Assembly: GCA_902617715.1 (NCBI GenBank)
Contig: CACMXS010000002.1
Coordinates: 1-64,000 of the forward strand
Source: an uncultured Pelagibacteraceae bacterium
Lineage (GTDB): Bacteria; Pseudomonadota; Alphaproteobacteria; Pelagibacterales; Pelagibacteraceae
DNA: 64,000 nt
Reading direction: 5' to 3'
Positions 1 through 64,000 of this stretch are shown piece after piece. Under the pieces are notes generated by a model that worked only from the letters and a program-made list of their open reading frames with translations, searched no databases and was not told the DNA's origin. How positions within the stretch are numbered: position 1 is the first letter of the stretch; the number at the start of each line of letters is the position of its first letter. Position numbers and translations under genes: made by a program.

Positions 1-490
1 CATTTTCTACACTTTTTTGCTGATCTTGGGTAATTTTATCGTTTTTATTTGTTGTTTCAGCACTCTCCTCTTTTGACTTATCTATCAAAGCAGCAATATT
101 GTTCGGATCAAATAATTCATCTTTTTCAAATTCAGAAACTTGTTTTACTTCAGTATCTATTTTTTCAGGGTTTTGTTTGTCTTCCTCAATTTCTTTTATT
201 TTATCTACTTTATCATCGGGTAAAGGTATTGCATCTGGCTTTATTTTTTTTACCTTTTTAGGTGGTGCTTGTTCAGATACTAATTTTTTTTCTTTTTCTT
301 TAACTTTTTCGATTATTTTTTTTGCCTTAGGAGCAAAAGGAATATTTGTTTGATCAGTAATTTGAATTAATTCAATAGATACAATTGGTGGAAGATCTAT
401 AGGTTTTTTAGCTAAAAAAGGTAAGCTTAGTGCAGTGATAATCATTAATAGCAAATGTAAAGCAGAAGATATAATTATACTCCTATTCAC
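1..490 (-). CDS. tolA: TolA-like protein, N-terminal part (runs off left edge)
   Basis: This reading frame is open to the left edge, so the ORF track misses it. It begins with GTG five bases after the tolR stop, giving MNRSIIISSALHLLLMIIT and so on: a short cytoplasmic tail, one membrane anchor (about residues 5-25), then a long Lys/Glu/Pro-rich charged stretch. That is the TolA/TonB-like plan, in which the anchor contacts TolQ-TolR and the extended helix spans the periplasm to link the inner-membrane motor to TolB/Pal during envelope constriction. Assignment rests on topology and on the tolQ-tolR-tolA order, since this middle region is low complexity. The C-terminal domain is outside the window. 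A GAGAGG sequence overlapping the tolR end is a possible ribosome binding site. Confidence 0.75.
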   Translation of the reverse strand, partial: MNRSIIISSALHLLLMIITALSLPFLAKKPIDLPPIVSIELIQITDQTNIPFAPKAKKIIEKVKEKEKKLVSEQAPPKKVKKIKPDAIPLPDDKVDKIKEIEEDKQNPEKIDTEVKQVSEFEKDELFDPNNIAALIDKSKEESAETTNKNDKITQDQQKSVEN

Positions 491-495
491 CTCTG

Positions 496-912
496 CTACC
501 TCTCTTTATAAGGCTCAGATATTAGCGCAACTTTCGTAAAACCTGATCCTGACAATAAACCCATTATTTCAAGCACTCTACCGTAATTGATTGTTTTATC
601 ACCTCTTACATATATTCTTGTGTCAGTTCTATTTTTTGAAACTGCTAAGACTTTTGCAATTATTTTTTCATATTCTACTTTAGACTCTTGAATGAATATC
701 TCCCCTTTTGAATTTATTGTTAAAGTTAATGGTTCAGCTTCTTCGGGTAATGAGTCGGCAGAACTTTCTGGTAAATCAACTTGTACACCGACTGTTAATA
801 ATGGAGCAGTAACCATAAATATAATTAATAAAACTAGCATAACATCAACAAATGGAGTGACATTAATCTCACTAATTGGCTCTTTCGATGAACGATTTAA
901 TTTAAATGCCAT
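496..912 (-). CDS. tolR: TolR, Tol-Pal proton channel subunit (ExbD family)
   Basis: The 138-residue product has the ExbD/TolR layout: a basic N-terminus, one membrane helix (about residues 20-40) carrying the conserved aspartate D23 in PFVDVMLVLLI, and a periplasmic domain. In the family this aspartate is part of the proton path that energises TolA. It lies one base downstream of tolQ and five bases upstream of tolA, so the three are surely cotranscribed. Length and the key residue match the family, and nothing suggests decay. Confidence 0.95.
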   Translation of the reverse strand: MAFKLNRSSKEPISEINVTPFVDVMLVLLIIFMVTAPLLTVGVQVDLPESSADSLPEEAEPLTLTINSKGEIFIQESKVEYEKIIAKVLAVSKNRTDTRIYVRGDKTINYGRVLEIMGLLSGSGFTKVALISEPYKER

Positions 913-913
913 T

Positions 914-1588
914 TTAAATTATAGTTAAGAATCTTCTTGAAAAATTTTCTAGTTTTTGAGAATATTTTATTGAGTCATTATTAAATTTATTATACGCAAC
1001 CACTGCTGGAATTGCAGCTAAAAGCCCTAAGGCAGTTGCAAATAATGCTTCGGCGATACCCGGGGCTACAATGGCTAAACTAGTATTTCTAGAAATAGCA
1101 ATCGATTGAAAAGAATTCATAATTCCCCAAACTGTTCCAAACAAACCTATAAAGGGTGCGGTGGAACCCACAGTGGCTAAAAAAGTAAAGCCTTTACTAA
1201 TTTTTGACATTTGCTTTTCAATGCCTGTTTCAAGCAAAGTGGTCATTCTATTATTTAAATCCGATTTAGATCTTCTTTTCAGTAAATTTTGCATCGCATC
1301 TTTAAAAATTAATGCCATTGGATCTTCAACATTTGCAGGAAGATTGTTGTAGAATGTTTCGGCTGATTTTGAATTCCAAAATTTTGTCTCAAATTCCTCA
1401 GTTGAAAGATTTATTTTTTTAAATAGTTTGAATTTTTCTATAATTACTGCCCACGAGTAAATTGAGCAGGCAATTAATAAAATAATAACAGATTTAACTA
1501 TAGCATCCGCTCTAACAAATAGATTAAATAAAGAAAAATCTGCGCTTGATGCCAGACCTACTGCTTGTGTCGATATATCTGCTTCCAT
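914..1588 (-). CDS. tolQ: TolQ, Tol-Pal motor subunit (MotA/TolQ/ExbB family)
   Basis: A 224-residue inner-membrane protein with three hydrophobic segments: near 30-52, near 133-157 (ATVGSTAPFIGLFGTVWGI) and near 168-192 (APGIAEALFATALGLLAAI). The last two segments are the hallmark of TolQ/ExbB, which forms the pentameric proton-driven stator with TolR. It heads the tolQ-tolR-tolA run. In many proteobacteria ybgC precedes tolQ; here it is absent and the upstream gene is a RuvC-like resolvase 51 bp away. That 51 bp gap could hold the promoter, but no clear motif is visible. Confidence 0.95.
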   Translation of the reverse strand: MEADISTQAVGLASSADFSLFNLFVRADAIVKSVIILLIACSIYSWAVIIEKFKLFKKINLSTEEFETKFWNSKSAETFYNNLPANVEDPMALIFKDAMQNLLKRRSKSDLNNRMTTLLETGIEKQMSKISKGFTFLATVGSTAPFIGLFGTVWGIMNSFQSIAISRNTSLAIVAPGIAEALFATALGLLAAIPAVVAYNKFNNDSIKYSQKLENFSRRFLTII

Positions 1589-1639
1589 ACAATCTTCTCA
1601 CACTTAAATGTGTCATGAATTTGTCTAAGTTTGTTAAGA

Positions 1640-2134
1640 TTAATCTTCAATTTTATATGTTTCATAATAAAAACTTGCAATTAATATAGCATCAGCTTTA
1701 TTAGAATCTTTTTTTTTTGATAATTGTGAGGAAAAATTAGGAAAAATTTCAATTGCTCTTGTTCTACTAGCATCTTTCTCGGAATTGATTAAATTAAAAT
1801 ATTTTTTCCATTTTGCTGGCCTTACAAAATACATTGGTAATTGCATTGCAGAACAAATACCTTTTAAAATTCCAAAAGATTGTCCAAAATTAAACATGCT
1901 AGTTACACCTTGACCCGGCATTGCAGTTACATGCTCTATAACTACTCTTGTATTAGTTGTCACATCTCTATCAATTCTTTTAAATATTTCGTTATAAATT
2001 TGAGAACCATTTACTTGTTTTTTATTTTTTTTACCTTCATTCATTGTAGGCATTTCTATAACATCTATAATTTGACCATCTTTAAAAAAACAAATTGAGC
2101 CAGAGACACCAGGATCTATTCCAATTATCATCAT
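1640..2134 (-). CDS. RuvC-like Holliday-junction resolvase family protein
   Basis: The 164-residue product opens with the RNase H-fold motif MMIIGIDPGVSGSI (D7), then VVIEHV (E67), and near the end an acidic pair D143/D148 in KKKDSNKADAILIA. These are the expected metal-binding positions of RuvC-type resolvases, which cut four-way DNA junctions. The sequence between the motifs (a glutamine/glycine-rich PGQGVTSMFNFGQSFG) looks more like phage or organellar RuvC relatives than E. coli RuvC. The place, next to yebC and before tolQ, is the usual alphaproteobacterial spot of ruvC, but ruvA and ruvB are not beside it. Fold assignment is confident; orthology to RuvC is not. Confidence 0.75.
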   Translation of the reverse strand: MMIIGIDPGVSGSICFFKDGQIIDVIEMPTMNEGKKNKKQVNGSQIYNEIFKRIDRDVTTNTRVVIEHVTAMPGQGVTSMFNFGQSFGILKGICSAMQLPMYFVRPAKWKKYFNLINSEKDASRTRAIEIFPNFSSQLSKKKDSNKADAILIASFYYETYKIED

Positions 2135-2136
2135 AT

Positions 2137-2859
2137 TTAATTTAAAAACTCAGCATTTGAATATACACTTTGAACATCGTCGTCATCCTCTAATGTTTCA
2201 AAAAAATTAATTAAATCCTCATTTTTTTCTTTTGTAATTTGAACACTATTTAATGGAACCCACTCTATTTCTGTTGATATAAAATTATTTATTTTTTTTT
2301 CTAGTTCTTTTTTTACATTGTAAATATCAGTCATTGAGCATTGTATTTCATGAAAAGTATTATTAGATTTACATTCATCTGCACCTGCTTCAATAGCTAG
2401 CTCTAAAATCTTTTCATCAGATATCTCATTTTTATCAATTTTAATTATTCCAAGTTGATTAAAATTATGAGAAGCCGAACCTTGTGTGCCTAAACTACCT
2501 CCAGCTTTTTGAAAAATAGTTCTTATGTTTGATGCAGTTCTATTTCTATTATCTGTTAATGTTTCAATAATTACTGCAACTTTATCAGGCCCAAAACCCT
2601 CATATCTTAAATTTTCAAAATTTGCCTCATTATTTGATGATGATTTGTTTATGGCTCTCTCTATATTGTCCTTTGGCATATTAGCGGATCTTGCAGCTTG
2701 AATAGCAGATCTCAATCTTGGATTCATCGCTGGATCTTTATCTCCTAACTTTGCGGCTACAGTAATTTCTTTTGATAATTTAGAAAAAATTTTAGATCTT
2801 TGTTTATCTGCTTTTCCTTTTTTATGTTTTATACCTGCCCAATGAGAATGTCCTGCCAT
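2137..2859 (-). CDS. yebC: YebC/PmpR (TACO1) family protein
   Basis: A full-length (240-residue) YebC-family protein. The N-terminus MAGHSHWAGIKHKKGKADKQ is the family signature, followed by the acidic C-terminal tail with a run of Asp (EDDDDVQSVYSNAEF). Family members are described as transcriptional regulators, and more recently, like mitochondrial TACO1, as ribosome-associated factors that help translation of difficult stretches. Here it sits two bases upstream of the RuvC-like gene and three bases downstream of the ymdB-like gene, a conserved yebC-ruvC neighbourhood. No Shine-Dalgarno sequence is visible before its ATG. Confidence 0.95.
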   Translation of the reverse strand: MAGHSHWAGIKHKKGKADKQRSKIFSKLSKEITVAAKLGDKDPAMNPRLRSAIQAARSANMPKDNIERAINKSSSNNEANFENLRYEGFGPDKVAVIIETLTDNRNRTASNIRTIFQKAGGSLGTQGSASHNFNQLGIIKIDKNEISDEKILELAIEAGADECKSNNTFHEIQCSMTDIYNVKKELEKKINNFISTEIEWVPLNSVQITKEKNEDLINFFETLEDDDDVQSVYSNAEFLN

Positions 2860-2862
2860 AAA

Positions 2863-3669
2863 TTAATTTTTTTTATTTAATTGACCTCCAAAAATATAGC
2901 TTTCTATTTTATTTGCTAATCCTGTTTCTATATTACAATCAACAATAACACCACTTAAAGTAGCTTCACCAATAGCAGGATAATGTTTTATAGAATCTTT
3001 TTTCAAAAATCTATTAAGTGAATTATATTTGTTCATTCCTATTACTGAATCATAATCACCGCACATGCCTGCATCAGTTTGATATGCGGTTCCATTATTT
3101 AAAATTCTAGCATCATTAGTAGGAATATGAGTATGTGTCCCAATAACAAGTGTCGCTTTGCCGTCAAATAAATGTCCAATTGCATTTTTTTCACTTGTAA
3201 TTTCTCCATGAAAATCGACGATCAAAAAATCATAATCTTTTTTTAATTTAAACTTATTAATAAATTGATTAGCTGAGTCAAAAACGTCATTACTTTTTTT
3301 CATAAAAACATTTCCCATTAGATTTAATACACCTATTTTCAAATTATTTGCTGTATCATATACTTTGAATCCTTTTCCAGGCGCAGGTTCAAATAAATTT
3401 TTTGGTCTTAAAAGTCTATCCTCATTTTCAATATATTTCATAATATCTTTTTGATCCCAAACATGATTTCCACTGGTGATAACATTAACACCACAATTAA
3501 AAAACTTTTTACAAATTTCTTTATTAAGACCCAAACCTGAGTCATCAGCATTTTCTCCATTCACAATCACAAAATCAATTTTTTTTTGTTTGATTTGAAT
3601 TGGAAGATTATCAATCAACTTTGTACAACCTGAAATACCAACAACATCACCTAAAAATAATATTTTCAT
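2863..3669 (-). CDS. ymdB: YmdB-like metallophosphoesterase (TIGR00282 family)
   Basis: The 268-residue protein carries the dinuclear metal-site motifs of the calcineurin-like YmdB group in order: FLGDVVG (D8), NGEN (37-40), GNHVWD (67-72), DFHGE (152-156) and GTHTHIPT (177-184). Characterised members hydrolyse 2',3'-cyclic mononucleotides; the physiological role in this organism is unknown. Its ATG overlaps the stop of fau by four bases (ATGA), implying translational coupling. Length and motifs are complete. Confidence 0.9.
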   Translation of the reverse strand: MKILFLGDVVGISGCTKLIDNLPIQIKQKKIDFVIVNGENADDSGLGLNKEICKKFFNCGVNVITSGNHVWDQKDIMKYIENEDRLLRPKNLFEPAPGKGFKVYDTANNLKIGVLNLMGNVFMKKSNDVFDSANQFINKFKLKKDYDFLIVDFHGEITSEKNAIGHLFDGKATLVIGTHTHIPTNDARILNNGTAYQTDAGMCGDYDSVIGMNKYNSLNRFLKKDSIKHYPAIGEATLSGVIVDCNIETGLANKIESYIFGGQLNKKN

Positions 3670-4211
3670 TTAATCACATTTTTTTCTGTTACTATAAAAT
3701 CTAACTTCATATCATTTTTATTTGTAGGAACTCTTTTTACTTTTTGAAAAGAGTAAGCTAATCCAATTAAAAGAAATTTTTTTTTTCTTTTTATTTTCTG
3801 AATATATCTGTCATAAAAGCCTCCTCCATACCCCACCCTATTTAGATTTTTATCAAAAGCTAGTAATGGGACTAATATAACATCCGGATATTTGAGTATA
3901 TTAGAACTTGGTTCAGGTATTCCATATTTGTTTATTGTTAAAGGATCTTTTGATGACCATTCAAAAAAATTCATTTGAAAATTATTTTTAATTTTTGGTA
4001 AAGTTATTAAATATTTTTTATTTTTAAACTTTTTCAAAATTCCAGAACAATCTAGTTCATTATTATATGGATAGTATCCTCCGATTATCTTCCCCCTAAT
4101 ATTTTTATTCTTTAATATTTTTAATATTTCTTTAAAGTTGATAGATATATCTTTACATATAATTTTTTTTCTTATTTTAAGAATTGATTTTCTGATTTGA
4201 GATTTTTTCAC
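3666..4211 (-). CDS. fau: 5-formyltetrahydrofolate cyclo-ligase
   Basis: A 181-residue MTHFS-family protein, recognised by the C-terminal signature VGYGGGFYDRY (residues 126-136) and by a Lys/Arg-rich start that in the family contributes to ATP binding. It converts 5-formyl-THF to 5,10-methenyl-THF using ATP, recovering folate from an inhibitory form. It lies seven bases after zapA. In enterobacteria the 6S RNA gene sits between zapA and this gene; here the gap is too short for it. The protein is unusually lysine-rich, as are its neighbours. Confidence 0.92.
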   Translation of the reverse strand: MKKSQIRKSILKIRKKIICKDISINFKEILKILKNKNIRGKIIGGYYPYNNELDCSGILKKFKNKKYLITLPKIKNNFQMNFFEWSSKDPLTINKYGIPEPSSNILKYPDVILVPLLAFDKNLNRVGYGGGFYDRYIQKIKRKKKFLLIGLAYSFQKVKRVPTNKNDMKLDFIVTEKNVIK

Positions 4212-4218
4212 AAATTTA

Positions 4219-4662
4219 TCAAGATAGATTTTCTTGGTTAGCTTTTTCTATAAAGCTTGAGATTTCATTTGTTGCTTCATCAATTAATTTCTCATAATTT
4301 TGCTGATTGAGAATTATTTCATTTTTTAAATCAATATGTTTCAAATTTAATTCATCAACTTCTTTTTCTTTTTTATCTTTATATTCGTAAATCAAAGATT
4401 TAAGCTCCTTAAATTTGTCTGAGAGGTCTTTAAGTTCATTTTTTTTTTTCTCTACTTTTTTTTTCGTTTCATAATATTCATCCATAACTTTTACTGCTGT
4501 AATCAACAAAAGTTTATTTTCACCTAAATTCCCCAAATCATTTTTAAGGTCATTAAACTTTTGATTTATTTGAATTAACAACTCTTCTAAATGCTCTTCT
4601 TGTCCATCTTCGCAAGATAACAAAAATTCTTTTCCATTAAATTTTATACTTACGTTTGCCAT
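4219..4662 (-). CDS. zapA: Cell division protein ZapA-like
   Basis: The first 70 residues (MANVSIKFNGKEFLLSCEDG and the following NKLLLITAVKVMDEY) match the ZapA globular domain, which binds FtsZ and bundles protofilaments at the division ring. After that comes a coiled coil extending the protein to 147 residues, longer than the roughly 100-110 usual for ZapA. The gene overlaps the upstream coiled-coil gene by 13 bases. The zapA-tkt neighbourhood is typical of alphaproteobacteria, which supports the call. Confidence 0.85.
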   Translation of the reverse strand: MANVSIKFNGKEFLLSCEDGQEEHLEELLIQINQKFNDLKNDLGNLGENKLLLITAVKVMDEYYETKKKVEKKKNELKDLSDKFKELKSLIYEYKDKKEKEVDELNLKHIDLKNEIILNQQNYEKLIDEATNEISSFIEKANQENLS

Positions 4663-4973
4663 TTATCAATTTCATCAATTAAAATATCTGTTTCTTGATT
4701 TAATTCATCAATTTTTTCTGAAAATTTTAATCGTTTTTCTTTTTCAATTTTTTCTTGACTTTCTAATTCATCTAATTTTTTACTTAATTGTTCATGTTCG
4801 TTCACTAAATCTTTATATTTTTCCTCTAATTCTACTTTTTCAATTTTTAATTGATTTTTTTGCGCTTCAAGATTTTCGATGTTTTTTTTTATGCCAGGAT
4901 CTTTAAAATTTAAATTTTTTAATTTAGTTAACGCCTCATTCAATTTTTTTTCTTTTTCACTTAAAAAATTCAT
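4650..4973 (-). CDS. Small coiled-coil protein (DUF4164-like)
   Basis: A 107-residue, almost entirely helical Lys/Glu/Leu-rich protein with clear heptad spacing (NLEAQKNQLKIEKVELEEKY). There is no signal peptide or membrane segment. Its position upstream of zapA, between zapA and tkt, is where alphaproteobacteria carry a short coiled-coil gene often labelled DUF4164. It may work with ZapA at the division site, but that is inferred only from position. It is the first gene of the minus-strand run, 53 bp from the divergent tkt start. Confidence 0.7.
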   Translation of the reverse strand: MNFLSEKEKKLNEALTKLKNLNFKDPGIKKNIENLEAQKNQLKIEKVELEEKYKDLVNEHEQLSKKLDELESQEKIEKEKRLKFSEKIDELNQETDILIDEIDKWQT

Positions 4974-5026
4974 ATATATATAATCATAATATTAAATAGA
5001 ATCTTCTTAGTCTAGACAGGATAATT

Positions 5027-6970
5027 TTGAATAAACAATATAGGGAATTAGCTAATTGCATCCGATTTTTATCAATTGATGCTGTTCAAAAAGCAAACTC
5101 AGGTCACCCAGGTATGCCCATGGGTATGGCAGATGTAGCAACAGTGCTATTTAAAGATTTTTTAAATTTTGATCCAAACAACCCTAGTTGGGCTAATAGA
5201 GATAGATTTGTATTGTCTGCAGGCCATGGATCCATGCTTCTTTATTCCTTACTTTATCTTACTGGTTATAAGAGTGTTTCCTTAAAAGATATAAAAAGAT
5301 TTAGACAGCTTGACTCTATCTGTGCAGGACATCCAGAGTATCATCCTAATAGTGGCATTGAGACTACAACTGGTCCTTTAGGACAAGGAATATCTAATGC
5401 AGTTGGTTTTGCAATTTCTGAAGAAATTTTAAAAAAACAATTAGGGAAAAAAACTATAAATCATAAAACTTACGTACTTGCTGGTGATGGTTGTTTAATG
5501 GAGGGAATTAGTCACGAAACTCTAAGCCTAGCAGGACACCTTAAGCTAAAAAATTTAATTTTACTTTTTGATAATAATTCCATTTCAATTGATGGTCCTA
5601 CTAATTTGGCAGTTTCTGATAATCATGAAAAAAGATTTAAAAGTTATGGTTGGGATTATTTAAAAATTAATGGACATAATTATAAGGAAATATCAAAAGC
5701 TTTAAAAAAAGCTCAAAAATCTAAAAAACCTATAGCAATTTCTTGCAAAACAACAATTGGTTATGGATCTCCAAATAAAAGTGGCAAAGCATCATCTCAT
5801 GGAAGTCCATTAGGTGAGGATGAAATTAAATTAGTAAGAAAAAAATTAAAATGGAATTACAAACCTTTTGAGATTCCAGACAGGTTATTAAGTAAATGGA
5901 GAAAAATTGGAAAAAAAAATTTACAGCTATCAAAAAAATATGAGCAAAAAAATAGAAAAATTTTTTCAAATTTTGAAAATTTAAAATCCTTCAAAAATTT
6001 AATTGAAAAAGAAAAAATAAATTATTTGAAAGAATCAAAACCTCTTGCCACGAGAAAATCATCTGAAATGTTTTTAAATATTGTATCTAAATCACCAAAC
6101 TTAATAGGTGGTTCAGCTGACTTAGCAGGATCAAATAATACTAAAACAAAAAATCAAAATATTATAAAGCCTGGAAATTTTAATGGAAACTATATTCACT
6201 ATGGAGTTAGAGAACATGCAATGTGTGGAATAATGAACGGAATTGCATTACACGGTAATTTAGTTCCCTACGGTGGAACTTTTTTGATATTCAGTGACTA
6301 TTGTAAACCATCAATAAGACTGGCAGCCATGATGAAACAAAAAGTCATATATATATTTACCCATGATTCAATTGGACTAGGTGAAGATGGTCCAACTCAT
6401 CAACCAATTGAACAATTAACAGGTTTAAGATCTATTCCAAACTTAAATGTTTTTAGACCATCAGATCTTATTGAAACCTTTGAGTGCTGGCAATTAGCCC
6501 TTGAAAGTAAAAATACACCTAGCGTAATTGCACTTACTAGACAAGGAATTGATCCTGTAAGATTAAAAAATTCGACGAGAATAGAGTCATCTTATGGAGC
6601 TTATGAAATTTTAAGAACCGCTAATAAAATTAACTTAACAATTATAGCAACAGGATCGGAAACTAGTTTGGCATCTAAGGTCTGTCATAAATTAGCCACA
6701 GATGGGATTTACTCCAAAGTAATATCAATGCCTTGTCACGAATTATTTGATCAACAAAGTGAAGGCTACAAAAATAAAATTTTAGCCGAAACGAGTCTTG
6801 TTGTGTCAATAGAAGCCTCGGAAACAGATTATTGGAAAAAATACACAGGCAATAATGGACTAAATTTTGGAATAAATGACTTTGGAAAAAGTGCTCCTTA
6901 TAAAGAAATATACACTCATTTTAAACTAGACTTAGAAAATATAATTAAAAAAATTAAAGAAAAATTATGA
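5027..6970 (+). CDS. tkt: Transketolase
   Basis: A 647-residue full-length transketolase. Visible landmarks are GHPGMPMGMA with H27, the H67 in SAGHGSM, GPLGQG near 116-121, and the thiamine-diphosphate motif GDGCLMEG (153-160) ending in NNSISIDG. It moves two-carbon ketol units in the non-oxidative pentose phosphate pathway. The start is TTG (first codons TTGAATAAACAATAT), with an AGGA six bases upstream, one of the few Shine-Dalgarno-like sequences in this run. It heads the tkt-gap-pgk-fba-thiE-efp-suhB series and overlaps gap by four bases. A separate, split transketolase pair lies at 61.9-63.6 kb in the polysaccharide island. Confidence 0.98.
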   Translation: MNKQYRELANCIRFLSIDAVQKANSGHPGMPMGMADVATVLFKDFLNFDPNNPSWANRDRFVLSAGHGSMLLYSLLYLTGYKSVSLKDIKRFRQLDSICAGHPEYHPNSGIETTTGPLGQGISNAVGFAISEEILKKQLGKKTINHKTYVLAGDGCLMEGISHETLSLAGHLKLKNLILLFDNNSISIDGPTNLAVSDNHEKRFKSYGWDYLKINGHNYKEISKALKKAQKSKKPIAISCKTTIGYGSPNKSGKASSHGSPLGEDEIKLVRKKLKWNYKPFEIPDRLLSKWRKIGKKNLQLSKKYEQKNRKIFSNFENLKSFKNLIEKEKINYLKESKPLATRKSSEMFLNIVSKSPNLIGGSADLAGSNNTKTKNQNIIKPGNFNGNYIHYGVREHAMCGIMNGIALHGNLVPYGGTFLIFSDYCKPSIRLAAMMKQKVIYIFTHDSIGLGEDGPTHQPIEQLTGLRSIPNLNVFRPSDLIETFECWQLALESKNTPSVIALTRQGIDPVRLKNSTRIESSYGAYEILRTANKINLTIIATGSETSLASKVCHKLATDGIYSKVISMPCHELFDQQSEGYKNKILAETSLVVSIEASETDYWKKYTGNNGLNFGINDFGKSAPYKEIYTHFKLDLENIIKKIKEKL

Positions 6971-7968
6971 AAATAAAAGTTGGAATAAATGGGATGGGAA
7001 GAATAGGAAGAATGATTGTTCGATCTATTATTGAAAATGATAATAGTAATTTAGAGATAAAGCATATAAATAATAGAGCAAACTCTGAGACCTGCTCAAC
7101 ACTTTTAAAATATGACTCTATTCATGGAAAATTTAATGCTGAGATTAGTTTTGATGAAAAAAATTTAATAATTAACAAGAATAAAATTACATTTAGTCAG
7201 GAGTCAAATTTAGAAAATATAAATTGGAAAAAATATGATGTCGAATATGTTTTTGAATGTACTGGTAAATTTAATTCTAAAGATAAATTATTATCCCATC
7301 TTAACAATGGAGCTAAAAAGGTTATAGTTTCAGCTCCTTGTAAGAATGCTGATAAAACTATTGTATTTGGAGTAAACGAGACTGAATTGAAAATGAATGA
7401 TAATATAATTTCTGCTGCATCATGCACAACAAATTGTCTTGCGCCAGTTGCAAATATTTTAAATAAAAATTTCGAGATTGAAAAAGGCTTTATGACAACA
7501 ATTCATGCTTTTACAACTGATCAAAGAATTTTAGATAATTCTCACAAAGATCCAAGAAGAGCCAGGTCTGCAAGTCAATCTATTGTTCCGACTTCAACAG
7601 GAGCATCAAAAACAATTGGTGAGATAATTCCCTCTCTTAAAGGAAAACTTGAAGGAGTTGCTATGAGAGTCCCCACTCCAAATGTTTCTTTAGTTGAACT
7701 TGTATTTTGTACAAAAAAAGATTTAAGTATTGAAAAGATTAATTCAGCATTTCAAAATTTTAGCGAAAAAAGTAAAATTTTAGAAATAACTCATGAAAAA
7801 CTTGTCTCCATAGACTTTAACCACAATTCTGCATCTTCAATTGTTGATGCAAGTTTAACAAATGTGGTTGGTAAAAATATGGGTAAAATTTCTGCCTGGT
7901 ATGACAATGAGTGGGGTTTTTCTAATAGGATGTGTGACATAGCAGAATATATTCATAAAATTTCTTAA
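6967..7968 (+). CDS. gap: Glyceraldehyde-3-phosphate dehydrogenase, type I
   Basis: A 333-residue GAPDH with the Rossmann start VGINGMGRIGRM, the catalytic SCTTNCLAP (C153) and the C-terminal WYDNEWGFSNRMCD. It oxidises glyceraldehyde-3-phosphate, or works in reverse during gluconeogenesis. At the end of the second Rossmann strand, where NAD-specific enzymes carry Asp, this one reads HINNRANSET with Asn (N36). That resembles the NADP-preferring GapB type, so the cofactor preference may be relaxed or NADP-leaning. It overlaps tkt by four bases and pgk by one (TAATG). No Shine-Dalgarno sequence is visible. Confidence 0.97.
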   Translation: MKIKVGINGMGRIGRMIVRSIIENDNSNLEIKHINNRANSETCSTLLKYDSIHGKFNAEISFDEKNLIINKNKITFSQESNLENINWKKYDVEYVFECTGKFNSKDKLLSHLNNGAKKVIVSAPCKNADKTIVFGVNETELKMNDNIISAASCTTNCLAPVANILNKNFEIEKGFMTTIHAFTTDQRILDNSHKDPRRARSASQSIVPTSTGASKTIGEIIPSLKGKLEGVAMRVPTPNVSLVELVFCTKKDLSIEKINSAFQNFSEKSKILEITHEKLVSIDFNHNSASSIVDASLTNVVGKNMGKISAWYDNEWGFSNRMCDIAEYIHKIS

Positions 7969-9146
7969 TGAATAACATTAAAGATTTTAAAAATCTTAAT
8001 CAAAAAAAAGTTTTATTAAGATTAGATTTAAATGTCCCTTTAAAACAAGGATTAATAACTGATGAAACTAGAATCAACAAAATCCTACCTACTATTAAAT
8101 TTTTATTACAAGAAAATTCTAAAATTTTAATAATTTCACATGTAGGACGACCTAAAGGAAAAATTAATAAAGATCTGTCACTCGATCCAATTTGTAAAAA
8201 TTTAGAAAGAAAAATTAATAAAAAAATTAAGATAATCTATGAAAATATTTTTAAATTGAACAAAAAAGATTTATTTAAAGATACCAACGATCAAATAATT
8301 TTTTTAGAAAATATTAGATTTTATAGAGAAGAAGAAGAAAATGACCCTAATTTCTCAAAACATTTAGCTGGACTTGCAGATTTGTTTGTAAATGATGCTT
8401 TTTCTTGTTCGCATAGAGCTCACGCGTCTGTATGTAAAATCACAGAATTCATACCATCTTTTGCTGGATTACAGCTAGAAACGGAAGTAAATGCATTAAA
8501 AAAAGTTACTACAGAAATTAAAAAACCAATTACTTGCATTATTGGGGGTTCAAAAATTTCCACCAAAATTGGAATTATAAAAAATTTAATACCTAAATTT
8601 AATAACATTGTAATTGTTGGTGCAATGGCCAATAATATCCTAAGTTTCAATGGAATAAAAATTGGAAAATCGTTAAAAGAAGATGGTTGTGAAAAAATAA
8701 TTAAAGAGATTTTTGATATTTCTAAAAAACACTCATGTACAATTACTTGCCCTGAAGATGTGATGGTCGGAAAAAGCATCAAGGATAAATCAAAAATTAA
8801 AGAACTAAATCAAATAACAAACGATGATTTAATCTTAGATATTGGCCCTAAAACAATTAACAAAATAAAAGATATCATTGAGAACAGTCAAACTGTTTTA
8901 TGGAACGGTCCAGCAGGTTATTTTGAGAATCCACATTTTGCAAATGGCAGTTATGAAATTGCAAAAACAATTATTAAAAAAAATAAATCTAAATCAATCT
9001 ATTCTGTTGTAGGAGGTGGAGATACAATAGCTGTTATAAATCAAATTAAGGCTATTAATGACTTCAACTTTGTTTCAACTGCTGGTGGTGCATTTTTAGA
9101 ATATCTTGAAGGAAAAGAACTTCCTGGTATAAAAGCTCTAAAATAA
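7968..9146 (+). CDS. pgk: Phosphoglycerate kinase
   Basis: A 392-residue PGK with the N-terminal LLRLDLNVPL, the substrate-side SHVGRPKG and LENIRFYREEE, and the C-terminal nucleotide loop SVVGGGDTIAVI. It interconverts 1,3-bisphosphoglycerate and 3-phosphoglycerate with ATP formation. The start codon overlaps the gap stop by one base, and fba starts one base after its end, so this is tightly coupled central carbon metabolism. Length is normal for bacteria. Confidence 0.98.
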   Translation: MNNIKDFKNLNQKKVLLRLDLNVPLKQGLITDETRINKILPTIKFLLQENSKILIISHVGRPKGKINKDLSLDPICKNLERKINKKIKIIYENIFKLNKKDLFKDTNDQIIFLENIRFYREEEENDPNFSKHLAGLADLFVNDAFSCSHRAHASVCKITEFIPSFAGLQLETEVNALKKVTTEIKKPITCIIGGSKISTKIGIIKNLIPKFNNIVIVGAMANNILSFNGIKIGKSLKEDGCEKIIKEIFDISKKHSCTITCPEDVMVGKSIKDKSKIKELNQITNDDLILDIGPKTINKIKDIIENSQTVLWNGPAGYFENPHFANGSYEIAKTIIKKNKSKSIYSVVGGGDTIAVINQIKAINDFNFVSTAGGAFLEYLEGKELPGIKALK

Positions 9147-9147
9147 A

Positions 9148-10155
9148 ATGTCAGAATTAAATAACATAGTAATAAAAATTCTTGGTGAAGGAAAAGGAAT
9201 TTTAGCAGCTGATGAAAGCACTGGAACAATAACTAAAAGATTTGAAAGTGTAAATGTTTCTTCAACGCCTGAAAGTAGATTGCTATTTAGAGAAATACTT
9301 TTTAGCTCTTCAAGTATGACTGAATGTATTGGAGGTGTAATTTTATATGATGAAACAATAAAACAAGAAACTTCTAAAAAAAATAAAATCCCTGAATTAA
9401 TTTCTGAAATGGGCTCTGTGCCAGGGATTAAAGTAGACACAGGTGCCAAAATTTTAGCTGGATCACCAGATGAAAAGATTACGGAGGGTTTGGATGGTCT
9501 AAGAGAAAGATTGAAGGAGTATTCTAAACTTGGGGCAAAATTTACTAAATGGAGAGGTGTTTATACTATATCTAAGAATTTTCCAAGTAAGCTTTCTATG
9601 CAATCTAACGCTCATGCGCTGGCAAGATATTCATCATTAGTTCAAGAATGTAACATGGTACCAATAGTTGAGCCAGAAGTTTTGATGGATGGTGATCATT
9701 CTGCAAAAGATTGTTATGAAAAAACTTCAGAAGTTATTAAAAAGTGTTTTGAAGAATTGATTTTACATAAAGTTGATTTAAAAGGAATTATACTTAAACC
9801 TAATATGATTTTAGCTGGAAATAAATCTAAAGACAAAATCTCAAATGATGATGTTGCAAAGTTAACTTTAAAATGTTTAGAAAACTCGGTTCCGTCAGAG
9901 GTGCCTGGAATTGCTTTTTTATCTGGCGGACAATCAGAAATAGAAGCTACAGAAAATTTAAATTTAATTAATAAGAATAACAAGACTAATTTTATAATGA
10001 GTTATTCTTATGGAAGAGCCCTTCAACAAAGTGCATTAAAATTTTGGTCTAAGGACACAAATAATATTGAAGGAACTCAAAAGATTTTTAACCACCGGGC
10101 AAAAATGAATACATTAGCTGCCCGAGGAAATTGGTCTAAAAATCTTGAGATTTAA
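9148..10155 (+). CDS. fba: Class I fructose-bisphosphate aldolase
   Basis: A 335-residue class I (Schiff-base) aldolase of the eukaryote-like type: ILAADESTGTITKRF near the start, the lysine strand KGIILKPNMILAG, and FLSGGQSEIEAT. It cleaves or forms fructose-1,6-bisphosphate without a metal ion. It is one base after pgk, in the expected alphaproteobacterial pgk-fba order. Its 3' end overlaps the predicted start of thiE by 11 bases. Confidence 0.97.
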   Translation: MSELNNIVIKILGEGKGILAADESTGTITKRFESVNVSSTPESRLLFREILFSSSSMTECIGGVILYDETIKQETSKKNKIPELISEMGSVPGIKVDTGAKILAGSPDEKITEGLDGLRERLKEYSKLGAKFTKWRGVYTISKNFPSKLSMQSNAHALARYSSLVQECNMVPIVEPEVLMDGDHSAKDCYEKTSEVIKKCFEELILHKVDLKGIILKPNMILAGNKSKDKISNDDVAKLTLKCLENSVPSEVPGIAFLSGGQSEIEATENLNLINKNNKTNFIMSYSYGRALQQSALKFWSKDTNNIEGTQKIFNHRAKMNTLAARGNWSKNLEI

Positions 10156-10759
10156 TAAAAAAAAATTCATATACTTAATTTCTCCACTTAATATAGATAA
10201 TACTTTTTATAACCATCTTGAAAATGTTTTAAGTCAGAAAAAAGTGAGTTTTTTTCAATTAAGACTTAAAAAGAAAAATTTTAAAAAAAAATTAATAATA
10301 GGAAAAAAAATTAAAAAAATTTGCAAAAAATTTGGTGTTAAATTTTTAATTAATGACGATATATATCTCGCCAAAAAATTAGATGTTGATGGTTGTCATT
10401 TAGGTCAAAAAGATATGAACATTATAAAAGCTAGAAAAATAATTGGAAATAAGATAATTGGCATTACCTGCCACAACTCAATTAGACTAGCAAAAGTTGC
10501 TATAGAAAATAAAGCTGACTATTTAGCTTTTGGTGCCTTTTATTTATCAAAAACAAAAAAAATAAAATATAAAGCATCTTTTGATATTTTAAAAAAAGCT
10601 AGAAAGATCACAAAAAAACCAATAGTTGCTATTGGTGGTATAAATTCTAAAAATTATAAAAAACTTTTGTTGAATAAAGCCAACTTATTAGCTATCTCAG
10701 GCTACATTTGGATAAATAAAAAACTAAAACCTTTAGAAGCTATTAAAAAGTTTATATGA
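10145..10759 (+). CDS. thiE: Thiamine-phosphate synthase (ThiE family)
   Basis: A 204-residue TIM-barrel protein with most ThiE substrate signatures: FFQLRLK, FLINDD, CHLGQKD, GITCHN, and PIVAIGGI near the C-terminus. The usual TxTK pyrophosphate loop reads SKTK. ThiE joins hydroxymethylpyrimidine diphosphate and thiazole phosphate to give thiamine phosphate. Its place after fba is seen in other alphaproteobacteria and fits a supply role for the thiamine-dependent transketolase. No TPP riboswitch can lie here, since the gene overlaps fba. A very lysine-rich sequence and the SKTK change leave some doubt about exact activity. Confidence 0.8.
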   Translation: MRFNKKKFIYLISPLNIDNTFYNHLENVLSQKKVSFFQLRLKKKNFKKKLIIGKKIKKICKKFGVKFLINDDIYLAKKLDVDGCHLGQKDMNIIKARKIIGNKIIGITCHNSIRLAKVAIENKADYLAFGAFYLSKTKKIKYKASFDILKKARKITKKPIVAIGGINSKNYKKLLLNKANLLAISGYIWINKKLKPLEAIKKFI

Positions 10760-11316
10760 AAATTAATGCTAGCGAAATAAGAGTTGGAATGTTGCTTGAG
10801 TATAAAAATGATTTATGGCAAGTGCTAAAAACTCAACATGTAAAACCTGGAAAAGGTGGTGCTTTTGCACAAGTAGAAATGAAAAGTGTAAATAAAAATA
10901 CAAAATTAAATGAAAGATTTAGATCAAGTGAGTCTGTAGAAAAAGCCTCTTTAGATGAAATAGATTTCAATTATTCTTATGAGGATGAAAATAACTATTA
11001 TTTTATGAATCCAAAATCATTCGAACAAGTTGAAATAAAAAAGAGCATAGTTGGAGAAAAAGGTAAATTATTAACAGAAAACTTAGAAGTTAATTTATGT
11101 TTTTACAATGATAATCCAATCTCAATAAATTTACCTAATCAAGTAAAGTGTAAAATAGAGTCAACAGATGTTGCTCTAAAAGGTCAAACAGTTTCGTCAT
11201 CATATAAACCTGCAGTCTTAAGCAATGGGCTAAATATACAAGTTCCTCCATTTATTGAGTCTGGTGATGAAATAATTTTGGACACAAGAAATTTAGAATA
11301 CATAAAAAAAATTTAA
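10756..11316 (+). CDS. efp: Elongation factor P
   Basis: A 186-residue EF-P with three beta-barrel domains. The loop that reaches the peptidyl-transferase centre is present as KPGKGGAF, with the modifiable lysine at K33; the C-terminal IQVPPFIESGDEI is also conserved. EF-P relieves ribosome stalling on polyproline. It overlaps thiE by four bases, so its expression is tied to the glycolytic run. The modifying enzyme (EpmA-like or other) is not in this window. Confidence 0.98.
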   Translation: MKINASEIRVGMLLEYKNDLWQVLKTQHVKPGKGGAFAQVEMKSVNKNTKLNERFRSSESVEKASLDEIDFNYSYEDENNYYFMNPKSFEQVEIKKSIVGEKGKLLTENLEVNLCFYNDNPISINLPNQVKCKIESTDVALKGQTVSSSYKPAVLSNGLNIQVPPFIESGDEIILDTRNLEYIKKI

Positions 11317-11319
11317 TAT

Positions 11320-12060
11320 ATGAATTCTATTTCAGCAAATCTTAATCTAATGATTAAAGCATGTGAAAAGGCATCAAAAATACTTATCAGAGATTTTGGT
11401 GAACTGGAGAAACTACAAGTTTCTAAAAAAGGACCCTCAGATTTTGTTACTAATTCAGATTTAAAAACAGAAAAAATAATTATTGAAGAGCTTTCAAAAG
11501 CTAGACCAGATTATTCAATAATTAGTGAAGAGATGGGTATCAAGAGTAATAAAGATAAAAAAAATACTTGGGTGATTGATCCAATAGACGGTACTGTAAA
11601 TTTTTTGCACGGTATACCACATTTTGCAACTTCAATTGCACTTAAAAAAGAAAATGAAATCATATCTGGTCTCATTTTTGATCCAATCAAAAATGAGATG
11701 TTTTATGCAGAAAAAAATAATGGTGCTTACTTAAATAATAAAAGAATAAGAGTTTCAAGAAAAATAAAAATTGATGAATGTTTATTTGCTACCAGTGGAA
11801 AAAATGAAAAACAAATTGATTTTTCTTATAGAAAATCTGGCTCAGCAGCTTTGGATATGGCTTATGTTGCATGTGGAAGATATGATGGATACTTTCAAAA
11901 AAATTTACATCTCTGGGATATTGCGGCTGGAATAATAATTATTAAAGAAGCAGGAGGTATTATTAATGATATAAACCTAAATAATCACAAAGATGTTGAA
12001 ATTATTGCATCTACTCCTGATATTAATAGTAAATTAATTAAAAAAATAACTAACTTTTAA
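11320..12060 (+). CDS. suhB: Inositol-1-monophosphatase family protein
   Basis: A 246-residue SuhB/IMPase protein. The metal-binding motifs are visible: SEEMG (E70/E71), [12 protein letters not shown] (D87, D90) and the C-terminal [11 protein letters not shown]. It dephosphorylates inositol monophosphates and related sugar phosphates; in E. coli SuhB also takes part in rRNA transcription. It follows efp by three bases and is the last gene of this run, since a good promoter lies between it and rpmE. Confidence 0.93.
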
Positions 12061-12088
12061 TTGTTTTAAAAAATTCTTTTGCTATAAG
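12061..12088 (+). promoter_or_regulatory. Probable sigma-70-type promoter of rpmE
   Basis: TTGTTT, a 16-base spacer, then TATAAG (preceded by TTGC). The start codon of rpmE is only seven bases beyond the -10 element, so transcription would begin at or next to the ATG, giving a leaderless message. Judged by eye only. Confidence 0.5.
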
Positions 12089-12095
12089 TCTCCGA

Positions 12096-12326
12096 ATGAA
12101 AAAAAAAATACACCCTAACTATCATTTAATTAAAGTTGAAATGACTGATGGTTCCCAGTTTGAAACTAGATCTACATGGGGATCTGAGGGTGAGATTTTG
12201 AAGTTAGAGATTGATCCAAAGTCTCATTCTGCTTGGACTGGTGGAAAACAAAAACTTATGGATAAAGGAAGAATAAGTAAATTTAATAAAAAATTTCAAA
12301 ATTTTAAATCAAACAAAAAAAATTAG
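12096..12326 (+). CDS. rpmE: 50S ribosomal protein L31, zinc-free type
   Basis: A 76-residue L31: [22 protein letters not shown] and the later [18 protein letters not shown] match the alphaproteobacterial form. The cysteines of zinc-binding L31 are replaced (MTDG, DPKSHS), so this is the C-minus type and needs no zinc. No Shine-Dalgarno sequence precedes the ATG; the promoter placement suggests a leaderless message. The next gene starts immediately after the stop codon. Confidence 0.95.
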
Positions 12327-12902
12327 ATGTCTAATGCACCCTTAATGCCAATGGCAACTGCTGTATGGCTTGTTGAAAATACAACATTAACATTTAAACA
12401 AATTGCAGATTTCTGTAATCTTCATGAAGTTGAAATCCAAGGAATTGCAGATGGTGAGGTTGCCAAAGGGATTAAAGCATATAATCCAATTATAACTGGA
12501 CAACTTTCAAGAGAAGAAATTGATCTATCCTCTCAAGATAAGAATAGACCATTAAAAATCAAAAATTCTGATGTAGAAATATCTAATTCTGAAAAAAAAA
12601 TAAAAAAATATATACCGTTATCAAAAAGACAAGATAAGCCAGACTCTGCTTTGTGGTTGATCAAGCAGCATAATATTTTAAAAGATTCTCAAATAGCAAG
12701 ATTAGTTGGTATTACAAAAAACTCTGTAACAGCCATTAGGAATAAAAGCTATTGGAACTATAATAGTCTAAATCCAAAAGACCCGGTAGCTCTGAATTTA
12801 TTCTCACAAAAAGATCTTGTAGAAGCTATAGCAAAAGCTGAAAGAAGAATAAAAAGAGAAAAAAGAGATAAAGAGAGAGAAAAAAATAAAATTACTAAAT
12901 GA
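12327..12902 (+). CDS. DUF1013 / TrcR-like transcriptional regulator
   Basis: A 191-residue protein matching the alphaproteobacteria-specific DUF1013 family, whose members are annotated as the cell-cycle regulator TrcR. Characteristic stretches are PLMPMATAVWLVENTTLTF, a helix-turn-helix-like FKQIADFCNLHEVEIQGIADG, and a second DSALWLIKQHNILKDSQIARL repeat of the same type. The C-terminus is a charged helix (RRIKREKRDKERE). It is probably DNA-binding; targets are unknown. It begins directly after the rpmE stop with no spacer and so is cotranscribed. Confidence 0.8.
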   Translation: MSNAPLMPMATAVWLVENTTLTFKQIADFCNLHEVEIQGIADGEVAKGIKAYNPIITGQLSREEIDLSSQDKNRPLKIKNSDVEISNSEKKIKKYIPLSKRQDKPDSALWLIKQHNILKDSQIARLVGITKNSVTAIRNKSYWNYNSLNPKDPVALNLFSQKDLVEAIAKAERRIKREKRDKEREKNKITK

Positions 12903-12934
12903 AATATGAATAATATTAATAGACATAAAATTAT

Positions 12935-12960
12935 AAAAGTGTTAACAACTCACTTTTTTT
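12935..12960 (+). terminator. Hairpin with U-run just before the rpsU ribosome binding site
   Basis: AAAAGTG, a nine-base loop and CACTTTT can pair in a seven-base stem followed by three more T. It looks like a weak intrinsic terminator for the rpmE/DUF1013 transcript or an attenuator in the rpsU leader, because the GGAGGT follows immediately. The stem is mostly A-T, so stability is doubtful. Confidence 0.3.
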
Positions 12961-12966
12961 GGAGGT
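12961..12966 (+). promoter_or_regulatory. Perfect Shine-Dalgarno sequence of rpsU
   Basis: GGAGGT, five bases (counted from GGAGG) before an in-frame ATT that aligns with the S21 initiator methionine. None of the seven genes from gap through DUF1013 has a comparable site, so this element stands out and decides the start of rpsU. Confidence 0.7.
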
Positions 12967-12970
12967 AGTT

Positions 12971-13165
12971 ATTAAAATAGAAGTCAAAGATAATAATGTT
13001 GAACAAGCTCTCAGAGTTTTAAAAAGAAAACTTCAAAGAGATGGATTTTTTAAAGTGATCAAACTTAAAAATACATACGAAAAGCCCTCAGAAAAAAAGA
13101 AAAGAATTCTACAGGAAAATATTAAAAGAGTTAAAAAACTAAATAAGTTAAAAAACAGAATTTAA
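12971..13165 (+). CDS. rpsU: 30S ribosomal protein S21 (apparent ATT start)
   Basis: EVKDNNVEQALRVLKRKLQRDG and YEKPSEKKKR are classic S21. The ORF track starts at TTG (12959), but that codon overlaps the Shine-Dalgarno sequence. Aligning with the family pattern M-x-V-x-V-(R/K)-D-N-N puts the initiator exactly at ATT (12971), five bases after GGAGG. No ATG or GTG is available in frame. The product would be 64 residues. S21 binds the 30S platform near the 16S 3' end and helps early initiation. The tRNA-fMet gene begins five bases after the stop. A 20-codon upstream ORF (12906-12968) ends inside the ribosome binding site. Confidence 0.9.
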   Translation: MKIEVKDNNVEQALRVLKRKLQRDGFFKVIKLKNTYEKPSEKKKRILQENIKRVKKLNKLKNRI

Positions 13166-13170
13166 AATAA

Positions 13171-13247
<77 letters not shown>

Positions 13248-13313
13248 ATTTAATTAAGTTTTAATATTTAAAATTTTCTAATAAAATAAAGTGAAATAGA
13301 GATTAAAAATTAA

Positions 13314-14039
13314 ATGAATAGATGGGACTTTTATAAAAAAAACCTCCTTAAATATATTGATAAAAATGCGAATATTTTATTAATAAGTGGATCAAATGAA
13401 GAGATAAAAATTCTAAGAGATTTGGGTTATACTAAATTAAGTAATACATTTTTCAATAGTAAAGACAATAAAGTTTTTGAAAATAATGGTTTAGTATTAA
13501 ATAAAAATCTATTCAATGAAGATGCACGAAATTTGAAATTTAATTCAAATAGCTTTGACTATGTTATCACTAATGCAACTTTACATCATATTGATTTACC
13601 ACACAAAGCCATAACAGAGCTATATAGAGTAGCTAATAAAGGAGTTCTAATAATTGAGTCTAATGACTCAGTAATAATGACTTTTGCATGTAAGCTAAAT
13701 TTAGCTGAAGAATTTGAATTATCTTCAGTGAAAAATAATTCTGGAGGACTTTTGGATAAAGGTATACCTAATTACGTCTATAGATGGTCAGAAAGAGAGG
13801 TCTTTAAACTATTAAATTCTTTTAATCCAGAAAAGGTTCATAATATAAAGTTCAATTATGAAAATGATCTAACAAATATAAAATCAAAAAAAAAGATTTT
13901 TTATATTCCACTTAAAATAATCATTTTTTTTGCAAAAATTTTTTTCCTTATTTTCAAAAAACAACAAAATTGCTTATCAATTTTTATAGATAAATCTGGA
14001 TCTATTGATCGATGGGATAAAAAATTTTTTAAAGCTTAA
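13314..14039 (+). CDS. Class I SAM-dependent methyltransferase (Methyltransf_11-like)
   Basis: A 241-residue protein. The middle reads NSFDYVITNATLHHIDLPHKAITELYRV, the typical motif stretch of small-molecule methyltransferases (acidic residue, then LHH). Motif I is weak (NILLISGSNEEIKIL instead of a glycine-rich loop). Near the C-terminus is a hydrophobic basic segment (IPLKIIIFFAKIFFLIF), which may bind membrane. The substrate is unknown. It overlaps the transaldolase gene tail to tail by 11 bases, leaving no room for a terminator. Confidence 0.65.
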   Translation: MNRWDFYKKNLLKYIDKNANILLISGSNEEIKILRDLGYTKLSNTFFNSKDNKVFENNGLVLNKNLFNEDARNLKFNSNSFDYVITNATLHHIDLPHKAITELYRVANKGVLIIESNDSVIMTFACKLNLAEEFELSSVKNNSGGLLDKGIPNYVYRWSEREVFKLLNSFNPEKVHNIKFNYENDLTNIKSKKKIFYIPLKIIIFFAKIFFLIFKKQQNCLSIFIDKSGSIDRWDKKFFKA

Positions 14040-14721
14040 ATTTAGATTTTTTTGTATCTTTTAAAAAACCATTGACAGTATCAACTGTAAGTTTTTCAAA
14101 TGATTTTCCAAAATTTTCAATTTTTTCAATTATCTTAGGTGGAACAGTAATTATGTGACATTTTAATTGCTTTGCTTGAATGAAATTGTAAGGCTCTCTC
14201 GTACTAGCCCAAAGAATTTCCACATTCTTGTACTTTTTTACAATTTGAATACTTTTTTTAAATTCTGGTATAGGGTCTTTGCCCGCATCTGCCATCCTTC
14301 CAGCAAAGATAGAAATGATTACTTTTGTTTTTTTATCTATTTTTTTTAAAATTTGCTTAGTTTGTTTTGCTGTATAAACTGCTGTAATATTCAGTTTTAT
14401 TTTTTCCTTATTAAGCTTTCTAATTACAGGCCCCATAAATTTTCCTTTTGAATTAGTTACAGGAACTTTTACAAATACATTTTTGCCCCACTTGCTTATA
14501 ATTCGACCTTGTAAAATCATATTTTTAATATCATCAGCAAAAACTTCGCACGAAACTGGTTTATTTGTAATCTTTAAAATTTCTTTTGAATATTTAGTGT
14601 AATTTTTAGCTCCCGCTTTTCTCATCAAGCTTGGGTTTGTAGTAAAACCTTTGACAATCTTTTTTTTATTAAATCTTTTGATTAGATTAATATCAGCAAT
14701 ATCACAAAAAATTTTAGTCAA
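14029..14721 (-). CDS. tal: Transaldolase, small (fructose-6-phosphate-aldolase-like) type
   Basis: A 230-residue protein of the short transaldolase group. The start (KIFCDIADINLIKRF, then KGFTTNPSL) and the Schiff-base lysine K85 in NVFVKVPVTN are diagnostic; a later ISIFAGRMADAGKDP matches the phosphate-binding part. It transfers dihydroxyacetone units in the pentose phosphate pathway, complementing tkt at 5 kb. It lies two bases after pntB in the same orientation. Confidence 0.9.
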   Translation of the reverse strand: MTKIFCDIADINLIKRFNKKKIVKGFTTNPSLMRKAGAKNYTKYSKEILKITNKPVSCEVFADDIKNMILQGRIISKWGKNVFVKVPVTNSKGKFMGPVIRKLNKEKIKLNITAVYTAKQTKQILKKIDKKTKVIISIFAGRMADAGKDPIPEFKKSIQIVKKYKNVEILWASTREPYNFIQAKQLKCHIITVPPKIIEKIENFGKSFEKLTVDTVNGFLKDTKKSKFKL

Positions 14722-14723
14722 AT

Positions 14724-16118
14724 TTATAAGCTTTTTACAATTTCCTCTGTCATTTTTTTTGCGTCAGCAAACAACATTAAGGTATTATCTCTATAAAATA
14801 AATCATTATCAATTCCTGCGTATCCAGGTGATAAACTTCTTTTTACAAAAAGAACTGACTTACTTTTTTCCACATCTAGTATAGGCATGCCATATATAGG
14901 ACTTTGGGGATCGGATTTTGCAACTGGATTAGTTACATCATTCGCTCCAATTACATAAGCTACATCACAATTTGCAAAATCATTATTTATCTCTTCAAGT
15001 TCAAAAACCTCATCATATGGTACATTAGCCTCGGCCAACAATACATTCATATGACCAGGCATTCTTCCTGCAACTGGATGAATGGCATATGAGACTTTAA
15101 CTCCATTTTTTTTTAAAGAATCTACCATTTCTCTTAACGCATGTTGTGCTTGGGCAACTGCCATTCCATACCCAGGAACTATAATAACTGATGAAGCATT
15201 TTTCATTAAAAAAGCAGCATCCTCTGCGTTTCCACTCTTAACTGGTTTTTGTTCTTTAGTTTGTAAAGTTGATGATTGGTCAGTTGCTCCCCAACCACCT
15301 AAAATCACATTAAAGAATGACCTGTTCATACCTTTACACATTATGTATGAAAGTATTGCACCAGATGAACCAACTAAAGCACCTGTGATAATCAATGCTG
15401 TATTTTCAAGAGTAAAACCTATTCCAGCTGCCGCCCAACCTGAATATGAATTAAGCATAGATATAACTACTGGCATATCGGCTCCACCAATAGGGATTAT
15501 TAATAACACACCAACTAAAAATGAAATTAATACTATTGACCAAAAAATATTTGAAGATTGTGTTTTACATAAATAATAAATTAAAAAAATAATTCCTAAA
15601 CCTAAAAAAAGATTAATAATATGTTGGCCTTTAAAAGTAATTGGAGACCCAGACATTATTCCTCTTAATTTCAAAAAAGCAATTATTGATCCAGAAAAAG
15701 TAATTGCACCAATGGCTGCTCCTAATGACATTTCTATCAAACTTGCTAATTTAATATTTCCTACATTACCTAAATTAAAAGCCCCTGGTTTTAAAAATGC
15801 TGCAATTGCAACAAAAACTGCTGCTAATCCTACAAGACTATGAAAACCAGCAACTAATTCTGGCATAGCAGTCATAGGTATTCGAAATGCAATGAATGCT
15901 CCTATTGATCCACCAATCAATAAAAAAGCTAATACATAAATAAAACCATTTCCAAAATTATTTATTGATAAAAAGGTAACAATTATAGCTATTGCCATAC
16001 CTGCAATTCCAAAATAATTACCTTGTCTAGAAGACTCTGGTGATGAGAGCCCTCTTAAAGCTAAAATAAATAATATTCCTGATAATAAATAAAATACAGC
16101 TGATAAATTTGGAGTCAT
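14724..16118 (-). CDS. pntB: NAD(P) transhydrogenase subunit beta
   Basis: A 464-residue membrane protein: an N-terminal set of about eight to nine helices (domain II) followed by the NADP-binding domain III with VPGYGMAVAQAQHALREM and GANDVTNPVAKSDPQSPIYG. The enzyme couples proton entry to hydride transfer from NADH to NADP+. It overlaps the small alpha-2 subunit gene by four bases and is followed closely by transaldolase, so NADPH supply and pentose phosphate chemistry share a transcript. Confidence 0.98.
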   Translation of the reverse strand: MTPNLSAVFYLLSGILFILALRGLSSPESSRQGNYFGIAGMAIAIIVTFLSINNFGNGFIYVLAFLLIGGSIGAFIAFRIPMTAMPELVAGFHSLVGLAAVFVAIAAFLKPGAFNLGNVGNIKLASLIEMSLGAAIGAITFSGSIIAFLKLRGIMSGSPITFKGQHIINLFLGLGIIFLIYYLCKTQSSNIFWSIVLISFLVGVLLIIPIGGADMPVVISMLNSYSGWAAAGIGFTLENTALIITGALVGSSGAILSYIMCKGMNRSFFNVILGGWGATDQSSTLQTKEQKPVKSGNAEDAAFLMKNASSVIIVPGYGMAVAQAQHALREMVDSLKKNGVKVSYAIHPVAGRMPGHMNVLLAEANVPYDEVFELEEINNDFANCDVAYVIGANDVTNPVAKSDPQSPIYGMPILDVEKSKSVLFVKRSLSPGYAGIDNDLFYRDNTLMLFADAKKMTEEIVKSL

Positions 16119-16423
16119 TTTTTATTTTTTTTTTTCTTATACATTTGCAACATTCTTTGGGTAACTAAAAAACCACCAAAAATATTTATTGCAGCTAAAA
16201 TAATTGCTAAAAAACCAAAAATATTTGAAGTTTCAAAAATTTTATCTGAAGTTCCAGCTAAAGCTGCAATGATTGCTCCCACAATGATTACTGATGATAT
16301 TGCATTGGTTACAGACATTAAAGGTGTATGAAGAGATGGTGTAACGCTCCAAACAACATAATAACCAACAAATATTGATAAAATAAAAATACTAAGTCTG
16401 AATATAAAAGGATCTATTTCCAT
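16115..16423 (-). CDS. pntAB: NAD(P) transhydrogenase subunit alpha, part 2
   Basis: A 102-residue protein with about four membrane helices (YYVVWSVTPSLHTPLMSVTNAISSVIIVGAI). It corresponds to the C-terminal membrane part of E. coli PntA, here a separate gene as is usual in alphaproteobacteria. It is four bases after the larger alpha part and overlaps pntB by four bases. Confidence 0.96.
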   Translation of the reverse strand: MEIDPFIFRLSIFILSIFVGYYVVWSVTPSLHTPLMSVTNAISSVIIVGAIIAALAGTSDKIFETSNIFGFLAIILAAINIFGGFLVTQRMLQMYKKKKNKK

Positions 16424-16427
16424 AAAA

Positions 16428-17516
16428 TTATTTTAATAAAGTTTTTTCTATTATTTCATCCTCTAAATTAATATTAATTTTTTTATTTTTTTGATCATAT
16501 AAATTTGAAACAAAATTAAATACATTTTTTGCATAAAGATTTGATGCTGAGGTTGGTAATTTATTAAGAATATTTGTCTCACCTATAATTTTAACGCCAT
16601 TTTTTACAACAACTTTATCTAATTGTGTCAAAGCAGTGTTACCACCTTGAATAGCAGCTAAATCATATATAACAGAACCAGAGCTCATATTGTTTATCAT
16701 TCTCTCATTTAAAACTAATGGCGCTTTTTTTCCAGGTATTAAAGCAGTACAAATTACTATGTCAATTTTTTTTAAAGTTTCTGCCAAAAGATCTTCTTGT
16801 TTTTTCTTAAAATCATCTGAAGTTTCTTTAGCATAACCACCTTCTGTCTCTAAATTTTCAGAGCCCTCAACAGTTAAAAATTTTCCTCCCAAACTTTCAA
16901 CTTGTTCTTTAGATGCAGCTCTTACATCTGTCGCATAAACAATAGCGCCCATTCGTTTTGCTGTTGCGATCGCTTGCAATCCAGCAACACCTGCACCAAC
17001 AATTAAAACTTTTGCTGCAGAAACTGTACCTGCTGCAGTCATCATCATTGGTATCGCTTTTTCAAATACTGAAAATGAATCAACAACAGCTTTGTAGCCT
17101 GCTAAATTTGCTTGTGAAGAAAGTATATCCATTGATTGTGCTCTTGTAATTCTTGGAAGTAATTCTAATGAAAAATTTTTTATTTTTTTTTTAACTAAAT
17201 CATTTAATTTATCTTGATTTGTGTATGGATCTAAGACCCCTATCAAAATCTGATCACTTTTTAAAAAAGAAAGTTTTTCATCAGAGGGTAAACCCACTTG
17301 CACAATTATATCAGCACTGTCTATAATCTTTTTTTCATTATCGCTAACCTCTACACCTAAATCAATATATTCCTTATCATTAAATCCTAGATGTTCTCCA
17401 TAATTTTTTGAAATAGAAATTTTGAAACCATGAGAATTATATTTTTTTGCCATTTCAGGCGTTATGGCTATTCTTTTCTCAATTTCTTTATTCTCTGAAA
17501 TAGAAACTATTCTCAT
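16428..17516 (-). CDS. pntAA: NAD(P) transhydrogenase subunit alpha, part 1
   Basis: A 362-residue soluble subunit (domain I) resembling alanine dehydrogenase. RIAITPEMAKKYNSHG opens it and the NAD-binding Rossmann motif is VLIVGAGVAGLQAIATAKRMG, with YATDVRAASKEQVESLG following. It binds NADH on the cytoplasmic face. The upstream neighbour, 13 bases away, is a tiny oxidase subunit IV-like gene, a conserved alphaproteobacterial pair. Confidence 0.97.
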   Translation of the reverse strand: MRIVSISENKEIEKRIAITPEMAKKYNSHGFKISISKNYGEHLGFNDKEYIDLGVEVSDNEKKIIDSADIIVQVGLPSDEKLSFLKSDQILIGVLDPYTNQDKLNDLVKKKIKNFSLELLPRITRAQSMDILSSQANLAGYKAVVDSFSVFEKAIPMMMTAAGTVSAAKVLIVGAGVAGLQAIATAKRMGAIVYATDVRAASKEQVESLGGKFLTVEGSENLETEGGYAKETSDDFKKKQEDLLAETLKKIDIVICTALIPGKKAPLVLNERMINNMSSGSVIYDLAAIQGGNTALTQLDKVVVKNGVKIIGETNILNKLPTSASNLYAKNVFNFVSNLYDQKNKKININLEDEIIEKTLLK

Positions 17517-17529
17517 ATTAGATTATTTA

Positions 17530-17640
17530 TTATAATAAAAATATCGCCATTAGTATTAAAATTAATATCACTGCGATAGTACCCCACATTACAAATCTAG
17601 TAAAATTGTTCCATGTATTTTTATGGTTATCATCATCCAT
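17530..17640 (-). CDS. aa3-type cytochrome c oxidase subunit IV-like peptide
   Basis: A 36-residue ORF too short for the track: a polar start MDDDNHKNTWNNFTRF and one membrane helix VMWGTIAVILILILMAIFLL. This is the size and layout of the bacterial aa3-type oxidase subunit IV, a single-helix accessory subunit, and alphaproteobacteria often keep it directly upstream of pntA as here. It lies five bases after rpmJ and 13 bases before pntAA. Length and composition alone cannot prove the family, so the context carries much of the weight. Confidence 0.7.
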   Translation of the reverse strand: MDDDNHKNTWNNFTRFVMWGTIAVILILILMAIFLL

Positions 17641-17645
17641 AAAAA

Positions 17646-17771
17646 TTACTTTTGTCTAGCTTTAAACTTAGGGTTAGTTTTATTAATGATATAAACTCTA
17701 CCTCTTCTTCTAACAAGTTTAGAATTTAGATCTCTTTTTTTAATTGATTTTAATGAACTTTTAATTTTCAT
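17646..17771 (-). CDS. rpmJ: 50S ribosomal protein L36, zinc-free type
   Basis: A 41-residue ORF missed by the track: [20 protein letters not shown] followed by [20 protein letters not shown]. This is the long, cysteine-free L36 found across alphaproteobacteria. Its start overlaps the 3' end of the upstream epimerase gene by 11 bases, so if that gene is a late insertion rpmJ must be read through from it or from a promoter inside it. Confidence 0.93.
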
Positions 17772-18654
17772 AATTTTTTCTCTTAATAAACGAAGAAATG
17801 TAATCTTTCAAATTTATTTTTCCAAATTTTCGAATTATCTTATTATTTTGAGAATATAATGTAAGAGAAGAGGCATATCTCTCCCCTGGTCTAGATTTAA
17901 GATATTTTATTTTACTTTTAAACATTTTTGCTACCTTTAATATAGAGTGAGATTTTCTACTTGAAATACTGTAATGAGTGCAATTGTTTTTTTTCCAAGC
18001 TAAATAACAAACATTAACTGTATCACTTATATGAGTAAATCTCCTTGTCTGAGTTCCAGGTCTTACAACAGTGAGTGGTTTTTTATTTAAATACAAATCC
18101 TCAAATATACCAATTACAGTAGCCATTTTTCCTTTTTTTATTTGTCTTGGTCCATAAACGTTATAAAAATATATAACTTCATATTTAAATTTGAACCATT
18201 TTTTTAAATTTTCTAATAACTCTAAATTTTTTGATTTTGTGAAAGAATAAGGTGATAAATTTTTGTCTTTTCCCAAATTCCCAAGTGTGGCAGAAGTAGC
18301 AGAATACACTAGTTTCAATTTGTTATCTAAACAAAATTTAAATACAGCTTTTGTGCCAATACTATTAGAGTCATAACACTCATCAAATTTTTCAAAACTC
18401 TGATATATTCTTGCGAATTCCCCAAAATGAAAAACAGAGTGTATATTTTTTTTATAACTCGATAAAAGTTTCTTAATATTTGCTGTTTCGCCTTTGATAT
18501 ATTTTACTCTTTTATTTTTAATATGATTTTTTATTCTACCTGTCGAATAATTATCAAGACTGATAATTTTGTTTTTTGTTTTTTTTAATAATAACTCAAT
18601 TAAATTTGAACCTACAAATCCAGCACCACCAGTTACAATAATGAAGTTTTTCAT
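17761..18654 (-). CDS. NAD-dependent epimerase/dehydratase (UDP-sugar 4-epimerase-like SDR)
   Basis: A 297-residue extended SDR. The start is ATG at 18654 ([20 protein letters not shown]); the track's longer 334-residue version reads through the 5S rRNA gene and is wrong. The Rossmann motif GGAGFVGS, the Ser of YSATSATLG and the catalytic YxxxK in SPYSFTKSK are present, and VYGPRQ lies further on. It most resembles GalE/WbpP-type UDP-hexose 4-epimerases; the substrate is unknown. It starts only seven bases after the 5S rRNA gene and overlaps rpmJ, so a surface-sugar gene is wedged between 5S and the core rpmJ-pnt series. Confidence 0.85.
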
Positions 18655-18661
18655 GAATAAA

Positions 18662-18777
18662 GCCTGGCAATGACCTACTCTACCATATCTTAAGACAAAG
18701 TACCATCGGCGCAGAAAGGCTTGACTTCCGAGTTCGGAATGGGATCGGGTATTACACTTTCGCAATAATCACCAGGC
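18662..18777 (-). rRNA. rrf: 5S ribosomal RNA (stand-alone)
   Basis: Read on the minus strand it begins GCCTGGTGATTATTGCG, has the conserved core CCCATTCCGAACTCGG and GCGCCGATGGTA, and ends CATTGCCAGGC; the ends pair (GCCTGG with CCAGGC) as helix I. About 116 bases long. No 23S or 16S sequence lies next to it: upstream is the polysaccharide island, as known for Pelagibacter. It must have its own promoter in the 95 bp before the next gene, or be read through from the island. No terminator separates it from the epimerase start seven bases later. Confidence 0.96.
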
Positions 18778-18872
18778 AAAGTTTAATAACTTCTAAAAAC
18801 TAAAAAGTAAAGAAAAATTAATATATAAAGAATTAGCTTTATTATTAATTTGTTTGATATAATCATCTAAAG

Positions 18873-19886
18873 ATGGCTAAGATAGCTTTAATAACTGGTA
18901 TTTCTGGTCAAGACGGTGCTTATCTTGCAAAATTCTTATTAAAAAAAAAATACAAAATAATTGGCACAGTTAAGAAATCTTCTAAATCTTCATATTGGAG
19001 GTTGGAAAGACTTGGTATTAAAAAAAAATTAACCATTGAAAAAATGGACCTTGGAAACCTCAAGGATATTGATAAAATTTTTAAAAAATATGATTTTAAT
19101 GAAGTTTATAATTTGGCGGCTCAATCTTTTGTAAATAAATCATTTAATATCCCTATAGCAACTTCAAATATAACTGGATTAGGGACATTAAGAATTTTGG
19201 AAATAATAAAAAAAAATAATAGAAAAATAAAATTTTATCAAGCATCCTCCTCAGAAATGTTTGGAAGAGTTTTGAATAGTGAACAGAGTGAAACTACCCC
19301 TTTCAATCCTCAAAGTCCCTATGCTATTTCAAAAGTATTCTCCCACCTAATTACAAAAAATTATAGAAATTCTTACAAAATATTTGCAACCTCAGGTATT
19401 TTATTCAATCATGAGTCTCCACTAAGAGGTAAAGAATATGTAACCAGAAAGATAATAATTGGATTGGTAAAAATTTATAAAAAAAAACTAAAATCTTTTC
19501 AACTTGGCAATATCTATGCAAAAAGAGATTTGGGTTATGCAAAAGAATATGTTGTTGCAATGTGGAAAATGATGCAAAAAAAAAAGCCAAAGGACTACAT
19601 AATTTCTACGGGAAAAACTTATTCAATTAAGGATTTCATAAATTTAGCAACAGCTTATCTGAAGCTCAAAACAAAATGGGTAGGTAAAGGTTTTAATGAA
19701 AAATTGATATTAAAAAAAACAAATCGACCAATTATAACAATTAATTCAAATCTTTTCAGACCATCGGAAGTCAGTGCACTTAAAGGAAATTCATCTAAAG
19801 CAAAAAAAGATTTGAAATGGAGTCCTAAAACAAACCTAAAAAAACTCGTTAAAATTATGATTGATGAAGAACTACTTCATTCTTAA
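18873..19886 (+). CDS. GDP-mannose 4,6-dehydratase family protein (divergent Gmd)
   Basis: A 337-residue SDR with the Gmd start IALITGISGQDGAYLAKFLL, SSEMFGRV, the catalytic SPYAISK (YxxxK) and NHESPLRGKEYVTRKI. Unlike the canonical Gmd at 24.0 kb, the segment after the Rossmann strand reads SSYWRLERLGIKKKL, as in a second Gmd subfamily common in archaea and actinobacteria. Expected product is GDP-4-keto-6-deoxy-D-mannose. It is the first island gene after 5S and runs tail to tail into GDP-fucose synthase with a four-base overlap. Having two Gmd subtypes 4 kb apart suggests separate acquisition. Confidence 0.85.
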   Translation: MAKIALITGISGQDGAYLAKFLLKKKYKIIGTVKKSSKSSYWRLERLGIKKKLTIEKMDLGNLKDIDKIFKKYDFNEVYNLAAQSFVNKSFNIPIATSNITGLGTLRILEIIKKNNRKIKFYQASSSEMFGRVLNSEQSETTPFNPQSPYAISKVFSHLITKNYRNSYKIFATSGILFNHESPLRGKEYVTRKIIIGLVKIYKKKLKSFQLGNIYAKRDLGYAKEYVVAMWKMMQKKKPKDYIISTGKTYSIKDFINLATAYLKLKTKWVGKGFNEKLILKKTNRPIITINSNLFRPSEVSALKGNSSKAKKDLKWSPKTNLKKLVKIMIDEELLHS

Positions 19887-20827
19887 AATTGAGTGTATCT
19901 CTTATAATTCTTTTCAAAATCACTTAATGTAATTTTTAATCCTTTAACAAGAGATGTTTTAGAACACCAACCTAATTTCTTCGCCAAGCTTACATCTAAT
20001 ATTTTTCTCGGTGTACCATTTAGAGACTTATTAATTCTTTTTATCTTTAATTTTACATTCAACAATTTCATTATAATCTTTGCATACTCAATAATTGAAT
20101 AATCTTTTTGTGTACCAATATTTATTAATGATTCTTTTGTTTTCTTATTTACAAAAAAAATAATTGCATCGGCAATATCATCTACAAAAATTAACTCCCT
20201 TTTTGTTTTTCCATTACCCCATATTTTAATTTCTTTTCTATAATTAACTTTTGCTTCATAAATTTTTCTTATCAAGGCAGCAATAAAATGAGAACTTTCA
20301 AAATCATAATTATCATTTGGTCCAAAAGTATTACATGGCATTAGACTTTTATAATTAGTGCCATATTGTTGATTATAAAATTCACACATTTTTACTCCTG
20401 AGATTTTTGCTATTGCATAGGCCTCATTTGTTTTTTCCAATTCTGAGGATAATAGATATTTTTCTTTAATGGGTTGTTTTGAAAATTTTGGATAAACACA
20501 ACTTGAACCTAAGAAAATTAAATTTTTAATCCCATTTAAAAATGATTGATGGATCAAATTATTTTGAATTTGTAAATTATCATAAATAAACTCTGCACTT
20601 TTGTTTTTATTTTCTTTAATTCCACCTACTTTGGCAGCAACAATAATTACAACTTCTGGTTTTTTTTGTTTCAAAAAATTTGCAACTTTATTTTGATCTC
20701 TTAAATCTAACTTATCTTTATTTGCAGTAATGATATTTTTATAACCAAATTTTTTAAATTTTCTTAATGTAGCAGATCCAACTAATCCATTATGACCTGT
20801 TAAAAAAATTTTTTTATTTATGTTCAT
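19883..20827 (-). CDS. fcl: GDP-L-fucose synthase
   Basis: A 314-residue SDR: IFLTGHNGLVGSATLRKF, the characteristic VAAKVGGIKENK, FLGSSCVYPKFSKQPIKE, the catalytic YAIAK and CNTFGPNDNYD. It epimerises and reduces GDP-4-keto-6-deoxymannose to GDP-L-fucose. It overlaps the downstream GT2 gene by 14 bases, so the two are coupled. It works directly on the product of either Gmd in this region. Confidence 0.93.
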   Translation of the reverse strand: MNINKKIFLTGHNGLVGSATLRKFKKFGYKNIITANKDKLDLRDQNKVANFLKQKKPEVVIIVAAKVGGIKENKNKSAEFIYDNLQIQNNLIHQSFLNGIKNLIFLGSSCVYPKFSKQPIKEKYLLSSELEKTNEAYAIAKISGVKMCEFYNQQYGTNYKSLMPCNTFGPNDNYDFESSHFIAALIRKIYEAKVNYRKEIKIWGNGKTKRELIFVDDIADAIIFFVNKKTKESLINIGTQKDYSIIEYAKIIMKLLNVKLKIKRINKSLNGTPRKILDVSLAKKLGWCSKTSLVKGLKITLSDFEKNYKRYTQF

Positions 20828-21530
20828 TTTTAAAGAATTTATATTTTAAAATCGTAAAAAGTGCAAAAAGACCGTCTGTGAGTTTTATTTTTTTTCCTTC
20901 ATCATATGATCTTCCTCTATAACTTATTGGAATTTCAATAATAGAATATTTCAGATTAGCAATCTTCGTAGTTATCTCTGGGCAAAATGAAAAATTTTTT
21001 TCAAATAGATGAATTTGATCAAAGACATTTCTAGTAAAAACTTTATAACACGTATGAGCATCTGTTAGTTTTTGGTTATTAAACAAATTAGAAATAATTG
21101 TCATCACATGGTTTCCAAAAATTCTAAATAATGAGGTAAAACCATCCGCATTATATCTTTTTTTTCCTAATACCCTTGAGCCATAAACTACTTCAGTTTT
21201 TTTTTTAATTATTGGTTCAATTAATTTATAATAATCGTGAGGATCATACTCTAAATCAGCATCTTGTATAATAATTATATCTCCAGATATATATTTTTTT
21301 GCTGTTATAATTGCAGCTCCTTTGCCCTGATTTTTTTCGTGTTTTAATATTAAATTTTCACTTTCAAAATTAAAGTTGGAAATTTTTTTAAATGATTTAT
21401 CAATAGAACCATCATCAACAATAATTATTTGTTTATTTATATTTTTTATTTCCTCAATTTTAGACAATAATTCTGTTATAGTATTCTCTTCATTATATAC
21501 TGGAATTATTATGGTAACATTAATTAACAT
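20814..21530 (-). CDS. Glycosyltransferase family 2, polyprenyl-phosphate-sugar synthase type
   Basis: A 238-residue GT2 enzyme of the dolichol-phosphate-mannose-synthase type: VTIIIPVYNEENTITELL, IIVDDGSIDKS, and the metal site QDADLEYDPHDY. I chose ATG at 21530 (MLINVTIIIPVYNE) over the track start at 21563, because the GT2 domain begins there; 21563 adds eleven residues without homology value. Such enzymes charge a lipid carrier with a sugar that GT-C membrane glycosyltransferases use, and a probable one is the divergent neighbour. Confidence 0.88.
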   Translation of the reverse strand: MLINVTIIIPVYNEENTITELLSKIEEIKNINKQIIIVDDGSIDKSFKKISNFNFESENLILKHEKNQGKGAAIITAKKYISGDIIIIQDADLEYDPHDYYKLIEPIIKKKTEVVYGSRVLGKKRYNADGFTSLFRIFGNHVMTIISNLFNNQKLTDAHTCYKVFTRNVFDQIHLFEKNFSFCPEITTKIANLKYSIIEIPISYRGRSYDEGKKIKLTDGLFALFTILKYKFFKNEHK

Positions 21531-23181
21531 AGTAGAATTATTTATTTTATCTTTTGTTACCAATTACGTTTACCACATTTTTGGACAAATAATACTTTCT
21601 AAATATAAAAAAATTTATACAAATTTTAAAATAAAATTTTTAGATAACGTATTAACCTTTATAATTGGTTTTGTTTTCATAAGTTTAGTTGCATTAATTT
21701 CAAATTTTTTTACATCTCTTAACCAATACTTTAATTCTTTAATATACTTAATTATATTATTGATAGGAATTTTCTTTTTAAAAAAGGATATTTTCAAATC
21801 TGAAACTTTAAAGTTTTTATTATTAATCTCACTTTTAACCTCAAGCTTAATAATTTATTCTGATGTATACAGACCAGATGCTTACTTATATCATCTACCA
21901 TATATATCTATTTTAAATAACAACGAAATTATAATTGGTTTAAATAATATTCATTTTAGATACGGTTTAGTCTCTATTCTTCAATACACTTCAGCATTAA
22001 ATTTTAATATCTTAACTAATGAAAAAGGAATTTTAATTCCCATAGCTTCAATCGTATCAACATTAATTTATTACTTTTATATGATTTTAATAAGAACAGT
22101 TAAATCAAAAAAAATTACTTATAACTCATTATTTTCATTTTCTATTTTGATTTATATTGTTTATAAAATAATAAGATATTCAGAATATGGAAATGATGCT
22201 CTACCAGCATTATTAACTTTTTATCTTATATCAAAAATTTTAGAAAATGAATTTATTAAAGATAACTTTAATATTATTTGTTTATTAAGTGTTTTTATTT
22301 TTTTAAATAAAACGACTATGATGATAATTTTGATAATACCATTAATCATTTTTTTTAAAGAAAAAAAATACAAAGAGTTTCAAAATATTTTTTTTTCAAT
22401 ACCAACATTGCTACTTCTTTTGTGGTTTTTTAAAAATTTTTTAATAACAGGGTGCTTGGTATACCCACTTCATTATACTTGTGTTGAAACACAATGGACA
22501 AATATAAAAAAAACTGAAATTATGGCTATTAAAGCTGAGTCTTGGTCAAAAGGTTGGCCACAAAATAAAAAAGAATTAACTTTTAAAAGTTTTAATAAAA
22601 ATTTTTCTTGGCTCAAAGCTTGGTCAGAAAAACATTTGATATATATCTTAAAAATAATTTTACCATATTTAGGTCTTTTATTTTTGATTTCAATCATATC
22701 TTCTGGACGATTTAAGAGGGCTAATTTTGACAATCATAAAATTTCGATTCCTTTTGTTGTTTCATTTTTAGGAAGTATAATTTTTTTCTTAAAATTTCCA
22801 TTATATAGATATGGTTATGGTTACTTAATTTCTTTTATTTCTTTACTGTTTTGTTTTTACAATATTAATAATTTACACGAAGGTAGGTTGTTTAATATAT
22901 TTAAAATTATAATAATAATTGCACCTATAATTTTTTTTACTAAACAATCTTTAAGAATTTACGAAAATTTTTCTTCAAAAACAATCTGGCCTGAGTTTCA
23001 AAAAGTTTTAAGTAAAGAAGATGTTAAAAAGAATATAATTTTAAATCAAAATGGCCTGATGGTCTATAAAGACTCAAATGATTGTTTTTATACAAATGAG
23101 ATATGTTCTCAATATGATTTAGATGAAAATTTAATTGTTAAAAAAGTAAAAAAATATTTTATACTTGAAATTAAAAAATAA
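21511..23181 (+). CDS. Polytopic membrane protein, possible GT-C-type glycosyltransferase
   Basis: About 556 residues starting MVTLINIVELFILSFVTNYV; the track's earlier start at 21376 lies antisense inside the GT2 gene and is unlikely. About ten to twelve hydrophobic helices are visible, with a hydrophilic loop YRPDAYLYHLPYISIL early on, the kind of acidic motif in the first loop of GT-C enzymes, and a short C-terminal domain with several Cys. I do not recognise a named family with certainty. Its start overlaps the divergent GT2 start by 20 bases, which supports a functional pair (lipid-linked sugar made by GT2, used here). Confidence 0.6.
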   Translation: MVTLINIVELFILSFVTNYVYHIFGQIILSKYKKIYTNFKIKFLDNVLTFIIGFVFISLVALISNFFTSLNQYFNSLIYLIILLIGIFFLKKDIFKSETLKFLLLISLLTSSLIIYSDVYRPDAYLYHLPYISILNNNEIIIGLNNIHFRYGLVSILQYTSALNFNILTNEKGILIPIASIVSTLIYYFYMILIRTVKSKKITYNSLFSFSILIYIVYKIIRYSEYGNDALPALLTFYLISKILENEFIKDNFNIICLLSVFIFLNKTTMMIILIIPLIIFFKEKKYKEFQNIFFSIPTLLLLLWFFKNFLITGCLVYPLHYTCVETQWTNIKKTEIMAIKAESWSKGWPQNKKELTFKSFNKNFSWLKAWSEKHLIYILKIILPYLGLLFLISIISSGRFKRANFDNHKISIPFVVSFLGSIIFFLKFPLYRYGYGYLISFISLLFCFYNINNLHEGRLFNIFKIIIIIAPIIFFTKQSLRIYENFSSKTIWPEFQKVLSKEDVKKNIILNQNGLMVYKDSNDCFYTNEICSQYDLDENLIVKKVKKYFILEIKK

Positions 23182-23193
23182 TTTAATCTAACC

Positions 23194-23934
23194 TTATAAT
23201 TTAAATTGAGTCAGCTTGTATAAAAGCTTATATAAATAAATGAATATAAAATTAATTTTATAATATTCATAATAAATTTTAATATCTTCCAAAAATTTTT
23301 TAAAAAAATTTTTTGAAGATGTACTTAAACCTCCCAAAGTCATATTGACTGAATAATGATTAGTCATCAAAATCTTTAATCTTTTAATTTTCATCATTCT
23401 CAAAATGTAATCAGCATCTGAGGAAATATCATAGGCTATATTGTACTTTCCTATTTTATTTATAATATTTTTACTGATATAAAGTCCTGTGTGAGGAATT
23501 TTAAAAGTTGAAAAAAAAGATATATTTTTATTTGTTTTCCAAGTTCTAATAATTTTATTTTTTTTTGAAAAAACACATCCACTCACTAAAACATCATAAT
23601 TAGCTTGTTTTAATTTATTTTTAAAAATTTTTAATATATTTTTTGAATAAAATATATCACCAGAATGTAAACAGACGATATATTTTCCATTACAAATTTT
23701 TAACCCATTATTAAGACCATCGTATAAATTTTTATCTCCCAGTTGTTTTTTTTTTATATTATTTGATTTAAAGTTTTTTATTAATTCAAAAGTTTTATCA
23801 TCAGAAAAACCATCTACAATTATATGTTCATAATCTTTACATGTTTGATTTTTAACACTTTTTAATGTTTTTAAAATCTTTGTTTCAGAATTTTTGACTA
23901 TTGTTAAAATTGAAAAAAAAGGTTTTTTTATCAT
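23194..23934 (-). CDS. Glycosyltransferase family 2 (WcaA/WcaE-like)
   Basis: A 246-residue GT-A enzyme: FSILTIVKNSETKILKTLKS, EHIIVDGFSDDKT, then GDKNLYDGLNNGLKICNGKY, a pattern found in colanic-acid-type GT2 enzymes. The usual DxD region is HSGDIFY. The C-terminus is amphipathic and aromatic, possibly membrane-associating. It lies 83 bp downstream of the canonical gmd in the same direction, and its 3' end is 12 bases from that of the convergent membrane protein. Confidence 0.85.
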   Translation of the reverse strand: MIKKPFFSILTIVKNSETKILKTLKSVKNQTCKDYEHIIVDGFSDDKTFELIKNFKSNNIKKKQLGDKNLYDGLNNGLKICNGKYIVCLHSGDIFYSKNILKIFKNKLKQANYDVLVSGCVFSKKNKIIRTWKTNKNISFFSTFKIPHTGLYISKNIINKIGKYNIAYDISSDADYILRMMKIKRLKILMTNHYSVNMTLGGLSTSSKNFFKKFLEDIKIYYEYYKINFIFIYLYKLLYKLTQFKL

Positions 23935-24017
23935 TTTTGATTTACAAAAATTAAATTTTATTCTGATTTAAAAAATATTTTTATTAATTTGCTTCAAAAG
24001 TTTTGTAATAAAAATAT

Positions 24018-25055
24018 CTAAATACTTAATTTATTAATTCTATTAATTTCCTCAGTTACCATATCTTTTACAAGTGATCGAATGTTATGTTTAGGTGTCC
24101 ATTTAAGTTCTTTTCTTGCTTTACTAGAGTTTCCCATTAAAGAATTTACTTCTGTAGGTCTAAAATATCTTTTATCAATTGATATTATATTTTTGTCATT
24201 CCAAAAAGCTTTTTCACTAAGTCCCTTTCCTTTCCAAAAAATTTTGATACCCAATTCTTCGCAAACTAAATCTATAAAATATTTTACTGTATATTGTTTT
24301 CCAGATGAAATTACATAATCTTTTGGTTGTTTTGCTTGTAACATTTTCCACATTGCTTTTACATAATCTTCAGCATGACCCCAATCTCTTTTCGCATATA
24401 GATTTCCTAAGTATAACTTTCCTTCACCTTCCAAAAATATTTTGCATAAACCCATAACTATTTTTCTTGTTACAAATGTTTCTCCTCTAAGTGGACTCTC
24501 GTGATTAAACAAAATTCCATTACAAGCAAATATATTATAAGCTTCTCTATAATTGACCGTTATCCAATGCGAATACAATTTTGCTATTCCATAAGGGCTA
24601 CGTGGATAAAATTTAGTCTTCTCATTTTGTGGAGGTTTAGATGCTCCAAACATTTCCGAAGTACCTGCTTGGTAAAATTTAACTTTATTTTGTATTCTTA
24701 ATGTAAGTATTGCATCTAAGATTCTCAATGTTCCTAAAGCTGTTACATTTGCGGTATATTCAGGCACATCAAAAGATACCCCAACATGTGATTGTGCTCC
24801 AAGATTATAGATTTCATCAGGTTTAATTTTTTCAATAATTTTTAATACGGACAGGGAATCTGTTAAGTCTCCATGATGTAAAAAAAAGTTTGTTTTTTTA
24901 TGAGGATCTAAATAAATATCATCAACTCTCTGAGTGTTTAGTGAAGAACTTCTTCTTTTTACCCCATGGACAATATAGTTTTTTTTTAATAAAAATTTCG
25001 CAAGATATGCACCGTCTTGTCCAGTTATACCAAAAATCAGTGCTTTTTTTTTCAT
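24018..25055 (-). CDS. gmd: GDP-mannose 4,6-dehydratase
   Basis: A 345-residue canonical Gmd: ALIFGITGQDGAYLAKFLL, the NADP-binding VHGVKRRSSSLNTQRVD, GTSEMFG, SPYGIAK (YxxxK) and NHESPLRGETFVTRKI, with LYLGNLYAKRDWGHAEDYV near the end. It makes GDP-4-keto-6-deoxy-D-mannose, precursor of GDP-L-fucose, GDP-D-rhamnose or GDP-perosamine. Its start overlaps the O-antigen-ligase-like gene by four bases. It is clearly more conserved than the divergent Gmd at 18.9 kb. Confidence 0.96.
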   Translation of the reverse strand: MKKKALIFGITGQDGAYLAKFLLKKNYIVHGVKRRSSSLNTQRVDDIYLDPHKKTNFFLHHGDLTDSLSVLKIIEKIKPDEIYNLGAQSHVGVSFDVPEYTANVTALGTLRILDAILTLRIQNKVKFYQAGTSEMFGASKPPQNEKTKFYPRSPYGIAKLYSHWITVNYREAYNIFACNGILFNHESPLRGETFVTRKIVMGLCKIFLEGEGKLYLGNLYAKRDWGHAEDYVKAMWKMLQAKQPKDYVISSGKQYTVKYFIDLVCEELGIKIFWKGKGLSEKAFWNDKNIISIDKRYFRPTEVNSLMGNSSKARKELKWTPKHNIRSLVKDMVTEEINRINKLSI

Positions 25056-26347
25056 TTATTTAAATATGTTTTTGACATTCTTTTATCAGTTATAAGTAAA
25101 TTTGAAAATCCTAACAATGATCCTATAAAATACCAATAAATAATTCCAAAATAAGTACTAAATATAGATCCGGTAGGTCTTGGTAAAAAAATGAAAACTA
25201 CAATAAAATAGAAAATAACTTTACATAGTGCATCTTTTTTTGATTCATTTGTTTTAAAATCTCTTAATAAATAGAAAACAAATAAAATAAAAATAGAAAA
25301 ACCTATTAATCCAGTATCAATCAATATTTCTAAATTATAATTATGAGGATGTGTTGAGCAAACCTTATATCTTGTTAATTCACTAATTTTTTTTGTTTCA
25401 TAATTTTTACACTTTATTCTAAAAGATTTGAAGCCGTTTCCAAAAATTGGCTTTTCAGACACCATCTGAGCACCAGCATTATAATGTAATCCCCAAGGCG
25501 TTAATTTTAATGTTTCAATAAAATTAGGTTGATCTAAAATAATTAACTTTTTGATATCACCATAATATCTTGCTTTGGTTGATTCTTTAACTACAAAACT
25601 TATTAGAATAATTGAAGAAATCAATATGAGCAAAACACTAAAAAAGTTTTTCAAATTAAACTTAATAGTATTCAAATAAAACACAATAGTAAGAGCTAAT
25701 GACAACAATAATGCAGACCTCTCACCAGAAAGAAAAACTATTATCAGAATAAGAATTGGAAATATATTTATAGAATTATTCTTAAAAAATATTTTAAAAA
25801 GAATAAATGATGAAAAAATTATTGTCGAAAAATAACCACCAAAAATTAATTCAGAACCAAATAAACCAGAAAATCTTTGACACTCATTGGTAGTATAATT
25901 GCAAAAAGAACCTTTTAATCCAATAAAATTTGTACCAGTAAAATATTGTTTTAAAAAATCCAACAAAATAATGAGAATAAAAAAAAATAAATAAATTAAG
26001 TTTTTTTTAATAAATTCCTTATCAGCTCTTGAATAAACGAATGTAATTGCATTAAAAATCAAAAAAAATTTAAATAAGAAAATTGTTTTTATCAAAACTT
26101 CAATATTTTTATTTAATATAAGATTTTGAAAAAATATATATAAAAAAAATATCAATAGTAAAACATTATATTTTTTGTTTAAAAAATTATATTTTATTTT
26201 TATTGACAAGATTAAAAACAGCAAAGAAATACTTATAGTTATAAAATTCAAAATAAAAGATCTAAAAAAGAAAAAAATTGGAAAAAAAATAACTAGATAA
26301 TAAAGAGTTTTTTCTAAAGGACTTATTTTTTTTTCTAAGATAGTCAA
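25052..26347 (-). CDS. O-antigen ligase/polymerase family membrane protein (Wzy_C-like)
   Basis: A 431-residue protein with about ten to twelve membrane helices and the Wzy_C signature: GERSALLLSLALTIVF, then a large periplasmic loop with KPIFGNGFKSFRIKC and CSTHPHNYNLEILIDTGLIG. The His-containing THPHN loop is typical of WaaL/Wzy enzymes that polymerise or transfer lipid-linked glycan at the periplasmic face. Ligase and polymerase cannot be told apart here. It is the first gene of the gmd cassette, divergent from the WecA-like gene. Confidence 0.85.
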   Translation of the reverse strand: MTILEKKISPLEKTLYYLVIFFPIFFFFRSFILNFITISISLLFLILSIKIKYNFLNKKYNVLLLIFFLYIFFQNLILNKNIEVLIKTIFLFKFFLIFNAITFVYSRADKEFIKKNLIYLFFFILIILLDFLKQYFTGTNFIGLKGSFCNYTTNECQRFSGLFGSELIFGGYFSTIIFSSFILFKIFFKNNSINIFPILILIIVFLSGERSALLLSLALTIVFYLNTIKFNLKNFFSVLLILISSIILISFVVKESTKARYYGDIKKLIILDQPNFIETLKLTPWGLHYNAGAQMVSEKPIFGNGFKSFRIKCKNYETKKISELTRYKVCSTHPHNYNLEILIDTGLIGFSIFILFVFYLLRDFKTNESKKDALCKVIFYFIVVFIFLPRPTGSIFSTYFGIIYWYFIGSLLGFSNLLITDKRMSKTYLNK

Positions 26348-26460
26348 TTTTAAAACAAATTTTTAGATATATTAATATTTTTTTTATTACAATTCATATA
26401 ATATAAAATTTGATATAAAACCAATGATTTTTATTTTCTAACAAACCAGAATTAAAAGGT

Positions 26461-27459
26461 ATGAATATATTATATTTTTCATTTTTTTTTATTTGTTCTT
26501 TAATTTCGTTGTATCTAGTTCAGCAAATATCTATCAAATATAATTTTTATGATTTACCTGATAAAAAAAAAATTCATAAAAAAAAAGTCACAAAATCTGC
26601 TGGATTGGTATTAATACCAATCATACTTTTAAATATGGTATTTTTTAAATATGATTTTCATATTTTTTACTTCTTGCTTTTTTTAATTTGTGTAGTTTTT
26701 TTAGGTTTTATAGACGATATAATAAACCTGGCGGCATCAAAAAAATTACTTATTTTATTTTTGTTATTATCTTTATTTGTAATCGAGATATTAAGAATTG
26801 ATACTTTAGGATATTTGTTTAATAGAGAAATTAATTTAAATATTTTTTCTATACCTTTTACAATTTTATGTCTCTTACTAATAATAAACTCATTTAACTA
26901 TTTTGATGGTCTCGATGGATTATTGGGCTCATTAACTTTAATTTCAGTCGTTTATTTTTTATATTTTATCCAAGGTCAATTAGCTATTTTTCTTTTAAGT
27001 GTCATAATTTATTTGACAATCTTTCTTTTTTTTAATTTTGGTATCTTACCTAAACAATTTATGGGGGACTCGGGTAGCCTTGGCTTAGGTTTTATAGTTT
27101 CATTCTTAGCTATCTATTCATCTCAAATAGAAAAAAGTATCATGCCTTCATTCATAATATGGCCTTTAGCTTTTTTTGTTTATGAATTTCTTTTAATAAA
27201 CCTTATAAGAATAAAAATTAAAAAAAATATCTTTTCACGAGACTTAAATTTCATATTTAATATTTTAGCTCATAAACATGGAAATCTTAATTCAGTTATA
27301 ATTTGCATTTGCATCCAAATATTTTTTTGTTTTCATGGTATCTTTTTAGAAAAATTTGATTTAAATAATTTATCTATTATTTTATTTTGTTTGTACTTTG
27401 TTGTTTACTTAATTTTAAGAATTATTCAGTTTAACAAATATTACAAAAATAAAACATGA
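26461..27459 (+). CDS. WecA/TagO-type undecaprenyl-phosphate sugar-1-phosphate transferase
   Basis: A 332-residue protein with about ten membrane helices of the MraY/WecA/TagO group. The catalytic motifs are all there: GFIDDIINL, NYFDGLDGLLGS, MGDSGSLGLGF and HKHGN. It starts a lipid-linked glycan by placing a sugar-1-phosphate (probably HexNAc) on undecaprenyl phosphate. An AAAAGGT lies close before the ATG. This is a candidate initiating enzyme for the island's Wzx/Wzy glycan. Confidence 0.9.
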   Translation: MNILYFSFFFICSLISLYLVQQISIKYNFYDLPDKKKIHKKKVTKSAGLVLIPIILLNMVFFKYDFHIFYFLLFLICVVFLGFIDDIINLAASKKLLILFLLLSLFVIEILRIDTLGYLFNREINLNIFSIPFTILCLLLIINSFNYFDGLDGLLGSLTLISVVYFLYFIQGQLAIFLLSVIIYLTIFLFFNFGILPKQFMGDSGSLGLGFIVSFLAIYSSQIEKSIMPSFIIWPLAFFVYEFLLINLIRIKIKKNIFSRDLNFIFNILAHKHGNLNSVIICICIQIFFCFHGIFLEKFDLNNLSIILFCLYFVVYLILRIIQFNKYYKNKT

Positions 27460-27525
27460 GTATTAAAACAATTTATTTCAAATTATCAAAATCTATGTTA
27501 GGTAAATCTATAACCTTGAGACAAA

Positions 27526-28695
27526 ATGAAAATTGGAATAATAACATACGATATACCTCATAAAAAAACTCAAGACATTATACATAAGCTCTTGAATTCA
27601 GAGTATAAAATTGAAAAATTAATTTTTTCAAAATTTCAAAAATATAAAAAAAAATTTAACCCTATTTTTTCTCACAGACCTCCACAATTCAATAATATTG
27701 ATACGAATGAAATTTTAAAAAAACATAATATTAAAAAAATTTCTATTGATGAAAAAAATCCCTATAAGAATTGTGATATAGTTCTAATTGGTGGATCTAA
27801 ATTACTTATACCAAAATATATTGAAAAAAATTTAATTCTCAACTGCCACTCAGGATTAATACCAAAAGTAAGAGGATTGGATAGTTTTAAATGGGCAATT
27901 CATAATAATTTTGAGATGGGAAATACTTTGCATTTTATAGACAATGATACTGATTTAGGAAAAATTGTTCATCAGACAAAAACCCCATTATATAAAGATG
28001 ATACTATTTTTACATTTGCCTCAAGACACTATGACTCTGAAATTAATATACTTGTAAATTTTGAGAAATTTATTAATAAAAAAAAATTTAAAAATCTAAA
28101 TTTGACTAAAAAAAAACCAACAAAAAGAATGCCAATAAATATTGAAAAAAATTTAGCTACTAAATTTGAAAATTATAAAATGAAATTTGCTAAATCAAAG
28201 AAAATAAAAAAAATTTTTATTAAAGATGAATATATCGATGATCTAAGTTATTCAAATATTAGAAATATAAAATATGGAAAAAATTGTAAAATAGTAAATC
28301 CTACTAACTTATTTGAATGTATTTTAGGTGATAATGTTTTTATTGGTCCTTTTACAGAAATTCAAAAGAATGTTTTAATAGGAGATAATACAAAAATATC
28401 ATCACATTCATTTATTTGTGAACTTGTCACGATTGGAAAAAAATGTTTTATCGGTCATGGTGTATGCTTTGTTAATGATAAATTTAAAGGAGGTAAACTT
28501 GGTGGAAGTATTGCTAATTGGGAAAAAACTAATATTGGAAATAATGTATTAATCGGTTCCAATTCAACGATATTACCGGTAAATATTTGTGATAACGTGA
28601 TTATTGGATCGGGAAGTGTTGTAACAAAAAATATTAAAAAATCAGGTGTATATGCAGGAAATCCAGCAAAATTTTTAAAAAGACTAAAGACTTAG
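27526..28695 (+). CDS. Fused sugar N-formyltransferase and hexapeptide acyltransferase
   Basis: A 389-residue two-domain protein. Residues about 1-190 look like a formyl-THF-dependent transferase: LNCHSGLIPKVRGLDSFKWA supplies the Asn and His and TLHFIDNDTDLGKIVHQ the Asp of the catalytic triad. Residues about 230-389 are a left-handed beta-helix of hexapeptide repeats (ILGDNVFIGPFTEIQKNVLIGDN) ending in VYAGNPAKFLKRLK, like WbpD/WlbB N-acetyltransferases. It would acylate amino sugars made by the aminotransferases at 29.8 or 35.1 kb. It overlaps the convergent glycosyltransferase by 12 bases. Confidence 0.8.
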   Translation: MKIGIITYDIPHKKTQDIIHKLLNSEYKIEKLIFSKFQKYKKKFNPIFSHRPPQFNNIDTNEILKKHNIKKISIDEKNPYKNCDIVLIGGSKLLIPKYIEKNLILNCHSGLIPKVRGLDSFKWAIHNNFEMGNTLHFIDNDTDLGKIVHQTKTPLYKDDTIFTFASRHYDSEINILVNFEKFINKKKFKNLNLTKKKPTKRMPINIEKNLATKFENYKMKFAKSKKIKKIFIKDEYIDDLSYSNIRNIKYGKNCKIVNPTNLFECILGDNVFIGPFTEIQKNVLIGDNTKISSHSFICELVTIGKKCFIGHGVCFVNDKFKGGKLGGSIANWEKTNIGNNVLIGSNSTILPVNICDNVIIGSGSVVTKNIKKSGVYAGNPAKFLKRLKT

Positions 28696-29802
28696 ATTTA
28701 GAAATTCTCTCATTATAAGCCATCTTTTTTCTGATGTATGGTCTCTTAAAATTCTTTCATTTCCTTTTTTAGCAAAGTTCTCAGCTAAATTTAAATTATT
28801 TAACATTTCTTTAATCTTTAAAATTGCTTCATGTGTATTTTTGTATGTAATTATTTCATCATCTGAAAAAAAATCTTTTAAATTATCTTTATAATCAGTT
28901 ATTAAACAACATCCCAATCCTAAAACTTCAAATAATCTCATATTTGCTGCTTCTTTTTTAGCATTTTCTATATGAAAGTTAATTGAAATTTTTGAATTTG
29001 CTAAAACATTATACATTTCATTACCATAAACGGGACTAAAACTTTTTTTTTTCAAATTATTTAATGAAAATATATAATCAAAAGTTTTTGTAAAACCTTT
29101 TGTAAGGAAAAAATAAAAGATTGATAAAATTATTTTTAAATAAGATCTACTATCAGATATATATAATCTTATGTTAAATTCCTTTGCAATTTTATTCAAA
29201 AAGATGACTCTATTAAAATGACCTTTGTTATCAATGCTTCCAGAATAAACTAAATTATACTTTCTAGAAGAAAAATTTTTAACTTTTATTTTTTCTAAAA
29301 TTTTTTTATTAAATGAATGCGGCATATATAAACTTTTAATTTCATTTTTTTTATAAAAGATCATACTTTTTTTTAAACATGTCAAAACACCGACTGAGTC
29401 TTTGGCTATCTTAATATTATTTTCTCCTGTTCCATCATAGAAAAAAAATTTAAATCTTTTTATTTTATCAAAAATTTTTGATAAAAAATGGGTATTTTGA
29501 AAAAAAATAATATCAGGATTTTCCTTAACAATTTGTCTGTATAATATGTTTTCTAAAGTAAGATCTTTTGTCAACCCATTTTCATGACACCATTTTTTTT
29601 GTAAGAATAAGTCATTCGAAATTAACTGTATAACTTCAAAGTCTTTGAAAGTTTCTTTTACATTTAATGACCAAGAAAAGTTTTTATCTAAAATTTTTTT
29701 TTTATGTTCATCAAATGATAAACTTAAAATAGACTTATCTTTATAAATCTCATTTTTTAGATCTTTATAAATATCAAATATATGTAAAAACTTTTTTTTC
29801 AA
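28684..29802 (-). CDS. Glycosyltransferase, GT4/GT-B-like
   Basis: A 372-residue protein. The C-terminal half has GT-B donor-site features: YNLVYSGSIDNKGHFNRV, then ANSKISINFHIENAKKE and the Glu-containing MRLFEVLGLGCCLITDY, as in the Glyco_trans_1_2 group. The N-terminal half is poorly conserved and has no signal peptide. Donor and acceptor are unknown. It overlaps the upstream aminotransferase by four bases, making it the third gene of a three-gene amino-sugar cassette. Confidence 0.8.
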   Translation of the reverse strand: MKKKFLHIFDIYKDLKNEIYKDKSILSLSFDEHKKKILDKNFSWSLNVKETFKDFEVIQLISNDLFLQKKWCHENGLTKDLTLENILYRQIVKENPDIIFFQNTHFLSKIFDKIKRFKFFFYDGTGENNIKIAKDSVGVLTCLKKSMIFYKKNEIKSLYMPHSFNKKILEKIKVKNFSSRKYNLVYSGSIDNKGHFNRVIFLNKIAKEFNIRLYISDSRSYLKIILSIFYFFLTKGFTKTFDYIFSLNNLKKKSFSPVYGNEMYNVLANSKISINFHIENAKKEAANMRLFEVLGLGCCLITDYKDNLKDFFSDDEIITYKNTHEAILKIKEMLNNLNLAENFAKKGNERILRDHTSEKRWLIMREFLNLSL

Positions 29803-30911
29803 AATTTATAAAATTTTTTAATCATTCGAGAGATGTATCTCACTTCCTTTATCTTTAATTCTGGATATATGGGTAGTGACAAAACTAATCTTTGATTTTT
29901 TAAAGAATTAGGAAACTCTTTTTTTTTATTTTTTTGATACTTGTATGCGGGTACAAAAGGTAATATTTTTGGATAATGGATAAGTGTATTGATTTTTTTT
30001 GAATATAAAAACTTTCTTAATTCATCTCTTTTTTTAGCTTTAATTACAAATTGATGAAAACCATGAGCATTTCTTTTAATATTACTAATAGGTAACTTTA
30101 TTGCACTTAAGTTAGATAAATTTTTTAAATATTCTTTTGCTATTATCTCTCTTTTCTTGTTCCAAGTATCGATCTTTCTCAATTTTATATTTAATATTGC
30201 TGCTTGCAATCCATCCAATCTACTATTCAAACCCTCTAATAAATGCTCATGTTTTCTTTGTCCTCCGTGTCTTAAATGCATTATACATAAATTTCGTAAT
30301 CTTTTGTTATTTGTAATTATTGCACCTGCATCTCCCATTGCTCCTAAATTTTTTCCAGGATAAAAAGAAAAAGTTCCTATGTGTCCAAAGTTACCCAAAT
30401 ATTTTTTGTTTTTTTTTATAAAATGAGCTTGCGCGCAATCCTCTATAACCCAAAGCTTGTATTTATTCGCTAACTGTAAAATTTTTTCTATTTGAGCTGG
30501 TTGACCAAACAAATGAACAATTACAATGCCGGAGGTCCTTTTAGTAACTTTTTTTTCTATTTCATTTACTGAAATGTTATAACTATCTTTTTCAGTATCA
30601 CAAAAAATTACTTTACCACCTGCATTGGTGATAGCTGACGCAGTAGAAAACCAAGTATGTGAAGTAGTTATGACTTCATTTTTAATTTTTGACTTAAAAC
30701 CTAAACTTTTCACAGATGCTAATAAGGCATCTGTTCCATTTCCACAAGCAACACAATATCTTGATCCAATTCTTTTTTTAAAATTATTTTCAAATTTTTT
30801 TACTTCATCTCCTCCTATGAATGAATTATTAGAAATTATCTTCAAGATAGCTTTATCAATTTCTTTTTTTTGAGATTTGTATTGTAAGTATAAGTTTGCT
30901 GGTTTTATCAT
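29799..30911 (-). CDS. DegT/DnrJ/EryC1/StrS sugar aminotransferase
   Basis: A 370-residue PLP enzyme: CVACGNGTDALLASVKSLG (phosphate-binding loop), TTSHTWFSTASAI, VIEDCAQAHFI and the Schiff-base lysine in FSFYPGKNLGAMGDAG. It resembles WbpE/WlbC-type 3-amino-sugar enzymes, which act after a Gfo/Idh/MocA oxidase, and exactly such a gene lies upstream with a four-base overlap. The expected step is transfer of NH2 from glutamate to a 3-keto sugar nucleotide. Confidence 0.9.
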   Translation of the reverse strand: MIKPANLYLQYKSQKKEIDKAILKIISNNSFIGGDEVKKFENNFKKRIGSRYCVACGNGTDALLASVKSLGFKSKIKNEVITTSHTWFSTASAITNAGGKVIFCDTEKDSYNISVNEIEKKVTKRTSGIVIVHLFGQPAQIEKILQLANKYKLWVIEDCAQAHFIKKNKKYLGNFGHIGTFSFYPGKNLGAMGDAGAIITNNKRLRNLCIMHLRHGGQRKHEHLLEGLNSRLDGLQAAILNIKLRKIDTWNKKREIIAKEYLKNLSNLSAIKLPISNIKRNAHGFHQFVIKAKKRDELRKFLYSKKINTLIHYPKILPFVPAYKYQKNKKKEFPNSLKNQRLVLSLPIYPELKIKEVRYISRMIKKFYKF

Positions 30912-31918
30912 AGAATTTTCATGATCTTATTTTTTCTAACTGAAATATTAATTGCTTCAATTACTTTTGAAACATGTACTGCGTCCTCAAAATTGATTAT
31001 ATCATTGCGTTTTCCATTTAAAAAATTATATACATTTTTATAAAATTCTAAATGACCATTTCCATAAACATTTTTAATTTTATAATTTTCTTTAAATTTT
31101 TTATAAGATCTTTTTAAAGTTTTCCAAATCCTAATTTTATTCATTGCAAATCCAGATATTTCTACTATTCCCTCCGAACCTAAAACTGATAAAGACCCTT
31201 CAATATCCATTGGTCTGGTAGCTGTTGTTGCTTCAAGAACTCCAATAGATCCGTTTTTGAATTTTAGATTAGCGATTATTGTATCTTCAGACTCTATTTT
31301 AGCTATTGCTTTAATACCATGTGCAAAAACCTCTTTTACTTTTCCATTCATCCAAATAAGTGCATCAAGATGATGACTAGCTTGGTTTCCAATAACTCCT
31401 CCATCTAAATTTCTTGTACCTCTCCAATTAGCTAAATTATAATATTTTTGATCTCTCATCCATCTAACTCTAGATGTACTCATAAAAACTTTACCAAGTC
31501 TTTTTTTAACAATTGAGTCTTTTAACTTCATAACAGGTGGATTAAATCTATTTTGTTTGACTACAAAAATATTATTTTTAAATTTTTTCTTATTTATAAT
31601 AATCTTTTTTAAATCTTTACTAAATAAACCTAGTGGCTTTTCAATAATAAAATTTGAAGCTATCTTTTTAAGTTTCAGATAGTGTTTAATATGATTTCCA
31701 CTTTCAGTTAATATCACAACAATATCTGGTTTGCATTTTTTAACCATTTTAGTCATATCAGAAAAAAAAGCATATCTTTTATGACTTTGGTTTTTATTCA
31801 GATTTGTAATTTTTTTGTCGCAAATAGCTACTAATTTGAAATATTTTGATAACTTATTTATAGCTTGATAATGTTTTTTAAAAATCCTTCCTGTTCCAAC
31901 TATTCCTACTGAATACAT
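30908..31918 (-). CDS. Gfo/Idh/MocA family oxidoreductase
   Basis: A 336-residue NAD(P)-dependent dehydrogenase: SVGIVGTGRIFKKHYQAI Rossmann start, the conserved EKP in FIIEKPLGLF, and the catalytic-face GGVIGNQASHHLDALIWM. In sugar clusters such WbpB/WlbA-like enzymes oxidise the C3 hydroxyl of a UDP-sugar before transamination. It heads a minus-strand cassette (oxidoreductase, aminotransferase, glycosyltransferase), each overlapping by four bases. A 129 bp AT-rich divergent gap before it probably holds its promoter. Confidence 0.88.
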   Translation of the reverse strand: MYSVGIVGTGRIFKKHYQAINKLSKYFKLVAICDKKITNLNKNQSHKRYAFFSDMTKMVKKCKPDIVVILTESGNHIKHYLKLKKIASNFIIEKPLGLFSKDLKKIIINKKKFKNNIFVVKQNRFNPPVMKLKDSIVKKRLGKVFMSTSRVRWMRDQKYYNLANWRGTRNLDGGVIGNQASHHLDALIWMNGKVKEVFAHGIKAIAKIESEDTIIANLKFKNGSIGVLEATTATRPMDIEGSLSVLGSEGIVEISGFAMNKIRIWKTLKRSYKKFKENYKIKNVYGNGHLEFYKNVYNFLNGKRNDIINFEDAVHVSKVIEAINISVRKNKIMKIL

Positions 31919-32047
31919 ATTAATACCATGTGTTTAGATTATTTTATAAAACATTCCAATAAATAAATTTAAATTAAATAATAAGATAATTTTTTATCTT
32001 TAATATATAATTAAAAAAATAAAATATAAAATTTAAATTTATAATCA

Positions 32048-33289
32048 ATGGTCACATTTTTGGGAATTATCAGATCAAAGTTAAATGATTATAATTTCTT
32101 AATCAACACTTTAATAATTTTAGCTATATTTGGAAGTCCCTTTAGTCTTATAATTAAGGTATTTGTTTTAAAAATTACTAATTTTGAATATATAAATCCA
32201 TTTCTTTTATACAGAATTTTACTTAGTAGTTTGATTTTTTATTTATTTTTTAAATTAAAAAACAAATTCAATAAAAATTATATTGGCTTAATTTCAATCT
32301 TTTTAATTTTTTATTTTAATATTATAACTAATAATACATTTGAAATTTCAAATTATCTCACCTCAGAATATTTATTAAATAATGATAATATCAACAAATT
32401 TTACGAAGAAAGAAATAAAAATTACTTAATAAATTTTTTTAATATTTTTTTAATCATTGTACTTTTTACTATCAAAAATATTTCAATTGATTTTGAACAT
32501 CTTAAAAAAACAATACAGATTACATGTAAAATATTTTTATATACATTAATATTAATCGGTTTAATTTGGATAGTCCAAAATTATTTAAATAAAACTAATT
32601 CCATAAATTATTTGATAAAAGATGCTTTTTTAAATGATAATTTTTGGATCAATTCTCATTACATAGCTTATATGGCAATCATAAATTTTGTATTATTTAT
32701 AGATAAGTTTTCAAAAAAAAATTTTTTTTCAACATTAGTTTATACAATATTAGTAATTTCTCTAAAACTTAACATCGCAATTTATATTATGGTTTTTTTA
32801 TTGATGATTAATTTTGTGATTAAATATTATAAATTTGATATTTTAATTCTTACGAAAGTATTTATTCTAATAATATTTCTTCCAATTATATATTATTATT
32901 TTGCGAACTTTTTCAATTTGTTAAAATTATCTTACTTTGAACATTTAAGTTTATCAGTTGTAAATAGAATAAATATTTATGAATTTTATTTAAATAATAT
33001 CAAGGGAGTAAATATATTTTTTGGAAATTCATTATTTAATCAGGAAATACCTACTTATCCACATAACTTAGTTTTTGATATATTTTATTCTACTGGATCT
33101 ATTGGATTATTAATTTTTTTAATGGTTTCATATAATATATTAAAACGAATAGTTAATTCAAAAAATTTTTTTGTTACAAATCTTTTTTTTTCTTTTTTAA
33201 TATTCTCTTCATTATCAGGTTATTTTTTTTTCAATATATTCTTAATTACGATTCTTTTAATATCCCTCCAATTACTTAATGAAAAATAA
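32048..33289 (+). CDS. Polytopic membrane protein, Wzy/O-antigen-ligase-like
   Basis: A 413-residue protein with about ten to eleven hydrophobic helices, very Phe/Ile/Leu/Asn-rich. The segment IPTYPHNLVFDIFYSTGSIG near residue 340 matches the PHN loop of Wzy polymerases and ligases. With the convergent flippase next door it fits the polymerase of a Wzx/Wzy system. The two genes overlap by 70 bp at their 3' ends, which is unusually long. Confidence 0.7.
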   Translation: MVTFLGIIRSKLNDYNFLINTLIILAIFGSPFSLIIKVFVLKITNFEYINPFLLYRILLSSLIFYLFFKLKNKFNKNYIGLISIFLIFYFNIITNNTFEISNYLTSEYLLNNDNINKFYEERNKNYLINFFNIFLIIVLFTIKNISIDFEHLKKTIQITCKIFLYTLILIGLIWIVQNYLNKTNSINYLIKDAFLNDNFWINSHYIAYMAIINFVLFIDKFSKKNFFSTLVYTILVISLKLNIAIYIMVFLLMINFVIKYYKFDILILTKVFILIIFLPIIYYYFANFFNLLKLSYFEHLSLSVVNRINIYEFYLNNIKGVNIFFGNSLFNQEIPTYPHNLVFDIFYSTGSIGLLIFLMVSYNILKRIVNSKNFFVTNLFFSFLIFSSLSGYFFFNIFLITILLISLQLLNEK

Positions 33290-34515
33290 AAAGAAATATT
33301 TTTATAATTAATTTCTTTTTTATGAAAAAGAATAACTGTAACTAGTCCTGAAATTATTGTAGCGATTGAAGCAAAATAAAATCCATAATTTTTTATAAAA
33401 AAGTAATTTAAACTTAAATTCATAAATATATAAAATGATGAAATTTTTATAATTTCATAAAAATTATTTTTTATATATTTGTGATTAATTGATAATTCTA
33501 GAATAATAATAAATATTAAATTTATTATTAAAGTCAAAAGAATTGATTTTGATTTTAAATAAAAGGTTCCAAAAATTATCAATAAATAATCACCAAAAAA
33601 TAGGAAAAAAGTAAATATAATAACTGTAAAAACTATTGTTATACCAATAACTCTTTTAAAAATTTTTTCTATATAATCTGTATTTTCAATTTTTTTACTT
33701 ATTAGAGGATATAAAAATCGGATTAAGATAAAATAAAAAGTTGATATAGCTAAAGTAAATCTTGAAGCTATTGAGTAAATTGCTGTGTTTTCATAGTTCG
33801 TTAAATAATTTACCATTATTATGTCCACTCTATAACTAGCAAGAGTCAAAATTCCTATAAATGGAAAAAAAGATAATTTATGAAAAAGATTTATAACATC
33901 TTTAAATTTAAAGATTATACTAAATTTTTTTTTATTACTAAATTTATAAAAAAAATTAATTAAAATTGAATTTATAATAACGTCAAAAGCGAATGAAAAA
34001 CAAATCCAATATATTTGAAAATTATTTTTGATCAAAAAAATTTTAATCAAAAGATTAATTAAGTTTCCAGTTATTGCTATAAAAAATAATTGTTTAAATT
34101 TTTTTTCTACAAATAAATCATAATATAAAATAGTAAATGGTAAAAAAATTAGCTGAAGATTTAAGACGATTACTGAAATTTTTTTGTCAAAATCATAGTC
34201 GATTAAAATAAAAAAAATTACTAATAATACAAGGATAAAGATAGAAACTAATAGATACGTAAAAAAAAACTTTGAAATTAATTCAAATTTATTTTTTGGT
34301 TTTTTTGATAATTGATTAATCAACTCATAATAATAATTTGAAAAAGAAATAGCATACAATATAAAAAAAATATTTTGAGCAAACGAGAAAAAACCAAAAT
34401 CTTTGGGAGTCAAAGAGTTTGATAATAAAGCAATTACAACAAAAGAAAAAAAAATATTAATTAAATTAGTAAGATAATATAAATTTAAATTTGTTTTGAA
34501 TTTGATTAATTGCAT
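33220..34515 (-). CDS. Wzx-type oligosaccharide flippase
   Basis: A 431-residue protein of the polysaccharide biosynthesis (MATE-like) group: the start LYYLTNLINIFFSFVVIALLSNSLTPKDFGFFSFAQ is typical, with twelve or so membrane helices throughout. It would flip undecaprenyl-linked repeat units to the periplasm. The C-terminus (FYFSLSNWRDIKRIVIKN) is encoded inside the 3' end of the convergent wzy-like gene. Confidence 0.82.
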   Translation of the reverse strand: MQLIKFKTNLNLYYLTNLINIFFSFVVIALLSNSLTPKDFGFFSFAQNIFFILYAISFSNYYYELINQLSKKPKNKFELISKFFFTYLLVSIFILVLLVIFFILIDYDFDKKISVIVLNLQLIFLPFTILYYDLFVEKKFKQLFFIAITGNLINLLIKIFLIKNNFQIYWICFSFAFDVIINSILINFFYKFSNKKKFSIIFKFKDVINLFHKLSFFPFIGILTLASYRVDIIMVNYLTNYENTAIYSIASRFTLAISTFYFILIRFLYPLISKKIENTDYIEKIFKRVIGITIVFTVIIFTFFLFFGDYLLIIFGTFYLKSKSILLTLIINLIFIIILELSINHKYIKNNFYEIIKISSFYIFMNLSLNYFFIKNYGFYFASIATIISGLVTVILFHKKEINYKNISFYFSLSNWRDIKRIVIKNILKKK

Positions 34516-34568
34516 TGAAAAAATCCTATAATTTAATATTTATATATTTATCATATTGTTAAGATTAG

Positions 34569-34597
34569 TTGTAATTATTCATTTTACACAATATAAA
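34569..34597 (+). promoter_or_regulatory. Possible sigma-70-type promoter of the cupin/aminotransferase/GT cassette
   Basis: TTGTAA, 17 bases, then TATAAA, in the 112 bp divergent gap and 31 bases before the cupin start. In such AT-rich DNA chance matches are common, so this is tentative; position and spacing are what recommend it. Confidence 0.4.
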
Positions 34598-34627
34598 ATA
34601 GATTATTCTTTAATATGTTAAAAATAA

Positions 34628-35047
34628 ATGACTAAAAAACACGAATTAATAATTTATAAAAAAAAACATTACGCAGAAATAATAAGAGGTTCTTTACGTA
34701 AAAATGAAACTACTTTTTTTTCTCCCGAAAAATCATCTTTTCAGTTTGGACTTTTAGCTCACAAAAAAGGTTTTAAAGAACCTGCTCATTATCATAGACC
34801 TTTCAAAAGGACCATAAAGGACTTACAACAAATGTTTGTTGTTCAAAAAGGTAAGATAAGAGTAGATTTGTTTTCTGATGATAAAAAACTTATTAGAAAA
34901 ATAATTTTAAAAAAGGGTGACTCGATAGTATTAATTCATGGAATACATGCAATAACTGTACTTGAGGATATGCAGTGTATTAGTGTTAAACAAGGGCCTT
35001 TTCTTGGACCAGAATTTGACAAAGTTTTTATTAAGGTTAAAAAATAA
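34628..35047 (+). CDS. Cupin-fold protein of sugar-modification cassette
   Basis: A 139-residue single-domain beta-barrel protein: EPAHYHRPFKRTIKDLQQMF and GKIRVDLFSDDKKLIRKI, then KGDSIVLIHGIHAITVL, giving the cupin pattern of two His-containing motifs. The order cupin, aminotransferase, glycosyltransferase suggests a role in making or checking a keto-sugar, as with FdtA-like ketoisomerases, but the FdtA signature is not clear. The ten-base gap to the next gene indicates cotranscription. Confidence 0.65.
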   Translation: MTKKHELIIYKKKHYAEIIRGSLRKNETTFFSPEKSSFQFGLLAHKKGFKEPAHYHRPFKRTIKDLQQMFVVQKGKIRVDLFSDDKKLIRKIILKKGDSIVLIHGIHAITVLEDMQCISVKQGPFLGPEFDKVFIKVKK

Positions 35048-35057
35048 AAATAATTTG

Positions 35058-36161
35058 ATGATACCTGTATTTAAGCCTGAACTTAAAAAAAAAGATATTG
35101 AAGCTGCCTATCAAACATTAAAGAAAGGTCAAATTTCAGGTACTTTTGCAGATAGTATTAATTCTTTAGAAAAAAATTTTGCTAAATTTAATAAAACAAA
35201 ATTTGCAGTAGCTGTTTCAAGTGGAACGACTGCTTTGCACTTAGCTATTGCTTGTCTTAATTTAAAAAAAGGTAGTGAAGTACTTGTGAGCGCAACAACA
35301 AATATTGCAACTGGTCTTGCAATTGTTCACAATGGTCTGATACCAAAGTTTATAGACTCTAAAATTGATACTTGGAATATTGATGAAAAAAAAATTGAAA
35401 AAAATATAACTAAGAAAACAAAGGCACTGCTAATTGTTCATTTTTTAGGAAATCCGTGTAAAATGGATACAATTGTAAAAATAGCAAAAAAAAATAAATT
35501 ATTTTTAATTGAGGATTGTGCTGAAGCACATGGTGCTTCTTTTAAAAAAAAAAAAGTTGGAAGTTTTGGAATAGCCGGATGTTACAGCTTTTATGCAAAT
35601 AAAATTATTTCGTCAGGTGAAGGTGGATTAATTACAACCAATAACAAAAATTTTTACGAAAAATTAAAATTATATAGAAATCTTGGTTTTACAAAACCTA
35701 GATTCAAACATTTTGTAAAAGGTTATAATTTTAGGATGACAGGTATGCAAGCAGCGATTGCAAATAGTCAACTTAGTTATATAAATCAAATAATTAAAAA
35801 AAAGATATTAATTCAACAAAACTATCAGAAATATTTAAAGCATAACTTAGTTTCTTTTTTGAAGGAGGAAAAAGGCTCTAAATCTGTGTTTTGGATGGTT
35901 GGAATTTTATTATCAAAAAAATTAAAAAACAAAAAAAATATTTTACAAAAAGAACTTTTAAAAAAAGGAATAGATACAAGAAGTTTTTTTATGTCAATGA
36001 ATGAACAACCTTGCTTTAAAGAATATAAAATGAAAACAACAACATACGTAAGTAATAATCTCTGGAAAAATGGAATTTATCTACCATCAAGTCATAACTT
36101 AAAAGAGAAAAATATAAAACAAATATGCCGAAAAGTCCTAAGCGTAATAAAACAAAATTAG
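35058..36161 (+). CDS. DegT family aminotransferase, perosamine-synthase-like
   Basis: 367 residues from ATG at 35058 (MIPVFKPELKKKDIEAAY); the track start at 34962 lies inside the cupin gene. It closely follows the GDP-perosamine synthase pattern: AVSSGTTALHLAIACLNL, LIEDCAEAHGASFKKKKVGS, and lysine in CYSFYANKIISSGEGGLI. Perosamine synthases aminate GDP-4-keto-6-deoxymannose, the product of the two Gmd enzymes in this island. Its 3' end overlaps the next glycosyltransferase by 37 bases. Confidence 0.85.
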   Translation: MIPVFKPELKKKDIEAAYQTLKKGQISGTFADSINSLEKNFAKFNKTKFAVAVSSGTTALHLAIACLNLKKGSEVLVSATTNIATGLAIVHNGLIPKFIDSKIDTWNIDEKKIEKNITKKTKALLIVHFLGNPCKMDTIVKIAKKNKLFLIEDCAEAHGASFKKKKVGSFGIAGCYSFYANKIISSGEGGLITTNNKNFYEKLKLYRNLGFTKPRFKHFVKGYNFRMTGMQAAIANSQLSYINQIIKKKILIQQNYQKYLKHNLVSFLKEEKGSKSVFWMVGILLSKKLKNKKNILQKELLKKGIDTRSFFMSMNEQPCFKEYKMKTTTYVSNNLWKNGIYLPSSHNLKEKNIKQICRKVLSVIKQN

Positions 36162-37285
36162 CAATCTTCATTAGATATCGTGAGCCCAAAGAGGGAGGTG
36201 GTTATACAATTACGATGGATATATTAGATCAAATAATAAAAACAATTAATAAAAAGAAAATCATTTTTATTATTCTTAATGACAAAAAGAAAAACCTTTA
36301 TCAAAAAATTAACAAATATGGGCATGAATGTGTTTGCATGAATGAAAATATTAATCTTTTAAAATTTAAAAGTTTTATTTTTAGCTTAATGCCTTTTTTT
36401 TTAAGATTTTATAATTTAATAAATTTTAACAAATATCTTAATTTAGAAAATGAAAAAAAAATTGATATTGTATGGTTTTTATCAGCAGAATATTATTATC
36501 CATTATTTTCAAAATATATTTCTACAGTATGGGATCTTCAACACATAACTCATTCATCATTTCCCGAAACAGGGAGTTTTTCAAGAAGGATTTATCGTGA
36601 AATAGTAATAAAGAATTTCTTAAAAAATTCTTATAAAATAATTACTGGATCTAAAATTCTTATCAGTTTAATGAAGAAAAGATACAATATTTCATCAAAA
36701 AATTTTATTTACAATAATCATCCTACACCAACTTTTTTTATCAAAGAAAAAAAAATATCGAAAAAAAAAATGCCAATAAAAAATTTTTTCTTATATCCGG
36801 CAAATTTTTGGGAACATAAAAACCATTTGAATTTATTCAAAGGTTTTGAACAATTTAATGAAATTCAAAAATTTAAATATAAATTGGTTTTGGTAGGAAA
36901 TATTGCTAATGAAAAATATTTTAGAAAAATTAAAAAAAAATTTAATAATAATTTTGATAAAAATTTCAAGATTTTAAAATTTGTAAAATTAAAATATCTA
37001 CTAGCTCTTTATGATAATTGTTTAGCTTTAATTTACAGTTCTTTTGCAGGACCAGAAAATTTGCCACCCTTAGAAGCAATGGCACGTAAAAAAAAAATTA
37101 TTTGCTCTAATTATCCAGGTGCCAAAGAGCAACTCGGCAATATACCAATATATTTTAATCCTTATAAACCAAAATCGATAAAGAAAGCATTAATAAAATT
37201 TACTTTTTCAAATCATCCAAAGAAAAATTTAATCAGAAATACCAGCGATTACCTAAAAAAAGTTTTAAATTCAATTAATATTTAG
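36125..37285 (+). CDS. Glycosyltransferase family 4
   Basis: A 386-residue GT-B protein. An acceptor-side glycine motif GGGYTIT lies near residue 25; the donor side has FFLYPANFWEHKNHLNLFKGF and the two-Glu motif SFAGPENLPPLEAMA followed by NYPGAKEQLG. The only nearby in-frame ATG gives the 37-base overlap with the aminotransferase. It probably adds the amino sugar made by its neighbours. It converges on the next gene with an 11-base overlap. Confidence 0.88.
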   Translation: MPKSPKRNKTKLAIFIRYREPKEGGGYTITMDILDQIIKTINKKKIIFIILNDKKKNLYQKINKYGHECVCMNENINLLKFKSFIFSLMPFFLRFYNLINFNKYLNLENEKKIDIVWFLSAEYYYPLFSKYISTVWDLQHITHSSFPETGSFSRRIYREIVIKNFLKNSYKIITGSKILISLMKKRYNISSKNFIYNNHPTPTFFIKEKKISKKKMPIKNFFLYPANFWEHKNHLNLFKGFEQFNEIQKFKYKLVLVGNIANEKYFRKIKKKFNNNFDKNFKILKFVKLKYLLALYDNCLALIYSSFAGPENLPPLEAMARKKKIICSNYPGAKEQLGNIPIYFNPYKPKSIKKALIKFTFSNHPKKNLIRNTSDYLKKVLNSINI

Positions 37286-38057
37286 TTCTTAATAAACTAA
37301 AACTTAAATGATCTATTCCATCAATATATATTTTTTTTCTAAATTTATTCATTTTAAAATTATTTGATTTAAAAAAATCAATAAATTTTACATAACTAAA
37401 TATTGTTATTGGATATGTTGCTTGATAGATATTTTTCGGAACTTTTTGAATACTAAAAATATTATCTTTACCATAATGAAATGACGTTTTTAAAAATAAA
37501 AAATTTGTTATGTTTTTTTTAATTAATTGTTCTAAAATTTCATATGGATTTGGTAAATATTGAATTGAACCGGAAAAAATAACAACGTCTGGGGTTTTTT
37601 TTAAATCATTGAGATTTTTGAAAAAATTTATTTTAAGATTAAAATTATTTTCATTAATATAATTAACAATATTTTCTTGCTCAATTATATTCCAGTCATA
37701 TGTATGATTAAACTTTTTATAATTTTTAAAATATAAAGTTCCAAAAGATCCACCAAAATCTAATACTATAAGATTTCTTTGTATTTTTTTTTGTATATCA
37801 TTAAGATAGTCTAAAAGATCATTATCATAATTTTCTTTAAAAAATAGTAACGTATCTTGTTCATAAGCTGCATGACCTTTAAGCACACTTAAGAAAGAAT
37901 TTATTTTCTTTTTAAGAATTAATTCATCACTATATCCTTGACTATTTTTTAAAGCTTCTTCAAAGGATTTATAATTACCATATATTCGTATGTTTCTTTT
38001 TAATAAAAAATTAATTTTATCTTTTAATCTTTGAAATAAAAAATTAACTTTATCCAT
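37275..38057 (-). CDS. TIGR04325-type putative methyltransferase
   Basis: A class I methyltransferase-like protein: YGNYKSFEEALKNSQGY near the start and the SAM loop IVLDFGGSFGTLYF. This combination is the TIGR04325 group found in surface-polysaccharide clusters. I favour ATG at 38057 (260 residues); the track uses TTG at 38087, adding ten residues (MQKRIKKIFT). Substrate unknown. A 78 bp non-coding gap with no recognisable signal separates it from the upstream 529-residue gene. Confidence 0.7.
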   Translation of the reverse strand: MDKVNFLFQRLKDKINFLLKRNIRIYGNYKSFEEALKNSQGYSDELILKKKINSFLSVLKGHAAYEQDTLLFFKENYDNDLLDYLNDIQKKIQRNLIVLDFGGSFGTLYFKNYKKFNHTYDWNIIEQENIVNYINENNFNLKINFFKNLNDLKKTPDVVIFSGSIQYLPNPYEILEQLIKKNITNFLFLKTSFHYGKDNIFSIQKVPKNIYQATYPITIFSYVKFIDFFKSNNFKMNKFRKKIYIDGIDHLSFSLLRTKY

Positions 38058-38165
38058 TGTAAAAATTTTTTTTATTCTTTTTTGCAACTACAGAAATTTT
38101 TGAATTAATTCGATGTGTAGTGGTACATATCATGTTTAAGATTACTATTGATAAAAAAAATAGCT

Positions 38166-39755
38166 TTATGCATTTTGATTTTTATTCAAATTAATATTTA
38201 TAACTTTAAAGATTTCAACTTTTAGTTTTTTAAAAATTTTCGAATTGCTCAAATAGGTTTTCATCAAACGATTAATATCAAACTTCCTGGAAAAATTTTC
38301 ATGATTCTTAAAATCATTATTATTAAGATAATGAACAAAAAAACACTCTAAAATTTCTCTTTTATGTTTTTTCTCTTGGTAATTTAATTTTTTATTTAAT
38401 GCTAATCCAATTTTTTTGAAATATTCTTTTTGACTTCTAGGAGTAATTACAAAATCATAACTACAAAATGGATTTCTTCCTGCACTTATTGGTATTATCT
38501 TATGATATGCTACTTCAATAAGAACATTTCCTCTAAGTGATATACAAATCTCTGGTTTTAAACTAAAAAGAACGTTATTAGGAGTATTCTTATCCACCCA
38601 AATAAAATCATTTGCATATTCCGTTTTTAATTTTTTTACAAAATCAATACTTGCAGTCTTTGAATTAGGATGTTCTTTGACAATAGTATTTATTTTATTT
38701 TGCTTCAAATATTTTAAAGTTTGTGTTATCCAGTCATACCCATCCTTAAAAACTATATCTCCAAAAGCAAATGGTGAGTCTACAAAGCAAGGAAGAAAAA
38801 TAATACAATTAATTTTTTTTTCTTTTTTTAAAAAATAATTTTTTTTTCTTTTTAAAGAATTTGAGTATGATCCTTTTTTCATGTAATAATTTGTTTGGTC
38901 AACTCCTCCTGAAAGTCTTTTATTCAAATAATTCTGTGCAATTAATAACTTTTTTTTCTTTTTTTTTAATCCTGAAAAAATTGTTTTATAATTTTCCCAT
39001 TTAAAATGATGTAAATAATCTGATTTAGAAAAATTTTTTATATACTGACTAAAATTCCATCCACCGATTACTTTTTTTTGATATTTTAAAAAAAATCTAA
39101 CTAAATAACCATTGCTTACAAATGAGGCTTGAACTGGAAAAAGCATGTCATAAGTCTTAATTCTATTATTCAAAAAATTCTTGAATCTAAACATATAATC
39201 AAATATTTGCTCTACATAATATTTGGACTCATTATCATTTGTAATTTGTACTTTTCTAAAAAATCGTAGATATGTATCGCTAATTAAATCTCCACATCTT
39301 ACACCGTCAAATTTAAATTTTTTTTTTATTTTTTTATTTAAAAAAAAATTTGCATTTTTATAACTTTGTTTTTTTTGATAATTGTTTATGTCTATTTGTG
39401 ATATATTAAAAGTGCGCTCTATCCCTATAGCTTTATATAATTTAGACCATTTTAAATACAATAAAAACATGAAGAAAAATCTAACTTTATAAGAAATAAA
39501 TCCAAATATATTTTGTGATCTTCTCACCACCGGATTAACCCAAATACCATCAAATTTATAATCTTGAAATATTTTAGAATTGATCAAAAAAAATTGATGT
39601 AAAAAATAAAAATGTGAAGCATTCATTATTAATAAGCCCCTTTTTTTTTTATCAATAAAATTAATTTTATTTTTTAAAGATAGAATAAAATTTTTTTCAT
39701 CTTTATTCAGAAAACAATTATTTAACTGTATTAATTTTTTTACTATTAAATTCAT
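38166..39755 (-). CDS. Large capsule-biosynthesis-like protein, unassigned
   Basis: A 529-residue cytosolic protein with no membrane segment or signal peptide. The C-terminal third looks like a GT-B/KpsC-type domain: NTIVKEHPNSKTASIDFVKK, then CISLRGNVLIEVAYHKIIPI and ISAGRNPFCSYDFVI, as seen in capsule polysaccharide synthesis proteins that read lipid-linked or Kdo-type acceptors. The N-terminal two-thirds is not recognised. It follows the dioxygenase gene by seven bases, so it belongs to the decoration end of the long minus-strand series. Function inferred only. Confidence 0.5.
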   Translation of the reverse strand: MNLIVKKLIQLNNCFLNKDEKNFILSLKNKINFIDKKKRGLLIMNASHFYFLHQFFLINSKIFQDYKFDGIWVNPVVRRSQNIFGFISYKVRFFFMFLLYLKWSKLYKAIGIERTFNISQIDINNYQKKQSYKNANFFLNKKIKKKFKFDGVRCGDLISDTYLRFFRKVQITNDNESKYYVEQIFDYMFRFKNFLNNRIKTYDMLFPVQASFVSNGYLVRFFLKYQKKVIGGWNFSQYIKNFSKSDYLHHFKWENYKTIFSGLKKKKKKLLIAQNYLNKRLSGGVDQTNYYMKKGSYSNSLKRKKNYFLKKEKKINCIIFLPCFVDSPFAFGDIVFKDGYDWITQTLKYLKQNKINTIVKEHPNSKTASIDFVKKLKTEYANDFIWVDKNTPNNVLFSLKPEICISLRGNVLIEVAYHKIIPISAGRNPFCSYDFVITPRSQKEYFKKIGLALNKKLNYQEKKHKREILECFFVHYLNNNDFKNHENFSRKFDINRLMKTYLSNSKIFKKLKVEIFKVININLNKNQNA

Positions 39756-39762
39756 ACTAAAA

Positions 39763-40749
39763 CTATTTGTCCTTCTTTAATTGAAAATTTTGAAATATGT
39801 AGTCTCCATTCTTAATCTCAGAGTTAAATCTTGATACAATATCATTGTCTTTATTAATTTTAATTTTGTCTATTAAACCTCCAAACATAGACGTTGCAAA
39901 TTCGATTTGAAATATTGTTCTATGACCTTCTAATAATTGTTTTCCTTTGTGGAGCCCACTTGTGTCCTCAAAAACAATCGCCCCTTTTTCACATATTATT
40001 TCTTTTATTAAATCTTTATTTAATGTTGATTCTACTAACTCATTATCTAATCTTTTATAACCCAACATCCTTAATCTCTTGGGTATTCCTCCAACTTTGT
40101 GTGTTTTAGAAATAAAACAATGAGGACCATTTTTAGAATTACAATTAGTTAAAAAGAAAAAAATTTTAATCCATTTTGGTCTTTCCATATCAAAATGCCA
40201 TAATTGGGCTGCTTGTTTATCTGGTTCTTTTGAAACAAATGAATGCCAACATGAAACATTATTAATGATTGGCTCTGAGTCTAATAATTCTCGTGCGCTA
40301 TCAATAATTGATTTATTTAATAACAACTCCTTTACACATTTAAGATTGACTAAATCATCTGATTTATAAAAAAATTTTGTAGATTTAATATCGATACCTA
40401 ATTTTTCTTTTTTATCATTAATACAATTATCACCATCCCAATATCCCTCTAATGAATTTAATTCTCTCAAAAAATTTTGAATAAAATGAATATCTAAAAA
40501 TTTTTTCTTTATCAGATAGCCCTCATTTTCAAAAAAATTTTTCTCCTTATCATTAATAATATTATTTATGTTGCCAATTTTTTTTTTTTTTAAAAAAAAA
40601 TTTATGAGTCTATTTGTCCATCCACCAGATATACAAAATAAATTTACCATTGTTGAATGAGAGTATTGACTATTTTTTATCTTAAATAATTTGAACATAA
40701 CAAGTTCAAAAATAAAAATTGGTAAAAATAAAATAGTTTTAAATATCAT
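39763..40749 (-). CDS. Phytanoyl-CoA dioxygenase (PhyH) family protein
   Basis: A 328-residue Fe(II)/2-oxoglutarate oxygenase. The iron-binding triad is visible as LWHFDMERPKW (His and Asp) and the distal TSGLHKGKQLL (His), with an Arg for 2-oxoglutarate in EGHRTIFQIEF. A hydrophobic N-terminus (TILFLPIFIFELVMFKLF) may tether it to membrane. PhyH proteins in glycan clusters are presumed to hydroxylate a sugar or lipid. Its start overlaps the sulfotransferase stop by 11 bases. It contains a long T9A14 coding run (see the repeat entry). Confidence 0.8.
   Translation of the reverse strand: MIFKTILFLPIFIFELVMFKLFKIKNSQYSHSTMVNLFCISGGWTNRLINFFLKKKKIGNINNIINDKEKNFFENEGYLIKKKFLDIHFIQNFLRELNSLEGYWDGDNCINDKKEKLGIDIKSTKFFYKSDDLVNLKCVKELLLNKSIIDSARELLDSEPIINNVSCWHSFVSKEPDKQAAQLWHFDMERPKWIKIFFFLTNCNSKNGPHCFISKTHKVGGIPKRLRMLGYKRLDNELVESTLNKDLIKEIICEKGAIVFEDTSGLHKGKQLLEGHRTIFQIEFATSMFGGLIDKIKINKDNDIVSRFNSEIKNGDYIFQNFQLKKDK
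40578..40600. repeat. T14-A9 homopolymer pair inside the PhyH gene
   Basis: Fourteen T followed by nine A on the plus strand (T9A14 on the coding strand, encoding Phe-Phe-Leu then four Lys). One of the longest uninterrupted runs in the window and a possible slippage site, although AT-rich composition alone makes such runs common. Confidence 0.8.
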
Positions 40750-41641
40750 TGATTATTTTTAATTTAGTTTTATTAAAAAAATTCGTATTTGACACTTCAA
40801 GGTTTTTTATCAACTTGTATAATTCATCACAGTAATAAATTTTCTTATTCCTTTTTTTAAAAATCTTAGATAAAAAAGGGTAAAAATGATATCTTAGAAA
40901 ATTGTATATTTTGAGATTTTCATATCTGCCTGTAAATGATTGTGTATTTAATTTAGTTTTTATCAATCTATTAGTAAATTTATTAAGTATAATTGTAGTA
41001 TCACTTGGAGATATATTGATTCTTTTACTAAAATTAATTTGATCAAAATTATAAGAACTAGAAATTTTATCTAAAAAAAATTTCATTTTTGATGTATCAT
41101 AAAATATATTTTCATATAGATCAAAAATCACATTGTCTCTACCAAACAACGACCACAAAAATTCTATAGTTTTATCATAATTCAAAAAATTCAAAGAAAA
41201 AAATCTATTTCTTAATCTTAACCAGTCGTCAAAATCTGATGTTAATCCATTTACAACTTCATCTTTATAATGTGATAATAATAAATCTAATTGATTTCTA
41301 AAAATAATGATTATTTTTATTTTTGGAAATATTTCTTTTAATATATTCATATTGTTAAAAAACTGCGTTCCTGTTCCATTAATTTGAAAATTAAAATTTC
41401 CAGCGAATTGTTCTGAGCTTATTATATAATTTTTTTCATCTTCGAAATAATTTTCCAAATTTTTGATTTTTTTTTTATCAAAATAAATTGGATTTGAAGA
41501 TTGTATATATTCAAATTCTTTTTGAAAAAAATCATTTTTTAAAAAATTAATAGATTCAAAATCCTTCATTTTATCAAATACTTCACTTTGTAAAAAAGTT
41601 GAACCTGTTTTATGTAAACCTACATGAAAAAAAATTGACAT
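40739..41641 (-). CDS. Sulfotransferase-like protein
   Basis: A 300-residue protein beginning FFHVGLHKTGSTFLQSEV, the 5'-phosphosulfate loop that binds PAPS, with the 3'-phosphate-binding stretch KIIIIFRNQLDLLLSHYKDE further on. This indicates transfer of sulfate to a carbohydrate. No membrane anchor. It is followed by an overlapping dioxygenase gene and preceded by a degraded hisH remnant. The PAPS-forming genes are not in this window. Confidence 0.82.
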   Translation of the reverse strand: MSIFFHVGLHKTGSTFLQSEVFDKMKDFESINFLKNDFFQKEFEYIQSSNPIYFDKKKIKNLENYFEDEKNYIISSEQFAGNFNFQINGTGTQFFNNMNILKEIFPKIKIIIIFRNQLDLLLSHYKDEVVNGLTSDFDDWLRLRNRFFSLNFLNYDKTIEFLWSLFGRDNVIFDLYENIFYDTSKMKFFLDKISSSYNFDQINFSKRINISPSDTTIILNKFTNRLIKTKLNTQSFTGRYENLKIYNFLRYHFYPFLSKIFKKRNKKIYYCDELYKLIKNLEVSNTNFFNKTKLKIINDI

Positions 41642-41709
41642 TTTAAACTATCTGTTTTTTTAATTCTCAATCATTATTTTTTTGTTTCCAAATTTCCTTA
41701 TTTCTGTGT

Positions 41710-41793
41710 TTAATGATAACTAATTTTTTTTAAAACAGAATTTAAAGATCCAAAATTCCCACTTCCAATATCAATCACACCAATATTTGTCAT
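41710..41793 (-). pseudogene. hisH-type glutamine amidotransferase remnant, 27 codons
   Basis: Starting at an ATG that overlaps the asnB stop (ATGA) is a 27-codon frame reading MTNIGVIDIGSGNFGSLNSV and ending soon after at TAA. This is the N-terminus of imidazole-glycerol-phosphate synthase subunit HisH (typical IDYGSGNFGS), but the catalytic Cys/His/Glu part is missing. The following 68 bases carry no continuation that I can recognise. LPS clusters often hold hisH/hisF paralogues next to an amidotransferase, so this looks like the scar of a lost pair. A short functional peptide is a less likely alternative. Confidence 0.6.
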
Positions 41794-43625
41794 TGTTTTT
41801 CAAGAAAGTTTTTTGTGCTCAAAAAAGAAAATAAAAATTTAGAGTAATGATTAGGAATACTTCTTTTTGGCAAATTTTTTAAAAAAATATAAAATTTTTG
41901 ATAATCCACATAATCAAATATTTGAGAATTTTTGCTTAACATATAATTTAATGTCTTATTATCTTTAAAATTAACCAAAGATTCTATTGCTGCATTAAAT
42001 CCAACTTTCCTTCTATCATTATAAATAGAGCTAGGTAAATATTTTTTTGCAATATCTCGCAAAATAACCTTTTGAAAACCTTTATTTATTAAATATTCAT
42101 TTTTTATTTTAAGAGAATAATTAAGCAAAGATTTATCTAAAAAAGGGCTTCTGTTTTCAATTCCATATTTCATATGATTTATATCATCATGCCTCAAAAT
42201 ATTAGGAACAATTTCATAAAATAATTCATTTAACATTCGATTTCTCATTAAGTTTTTTGTAAAGAATTTTTCTTCAAAAGGGATAGAAAAATTTTCAGTA
42301 GAAAATTTTTTAAGCATTTTTGAGTGATCAAAAATTAGTGATCTATCATTTTTGTTTTTTAAATAAAATAAATCATTTTTTAAAAGTGTATTTCTAACAA
42401 TTGGTTTAATAAATTTTTTCCAGTATTTCACATTTTCTTTGTATTGTTTACGTTTTTTAGAAATTGAATGAAAAAATGTAAGATAGTGCTCATAATAACC
42501 AGAAAAAATTTCATCTGCACCAACTCCATTAATTGAAACTTTATACCCTTTTTTTGAAATATGCTTAGTTAATATAGATTGTATGTAATAACTAATCACA
42601 CTTACAGGAGAGTCGTTAATTTGATTTAATTCATTCAAGTTATTGAAAAAATTTTTTTTATTTTTCGATATATCAACTTGTGTATTTTGACAATTTAAAT
42701 ACTTACTAATTACGTCAACATTATTTTTTTCTGAATATCTGTTATCCTTATCAATCAAAGTAAATGTATTAATGTCTTTTTTAAGTTTTTTTTTTGCAAT
42801 AGCTGCCAATAAACTTGAGTCTATTCCACCACTCAAACAAAATGCAACGGGTACATCAGACCGTAACCTTATACTTAATGATTTACAAATTAGTTTTTCA
42901 GTTTCATACAAAACTTTATCATAACTATATTTTTTTATATCTAGTTTGGGTTTATAATAATTTTTTCTAGATACATTTAAATTTAAATCTATGACAATGT
43001 TAGTCGAGTTTGGTACAGAATAAATTCCTTTAAAAAATGTTTCATTTGATTTTTGAATCGATTTAAAACCTAAAAATAAATTTTTTCTTATTAATAAATC
43101 ATTTTTTTTAAAAATGTTTTTATGAAGAGATTTAATAAATTTTATTTCAGAACCAAAATATATATTTTCAAAATTACGAAAATAATAAAGTGGTTTTTCA
43201 CCAAATCTATCTCTCGATAAAAAAAGTTTTTTATTTTTATTATCCCATATTGCAAATGACCACATTCCCTCAAATCTTTTTACACAATTTTGTCCATAAC
43301 AATGAAAGCTTTTTAATAAAACTTCAGTATCGGATGATGTTTTGAAATTATAGCCTTTTTTTAATAAATCTTTTCTCAATTCTTTAAAATTATAAATTTC
43401 TCCGTTAAAAACTAAATTTAATCCATCAAAAGTATATGGTTGATTTGCATTATCAGAAAGATCTAATATTTTTAATCTTGTATGTAATAAACAAATATTT
43501 TTTTTTTCTCTAAAAAATTTGTAACCTTTTGCATCAGGTCCCCTATGATGCATAATATTTAAGGTTTTATTTATTTCATAAAAGTTAATATTTTTTGTTC
43601 CTATAAAACCGGCTATTCCACACAT
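41790..43625 (-). CDS. asnB: Asparagine synthase-like glutamine amidotransferase
   Basis: A 611-residue class II amidotransferase: MCGIAGFIG gives the nucleophile C2, MHHRGPDAKGY follows, and the synthetase domain has the PP-loop LSGGIDSSLLAAI and GVGADEIFSGYYEHY. In glycan clusters AsnB-like proteins amidate sugar carboxylates or act as general amide donors rather than making asparagine. It lies 11 bases after the carbamoyltransferase. Both active sites appear intact. Confidence 0.9.
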   Translation of the reverse strand: MCGIAGFIGTKNINFYEINKTLNIMHHRGPDAKGYKFFREKKNICLLHTRLKILDLSDNANQPYTFDGLNLVFNGEIYNFKELRKDLLKKGYNFKTSSDTEVLLKSFHCYGQNCVKRFEGMWSFAIWDNKNKKLFLSRDRFGEKPLYYFRNFENIYFGSEIKFIKSLHKNIFKKNDLLIRKNLFLGFKSIQKSNETFFKGIYSVPNSTNIVIDLNLNVSRKNYYKPKLDIKKYSYDKVLYETEKLICKSLSIRLRSDVPVAFCLSGGIDSSLLAAIAKKKLKKDINTFTLIDKDNRYSEKNNVDVISKYLNCQNTQVDISKNKKNFFNNLNELNQINDSPVSVISYYIQSILTKHISKKGYKVSINGVGADEIFSGYYEHYLTFFHSISKKRKQYKENVKYWKKFIKPIVRNTLLKNDLFYLKNKNDRSLIFDHSKMLKKFSTENFSIPFEEKFFTKNLMRNRMLNELFYEIVPNILRHDDINHMKYGIENRSPFLDKSLLNYSLKIKNEYLINKGFQKVILRDIAKKYLPSSIYNDRRKVGFNAAIESLVNFKDNKTLNYMLSKNSQIFDYVDYQKFYIFLKNLPKRSIPNHYSKFLFSFLSTKNFLEKQ

Positions 43626-43636
43626 AGTTATTATTA

Positions 43637-45340
43637 TTATTTAACGGATATATAATCTCCAATCGCGAGAACATCTATATTTGTACTTAAAAAAGTCCTT
43701 ATTGCGTCTTCTGGTGTATTTACAATTGGCTGCCCTTTTACATTAAATGAGGTATTTAAAATAACAGGTATATTTGTTATTTTATAAAATTCATTTATCA
43801 GTTTATAAAACTTTAAATTATTCTTTTTTTTAACTGTTTGAACTCGACAAGTATTATCTACATGTACAACGGCAGGAATAAATTTCTTAAATTTTTTTGT
43901 AACTTTACATGCGATTAACATATGCAAACTTTCCTGACCTAAAGAAAAATATTTTTTTTGAAATTTGTCCAAAACTGCTGGGGCAAATGGTCTAAATTCT
44001 TCTCTAAATTTTACTCTTTTATTTAAATAATCTTTCATTTCAGCTGGATAAGGTTTGCACAAAATTGATCTATTACCAAGAGCTCTAGGACCAAATTCTG
44101 CTGCACCTTGATACCAGCTAATTATTTCACCATTTTTTAAATGTTTAGCTACATCTTTGTAAATATTTTTACTTTTTATAAATTTTATTTTTGATTTTTT
44201 TATTGCTTTAATAATTTCATTTTGATTATTCCTTGTTCCAAGATAAGAATTGAAGTTTTTTTTAATTTTTTTTTTTGAAAGTTTTTTATATGCAAGATAA
44301 CATGCTCCAATAGAACAACCATCATCACCACTTGCGGGTTGAACAAATATATTTTTAAAAATTTTTTTATTTTCAATTTTACCATTCATTGAGCAATTTA
44401 AGGCTACACCACCAGCAAGACTAAGATTTTGAATTTTATATTTTTTCTTTAAAAATCTCAATTTTCCTAAAACAAATTCTTCCAAAACTTTTTGTAAAGC
44501 CGAAGCTATATTTTTGTGGTTTTGTGATATTTCATCTTTATATTTTCTTTTTTTTCCAAAAATTTTTAAAAACTTTTTTGTAATCCATTTGTCCCTTTGA
44601 TTATAATAATCAACATACTCCAAATTTATTTTGAAATTTTGAGAATTATCTTTAATTAAAATTTCTTGAAATATTTCTAAATAAGTTTTACTTGTTCCTG
44701 GTACTTTAGCATTATAATTTCCATATGGAGCTAAGCCCATAATAATTCCTTCATCACAATGATGTTTCCATCCAAGATAATATGTAATTGCAGAATATAA
44801 AAGACCCAAAGAATTTGGATAAACATTACTTTTCTCTACAATTTTGAGATTATTGTTTGAACCAATAGCTACCATGTCAGTCTGATATTCGCCAACACCA
44901 TCTAAGCTTAAACAAATAGCTTTATTGAAACCACTTGCATAATAAGAGCTTGCAATATGACATAAATGATGTGGATAAAAATTAATTGTTTTTTTGAAAT
45001 TTAATTTTCTTCTCAAAAAATTTTCAATGTTTAAAATTTTTTCAATTTTGGGGATATCATTTATGAGAAACTTCATTCTTTTTTTTGATTTAATCGCATG
45101 ATTTAAATACATTTCTCTAAAATATAAATTAATATCACCAACGAAAGCTATCTGATCAATTTTAGACATTTTTGTTTTACCAATTTTTAAGCAATCATTG
45201 ATTGCATCTATAGGAAATTGTCGGCTATGTTTATCTTTTGTATATCTTTCTTGAGCACAAGCAGCTACTATCTTGCCATTAATAAGTAACGAAGCTGAGG
45301 TGTCATGTCCTCCGTATTTAATGCCTAATATCTTAACCAT
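43637..45340 (-). CDS. NodU-type O-carbamoyltransferase
   Basis: A 567-residue protein of the NodU/CmcH family: ILGIKYGGHDTSASLLINGK, the HHLCHIASSYYASGF metal-binding motif, LAGGVALNCSMNGK and the C-terminal EFGPRALGNRSIL plus FREEFRPFAPAV. It transfers a carbamoyl group from carbamoyl phosphate, via carbamoyl-adenylate, to a sugar hydroxyl. It overlaps the SpsF-like gene by eight bases. Together with asnB, sulfotransferase and PhyH it belongs to a decoration set. Confidence 0.93.
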   Translation of the reverse strand: MVKILGIKYGGHDTSASLLINGKIVAACAQERYTKDKHSRQFPIDAINDCLKIGKTKMSKIDQIAFVGDINLYFREMYLNHAIKSKKRMKFLINDIPKIEKILNIENFLRRKLNFKKTINFYPHHLCHIASSYYASGFNKAICLSLDGVGEYQTDMVAIGSNNNLKIVEKSNVYPNSLGLLYSAITYYLGWKHHCDEGIIMGLAPYGNYNAKVPGTSKTYLEIFQEILIKDNSQNFKINLEYVDYYNQRDKWITKKFLKIFGKKRKYKDEISQNHKNIASALQKVLEEFVLGKLRFLKKKYKIQNLSLAGGVALNCSMNGKIENKKIFKNIFVQPASGDDGCSIGACYLAYKKLSKKKIKKNFNSYLGTRNNQNEIIKAIKKSKIKFIKSKNIYKDVAKHLKNGEIISWYQGAAEFGPRALGNRSILCKPYPAEMKDYLNKRVKFREEFRPFAPAVLDKFQKKYFSLGQESLHMLIACKVTKKFKKFIPAVVHVDNTCRVQTVKKKNNLKFYKLINEFYKITNIPVILNTSFNVKGQPIVNTPEDAIRTFLSTNIDVLAIGDYISVK

Positions 45341-46112
45341 TTATTCCTTTAAATTTTTTTTGCGTAATGTGAGAATTTATTTTAAGTAAATTTTGATTTC
45401 TATCTAAATAATCTAAAATTTGTTTATATGAAAAATATATATTTTTCCTTTTACTATTAAAATATTTAAAAATCCTATTTATAAATCTGAGATCCAACTT
45501 TTCATCAACAGTTAATCTTGGTAAAAAATTTTTTTTCCATTTTTTTTTAATTGGCATATTATAAGTCTTAAATTTTTTTCTACCTTCTCTAAAAAAGTAT
45601 AAGGACGTATGCTCTTTAAGTTCCTTTTTGTTGCAATATTTATAATTTTTTACTAAATCTCTAAAATAGAATATATTTACAGTCATACCATGAGGAAATT
45701 TTCTATTAGAACTTACTCCAAAAGCATTATTTGTTAAAAAATGACATTTTTTTTTTTTAAAATATTTTATCATATCATCAATAATCTCAGCATCTAAGAA
45801 GGGATTGTCACCTGTAAGTTGAATGATAATTTCTGGATTATATAATTTTGCAGTATCAATAATTCTTTTTAAAACATTCTTTTCTTCTCCTCTGAAATAA
45901 TCGATATTTTTTTTTTTTAAATATTTTACTAAAATATTGTCCGTTTTTTTGTTGGTAGTTGAAACACAAATATTATCAATTAATTTTGATTTCATCACTC
46001 TTAAATAAATCAACTCAATAATTGGATACTTATTGTTAATTTTTTTTAAAACTTTACCCGGTAACCTCTTTGAGGTCATACGAGCCTCAATTGTTGCTAA
46101 TATTTTTGTCAT
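45333..46112 (-). CDS. SpsF-like nucleotidyltransferase (CMP-sugar synthetase family)
   Basis: A 259-residue protein with the nucleotide-binding start ILATIEARMTSKRLPGKVLK and the acidic IIIQLTGDNPFLD, as in SpsF/NeuA/KdsB-type cytidylyltransferases. Next to a NeuB-like synthase it would activate the nonulosonate or similar acid with CTP. The C-terminal half is specific to the SpsF group. It lies six bases after the GT2 gene. Confidence 0.83.
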   Translation of the reverse strand: MTKILATIEARMTSKRLPGKVLKKINNKYPIIELIYLRVMKSKLIDNICVSTTNKKTDNILVKYLKKKNIDYFRGEEKNVLKRIIDTAKLYNPEIIIQLTGDNPFLDAEIIDDMIKYFKKKKCHFLTNNAFGVSSNRKFPHGMTVNIFYFRDLVKNYKYCNKKELKEHTSLYFFREGRKKFKTYNMPIKKKWKKNFLPRLTVDEKLDLRFINRIFKYFNSKRKNIYFSYKQILDYLDRNQNLLKINSHITQKKFKGING

Positions 46113-46118
46113 TAAGAA

Positions 46119-46817
46119 TTAATATCTTGTCGATATGTATTTCCAAGAATTTCCCTTGACGGTATAATGATGTTTGATAACAAATTTTGGTGAATATAAA
46201 TAAGACATTTTTCTTTCTACTATTTTGTTTGCCCAAAACCGATCTTCTTTGCCTGAAACTTTCTCGTTAAAAGGAAATTTTTTTAAAATTTTTTTTTCAT
46301 AAAATGCTGCTCCATTATGTAAAAAATATCTATTTTCTAATTTTGAAAACATATTTACCTTTTCTTTTTCAACAAAATGGCTCCACAAAAATATCTTATC
46401 TATTTTTTTACCATTCCATATAGGAATTTGATTTCCAAAAACACATTTGTATTTTTTTAATTTCTTATTAATTTCAAATAAATTTACCTTTTGAATTTCA
46501 CAATGAGCTGATAAAATCAAAATATTTTTTGCACTTGATTTTTTAACCCCTAAATTTAAAGCTTTCCCTGGAGTATAATCATCAATTTTTAAAATTTTAA
46601 TATCTGCATATTTTTTTTCGTTATTTTTCGTCTTACTTTCTGTATCAAAATTTTTTTCAAAATTTTTAATCAGAGATAAAGACTCATCCTCAGAATTATT
46701 ATCCACAATAATTATTTCTGGGTTTTTAAAATTATCAATTACAGATTGAATACAATAACCTATCCATCTTCGCTCATTTTTTACTCTAATAATAACTGAT
46801 ATGTCGTGATTTTTCAT
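46119..46817 (-). CDS. Glycosyltransferase family 2
   Basis: A 232-residue GT2 starting at ATG 46817 (MKNHDISVIIRVKNERRWIG), which gives a standard four-base ATGA overlap with the neuB-like stop; the track start adds three residues. EIIIVDNNSEDESL is the nucleotide-binding part; the KILILSAHCEI region replaces a clear DxD. A KEDRFWANK motif near the end matches the ED-containing acceptor site of GT2 enzymes. It may transfer the product of the NeuB/SpsF pair. Confidence 0.82.
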   Translation of the reverse strand: MKNHDISVIIRVKNERRWIGYCIQSVIDNFKNPEIIIVDNNSEDESLSLIKNFEKNFDTESKTKNNEKKYADIKILKIDDYTPGKALNLGVKKSSAKNILILSAHCEIQKVNLFEINKKLKKYKCVFGNQIPIWNGKKIDKIFLWSHFVEKEKVNMFSKLENRYFLHNGAAFYEKKILKKFPFNEKVSGKEDRFWANKIVERKMSYLYSPKFVIKHHYTVKGNSWKYISTRY

Positions 46818-47632
46818 TTTCCCCATCTTCCTCTATAATTTTTGTAAATATCCTTTTCACATTTTTGTAAATTTAAACCTCTATTTATCATCATTAGTTT
46901 ATAATTAAGTCTAAAATTTGAAATAATTTTAAATTCATGAGGTAAAAGCGCAAACTTATTATCTCTACCTGGCAACTTATTGTCTGTTGTAAAGTGTTTT
47001 TCTACCACTATAGCTCCTAATGATATTGCTAATATAGCATCATCTATTGAATTTAAGTGTCCACTATATCCAATATTTTGAAATTTTTTTTTTAAATAAT
47101 TGAATTTTGAAAAATTTGCATTTTGAACCTCTAAAGGATAGGAAGATACACAATGCATTAATATTGCTTTTGTTTTGAAATTTTTTAATTTAGATATTCT
47201 TGTTATTTCAGAATATCTACATGCACCTACAGAAATCAAAACTTTTTTAAAATTTTTAAAGCAAAAATTTATTAAGTTTAAATTATAAACTTCATGACTT
47301 GGGATTTTTATATAATTAATTTTTAAATTTTTTAATAATTTTGCTCCATCTAAGGTAAATGCTGAAGACAAAAAATTTATTTTTAATTTTTTACAATACC
47401 TAATTAATTTTAAATGTTTATCTTTGGTTAGCTCAGCCTTTTTATAAATTTCTAATCTACCATCTTTATCCCATGGTCCAGATCTTAAATTTTTAATCCC
47501 CCAGGACTGAAACTTACAAAAATCAGCTCCTGATTCCTTTGCCTTTTTAATCATTTTTTTTGCTAAAGAAATATTTCCCATATGATTCCAGCCAATTTCA
47601 GCAACTAAATTACAACTATTTTTTTTGAACAT
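46814..47632 (-). CDS. NeuB/SpsE-like sialic-acid-type synthase without SAF domain
   Basis: 272 residues from ATG at 47632 (MFKKNSCNLVAEIGWNHMGN); the track start lies earlier without homology value. The TIM-barrel motifs of NeuB are present: CKFQSW, FLSSAFTLDGAKLL, IKIPSHEVYN, GYSGHLNSIDDAI, VVEKHFTTD and LPGRDNKFAL. In the family it condenses phosphoenolpyruvate with an aldose. Full NeuB proteins (about 340-350 residues) end in an antifreeze-like SAF domain; this one stops right after the barrel. It overlaps the upstream epimerase gene by 17 bases. Confidence 0.85.
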   Translation of the reverse strand: MFKKNSCNLVAEIGWNHMGNISLAKKMIKKAKESGADFCKFQSWGIKNLRSGPWDKDGRLEIYKKAELTKDKHLKLIRYCKKLKINFLSSAFTLDGAKLLKNLKINYIKIPSHEVYNLNLINFCFKNFKKVLISVGACRYSEITRISKLKNFKTKAILMHCVSSYPLEVQNANFSKFNYLKKKFQNIGYSGHLNSIDDAILAISLGAIVVEKHFTTDNKLPGRDNKFALLPHEFKIISNFRLNYKLMMINRGLNLQKCEKDIYKNYRGRWGK

Positions 47633-48569
47633 ACTCAATATACCAATCAGTAAATTTCTTAATTCCAACAGTTAATGAAACTTTTGGATTATAATTTATA
47701 AGCTTTCTAACTTTACTTAAATTTGACTTTGTTTTTAATATATCTTCTCTTAAATTTGGTGTAAATCTAACTTTTGCTTTTTTATTTAAATTTTTTTCAA
47801 TTTCAAAAAGTAAACGTTTTGTAGAATAAGTTTTTGAATTACCCAAATTTAGAATAGTGAAATTTTTTTTTGTTTTTTTTATGTATTTAAAAGTTTTTAT
47901 CACACCATCAACAACATCTGAGATATAAGTATAATCTCTAAAATTATTTCCATTATTGTATAATTCAATTTTTTTTTTTTTGGAAATTGCTTCACAAAAT
48001 TTATATACTGCCATGTCCGGACGACCCCACGGACCGTAGACTGAAAAAAATCTTAGTGCAACAATTTTCATATTGTTTAGATATGTATAAGAAAACGACA
48101 TTAATTCGTTAGTTATTTTAGATACGGAATAGATTTGCATTGGTTTATCAACTAATTGATTTTCCTTAAATCCATTTTTAATCTTATTTAAACCATATAC
48201 ACTACTTGAGCTTGCAATAATCAAATTTTTAATTCTATTTTTTTTTGCAAATTCCAAGATATTAAAGGTTCCAACTATATTACTACTAAGATAAGAGAAA
48301 GGATTTTCGATTGTATACCTTACACCTGGTTGAGCTGCAAAATGAAGGATGGCTTCAAATTCTTGATTCAATTTAAGTGGCTTTGAAATATCTATCTTTT
48401 TAAATTTAAAATTTTTTTTTTTTTTTAATATTTTCAATCTTTTTTTTTTTAAATCTTGATCATAATATTTGTTCAGATTATCAATACCAAAAACTAATTT
48501 TCCTTGGGAAAGAAATTTCAATGCTACATGAAAACCTATAAAACCTGCGCAACCTGTGATTAAAACCAT
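47616..48569 (-). CDS. NAD-dependent epimerase, UDP-glucuronate 4-epimerase-like
   Basis: A 317-residue extended SDR: MVLITGCAGFIGFHVALKFL, the group-specific GIDNLNKYYDQDLKKKRL, FAAQPGVRYTIENP, catalytic IYSVSK (YxxxK) and FFSVYGPWGRPDMA. This matches CapI/LspL-type epimerases that make UDP-galacturonate. A run of fifteen A in the coding strand encodes four Lys near residue 50 (see repeat). It is separated from the ABC transporter gene by 62 bp. Confidence 0.88.
   Translation of the reverse strand: MVLITGCAGFIGFHVALKFLSQGKLVFGIDNLNKYYDQDLKKKRLKILKKKKNFKFKKIDISKPLKLNQEFEAILHFAAQPGVRYTIENPFSYLSSNIVGTFNILEFAKKNRIKNLIIASSSSVYGLNKIKNGFKENQLVDKPMQIYSVSKITNELMSFSYTYLNNMKIVALRFFSVYGPWGRPDMAVYKFCEAISKKKKIELYNNGNNFRDYTYISDVVDGVIKTFKYIKKTKKNFTILNLGNSKTYSTKRLLFEIEKNLNKKAKVRFTPNLREDILKTKSNLSKVRKLINYNPKVSLTVGIKKFTDWYIEYVQKK
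48412..48426. repeat. 15-base homopolymer inside the UDP-glucuronate-epimerase-like gene
   Basis: An uninterrupted T15 on the plus strand (A15 in the coding strand) early in the gene, followed 15 bases further along the plus strand by another run of ten T. A one-base change would truncate the enzyme, so it could act as an on/off switch or allow transcriptional slippage. Confidence 0.85.
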
Positions 48570-48631
48570 CGTATCAATTATTATTTATTCATTTTGGATT
48601 ATATAGACTTAACTAATTTTTTTGTTTAAAG

Positions 48632-50308
48632 CTATTTAATTTCTATCAAATTGTTACATTTTTTTAAAATTTCTTTTTTATGAGAAACAATTACAATCGT
48701 TGAAAAATTTTTAATTAGAGCATCTATTACTTTCTCAGCTGTTATATCATCTAATGCACTTGTGGGCTCATCAACGATTAAGAAATCAGAATTTTTGTAC
48801 AAAGCTCTTGCAATGGAAATTCTTTGTTTTTGGCCCCCAGATAAATTGGAACCCATCTCATTCAAATTGGATTGAAATTTATTTTCTAGTGAATTTACAA
48901 GATCAAATAATTCGGCTTTTTTGATTGCATCAATTAATTTAGATTTATCAATATCTTCTGAATTTGATCCTAAAGCTATATTTTTTTCAATCGTATCATT
49001 AACAATTGCAATATCCTGTGAAACAAAACTTGTATTAATTAAAAAATTTTCTTTTTTATTTCCATCTATAATAATTTCTCCTATATCAGGTTTTATCATT
49101 CCTGTTATTATTTCAATCAAGGTAGTTTTTCCCGCACCACTAGGACCAAAAATCCCTGTTATTGAATTTTTTTTGATCTCGAGATTTAAATTGTTAAAAA
49201 CTTTTTTTTTGTTATATGAAAAGTCAATATTTTTTAAAATAATTTCATTCTCAAAATTTATAATTTCTTTTTTTTTGTGATTTACATTATTATTAACTTT
49301 ATAAATTTCTGAGTATATCAATTGAATTGAAGGACCATGATACCTTAGGGTCATGATACAACTTGTAATTAAACTTATTGACGGAAGTATTCTAAAAGAT
49401 GCGGCAGCTATAACTCCAAATTGAAGAATAATTTCAGATATTTCTAAAGATGTATATTTAAAAAGATACATTGAGTATATAAACAATGATCCTATAGCTA
49501 ACAATTCCAAGCCAGGTTTAACATTAGTTTGGAAAAAATTAAATTTTTGATCTGTTATAAACAATTTTTTACTTAAGTCGCTATATATGTTTTTAAAAAA
49601 AACTTCTTTTGAATAAATAACTATTTCTTTAAAAGCATTAAAAATATTATGTGCAAGAGACATTTTATTTTTAATATAATTAATTCTTTTTAATCCGAAT
49701 TCCTTGATTCTTTTTTTTAAATAAAAAAAATAGATTATTAGAACCACTATAGATAAAATTAAAATCATTACCATCGCTTGGGTTGCGATGACAAAAATAA
49801 GAAATATTAAACTAATTATTAAAAATAAATTATTGAAAATTTTTAAAAGAGCATCAGTAATATTAATTGTAACTATGTCGATCTCCTTATCAAGGATTCT
49901 AGTAACGTTTGATGCGCCATTTTTTGAAATTTCAATATGACTAGAGCTTAAAAAATAATCCATAAATTTTTTAGTAAGATCGTATCGTAAATCTTTTATA
50001 AAAGAGTGGAATATAGAATTTAAAGAAATGCTAAAAATTGTTCTTATAATAAAAACAAATAAAAAAATAAATAATGCCCAAAAAAATATATCTGACTTAT
50101 CTAGATTAAACTTTTCTAAAAAATTAAATTGATAAATCAAATTTGTATCTGGAGTTATCAAAGACTGAATTATAGGAACAATCGAACCAATAGAAATAAA
50201 TTCAAGTATTGAATTGATAAAAATTAAAAATCCAATTAATAAAAACTTTAATTTTAATTTTTTATCTAAAAGATTGAAATATATATTTAAATTATTTTTT
50301 TTATGCAT
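48632..50308 (-). CDS. ABC transporter, fused permease-ATPase (PglK/MsbA-like)
   Basis: A 558-residue half-transporter. Six membrane helices fill residues about 20-310, then a nucleotide-binding domain with Walker A GPSGAGKTT (near 388), signature LSGGQKQRISIARAL (near 490) and Walker B FLIVDEPTSALD (near 509). In glycan clusters such proteins flip lipid-linked oligosaccharides, as PglK does, an alternative to Wzx. The region thus holds two different flippase types. It lies 36 bp after the SIS gene. Confidence 0.9.
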   Translation of the reverse strand: MHKKNNLNIYFNLLDKKLKLKFLLIGFLIFINSILEFISIGSIVPIIQSLITPDTNLIYQFNFLEKFNLDKSDIFFWALFIFLFVFIIRTIFSISLNSIFHSFIKDLRYDLTKKFMDYFLSSSHIEISKNGASNVTRILDKEIDIVTINITDALLKIFNNLFLIISLIFLIFVIATQAMVMILILSIVVLIIYFFYLKKRIKEFGLKRINYIKNKMSLAHNIFNAFKEIVIYSKEVFFKNIYSDLSKKLFITDQKFNFFQTNVKPGLELLAIGSLFIYSMYLFKYTSLEISEIILQFGVIAAASFRILPSISLITSCIMTLRYHGPSIQLIYSEIYKVNNNVNHKKKEIINFENEIILKNIDFSYNKKKVFNNLNLEIKKNSITGIFGPSGAGKTTLIEIITGMIKPDIGEIIIDGNKKENFLINTSFVSQDIAIVNDTIEKNIALGSNSEDIDKSKLIDAIKKAELFDLVNSLENKFQSNLNEMGSNLSGGQKQRISIARALYKNSDFLIVDEPTSALDDITAEKVIDALIKNFSTIVIVSHKKEILKKCNNLIEIK

Positions 50309-50344
50309 TTAATTTATTGGTTATCTGATTGGTGAAACTATAAA

Positions 50345-50899
50345 TTATTTTAATTTTGATTTAATCAAATCTACTATTGCAAGTAAGTAAAACTGATGAA
50401 CATTTTCAATAAGATTATACTTTTTTGAGTCTATCCAAAAATTGATATCACTATTACTATTTAAATAATTTTTTTCGTTAAATCCTGTAAAACTTATAAT
50501 TTTTGAAAAATTTTTTTTTCTTGCCGCCTTTAATCCATTAATCATATTTTTTGATTTACCACTAGATGAAATCAAAATCAAAATATCATTCCTACTTCCA
50601 TATTTTTTTATGACCCTTGAAATCCAATTTTCAAATTTAAAATCATTGGCGTAACAAGTTATGATACCAGGATCATTGTAATTTAAACATTTTGTGTGAG
50701 TATTATTTGTTAAATCCATACTAAAATGAGAAGCTATACTGGCACTACCACCATTTCCAAAAACATGAATTTTATTAACTTTTTTCAATTTTAAAATTAA
50801 ATTACAAATAAGTATTATTTTTTCAGATTGATTAGAAGCTTTCAATATCAACTTATTAAACTCCTCAATATATTTGTTCAAAAAAATTCTATTTTCCAT
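50345..50899 (-). CDS. SIS-domain sugar-phosphate isomerase (GmhA-like)
   Basis: A 184-residue protein with the phosphosugar loop HVFGNGGSASIASHFSMDL and the second site LILISSSGKSKNMINGL, the GmhA pattern. GmhA turns sedoheptulose-7-phosphate into D-glycero-D-manno-heptose-7-phosphate. It starts right where the HAD gene ends and lies near the HldE-like gene, so a heptose-type nucleotide pathway is likely, fed by the pentose phosphate pathway. Confidence 0.85.
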   Translation of the reverse strand: MENRIFLNKYIEEFNKLILKASNQSEKIILICNLILKLKKVNKIHVFGNGGSASIASHFSMDLTNNTHTKCLNYNDPGIITCYANDFKFENWISRVIKKYGSRNDILILISSSGKSKNMINGLKAARKKNFSKIISFTGFNEKNYLNSNSDINFWIDSKKYNLIENVHQFYLLAIVDLIKSKLK

Positions 50900-51253
50900 T
50901 TATTTTTCTAATATTGTGATTAACTTTTTTATCCAGTTTTTATTAAAACCATAACCTTTATCATCTATGTACATATCAGCTGATGGTTTTGATATAAATA
51001 ATTTATGATACTTTATTCTAAATTTTTTTATTTGCTTTGCTATTTTAAAATATTTTCTATTTTTATCTTTAATCAAATCATTTGACCTACCCATATACCT
51101 CGCAGTATAAATTTTGATGATATATCCTTTATCGTAAAGTTTATTAACTAATCTAATAGCATTTCTCTTTGGTTTAGAATTTTTATAGTCATTTCCCTTT
51201 GTAACACAAAGAGTATTATCTAAATCAAAACATAATGTTTTAAATTTTTGCAT
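50900..51253 (-). CDS. Small HAD-superfamily phosphatase
   Basis: A 117-residue HAD protein: LCFDLDNTLC provides the nucleophile D10 and acid D12, KIYTARYMG the Thr of motif II, and SADMYIDDKGYGF the metal-binding acidic pair. It is shorter than GmhB (about 180-190 residues), with no cap domain. In this setting it may dephosphorylate a heptose bisphosphate, but small HADs of this size in capsule clusters are largely uncharacterised. Start and stop sit directly between the HldE-like and GmhA-like genes. Confidence 0.75.
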   Translation of the reverse strand: MQKFKTLCFDLDNTLCVTKGNDYKNSKPKRNAIRLVNKLYDKGYIIKIYTARYMGRSNDLIKDKNRKYFKIAKQIKKFRIKYHKLFISKPSADMYIDDKGYGFNKNWIKKLITILEK

Positions 51254-51281
51254 TAGAAAAACTTACTTAAAAAAAATAATT

Positions 51282-52796
51282 CTAATTGAAAAGATATTCA
51301 AGATTTTTTTTGAAAATCTCGTAATTAAAATATTTATCATTGCCAAGATTACTTACAGTATAACTTGCAGCAATCGAAGCAAAAAACAGACAAAGGTCAG
51401 GTTCTATTTTTGACGATAGACACAAAGAGGCTATAGAAAAAAATGCGTCTCCAGATCCTATGGTGTCATCAGGATTTTGAACAAATGCCGGACAGAAAAA
51501 ATCTTTATCTTTTCTAAATAAATACGATCCAAATTTACCCTTAGTTATAATTAAGTTTTTATAATTATTTCTCATAATTAATTTTTTAGCTAAGTACCTT
51601 AATGGAGTTTTGTAATCTTTCATTCCAAATCTTAATTCATTTTCATTTACACATAGTGTATTTATATTTTTATATTTATCTAACGAATAACTTCCTATGT
51701 TATTAGAATTCAATTGAGAATTTACATAAAGTTTTTGTTTAAATTGTAACAAATTTTTTTTAACATTTTTAGTAATTTCACCATGAGAATAATCAACTAA
51801 AATTATAGTATCTACTTTTTTTGAAAAAAATTTTAATTTATTTAGATATTGTTTCTCAATTTTTGAGTCTAAATATTTTTCATCTATATCATAAATACCT
51901 AAAATTTTGATATTTTTATAAGAATCTAGATATCTCATTTTCATAAAAGTATTTGAATTTTTTTTCACTAAATAATTATATCTTAACTTTTTATTTAACT
52001 TTTTTTTAATAAAATTAATTTCATTATTTTTCTCTCCAACACAAAAGATATAATTAGTATTTTTTGAAAAAGTTGAACAAATATTAGCTACTAAAGCTGA
52101 TCCTCCTAAAAATTTTTTTTTGGAATTTTCTTTATATACCAACATTGGCTCTTTACCTGATTTACCTAAAACATCTAAAAAATTGTAAATATCTATTATC
52201 AACTCACCAAGTATAAATGATGAATTATTTTTTAATTTTAATAAAGAATTATTGATTACATCTTTTTTAAATTTTGACCTTAATCTTAAGACATGTTTAG
52301 AATAAAGATCATTTTTTGAAATCAGATCTAAATCATTTGATTTGATAATTTTATTTGAACTTTTTTTTATGTGCTTGACCGTGATAAATTTTCCTTTGTT
52401 CTTTTTTAAAATTTTTAATTCTTTTTTTAAATTTATGTCTTTATTTTTTTTTTTAATATAATCTGGTCCTTTGCAGTAAATATCTGGCTTTAAATCATCT
52501 ATATTTTTCTCAGCTGTTTGGTGATCACTTTGAATTACAAAATCAATCATGGATAAATTTTTTAGTACATTAATCCTATCTTTCGTGGAATTAATTGGTC
52601 TAAATGGCCCTTTGTTAACAAACTTATCTGTTGTAACAGACACTACCAAAATATCACCCAGACTTTTTGCTTGTTTAAAATATTCTATGTGGCCCGAATG
52701 TATAACATCAAATACACCATGACACATTACTACTTTTTTTTTTTTCTTTTTGACGGTAGATATTGCTAATTTAAATTCTTCTTGCATTTCAATCAT
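51282..52796 (-). CDS. HldE-like enzyme with swapped domain order (nucleotidyltransferase, then PfkB kinase)
   Basis: A 504-residue two-domain protein. Residues about 20-150 are a cytidylyltransferase-fold domain: VMCHGVFDVIHSGHIEYF (HxGH) and INSTKDRINVL. Residues about 190-504 are a PfkB sugar kinase: GGSALVANICSTF and the catalytic NPDDTIGSGDAFFSIA. In E. coli HldE the kinase comes first and the nucleotidyltransferase second, so this arrangement is reversed. It would phosphorylate a heptose-phosphate at C1 and activate it. It lies between a glycosyltransferase gene (41 bp) and the HAD gene (28 bp). Confidence 0.85.
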   Translation of the reverse strand: MIEMQEEFKLAISTVKKKKKKVVMCHGVFDVIHSGHIEYFKQAKSLGDILVVSVTTDKFVNKGPFRPINSTKDRINVLKNLSMIDFVIQSDHQTAEKNIDDLKPDIYCKGPDYIKKKNKDINLKKELKILKKNKGKFITVKHIKKSSNKIIKSNDLDLISKNDLYSKHVLRLRSKFKKDVINNSLLKLKNNSSFILGELIIDIYNFLDVLGKSGKEPMLVYKENSKKKFLGGSALVANICSTFSKNTNYIFCVGEKNNEINFIKKKLNKKLRYNYLVKKNSNTFMKMRYLDSYKNIKILGIYDIDEKYLDSKIEKQYLNKLKFFSKKVDTIILVDYSHGEITKNVKKNLLQFKQKLYVNSQLNSNNIGSYSLDKYKNINTLCVNENELRFGMKDYKTPLRYLAKKLIMRNNYKNLIITKGKFGSYLFRKDKDFFCPAFVQNPDDTIGSGDAFFSIASLCLSSKIEPDLCLFFASIAASYTVSNLGNDKYFNYEIFKKNLEYLFN

Positions 52797-52837
52797 CTCT
52801 AATAAGTAAATTTTTTTGATTCAAGTATATATTTAGA

Positions 52838-54544
52838 TTAATCAATAATGTTATAAAAATATCTTATTTTTCCTACTGATTTTGGAAAGTATCTGAATTT
52901 TTTAAAATCTTTATCCTTCATCATTTGTATAAATTTTTTTGATTTTCTAATAAGCATTTCTTCCTTTGAAAATTTTAGTATGTATCCTTTCTTCTTAAGT
53001 ATTTCAAAATCATGAACTTGGATTAGATCATTACTAGAATAATCTGTTTTAGACATTAGTTTATTTTTATAATAGAGAGGTCTTAAAGTATAAAAACATT
53101 TATCATGAAAAAAAGGTTTTCTGTTAAAGGGAAATTCCAAATTAAGTGAAATTTTATTAAAACATGAAGTAAAAGTAGTAAATCCACTTGCACCAAAATT
53201 TAAGATAAAATTACAATTTTGCACTAAATAAATATCGTTAAAATCATTCTTATATTTTGAATGAGCGTAATCAAAAAAATTTTTATTTGAAATATTCAAT
53301 ATTTTTTGACTTGAACTTCCCATTAATAAAACCCGATATCCAATTTTACAAAAATACAAAATTACATTCTTATAATTATCTAAATCAACAGTTCTATCTT
53401 CATTTAAAGCATTTAAATTAAAATTTTCATTTTTAAATTGAGCATCTCTATGAAACAGACAAATATATTTTCCTTTAATTTTTAATTTATTAATATAGTT
53501 CACTTTTAATATTTTTTTTAAAACTTTGGAGTCAACTGAAGGAGAAATGATCCCTTTTTTTTTAAATTCTTTATAAGATAAATCATACATAGAAATGCTA
53601 TCTCCAAATAAAAAAGCATCAGTTACTTTTTTTGAGAATTTATTTTGGATTAATCTTTTAAGGAAAATGTTGTTATTTAAACTTGAATTTTTATAATTTT
53701 TTAATATGTATTTTGTTAAACAATAATTAGAAACATAATCAGTAGACATGAAAATTTTTTTTTGTAAATTGAATATTCCTAGTTTTTTTAATCTATGAAA
53801 ATACTCAATAAACATCAATTGATGACCAAAAGCATAAAAAAGCAAACCTTGATTTTCGATTTCAGTAAATTGATTTTTCTCTTTCTGCTTACTGTCTATC
53901 TTTGAGTGAATCAATTTTAGTAATTTTCCAGAACCAATATTATAGTCAACAGCAACTTGTAAAATTTTTAGACAATAAAGTGTATTATATTTTTTGAGAT
54001 AAGTTTTAGTAAGTTTTATTTTATCATCAATTTGATTAAAATGAGTTAAATTTCTTAAACAGTAATTCCAAAATAAAAAATTTGATAATTCATTATCATT
54101 AATATTTGATGATGATACCAATTTTTGATTTAAATATTTTGTAATATTAAAAAAATTTGTAAACAAAATAAAAGTTGATTGTGGATACATTTTATAATTT
54201 TTTTTAAGATTTAAAATAAATTTTTTAATTAAAATAAAATAGTCTCTTGTTTCAATTTCATTAAAATTTAGCAATGACATTTTTTTTTGTTTTTTTGCAA
54301 AATTATAATTAAATTCTTTTATATCATCTTTCATTAAATTTATTTTTTCCCAAAAATTAATGATTTTGGTGAATTCTTTATGATTTGTGTGAATATTACC
54401 TAAATTGGATAAATTTTGATTTCTTTTTTTCTTTTTTTTTTTTAGAAAAAAAAAAATAAATATTTTTGGAAAATTAATAGACAAAAAAAATAATGTTTTT
54501 GTCACAAATCTCAATTTAAACAGTTTTCTGATCATCTTTATCAA
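52838..54544 (-). CDS. Putative glycosyltransferase, TIGR04372-like
   Basis: A 568-residue protein. The C-terminal half matches the TIGR04372 group of capsule-cluster proteins: YICLFHRDAQF, EDRTVDLDNYKNVILYFCKI, GYRVLLMGSSSQK, then a CNFILNFGASGFTTFTSCF donor-site-like stretch. The N-terminal part has a hydrophobic basic segment (LRFVTKTLFFLSINFPKIF, then a run of Lys) that may anchor it, and an alpha-helical middle. Activity is unproven. It lies 39 bp after the RmlD-like gene. Confidence 0.6.
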   Translation of the reverse strand: MIKMIRKLFKLRFVTKTLFFLSINFPKIFIFFFLKKKKKKRNQNLSNLGNIHTNHKEFTKIINFWEKINLMKDDIKEFNYNFAKKQKKMSLLNFNEIETRDYFILIKKFILNLKKNYKMYPQSTFILFTNFFNITKYLNQKLVSSSNINDNELSNFLFWNYCLRNLTHFNQIDDKIKLTKTYLKKYNTLYCLKILQVAVDYNIGSGKLLKLIHSKIDSKQKEKNQFTEIENQGLLFYAFGHQLMFIEYFHRLKKLGIFNLQKKIFMSTDYVSNYCLTKYILKNYKNSSLNNNIFLKRLIQNKFSKKVTDAFLFGDSISMYDLSYKEFKKKGIISPSVDSKVLKKILKVNYINKLKIKGKYICLFHRDAQFKNENFNLNALNEDRTVDLDNYKNVILYFCKIGYRVLLMGSSSQKILNISNKNFFDYAHSKYKNDFNDIYLVQNCNFILNFGASGFTTFTSCFNKISLNLEFPFNRKPFFHDKCFYTLRPLYYKNKLMSKTDYSSNDLIQVHDFEILKKKGYILKFSKEEMLIRKSKKFIQMMKDKDFKKFRYFPKSVGKIRYFYNIID

Positions 54545-54583
54545 AAGTTTTAAAATATAAATTTATCTTTAAAAGAGAGTTTT

Positions 54584-55489
54584 TTAAGATTTAAAGTAAT
54601 AACTATTTTTTTTATTTTCTTTTATTTTTTTAAAAAAATATTCTAATTTGAAATTTTTAGTATTACTTATGCGTCTAAATTTATTTGTTGAGAGAGTATT
54701 ATATAAAGGTCTTCTCTCAATAACTGCAAAAGAATTAATTTTTTTAGGTACTAATTTTACATTATTGATATTAAAAAATTTTTTTATTTTTTTTGCTAAA
54801 CTCAAAATATCAACTTCTTTTATCGAACTTATATGGAATATTCCCAGACAATTTTTTTTTAAAAGTTTTTCAATGTAGAAAGTCATATCGTCAACATATA
54901 TTGGGGAAAATTTTTGATCATAAGCACAAAATATTTTTTTTGATGATTTCATTTTTTTTAACAATTGTGTCACTAAAGTTTTATCATTCAAATCTAGACC
55001 AAATACTTTACTCATTCTTACTATTAAGTATTTTTGATTTTTCTTAAGTATATATTTTTCAACTTTATCTTTTATCTTGCCATAGTTGTTAATTGGTTTT
55101 TTTAAATCTTTTTCTTTATAATTTCCTTTTTGGCCATCAAACACTGCATCAGATGAAATATAAACTGGTATTATGCCGTTTTCAGAACAATAATTAATAA
55201 TTTCTTTAGTTCTTTCAAGGTTAACAAAATATGAATTTTTTAATTTTTTTTTTGTTTTATCGAGATTAGCATTTATTGCGTGGGCTAAAACAATATATCT
55301 TAAATTTTTTTTTGTTCTTAAAAAATTTTTAATTTTTTTTTTAACGTCAAATAAAAGAAGGCCTTTTTTTTTATTTTTGAAGTACGAACCGTAAACTTTA
55401 TATTTTTTTTTTTTTAAATAATGGAATAAATTACTTCCGATATAACCTGACGCACCTATAATAAGGATATTGTGATTATTTTGTCTCAA
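54584..55489 (-). CDS. RmlD-like NAD(P)-dependent sugar reductase
   Basis: A 301-residue SDR of the RmlD substrate-binding group: ILIIGASGYIGSNLFHYL, YISSDAVFDGQKGNYKEKDL and the catalytic NNYGKIKDK (YxxxK). RmlD reduces dTDP-4-keto-rhamnose; relatives in glycan islands reduce other 4-keto sugars. The C-methyltransferase products encoded upstream would be suitable substrates. It lies 20 bases after the radical SAM gene. Confidence 0.82.
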   Translation of the reverse strand: MRQNNHNILIIGASGYIGSNLFHYLKKKKYKVYGSYFKNKKKGLLLFDVKKKIKNFLRTKKNLRYIVLAHAINANLDKTKKKLKNSYFVNLERTKEIINYCSENGIIPVYISSDAVFDGQKGNYKEKDLKKPINNYGKIKDKVEKYILKKNQKYLIVRMSKVFGLDLNDKTLVTQLLKKMKSSKKIFCAYDQKFSPIYVDDMTFYIEKLLKKNCLGIFHISSIKEVDILSLAKKIKKFFNINNVKLVPKKINSFAVIERRPLYNTLSTNKFRRISNTKNFKLEYFFKKIKENKKNSYYFKS

Positions 55490-55509
55490 CTTATTAAATA
55501 TTGTTAATT

Positions 55510-57141
55510 TTAGTGTGTTGATTGTTCTAATGTAGGTATTTTTTCCTCAAAAAACTTTTTGCTCCGCTCATCAGTTCCATAAACTTGCTCATCGGTTTTA
55601 TCAGCACTTTTAACTTCAACACCTGCATTTTGCCTAGTTTCTTTTCTCCAAATTTTTAATTCTTCCATGGTTATCCCAAGCATTTTTGCAATTTTCTGAT
55701 GATGATCTGGTCTATTTGATGGAAAATTAATTCTATCCCACTCATAAGCTCTTTTAATTTGAAGTTCAATAGCTGTCCATTCCTCAGTATTTATAACTCC
55801 TTTTCCAAAACCATAAAAATCCTCGGGTTTTAAGTCTTCTGGTATTACTTTCATTTTTTTTGCATCCTCATACATTTCCGTTCCCGGTAATGGCGTAGCT
55901 ATGGAAAATAGAGAGTAATCTAATATTCTATCCTGATTTGTAATTTTATCAGCAAATTCAAATGTTGTTAAAATATCATTCCAAGTATCTCCGGGCATTC
56001 CTATTATGAAATTAGACGCTATCTCATCAAATCCATAATTTCTCATTTCATGCAATCTAATCACCGCATGCTCTAGATTAGTAGGTCTTTTCATTCTCTT
56101 AAATGTTTCCGGCGAACCAGACTCTAATGATATACTTATTTGATAACATCCTGACTCTTTCATCCAAAATAATAAATCATCTTTACCTTTCTTTTCTTTA
56201 ATAGTATGTGGCAAGGGAATATGTCTTAGATCTAAGTTATTTGATTTCCATACTAAATCGTATCCTTCTTCCCTCAACTTTGTTATACCTTTTAAAATAT
56301 CTATGATTCTATCTCTAGGTAATAGCAAACTATCATCAACAAATATAATTTCTCTTATCCCGTGATTTTTAACAAGATGTTTTATCTCTTCAATAATGCT
56401 TCCTGGAGACCTTCTTTTAATTCCATCATTTATTGGATTTCCATCTTTTCCAGCTCCACAATATGTGCATTTATAAACACAACCCCTAGAGGTCATCATA
56501 ATAGTCATTGGTAGTTGTCGAAATTGAAAATTTTGAGTATATTTTTGGCTCCAAGAAAATAATCTTTTTGTATTGTAATCACTGTAATCTGGGAATGGTA
56601 GGTCATCTAAATTTTTAACGTTTCCAATAGCCTTACGAGGATTATGTTTCCAAATATTGTCTTCGTCTCTGTAATGAAGTCCGTCAATATGTTGAAAATC
56701 TTTTTTATTTTTTATTGCATCCATAAGTTTGAGTAGTCTCTCTTCTCCCTCAGATATTACGACGAAATCTATATTTTCATCCTCCTTTGCAACATCGGGT
56801 GATATAGATGGATAAACTCCTCCGATAACAGTTTTTGAATTTGGTTTTGCTTTTTTAATTATAGCAAAAGATTTATGGACCGAGTCCCTATATTCAACAC
56901 TTAAGGCACTAATACCAACAACCTTTCCAGCTTTTTCTTTGAGAATTTGTAAGAGTTCATCTTCGGTAAGATTTTCTGTATTAGCATCAATGTGATTTAC
57001 TGAATAACCATTTTTTCTTAAAACAGCAGTTAAAATCCCCTCTGGATAAGGTATATGATTCCAGTATCTTCCCTCACCACCTTTGTGCCATCTTGTATTA
57101 GGAATTACAAAAGTAAAATCTACTTGTTTAGTTTCAGACAT
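55510..57141 (-). CDS. B12-binding-domain radical SAM protein
   Basis: A 543-residue protein of the B12-binding radical SAM class. The N-terminal about 150 residues form the cobalamin-type Rossmann fold (PEGILTAVLRKNGYSVNHID, VVGISALSVEYRDS, KTVIGGVYPSISPD); the cluster motif CxxxCxxC is CVYKCTYC near residue 220, followed by FVDDSLLLPRDRI. Such enzymes methylate unreactive carbons or rearrange skeletons. Its protein is less lysine-rich and has fewer homopolymer runs than its neighbours, suggesting a different history. A 48 bp gap precedes it. Confidence 0.88.
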   Translation of the reverse strand: MSETKQVDFTFVIPNTRWHKGGEGRYWNHIPYPEGILTAVLRKNGYSVNHIDANTENLTEDELLQILKEKAGKVVGISALSVEYRDSVHKSFAIIKKAKPNSKTVIGGVYPSISPDVAKEDENIDFVVISEGEERLLKLMDAIKNKKDFQHIDGLHYRDEDNIWKHNPRKAIGNVKNLDDLPFPDYSDYNTKRLFSWSQKYTQNFQFRQLPMTIMMTSRGCVYKCTYCGAGKDGNPINDGIKRRSPGSIIEEIKHLVKNHGIREIIFVDDSLLLPRDRIIDILKGITKLREEGYDLVWKSNNLDLRHIPLPHTIKEKKGKDDLLFWMKESGCYQISISLESGSPETFKRMKRPTNLEHAVIRLHEMRNYGFDEIASNFIIGMPGDTWNDILTTFEFADKITNQDRILDYSLFSIATPLPGTEMYEDAKKMKVIPEDLKPEDFYGFGKGVINTEEWTAIELQIKRAYEWDRINFPSNRPDHHQKIAKMLGITMEELKIWRKETRQNAGVEVKSADKTDEQVYGTDERSKKFFEEKIPTLEQSTH

Positions 57142-57189
57142 ATAGATTATTTAGGTCAATTAATGATTGTTGTCAACAACTCTATTAAT

Positions 57190-57693
57190 TTACAAAGTGT
57201 TAATAAATTTTTTTACCTCAAATTGATTATTTTCAGATGGTGACCATTTGGCATAAATAGTTTTTTTTTTTAAAAGAGGACCTTCTGTTGTTTCGTGAAA
57301 AATGAAATTTTTTGATTTTAATTTAAATGTATGAAACACAGAACTAGAAAGTCGATAATAAAAAGTAAATTTATCTTTTTTAGCACTTAACCTAATTTTT
57401 TTTATAATTTTACCTTTGTAATCAAAAAAGATAACATCAGCCAATCCCTCAATAACATGTAGTGATTCTGCTTTATTAATATGTTTGTGCGGCCTAATGT
57501 AAGTGTCCTTTGACAAAATAATTATCATCTCATGTAACTTGCTCTTTTGATTTTTATGCAAACAAATTCTTGCTCTTTTTCTTTTTGTAAATTTTACTCT
57601 TTTTTTCAAAAAGCTAATGTGTTTTTGGGTAATAAACGCAATACCTTTTTTCACATAATAAACTTCATTATTTATTTTTTTTAAACTTTTCAT
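57190..57693 (-). CDS. wbuC: WbuC-family cupin-fold protein
   Basis: A 167-residue protein with the WbuC pattern: RARICLHKNQKSKLHEMIII, then TYIRPHKHINKAESLHVIEG, carrying the cupin metal-ligand histidines. WbuC genes are widespread in O-antigen clusters, often beside C-methyl or fucose genes; the reaction is not established. It overlaps the methyltransferase gene upstream by four bases. Confidence 0.85.
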   Translation of the reverse strand: MKSLKKINNEVYYVKKGIAFITQKHISFLKKRVKFTKRKRARICLHKNQKSKLHEMIIILSKDTYIRPHKHINKAESLHVIEGLADVIFFDYKGKIIKKIRLSAKKDKFTFYYRLSSSVFHTFKLKSKNFIFHETTEGPLLKKKTIYAKWSPSENNQFEVKKFINTL

Positions 57694-58877
57694 GTTTTAC
57701 TAAAAGTGTATTTACTTTTATTATATATAGAAAAAAACTTAATTTTATTTTTTAATTTATTTTTTAATTTGAGAATGATTTTTTTTTCACTCTCAGAATT
57801 TACTCCTAAAATAATTAATATTTTAGACATTTTATTAATTTGAGTTGAGTCTATTATTTTTAAATTTGAATTTGGTAAAATTAGATCTTGTTTATTTCTA
57901 TCATCGTCAATAACTAAATCGATCAAATTGTGAAGCTTCAAGATATTCAAAAATGTACATGCAGCATGACCTGTTCCAAATAAACATATTTTATAATCAT
58001 TTAATTTAAATTTATTAATTAAATCTTTTATTTTTTTTTTATCTTTATTTAGTCGTGTTAAGTTAAAGTTTATTTTAGTTTTTTTTAAAGTAATATTTTT
58101 TTTCTCCAATTTTTCATCAAATTTAACAATTAAAATAAGAACGTTTTCATATGAATATTCGTACTTTTTAAAATAAAGAATTCTAAAATTCATATTCAAA
58201 AAAAGTCTTTTTAAAGTATTTTCGGTAAAATATAAAATATGTTCCTCCCAAATAGATGCATAATCTCTTGAATTTAAAGAATCCTTGCAGTCTGGAACTT
58301 CAAAAACTAAATAGCCATTTTTTTTTATCAATTTTTTCAAAGATTTTATAAAATTAATTGTATCATAACTGTGCTCAAGAATATGCCTTGCAATTAATAT
58401 ATCTGCTTTTTTTTTTTTAATCTTAACAATATTTTTTTTGCTAAATTTCGAAATTTTTTCTTGAATAGTTTCAAGATTTGATTTCGGATCACTGATATCA
58501 AGATCCTTTTTCATATTAAGGTACCAGGTTTTATCAAAACCAGCTCTATTAAATCTTTTAAGTGTAGAAATCTCCTTGTAACTTACTCCTGCAATTATAG
58601 AATTTTTGTTAATATTTTTTAAACTTTTTAATTTATTTACTAATTCATCCAAATGTTCTTCAGGTTCATTATAATTGATCCAATTATATTTAGGCTTAAG
58701 TTCTTTAACTGGAAATAATTTATTTAATTGAACTAAATCACATTTTTTACAAATTCCAATTTCTAATCTAAATTTTCTATCCTTATCAGTTTTATTCTTA
58801 TATTTGTGACAAACAGGAAAGCTTCCAAAACTAATAATTTTTTTTAAATTAATTTTTTTACAAATTCTACATTTCAT
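57690..58877 (-). CDS. Zinc-ribbon sugar C-methyltransferase-like protein, divergent
   Basis: A 395-residue protein built like NDP-sugar C-methyltransferases: an N-terminal zinc ribbon (CRICKKI and CKKCDLVQL), a methyltransferase core (ADILIARHILEHSYDTINF, VFEVPDCKDSLN, WEEHILYFTENTLKRLF) and the C-terminal Rossmann-like domain (ICLFGTGHAACTFLNIL). Motif I is hard to see, so it may be a non-methylating paralogue of the next gene. The two lie four bases apart. Confidence 0.75.
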   Translation of the reverse strand: MKCRICKKINLKKIISFGSFPVCHKYKNKTDKDRKFRLEIGICKKCDLVQLNKLFPVKELKPKYNWINYNEPEEHLDELVNKLKSLKNINKNSIIAGVSYKEISTLKRFNRAGFDKTWYLNMKKDLDISDPKSNLETIQEKISKFSKKNIVKIKKKKADILIARHILEHSYDTINFIKSLKKLIKKNGYLVFEVPDCKDSLNSRDYASIWEEHILYFTENTLKRLFLNMNFRILYFKKYEYSYENVLILIVKFDEKLEKKNITLKKTKINFNLTRLNKDKKKIKDLINKFKLNDYKICLFGTGHAACTFLNILKLHNLIDLVIDDDRNKQDLILPNSNLKIIDSTQINKMSKILIILGVNSESEKKIILKLKNKLKNKIKFFSIYNKSKYTFSKT

Positions 58878-58881
58878 AATT

Positions 58882-60141
58882 TTAAGAATATTTTTTTGAA
58901 ATAATCTTTAATTCTGGAAAACACACAATGAACGAGCCACCATTCTCCAAATATTTTTGATGATTTTTAATAATATTTTTAGAATGCACCCATGCTAAAA
59001 TTAAAAGATAATCAGGTTTATTTTCATAAATATAATTTGTTGGACGAACTAATATATGATCACCTGGAGAGTATTTATTATGTTTTTGCTCATTATCATC
59101 AACCATATATTGAATTAATTTACCAATTTGCATTTGGGTTATTAAGGTAGTACCACTTCTAGCTGCACCGAAACCAGCGATTGTTTTTTTCTCGTCATTA
59201 ATATTCTTTAAGAGAGAAGTAATTTTTTCTTTAGACTTATGAAGTTTTTTTGAAAAATTTTCTAATGTTTCAAATTTATCAATTTTTTTTTCATTTTCTA
59301 GTTTGATAATATTTTTAACAGAATCATTTTTTTTATATTTTCCATTTTTAAACTGAACAACACCTATAAGGGATCCACCTTGAATAGAATTTCTTGTGAT
59401 ATCAATAAGTTCCATATCAAATTTACTAAAAAATATTTCTAATGGCTTAATTGAATGGTAAGAATGATGTTCATGAAAAATTGTGCCTAACAATACGTTG
59501 TCTATTACATCTACTAAATATGAAATTTCAAAAACAAATAAAGATTCTGTATTCATAAGAGTTTTGATGCCTTGCATAATTTCTTTTAAATTGTCCATGT
59601 GAGCAAAAGCGTTATTTGCTGTAATTATTTTGGCTTTTCCATTTTCTTTTACGATTTTTTCAGCTAATTTTTGATCAAAAAACTTTGGAATAGTTCTTAT
59701 TCCATCATTAGAGGCTTTTGAAGCAATCTCTGTTGCCGGGTCTACTCCTAAAACTTGAATATTTTTTTTTTTAAAAAACTTAAGCAAAGTGCCATCGTTA
59801 CTGCCTATATCAACAACAAGTCCATTTCCTGAAATTTTGAATTTTTCACATATATAATTTGCGTAATTTTCAAAATGGTCAACCAAGCCTTTAGATCTTC
59901 CACTTGAGTAAGTATAATCACTATATAGATAATTAGGATCCACAATGTCTAGAAGCTGAACGTGTCCACAGCTCAAACAAATATATAGATCTAAAGGACA
60001 AATTAATTCCTCATTTTCTAACTCATTTTTTTTTAGATATTTTTCCGCAACAGGTGTAGGTAAAAGGGGAACAACAAGTTTTAATTTTTTACTTTCGCAA
60101 AGTCTACAATTATCTCTTTTAGATAATAAATTTTTTTTCAT
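58882..60141 (-). CDS. NDP-sugar C-methyltransferase (TylC3/NovU type)
   Basis: A 419-residue three-domain protein: zinc ribbon with CRLCESKKL and CLSCGHVQLLDIVDPNYLYS, a complete SAM site VVDIGSNDGTLLKFFKK, the signature GTIFHEHHSYHSIKPL, and the C-terminal IAGFGAARSGTTLI domain. These enzymes add a methyl group at C3 (or C5) of a 4-keto-6-deoxy sugar nucleotide. It sits between a second C-methyltransferase-like gene and a third methyltransferase, indicating a branched-chain sugar. Confidence 0.9.
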   Translation of the reverse strand: MKKNLLSKRDNCRLCESKKLKLVVPLLPTPVAEKYLKKNELENEELICPLDLYICLSCGHVQLLDIVDPNYLYSDYTYSSGRSKGLVDHFENYANYICEKFKISGNGLVVDIGSNDGTLLKFFKKKNIQVLGVDPATEIASKASNDGIRTIPKFFDQKLAEKIVKENGKAKIITANNAFAHMDNLKEIMQGIKTLMNTESLFVFEISYLVDVIDNVLLGTIFHEHHSYHSIKPLEIFFSKFDMELIDITRNSIQGGSLIGVVQFKNGKYKKNDSVKNIIKLENEKKIDKFETLENFSKKLHKSKEKITSLLKNINDEKKTIAGFGAARSGTTLITQMQIGKLIQYMVDDNEQKHNKYSPGDHILVRPTNYIYENKPDYLLILAWVHSKNIIKNHQKYLENGGSFIVCFPELKIISKKYS

Positions 60142-60159
60142 TATTATAGTTAATTTTTT

Positions 60160-60825
60160 TTACTCAAAGTAAATAAATTCATAATCTCCTTGATATCCGA
60201 ATTGATTATAAATCCATATCCACTCATCAGGACTAAAGAAAGATTGGCATGTCAAAGCCCAGCACTCTAAATTAAATAATTCCAAATCATTTCTAAAACT
60301 TTCTACGCAGATATAACTATTTTTGCTTACCCTTTGAATTTCTTTCAAAGCTTTTGATAAATCAAAAATTTTTAAATTATGTAAAGTGTTTATTGAAATT
60401 GTTAAGTCGTATTCCTTGTCTTGGAAAGGATAAACTTCTTGTGCTTGATGGCAAAAAAGATTTTGTTTAACTTCTTCTTTTGAATTATCTAAAGCATATT
60501 TAGATGAATCAAACCCACGAACTTCTATTTTTGGAAGTAATAATTTTATTTCATAAAGCAAAAAACCTTTTCCACACCCTACATCTAAAATTTTTGAGTT
60601 ATTATCTAAATTATATTTTTGTATTAAAATTTCAGCCACAGGCTTCCATCTTCCTTTAATGTACTTATAGCCACCATAGCCAAACCTCCTACTCCCATCC
60701 CAATATTCTTCGCCATATTTTTTAGCTTCTAACATGCACTCAACTTTCTGATCATTCATTCGATCTAAGTATGATCTATGTGTAGATTTATGAAGAGATG
60801 AAATATAATTTACTAAGTTGCCCAT
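60160..60825 (-). CDS. Class I SAM-dependent methyltransferase
   Basis: A 221-residue protein with a good SAM site SKILDVGCGKGFLLYEI, the acidic strand-2 end VRGFDSSKYALDNS, and YDLTISINTLHNL. The N-terminus HRSYLDRMNDQKVECMLEAK plus YWDGSRRFGYGGYKY is shared with small methyltransferases of sugar clusters. Substrate unknown. It is five bases after the alcohol dehydrogenase. Confidence 0.85.
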   Translation of the reverse strand: MGNLVNYISSLHKSTHRSYLDRMNDQKVECMLEAKKYGEEYWDGSRRFGYGGYKYIKGRWKPVAEILIQKYNLDNNSKILDVGCGKGFLLYEIKLLLPKIEVRGFDSSKYALDNSKEEVKQNLFCHQAQEVYPFQDKEYDLTISINTLHNLKIFDLSKALKEIQRVSKNSYICVESFRNDLELFNLECWALTCQSFFSPDEWIWIYNQFGYQGDYEFIYFE

Positions 60826-60830
60826 GGTTT

Positions 60831-61859
60831 TTATTTCGGCATTTTGATAATTATACGACCCGAGTTACCAGTCCGTAATAATTTGATTGCTTTATTAATT
60901 TCTTTTAACTCAAACTGATGGGTTATCAAATTATTCAACTTTAATTTATTTTTTTTTACTAAATTAATATATCTTGGAATATCCATATCAGGCTCTGCTG
61001 ATCCGCCATGCGAACCTTTTAAAATTTTGTTGAAATGCAATGGCAATGAATAAATTGAAATTTTTTTATTTGGTACGCCTACTAAAATTGTTTTTCCATT
61101 TTCATTAGTTATATTATATGATTGTTCTATAACTTTCGATTTTCCCGTTGTATCTATTACTACATCAGCACCTTTTGAACCTAAAATTTTAAAAATTTTT
61201 TTATTCAAATTTTTTGTATTACTCAATAATCCATGAGATAAACCATATTTTTTTCCTAATTGAATTTTATTCTTTTTTAAATCAATTCCAATTATTGGAT
61301 CCGCAGAAACCATTTTTGCTGCTTGAGCAATATTTAAACCAACTCCGCCCACCCCAAAAATTACTACCGATTGACCAATTTTAATTTTTGCATCATTATT
61401 TACTACTCCAAAACCTGTTAAAATTGCACAACCAAATAAAGGTGCAATTCGAGAATTAAAATTTTTGGGTATTGGAGTTAACCTATTTTCTGAGACAACT
61501 GCTTTTTCACTAAAAGTAGTGACTCTGCCTGAATTAAGTTTTTTTCCCTTCCACTTATATTTTGGTGGTTCACACTCTATGCCTGCACTTTTTCGCCAAT
61601 GTAAAACTACTTGGTCTCCTTTTTTAACTCTTGTTACTCCTTCACCAATCTTCTCTACTATGCCAGAACCTTCATGGCCAAGTAAATGAGGTAAATATTT
61701 ATCTGGTCCTTTAGTGGCATCAATTTCGTTTAATTGAGATCCACATATACCACTATACAAAATTTTGACCAACACTTGTCCAAACCCCAACTCTTTAGGA
61801 AGTTCAACCTCATCTATTACTAAAGGTTTTTTGTTTTGAACTAAAATTGCAGCTTTCAT
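60831..61859 (-). CDS. Zinc-type alcohol dehydrogenase family protein
   Basis: A 342-residue MDR enzyme: LYSGICGSQLNEID (catalytic-zinc Cys), LLGHEGSGIVEKIGEGV (His/Glu) and the nucleotide loop VVIFGVGGVGLNIAQAA. The four-cysteine structural-zinc lobe of classical ADH is not visible (the region reads GIECEPPKYKWKG). It probably oxidises or reduces a sugar hydroxyl. It overlaps the transketolase C-subunit gene by four bases, so it acts in the same pathway. Confidence 0.88.
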   Translation of the reverse strand: MKAAILVQNKKPLVIDEVELPKELGFGQVLVKILYSGICGSQLNEIDATKGPDKYLPHLLGHEGSGIVEKIGEGVTRVKKGDQVVLHWRKSAGIECEPPKYKWKGKKLNSGRVTTFSEKAVVSENRLTPIPKNFNSRIAPLFGCAILTGFGVVNNDAKIKIGQSVVIFGVGGVGLNIAQAAKMVSADPIIGIDLKKNKIQLGKKYGLSHGLLSNTKNLNKKIFKILGSKGADVVIDTTGKSKVIEQSYNITNENGKTILVGVPNKKISIYSLPLHFNKILKGSHGGSAEPDMDIPRYINLVKKNKLKLNNLITHQFELKEINKAIKLLRTGNSGRIIIKMPK

Positions 61860-62782
61860 TTCGTTAAATTCAGTATTTCTTTATAGATAATATCAGTAGT
61901 TAACCCGTGCTTACTCAATAAATCATCTTGGTCACCATAACAATGAATAAATTTATCTTTTAATGAAAAATTCAAAATTTTACCTAAATAAGATTGCTCA
62001 TAAGCTTTTGATTTAACAATTTCATTTAATCCACCAATTTCTGAATGATCTTCAATCAAAATTATTGATTTAAATTTTTTAAATTTTTTTTTAAGACCAT
62101 TTAAATCAAAAGGTTTAAGTGTATGGCAGCTATTTATTTCAATACTCAAATTTTTTTTTTCTAATTTTTTTGAAATTTCAAAAGCTTTTCTAATTATGGG
62201 TCCAAAAGTGAGTATGCAAACATCTTTACCTGGTTTAATTAATCTAATTTTACCAAATTTCCATTTTTCACTTTGTTTGTTTATAAAAGTTTCCTCTCCA
62301 GCTTTTCCAATTCTTAAATAAGTTGGTCTATTTCTTTTTTTTGAACAAAACTCTACCACATCGCTAAGTTCATCTGGATCACACGGAGCTATTATATCCA
62401 TGTTAGGGACTGATCTTGCGACTGATATATCTTCTTGTGCCAAATGAGTTCCACCTAATGTAGAATAAGTGGTTCCAGGGCCCATTCCTACTATAGTTAC
62501 AGGTAAATTTTGATAACAAAGATCAACCCTAATCATTTCAAATGGTCTATAGAGAGCAAATGTAGCAATTGTATAACAAAAAGGTTTTAAACCTCTCAAA
62601 GCCATTCCAGCTGCAATTCCAACCATAGACTGCTCCGCAACTCCAGTATTAATGAATCTATTAGGAAATTTTTTTCTAAATTTTTCCATTGATCCTGCTG
62701 GCGAAATATCTGCTACCAGGACACAAATCTTTTTATTTTTTAAACCTAATTTATAAATTACATCTGCTAGTTTATTTCGCAT
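61856..62782 (-). CDS. Split transketolase, C-terminal subunit
   Basis: A 308-residue protein covering the pyrimidine-binding and C-terminal transketolase domains: NTGVAEQSMVGIAAGMALRG (catalytic Glu), MGPGTTYSTLGGTHLAQEDI, and MDIIAPCDPDEL. It pairs with the N-subunit gene three bases upstream to form one thiamine-diphosphate active site. A complete housekeeping Tkt is encoded at 5 kb, so this pair is dedicated to something else, presumably two-carbon transfer onto a sugar of the surface glycan. Two-subunit transketolases are also known from apulose-phosphate metabolism. Confidence 0.9.
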   Translation of the reverse strand: MRNKLADVIYKLGLKNKKICVLVADISPAGSMEKFRKKFPNRFINTGVAEQSMVGIAAGMALRGLKPFCYTIATFALYRPFEMIRVDLCYQNLPVTIVGMGPGTTYSTLGGTHLAQEDISVARSVPNMDIIAPCDPDELSDVVEFCSKKRNRPTYLRIGKAGEETFINKQSEKWKFGKIRLIKPGKDVCILTFGPIIRKAFEISKKLEKKNLSIEINSCHTLKPFDLNGLKKKFKKFKSIILIEDHSEIGGLNEIVKSKAYEQSYLGKILNFSLKDKFIHCYGDQDDLLSKHGLTTDIIYKEILNLTK

Positions 62783-62785
62783 AAT

Positions 62786-63598
62786 TTAGATATGTTTAAG
62801 CTCTTTTATTGCAATATCATATTCTTTAGAATTTGGAGATCTATAATGCCATATTGGTTTATTTTCCATAAATGAAACTCCTTTGCCTTTTATAGTATTT
62901 GCAACAATCATTAGAGGTTTTTTTGTTTTTCTTTTTTTAATACTATTTAAAATTTCTTTTGTATTATGACCATCTATTTCGACACACTCCCATCCAAAAG
63001 ATAAAATTTTTTTATTCATAGGATAAAATTTTGGATGTGTCTTTTTGGTAATTCCAAATGACTGAGACCCATTATGATCAACAAAACAAATTAGATTATT
63101 TAAATTTAAGTTTGCAGCCATCATCATATTTTCCCATGTTGATCCCTCTTGTAGTTCACCATCACTAATAACTAGAAATAATTTACGATTAATCTTATTT
63201 ATTTTGTCAGCGTGAGCCATTCCAACAGCCAAGCCCATTCCATGACCCAATGAGCCTGTGGATGCCTCTATCCCTGGTAATCCATAATCAGGATGACTAC
63301 CTAGTTTGCCATTTTTAGTGCAATAATTTTCTAAATATTTTTTTGCCATTATTCCTAAATTTTCTAAAACAACATACTGAGCCATACAACCGTGTCCTTT
63401 TGACATTAGAAAAGTATCTCTAAAATACTTATGTTTTTTGGTTTTTTTTCTCATTAGTCCATAATAAATACAATCAACTAATTCAATAACTGAAAAAGCA
63501 CCGGCAGCATGAATTGCTCTAACTTTTTGTGATATGTCTAAGATGCGTTTTCTATAATTTAAGCATCTATTTTTTGATTCTTTAATAAATCTTTTCAT
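62786..63598 (-). CDS. Split transketolase, N-terminal subunit
   Basis: A 270-residue protein matching the diphosphate-binding domain: IHAAGAFSVIELVDCIYYGL, MSKGHGCMAQYVVLENLG, STGSLGHGMGLAVGMA and the ThDP motif ISDGELQEGSTWENMMMAAN (Ser in place of the first Gly of GDG), then FVDHNGSQSFG. It overlaps the upstream epimerase gene by four bases and precedes the C-subunit, so the complex is made with the NDP-sugar enzymes. Confidence 0.9.
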   Translation of the reverse strand: MKRFIKESKNRCLNYRKRILDISQKVRAIHAAGAFSVIELVDCIYYGLMRKKTKKHKYFRDTFLMSKGHGCMAQYVVLENLGIMAKKYLENYCTKNGKLGSHPDYGLPGIEASTGSLGHGMGLAVGMAHADKINKINRKLFLVISDGELQEGSTWENMMMAANLNLNNLICFVDHNGSQSFGITKKTHPKFYPMNKKILSFGWECVEIDGHNTKEILNSIKKRKTKKPLMIVANTIKGKGVSFMENKPIWHYRSPNSKEYDIAIKELKHI

Positions 63599-64000
63599 TT
63601 TTTATGTTGGTATTTCTCGTCTGATTTTGAAAATGAATTTAAATTTGTCTTAACCCAGCTTATACATTTGTCTAAACCCTCGTCTAGATTGATTTTAGGT
63701 TTCCATTTAAATTCTTTACGAATTTTTTTATTAGATAATGAATAGAATTTATCTTTGCCTACCCTCTCTGGTGAAAATTTAACTAATTGATTAAAATTGT
63801 AATTCATTTTTTTACAAATATTTCTAACCAAATCTTTGATTGAAATTACGTGATCGCTAGAAATATGATAAATTTCACCATTCTTACCCTTTTTCATAAC
63901 TTCATAAGTTGCGTCAGAAACATCATCAATATGAATAAAATTTCTAGAGGATTTACCTCCACCATCTAGTTTTAATCTCTTTTTCTTCAATATGCAGTAA
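63595..64000 (-). CDS. NAD-dependent epimerase/dehydratase, C-terminal part (runs off right edge)
   Basis: The track begins this at a TTG (63990), but the frame stays open to the window end, so the gene is cut by the edge. The visible 135 or so residues contain LKLDGGGKSSRNFIHIDDVS and YEVMKKGKNGEIYHISSDH, the C-terminal substrate domain of dTDP-glucose 4,6-dehydratase and UDP-sugar epimerase types, ending DEGLDKCISWVKTN. Such a dehydratase would supply the 4-keto sugar for the C-methyltransferases downstream. Exact specificity needs the missing part. Confidence 0.85.
   Translation of the reverse strand, partial: YCILKKKRLKLDGGGKSSRNFIHIDDVSDATYEVMKKGKNGEIYHISSDHVISIKDLVRNICKKMNYNFNQLVKFSPERVGKDKFYSLSNKKIRKEFKWKPKINLDEGLDKCISWVKTNLNSFSKSDEKYQHKK

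Follow-up and report, generated by a model that had tools for sequence, protein, structure and literature searches.

Organization of the split transketolase locus

We analyzed a 64,000-nucleotide stretch of an uncultured Pelagibacteraceae (SAR11) contig, hereafter the window, in which a split transketolase is encoded within the O-chain island HVR2, flanked by 23S and 5S rRNA (Table 1). This placement in a surface-polysaccharide island bears out the glycan setting that a first-pass annotation of the window had claimed for the pair. Five open reading frames, all on the minus strand, encode a short-chain dehydrogenase/reductase-type protein (SDR), the two transketolase subunits TKn and TKc, an alcohol dehydrogenase (ADH) and the methyltransferase MT60160. 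The coupling of the pair to its neighbors is exactly as described earlier, with a 4-bp overlap for SDR/TKn, a 3-bp gap for TKn/TKc and a 4-bp overlap for TKc/ADH; a 5-bp gap lies between the ADH and MT60160 genes. Because the SDR gene extends past the window, its complete reading frame was taken from L003:3595-4587.

A complete housekeeping transketolase had been placed near 5 kb and was found there, at 5027-6970. Searched with TKc, the genome yields just TKc itself and this housekeeping enzyme. The cassette is found again in other SAR11 genomes, and its radical SAM protein is 86-89% identical to the counterparts in loci L005 and L006.

Table 1. Features of the split transketolase locus and its surroundings
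Feature	Position	Strand	Remarks
Housekeeping transketolase, 647 aa	5027..6970	+	Contrast enzyme, outside the system; keeps His416/Asp424/Arg474/Arg101 equivalents
5S rRNA	18662..18776	-	One island border
SIS-domain isomerase, GmhA-like	50345..50899	-	TIGR00441 86 bits (cut-off 209)
Small HAD phosphatase, EcbF/BcbF-like	50900..51253	-	TIGR01689 42 bits, below cut-off
HldE-like protein, nucleotidyltransferase domain then PfkB kinase domain	51282..52796	-	CTP_transf_like + PfkB
RmlD-like SDR reductase	54584..55489	-	TIGR01214 132 bits, below cut-off
B12-binding radical SAM protein, conserved cassette	55510..57141	-	PF02310/PF04055
WbuC-family cupin	57190..57693	-	TIGR04366 129 bits (cut-off 42)
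C-methyltransferase-like paralogue without SAM motif I	57690..58877	-	Pfam Methyltransf_13/14; motif comparison
TylC3/TcaB9-type sugar C-methyltransferase	58882..60141	-	PDB 4rv9, E 5e-71
MT60160, class-I SAM methyltransferase of a family tied to glycan-type split transketolases	60160..60825	-	Pfam
Zinc-type MDR alcohol dehydrogenase (ADH)	60831..61859	-	ADH_N/ADH_zinc_N
TKc, pyrimidine-binding and C-terminal subunit	61856..62782	-	PF02779 (Transket_pyr) 1e-29; PF02780 (Transketolase_C) 1e-18
TKn, N-terminal (ThDP-binding) subunit	62786..63598	-	PF00456 (Transketolase_N) 4e-32
Extended SDR, dTDP-glucose 4,6-dehydratase-like	63595-64587; 63595..64000 (3' part) in window	-	TIGR01181; PDB 6bi4
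23S rRNA	C2:69235-71987		Opposite island border

TKn and TKc carry the domains of a transketolase split over two genes

Between them, TKn and TKc carry the N, Pyr and C domains of a transketolase, with the ThDP/Mg-binding and catalytic residues present. Their closest structures are those of a split transketolase, 6yak for TKn (E 2e-49) and 6yaj for TKc (E 2e-48). TKn scores 202 bits on the transketolase model versus 37 bits on that of DXS, and TKc has near-equal scores on DXS and transketolase models (TIGR00204, 164 bits; NF004559, 156 bits). A DXS-type enzyme was rejected, given the far better fit of TKn to transketolase and the lack, at positions 416 and 424, of the Arg and Asp that DXS has there. 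Both subunits score far higher on transketolase models than on models of PDH E1, and neither is of the E1 alpha/beta type that an alpha-keto acid dehydrogenase 2 (AviB1/B2) would require. A single-chain ThDP decarboxylase of the YerE type was ruled out by the split of the transketolase domains over two genes. An AlphaFold model of TKc alone was left aside (pLDDT 73; in the substrate-site region, most of residues 73-116 fall below 50).

The substrate pocket departs from the canonical enzyme

In human TKT numbering, TKn keeps His37, His77, His110, His258, Asp155 and Asn185, with Arg101 replaced by Cys, and TKc keeps Glu366 and His428, with His416 replaced by Gly, Asp424 by Leu and Arg474 by Lys. 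The His at 428 matches the Carboxydothermus enzyme. The contacts of a canonical pentose-phosphate transketolase (His416, Asp424, Arg474 and the salt-bridge partner Arg101) are missing, and the change is conserved across the clade: Gly and Leu at 416 and 424, Cys or Ser at 101 and Lys at 474 are found throughout the window clade and in most of the wider clade described below. By contrast, Arg318, a phosphate contact, is retained, and nearly all clade members retain His110, the histidine that in transketolase contacts the hydroxyacetyl group. Judged from the aligned residues, the pocket that holds the sugar phosphate and the acceptor has been rebuilt.

In E. coli transketolase, changes at S385, D469 and R520 turned the enzyme from phosphorylated aldehydes toward other substrates, and a salt bridge links D469 to R91 (PMC5073344). 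The equivalents of both bridge partners are absent together here. Nonetheless, the loss of Asp424 and Arg101 does not by itself prove a ketone acceptor, since a catabolic-looking locus (L114) has a transketolase that likewise shows Asp424 -> Leu and Arg101 loss, and LysW-type transketolases, which probably use an aldehyde, also lack Asp424. Ser345 was dropped as evidence, as the surrounding alignment was unstable between runs.

Split transketolases of this type recur in glycan loci

The pair belongs to a 21-row clade with 100% support, nested in a wider "glycan" clade of split transketolases (56 rows, 95% SH-aLRT) that stands apart from housekeeping, catabolic and LysW-type enzymes. The proposal that the pair is dedicated and distinct from the housekeeping enzyme is supported. 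The wider clade spans Alphaproteobacteria, other Pseudomonadota, Desulfovibrionales and Paenibacillus. Restriction to this one genome, which the first-pass annotation had named as grounds for abandoning its proposal, is not what we find, since the pair recurs in many genomes. A phage origin was also rejected: viral contigs yielded no relative, and matches in 'phage' records, most of which lack annotation, share less than 36% identity.

In a sister subclade, genes for glucose-1-phosphate cytidylyltransferase and CDP-glucose 4,6-dehydratase adjoin the pair at five loci (L101, L102, L106, L138 and L143), so that the split transketolase is clearly encoded with keto-sugar genes. L143 is one compact operon with the order rfbF-rfbG-CMT-SDR-TKn-TKc, in which the rfbF and rfbG products both exceed curated cut-offs. 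L102 also has rfbH, which completes the gene set for the keto sugar that YerE branches in yersiniose, and at L106 TKn is fused to an SDR with the gene order retained. Across bacteria, the sugar-nucleotide genes that neighbor relatives of the window enzyme suggest that it adds two-carbon units in the making of unusual surface sugars, with no role in ordinary central metabolism. A sister subclade supplies this CDP-glucose evidence; the subclade of the window has an HldE-like protein as its constant partner, which fits other pathways too. At the window locus, the 4,6-dehydratase-like SDR scores beneath the curated cut-off (TIGR01181, 211 bits against 365; PDB 6bi4, E 6e-40).

Partner genes in SAR11

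The actual genomic partners of the pair in SAR11 are MT60160, the HldE-like protein and SDR65567. The HldE-like protein occurs in all nine transketolase-bearing genomes versus 3 of 20 SAR11 genomes that lack the pair (p = 2e-5), and the corresponding counts for SDR65567 are 9/9 and 4/20 (p = 7e-5). The window's HldE-like protein has the HldE domains in reversed order, and both domains score below the curated HldE cut-offs (kinase, 100 bits against 345; nucleotidyltransferase, 116 bits against 181.5). MT60160 is present at 22 of 29 glycan-type loci versus none of seven controls. Its SAM motif (D81, G83-K86) is invariant in A2, and a PDB profile search with it returned generic methyltransferases only, with no hint of substrate.

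The association with C-methyltransferases that had been anticipated is not supported as a specific one in SAR11, where such a gene occurs in 5 of 9 genomes with the transketolase versus 9 of 20 without (p = 0.70). These counts led us to reject the C-methyltransferase as a specific SAR11 partner, though it is present in the L143 and L106 operons. Three methyltransferases had been assigned downstream of the pair. The TylC3-type enzyme among them is confirmed by Methyltransf_13, SAM motif I (DIGSNDG) and Methyltransf_14; the number may be two, however, because the 57690-58877 protein lacks SAM motif I.

ADH, whose gene is also found at transketolase loci L004-L007, L089, L092 and L132, is a candidate for either the reductase of the two-carbon branch or an oxidase that produces the ketone acceptor. 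A CDP-alditol route with a TarJ-like ADH was considered and rejected, as the protein matches no such model and its nearest relatives are class-III/NDMA-type ADHs.

Proposed function and alternatives

We put the probability at roughly one half that the pair is a dedicated C2 ketol transferase that acts on a nucleotide-activated keto sugar to yield a two-carbon-branched surface sugar. The family assignment, intact ThDP and catalytic residues, altered acceptor site, clade and recurrent partners can all be read from sequence and are consistent with this role; subunit assembly, donor, acceptor, branching and the order of steps we infer as follows. TKn and TKc would assemble as one two-subunit ThDP enzyme and pass a two-carbon hydroxyacetyl (ketol) unit, donated by a ketose or by hydroxypyruvate, to an acceptor other than an ordinary aldose phosphate. 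The likeliest acceptor is a nucleotide-activated 4-keto (deoxy) sugar produced by the operon itself, with its ketone as the site of transfer. The resulting sugar, bearing a tertiary alcohol and a two-carbon branch, would be reduced by the adjoining dehydrogenase and SDR and methylated by MT60160 before it enters the SAR11 O-chain.

The main rival is a linear higher-carbon sugar. The ketol unit might instead be added to an aldehyde to give an unusual higher-carbon ketose. The HldE-like kinase-nucleotidyltransferase, together with the SIS isomerase and HAD phosphatase, would convert this ketose to an activated sugar; this heptose-like or longer nucleotide sugar would then be dehydrated, methylated and placed in the glycan. 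Such a route draws on the HldE-like protein being the most constant SAR11 partner and common at other alphaproteobacterial loci, on the GmhA-like isomerase and small HAD genes that adjoin the HldE-like gene in the window, and on L082, where HldE-like, HAD and SIS matches all lie close to the pair. The split transketolases AziC5/C6 are moreover reported to lengthen an aldehyde by two carbons (PMC9570651). We nevertheless consider linear extension unlikely, at perhaps half the weight of branching: most of the transketolase loci are without SIS and HAD genes, the CDP-glucose loci lack the HldE-like protein, and the phosphate-contact residues are altered, yet a heptose-7-phosphate route would use a phosphorylated acceptor.

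Two further explanations appear improbable. The pair might be a redundant ordinary transketolase that only boosts the supply of sedoheptulose-7-phosphate or pentose phosphates to the glycan pathway, as its family, its catalytic residues and the GmhA/HldE-like set within the same island would allow. The genome already has a housekeeping tkt, however, the four pocket residues are changed as a set across the clade, and sister enzymes lie in CDP-glucose operons, where no pentose phosphate is needed. Equally improbable is a decarboxylating enzyme, similar to DXS or AviB1/AviB2, that would use pyruvate or another 2-oxo acid to install an acetyl branch. Those sugar-branching ThDP enzymes that have been characterized, YerE-type and alpha-KADH2-type, do add acetyl-type units (PMC12247030), and TKc scores about equally on DXS and transketolase models. 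Against this stand the strong preference of TKn for the transketolase model, the missing DXS residues at 416/424 and the retention of the hydroxyacetyl-contacting His in nearly all members.

Ketol transfer to a nucleotide-bound keto sugar could extend well beyond SAR11. Tentatively, and at somewhat less than even odds, we suggest that these enzymes constitute a widespread, previously unrecognized class of split transketolases, from SAR11 to Paenibacillus, that make C2-branched surface-glycan sugars as a counterpart to YerE. According to a 2025 review that gives only Streptomyces candidates, transketolase addition to a ketone has been proposed but not shown in vitro (PMC12247030); the compact L143 operon described above would make a self-contained test system for this reaction. 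If the proposal is correct, it would add one more ThDP route to branched sugars and account for part of the variable-surface chemistry of a bacterium that ranks among the most abundant in the ocean, chemistry that may bear on phage recognition.

Comparison with known systems

The best solved relative of both subunits is the split transketolase of Carboxydothermus hydrogenoformans (6yaj/6yak), which is split identically but retains the standard phosphate and acceptor residues that the window pair has lost. YerE, like the proposed enzyme, is a ThDP enzyme that adds a two-carbon branch for an O-antigen, acting on CDP-3,6-dideoxy-4-keto-glucose, for which L102 has the upstream keto-sugar genes. 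YerE is a single-chain, decarboxylase-type enzyme that uses pyruvate, whereas the window enzyme is a split transketolase, in agreement with the earlier remark that yersiniose-type branching relies on a different enzyme family. In the avilamycin and paulomycin pathways, C2 branching of a sugar has been ascribed, as a proposal, to ThDP enzymes made of two proteins (AviB1/AviB2 and Pau11/Pau12; PMC4753412); these are of the alpha-keto acid dehydrogenase type and give an acetyl branch (PMC12247030), while the window pair is of the transketolase type.

Among split transketolases, AziC5/AziC6 of azinomycin biosynthesis and the related LysW-type enzymes combine a specialized acceptor with two-carbon extension (PMC9570651), although the AziC5/AziC6 acceptor is a glutamate-derived aldehyde, unlike the keto sugar proposed here. 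L112 and L113, which resemble LysW-type pathways, keep His416 and Arg474 and fall outside the glycan clade. Compared by description only, a precedent in proposed chemistry is given by the two-subunit transketolases of miharamycin and amipurimycin biosynthesis, for which hydroxyacetyl transfer to a keto sugar has likewise been proposed; the split-gene candidates of this kind comprise 13 putative sequences, all streptomycete (PMC12247030). Those enzymes reside in Streptomyces biosynthetic gene clusters, whereas the window-type transketolases reside in surface-glycan clusters, both in SAR11 and in a wide range of other bacteria.

Genomic setting and distribution of the split transketolase

The window belongs to a contig of 76.8 kb from a SAR11 (Pelagibacteraceae) genome, a kinship taken from the nearest records. 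Its glycan island (~50 kb), flanked by 5S and 23S rRNA genes, occupies the site of HVR2, the O-chain island that splits the SAR11 rRNA operon (PMC7318151; PMC2217521). All TK-cluster genes lie on the minus strand. ORF positions bear out the 4, 3 and 4 bp couplings reported in the first-pass annotation, and the separate, complete housekeeping transketolase is likewise present. In L003, which also contains the full SDR63595 ORF, the operon head encodes a regulator of the MarR_EPS family (TIGR04176) and a protein of 166 aa that matches no family and is read as NusG/RfaH-like; relatives of both head a TK cluster in L090, and of the regulator in L089.

Features of the split-TK cluster, its island and related loci
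Feature	Location	Remark
5S rRNA	18662-18776	island flank
23S rRNA	contig 69235-71987	island flank
Housekeeping TK	5027-6970	
SDR63595		cluster gene 1; full ORF runs past window end
TKn	62786-63598	cluster gene 2
TKc	61856-62782	cluster gene 3
ADH		cluster gene 4
MT60160		cluster gene 5
CMT58882		cluster gene 6
CMT57690 (lacks motif I)	57690-58877; L005:13909-15078; L006:13892-15067; L083:4335-5519	cluster gene 7
WbuC cupin		cluster gene 8
B12-radical SAM protein	55510-57141	cluster gene 9
RmlD-like SDR		cluster gene 10
HldE-like protein	51282-52796	farther along island
Small HAD; SIS protein		farther along island
Regulator and 166-aa protein	L003:4648-5505	operon head
SDR-TKn fusion	L106:5097-7001	635 aa
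TIGR04323/TIGR04324	L090:12278-13471; also L083, L085, L088, L091, L093, L094, L099	
Acetolactate-synthase-type-looking proteins	L087:14566-16305; L089:6477-8207; L092:1-870	

Restriction to one genome, one of the outcomes that would have refuted the earlier proposal, does not hold: three other SAR11 genomes (L004-L006) share the gene order, with TKc at 74-80% identity, L004 being a short contig that ends inside the cassette. More distant, rearranged versions occur in L007-L009, and 62 of 397 Pelagibacteraceae genomes hold a TKc match at E <= 1e-40. Relatives occur throughout the phylum, and plasmids of Methylovirgula, Azospirillum, Solidesulfovibrio and Paenibacillus carry them as well. In a joined TKn+TKc tree, a quick search without bootstrap, the window falls in a long-stemmed 21-row clade (100% SH-aLRT), also recovered in an earlier tree, nested in a 56-row clade (95%) that leaves outside the housekeeping enzyme, the Carboxydothermus split TK, LysW-type Streptomyces pairs and catabolic pairs. 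Other SAR11 split TKs form a clade of their own, with Ala/Leu at positions 416/424 (L049-L052, L054, L057, L059, L061).

Substrate pocket

Pfam and the nearest solved structures (6yak, 6yaj) identify both subunits as transketolase, and ThDP/Mg-binding and catalytic residues are retained. In human TKT, our reference, His416, Asp424 and Arg474 contact the sugar phosphate or acceptor and Arg101 pairs with Asp424; His416, Arg474 and Arg318 are phosphate contacts. The window has Gly, Leu, Lys and Cys at 416, 424, 474 and 101, nearly all clade members change in the same sense, and housekeeping and Carboxydothermus controls retain all four residues. In E. coli TK, substitutions at S385, D469 and R520 moved substrate use away from phosphorylated aldehydes (PMC5073344). 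Read from sequence, the pocket says that the window TK would take an acceptor other than standard aldose phosphates. The changes alone do not indicate a ketone, because some of them also occur in LysW-type TKs and in the TK of L114, a locus that looks catabolic. Two Streptomyces plasmids (L112, L113) carry LysW/ArgC/kinase clusters with a split TK and an aminotransferase, resembling azinomycin/vazabitide-type pathways.

Gene partners

Across whole SAR11 genomes, nine with the TK and 20 near-complete ones without, the HldE-like protein (9/9 vs 3/20, p = 2e-5) and SDR65567 (9/9 vs 4/20, p = 7e-5) track the pair, whereas CMT58882 does not (5/9 vs 9/20, p = 0.70); the genomes being related, p is a guide only. 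MT60160 homologues occur in 22 of 29 fetched glycan-type loci vs 0/7 controls, and a family search placed one within 10 kb of TKc in 14 of the 16 genomes with the best TKc matches. Since Solidesulfovibrio MT60160 is 56% identical to the window's and TKc only 29%, methyl transfer may be the more constant step.

Two uncharacterised 'sporadic carbohydrate cluster' families, TIGR04323 and TIGR04324 (a 2OG-Fe oxygenase), are encoded in many TK loci and co-travel with glycan-type split TKs and MT60160. CMT57690 lacks SAM motif I in every homologue seen; with zinc and C-terminal domains retained, it may have a different function. The B12-binding radical SAM protein, 86-89% identical in L005/L006 and so better conserved than its cassette neighbours, scores below every curated family cut-off. 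Proteins that look, from sequence alone, like acetolactate-synthase-type ThDP enzymes share clusters with split TKs; acetolactate synthase is among the HVR2 genes of SAR11 HTCC1062 (PMC2217521).

A proposed branching reaction

The strongest mechanistic clue comes from a sister subclade: in five of its loci (L101, from SAR11, L102, L106, L138 and L143) the neighbours of the pair include glucose-1-phosphate cytidylyltransferase and CDP-glucose 4,6-dehydratase. L143 is one overlapping operon, rfbF-rfbG-CMT-SDR-TKn-TKc (rfbF 426 bits, cut-off 300; rfbG 448, cut-off 278). The Paenibacillus plasmid L106 repeats this order, followed by an O-methyltransferase, and naturally fuses an SDR epimerase/dehydratase domain to TKn. 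Gene content thus predicts that the natural TK acceptor in these operons is a CDP-keto sugar. A ketose or hydroxypyruvate would donate a ketol unit, carried as dihydroxyethyl-ThDP, and an NDP-4-keto sugar would receive it at its ketone; the resulting hydroxyacetyl branch would be reduced by the ADH or SDR and the product then methylated by MT60160. In the window, the activated sugar may come via the HldE-like enzyme instead of CDP-glucose, so that the product there may be a linear higher-carbon sugar rather than the branched one.

In the literature searched, with subscription journals mostly outside its scope, we found no description of split TKs in surface-glycan clusters, which is weak evidence of absence. 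For miharamycin and amipurimycin, branching of keto sugars by split-gene TKs has been proposed; the 13 candidates are all streptomycete, none studied in vitro (2025 review, PMC12247030). With rfbH as well, L102 has the genes that would be needed to make CDP-3,6-dideoxy-4-keto-glucose, the acceptor of YerE.
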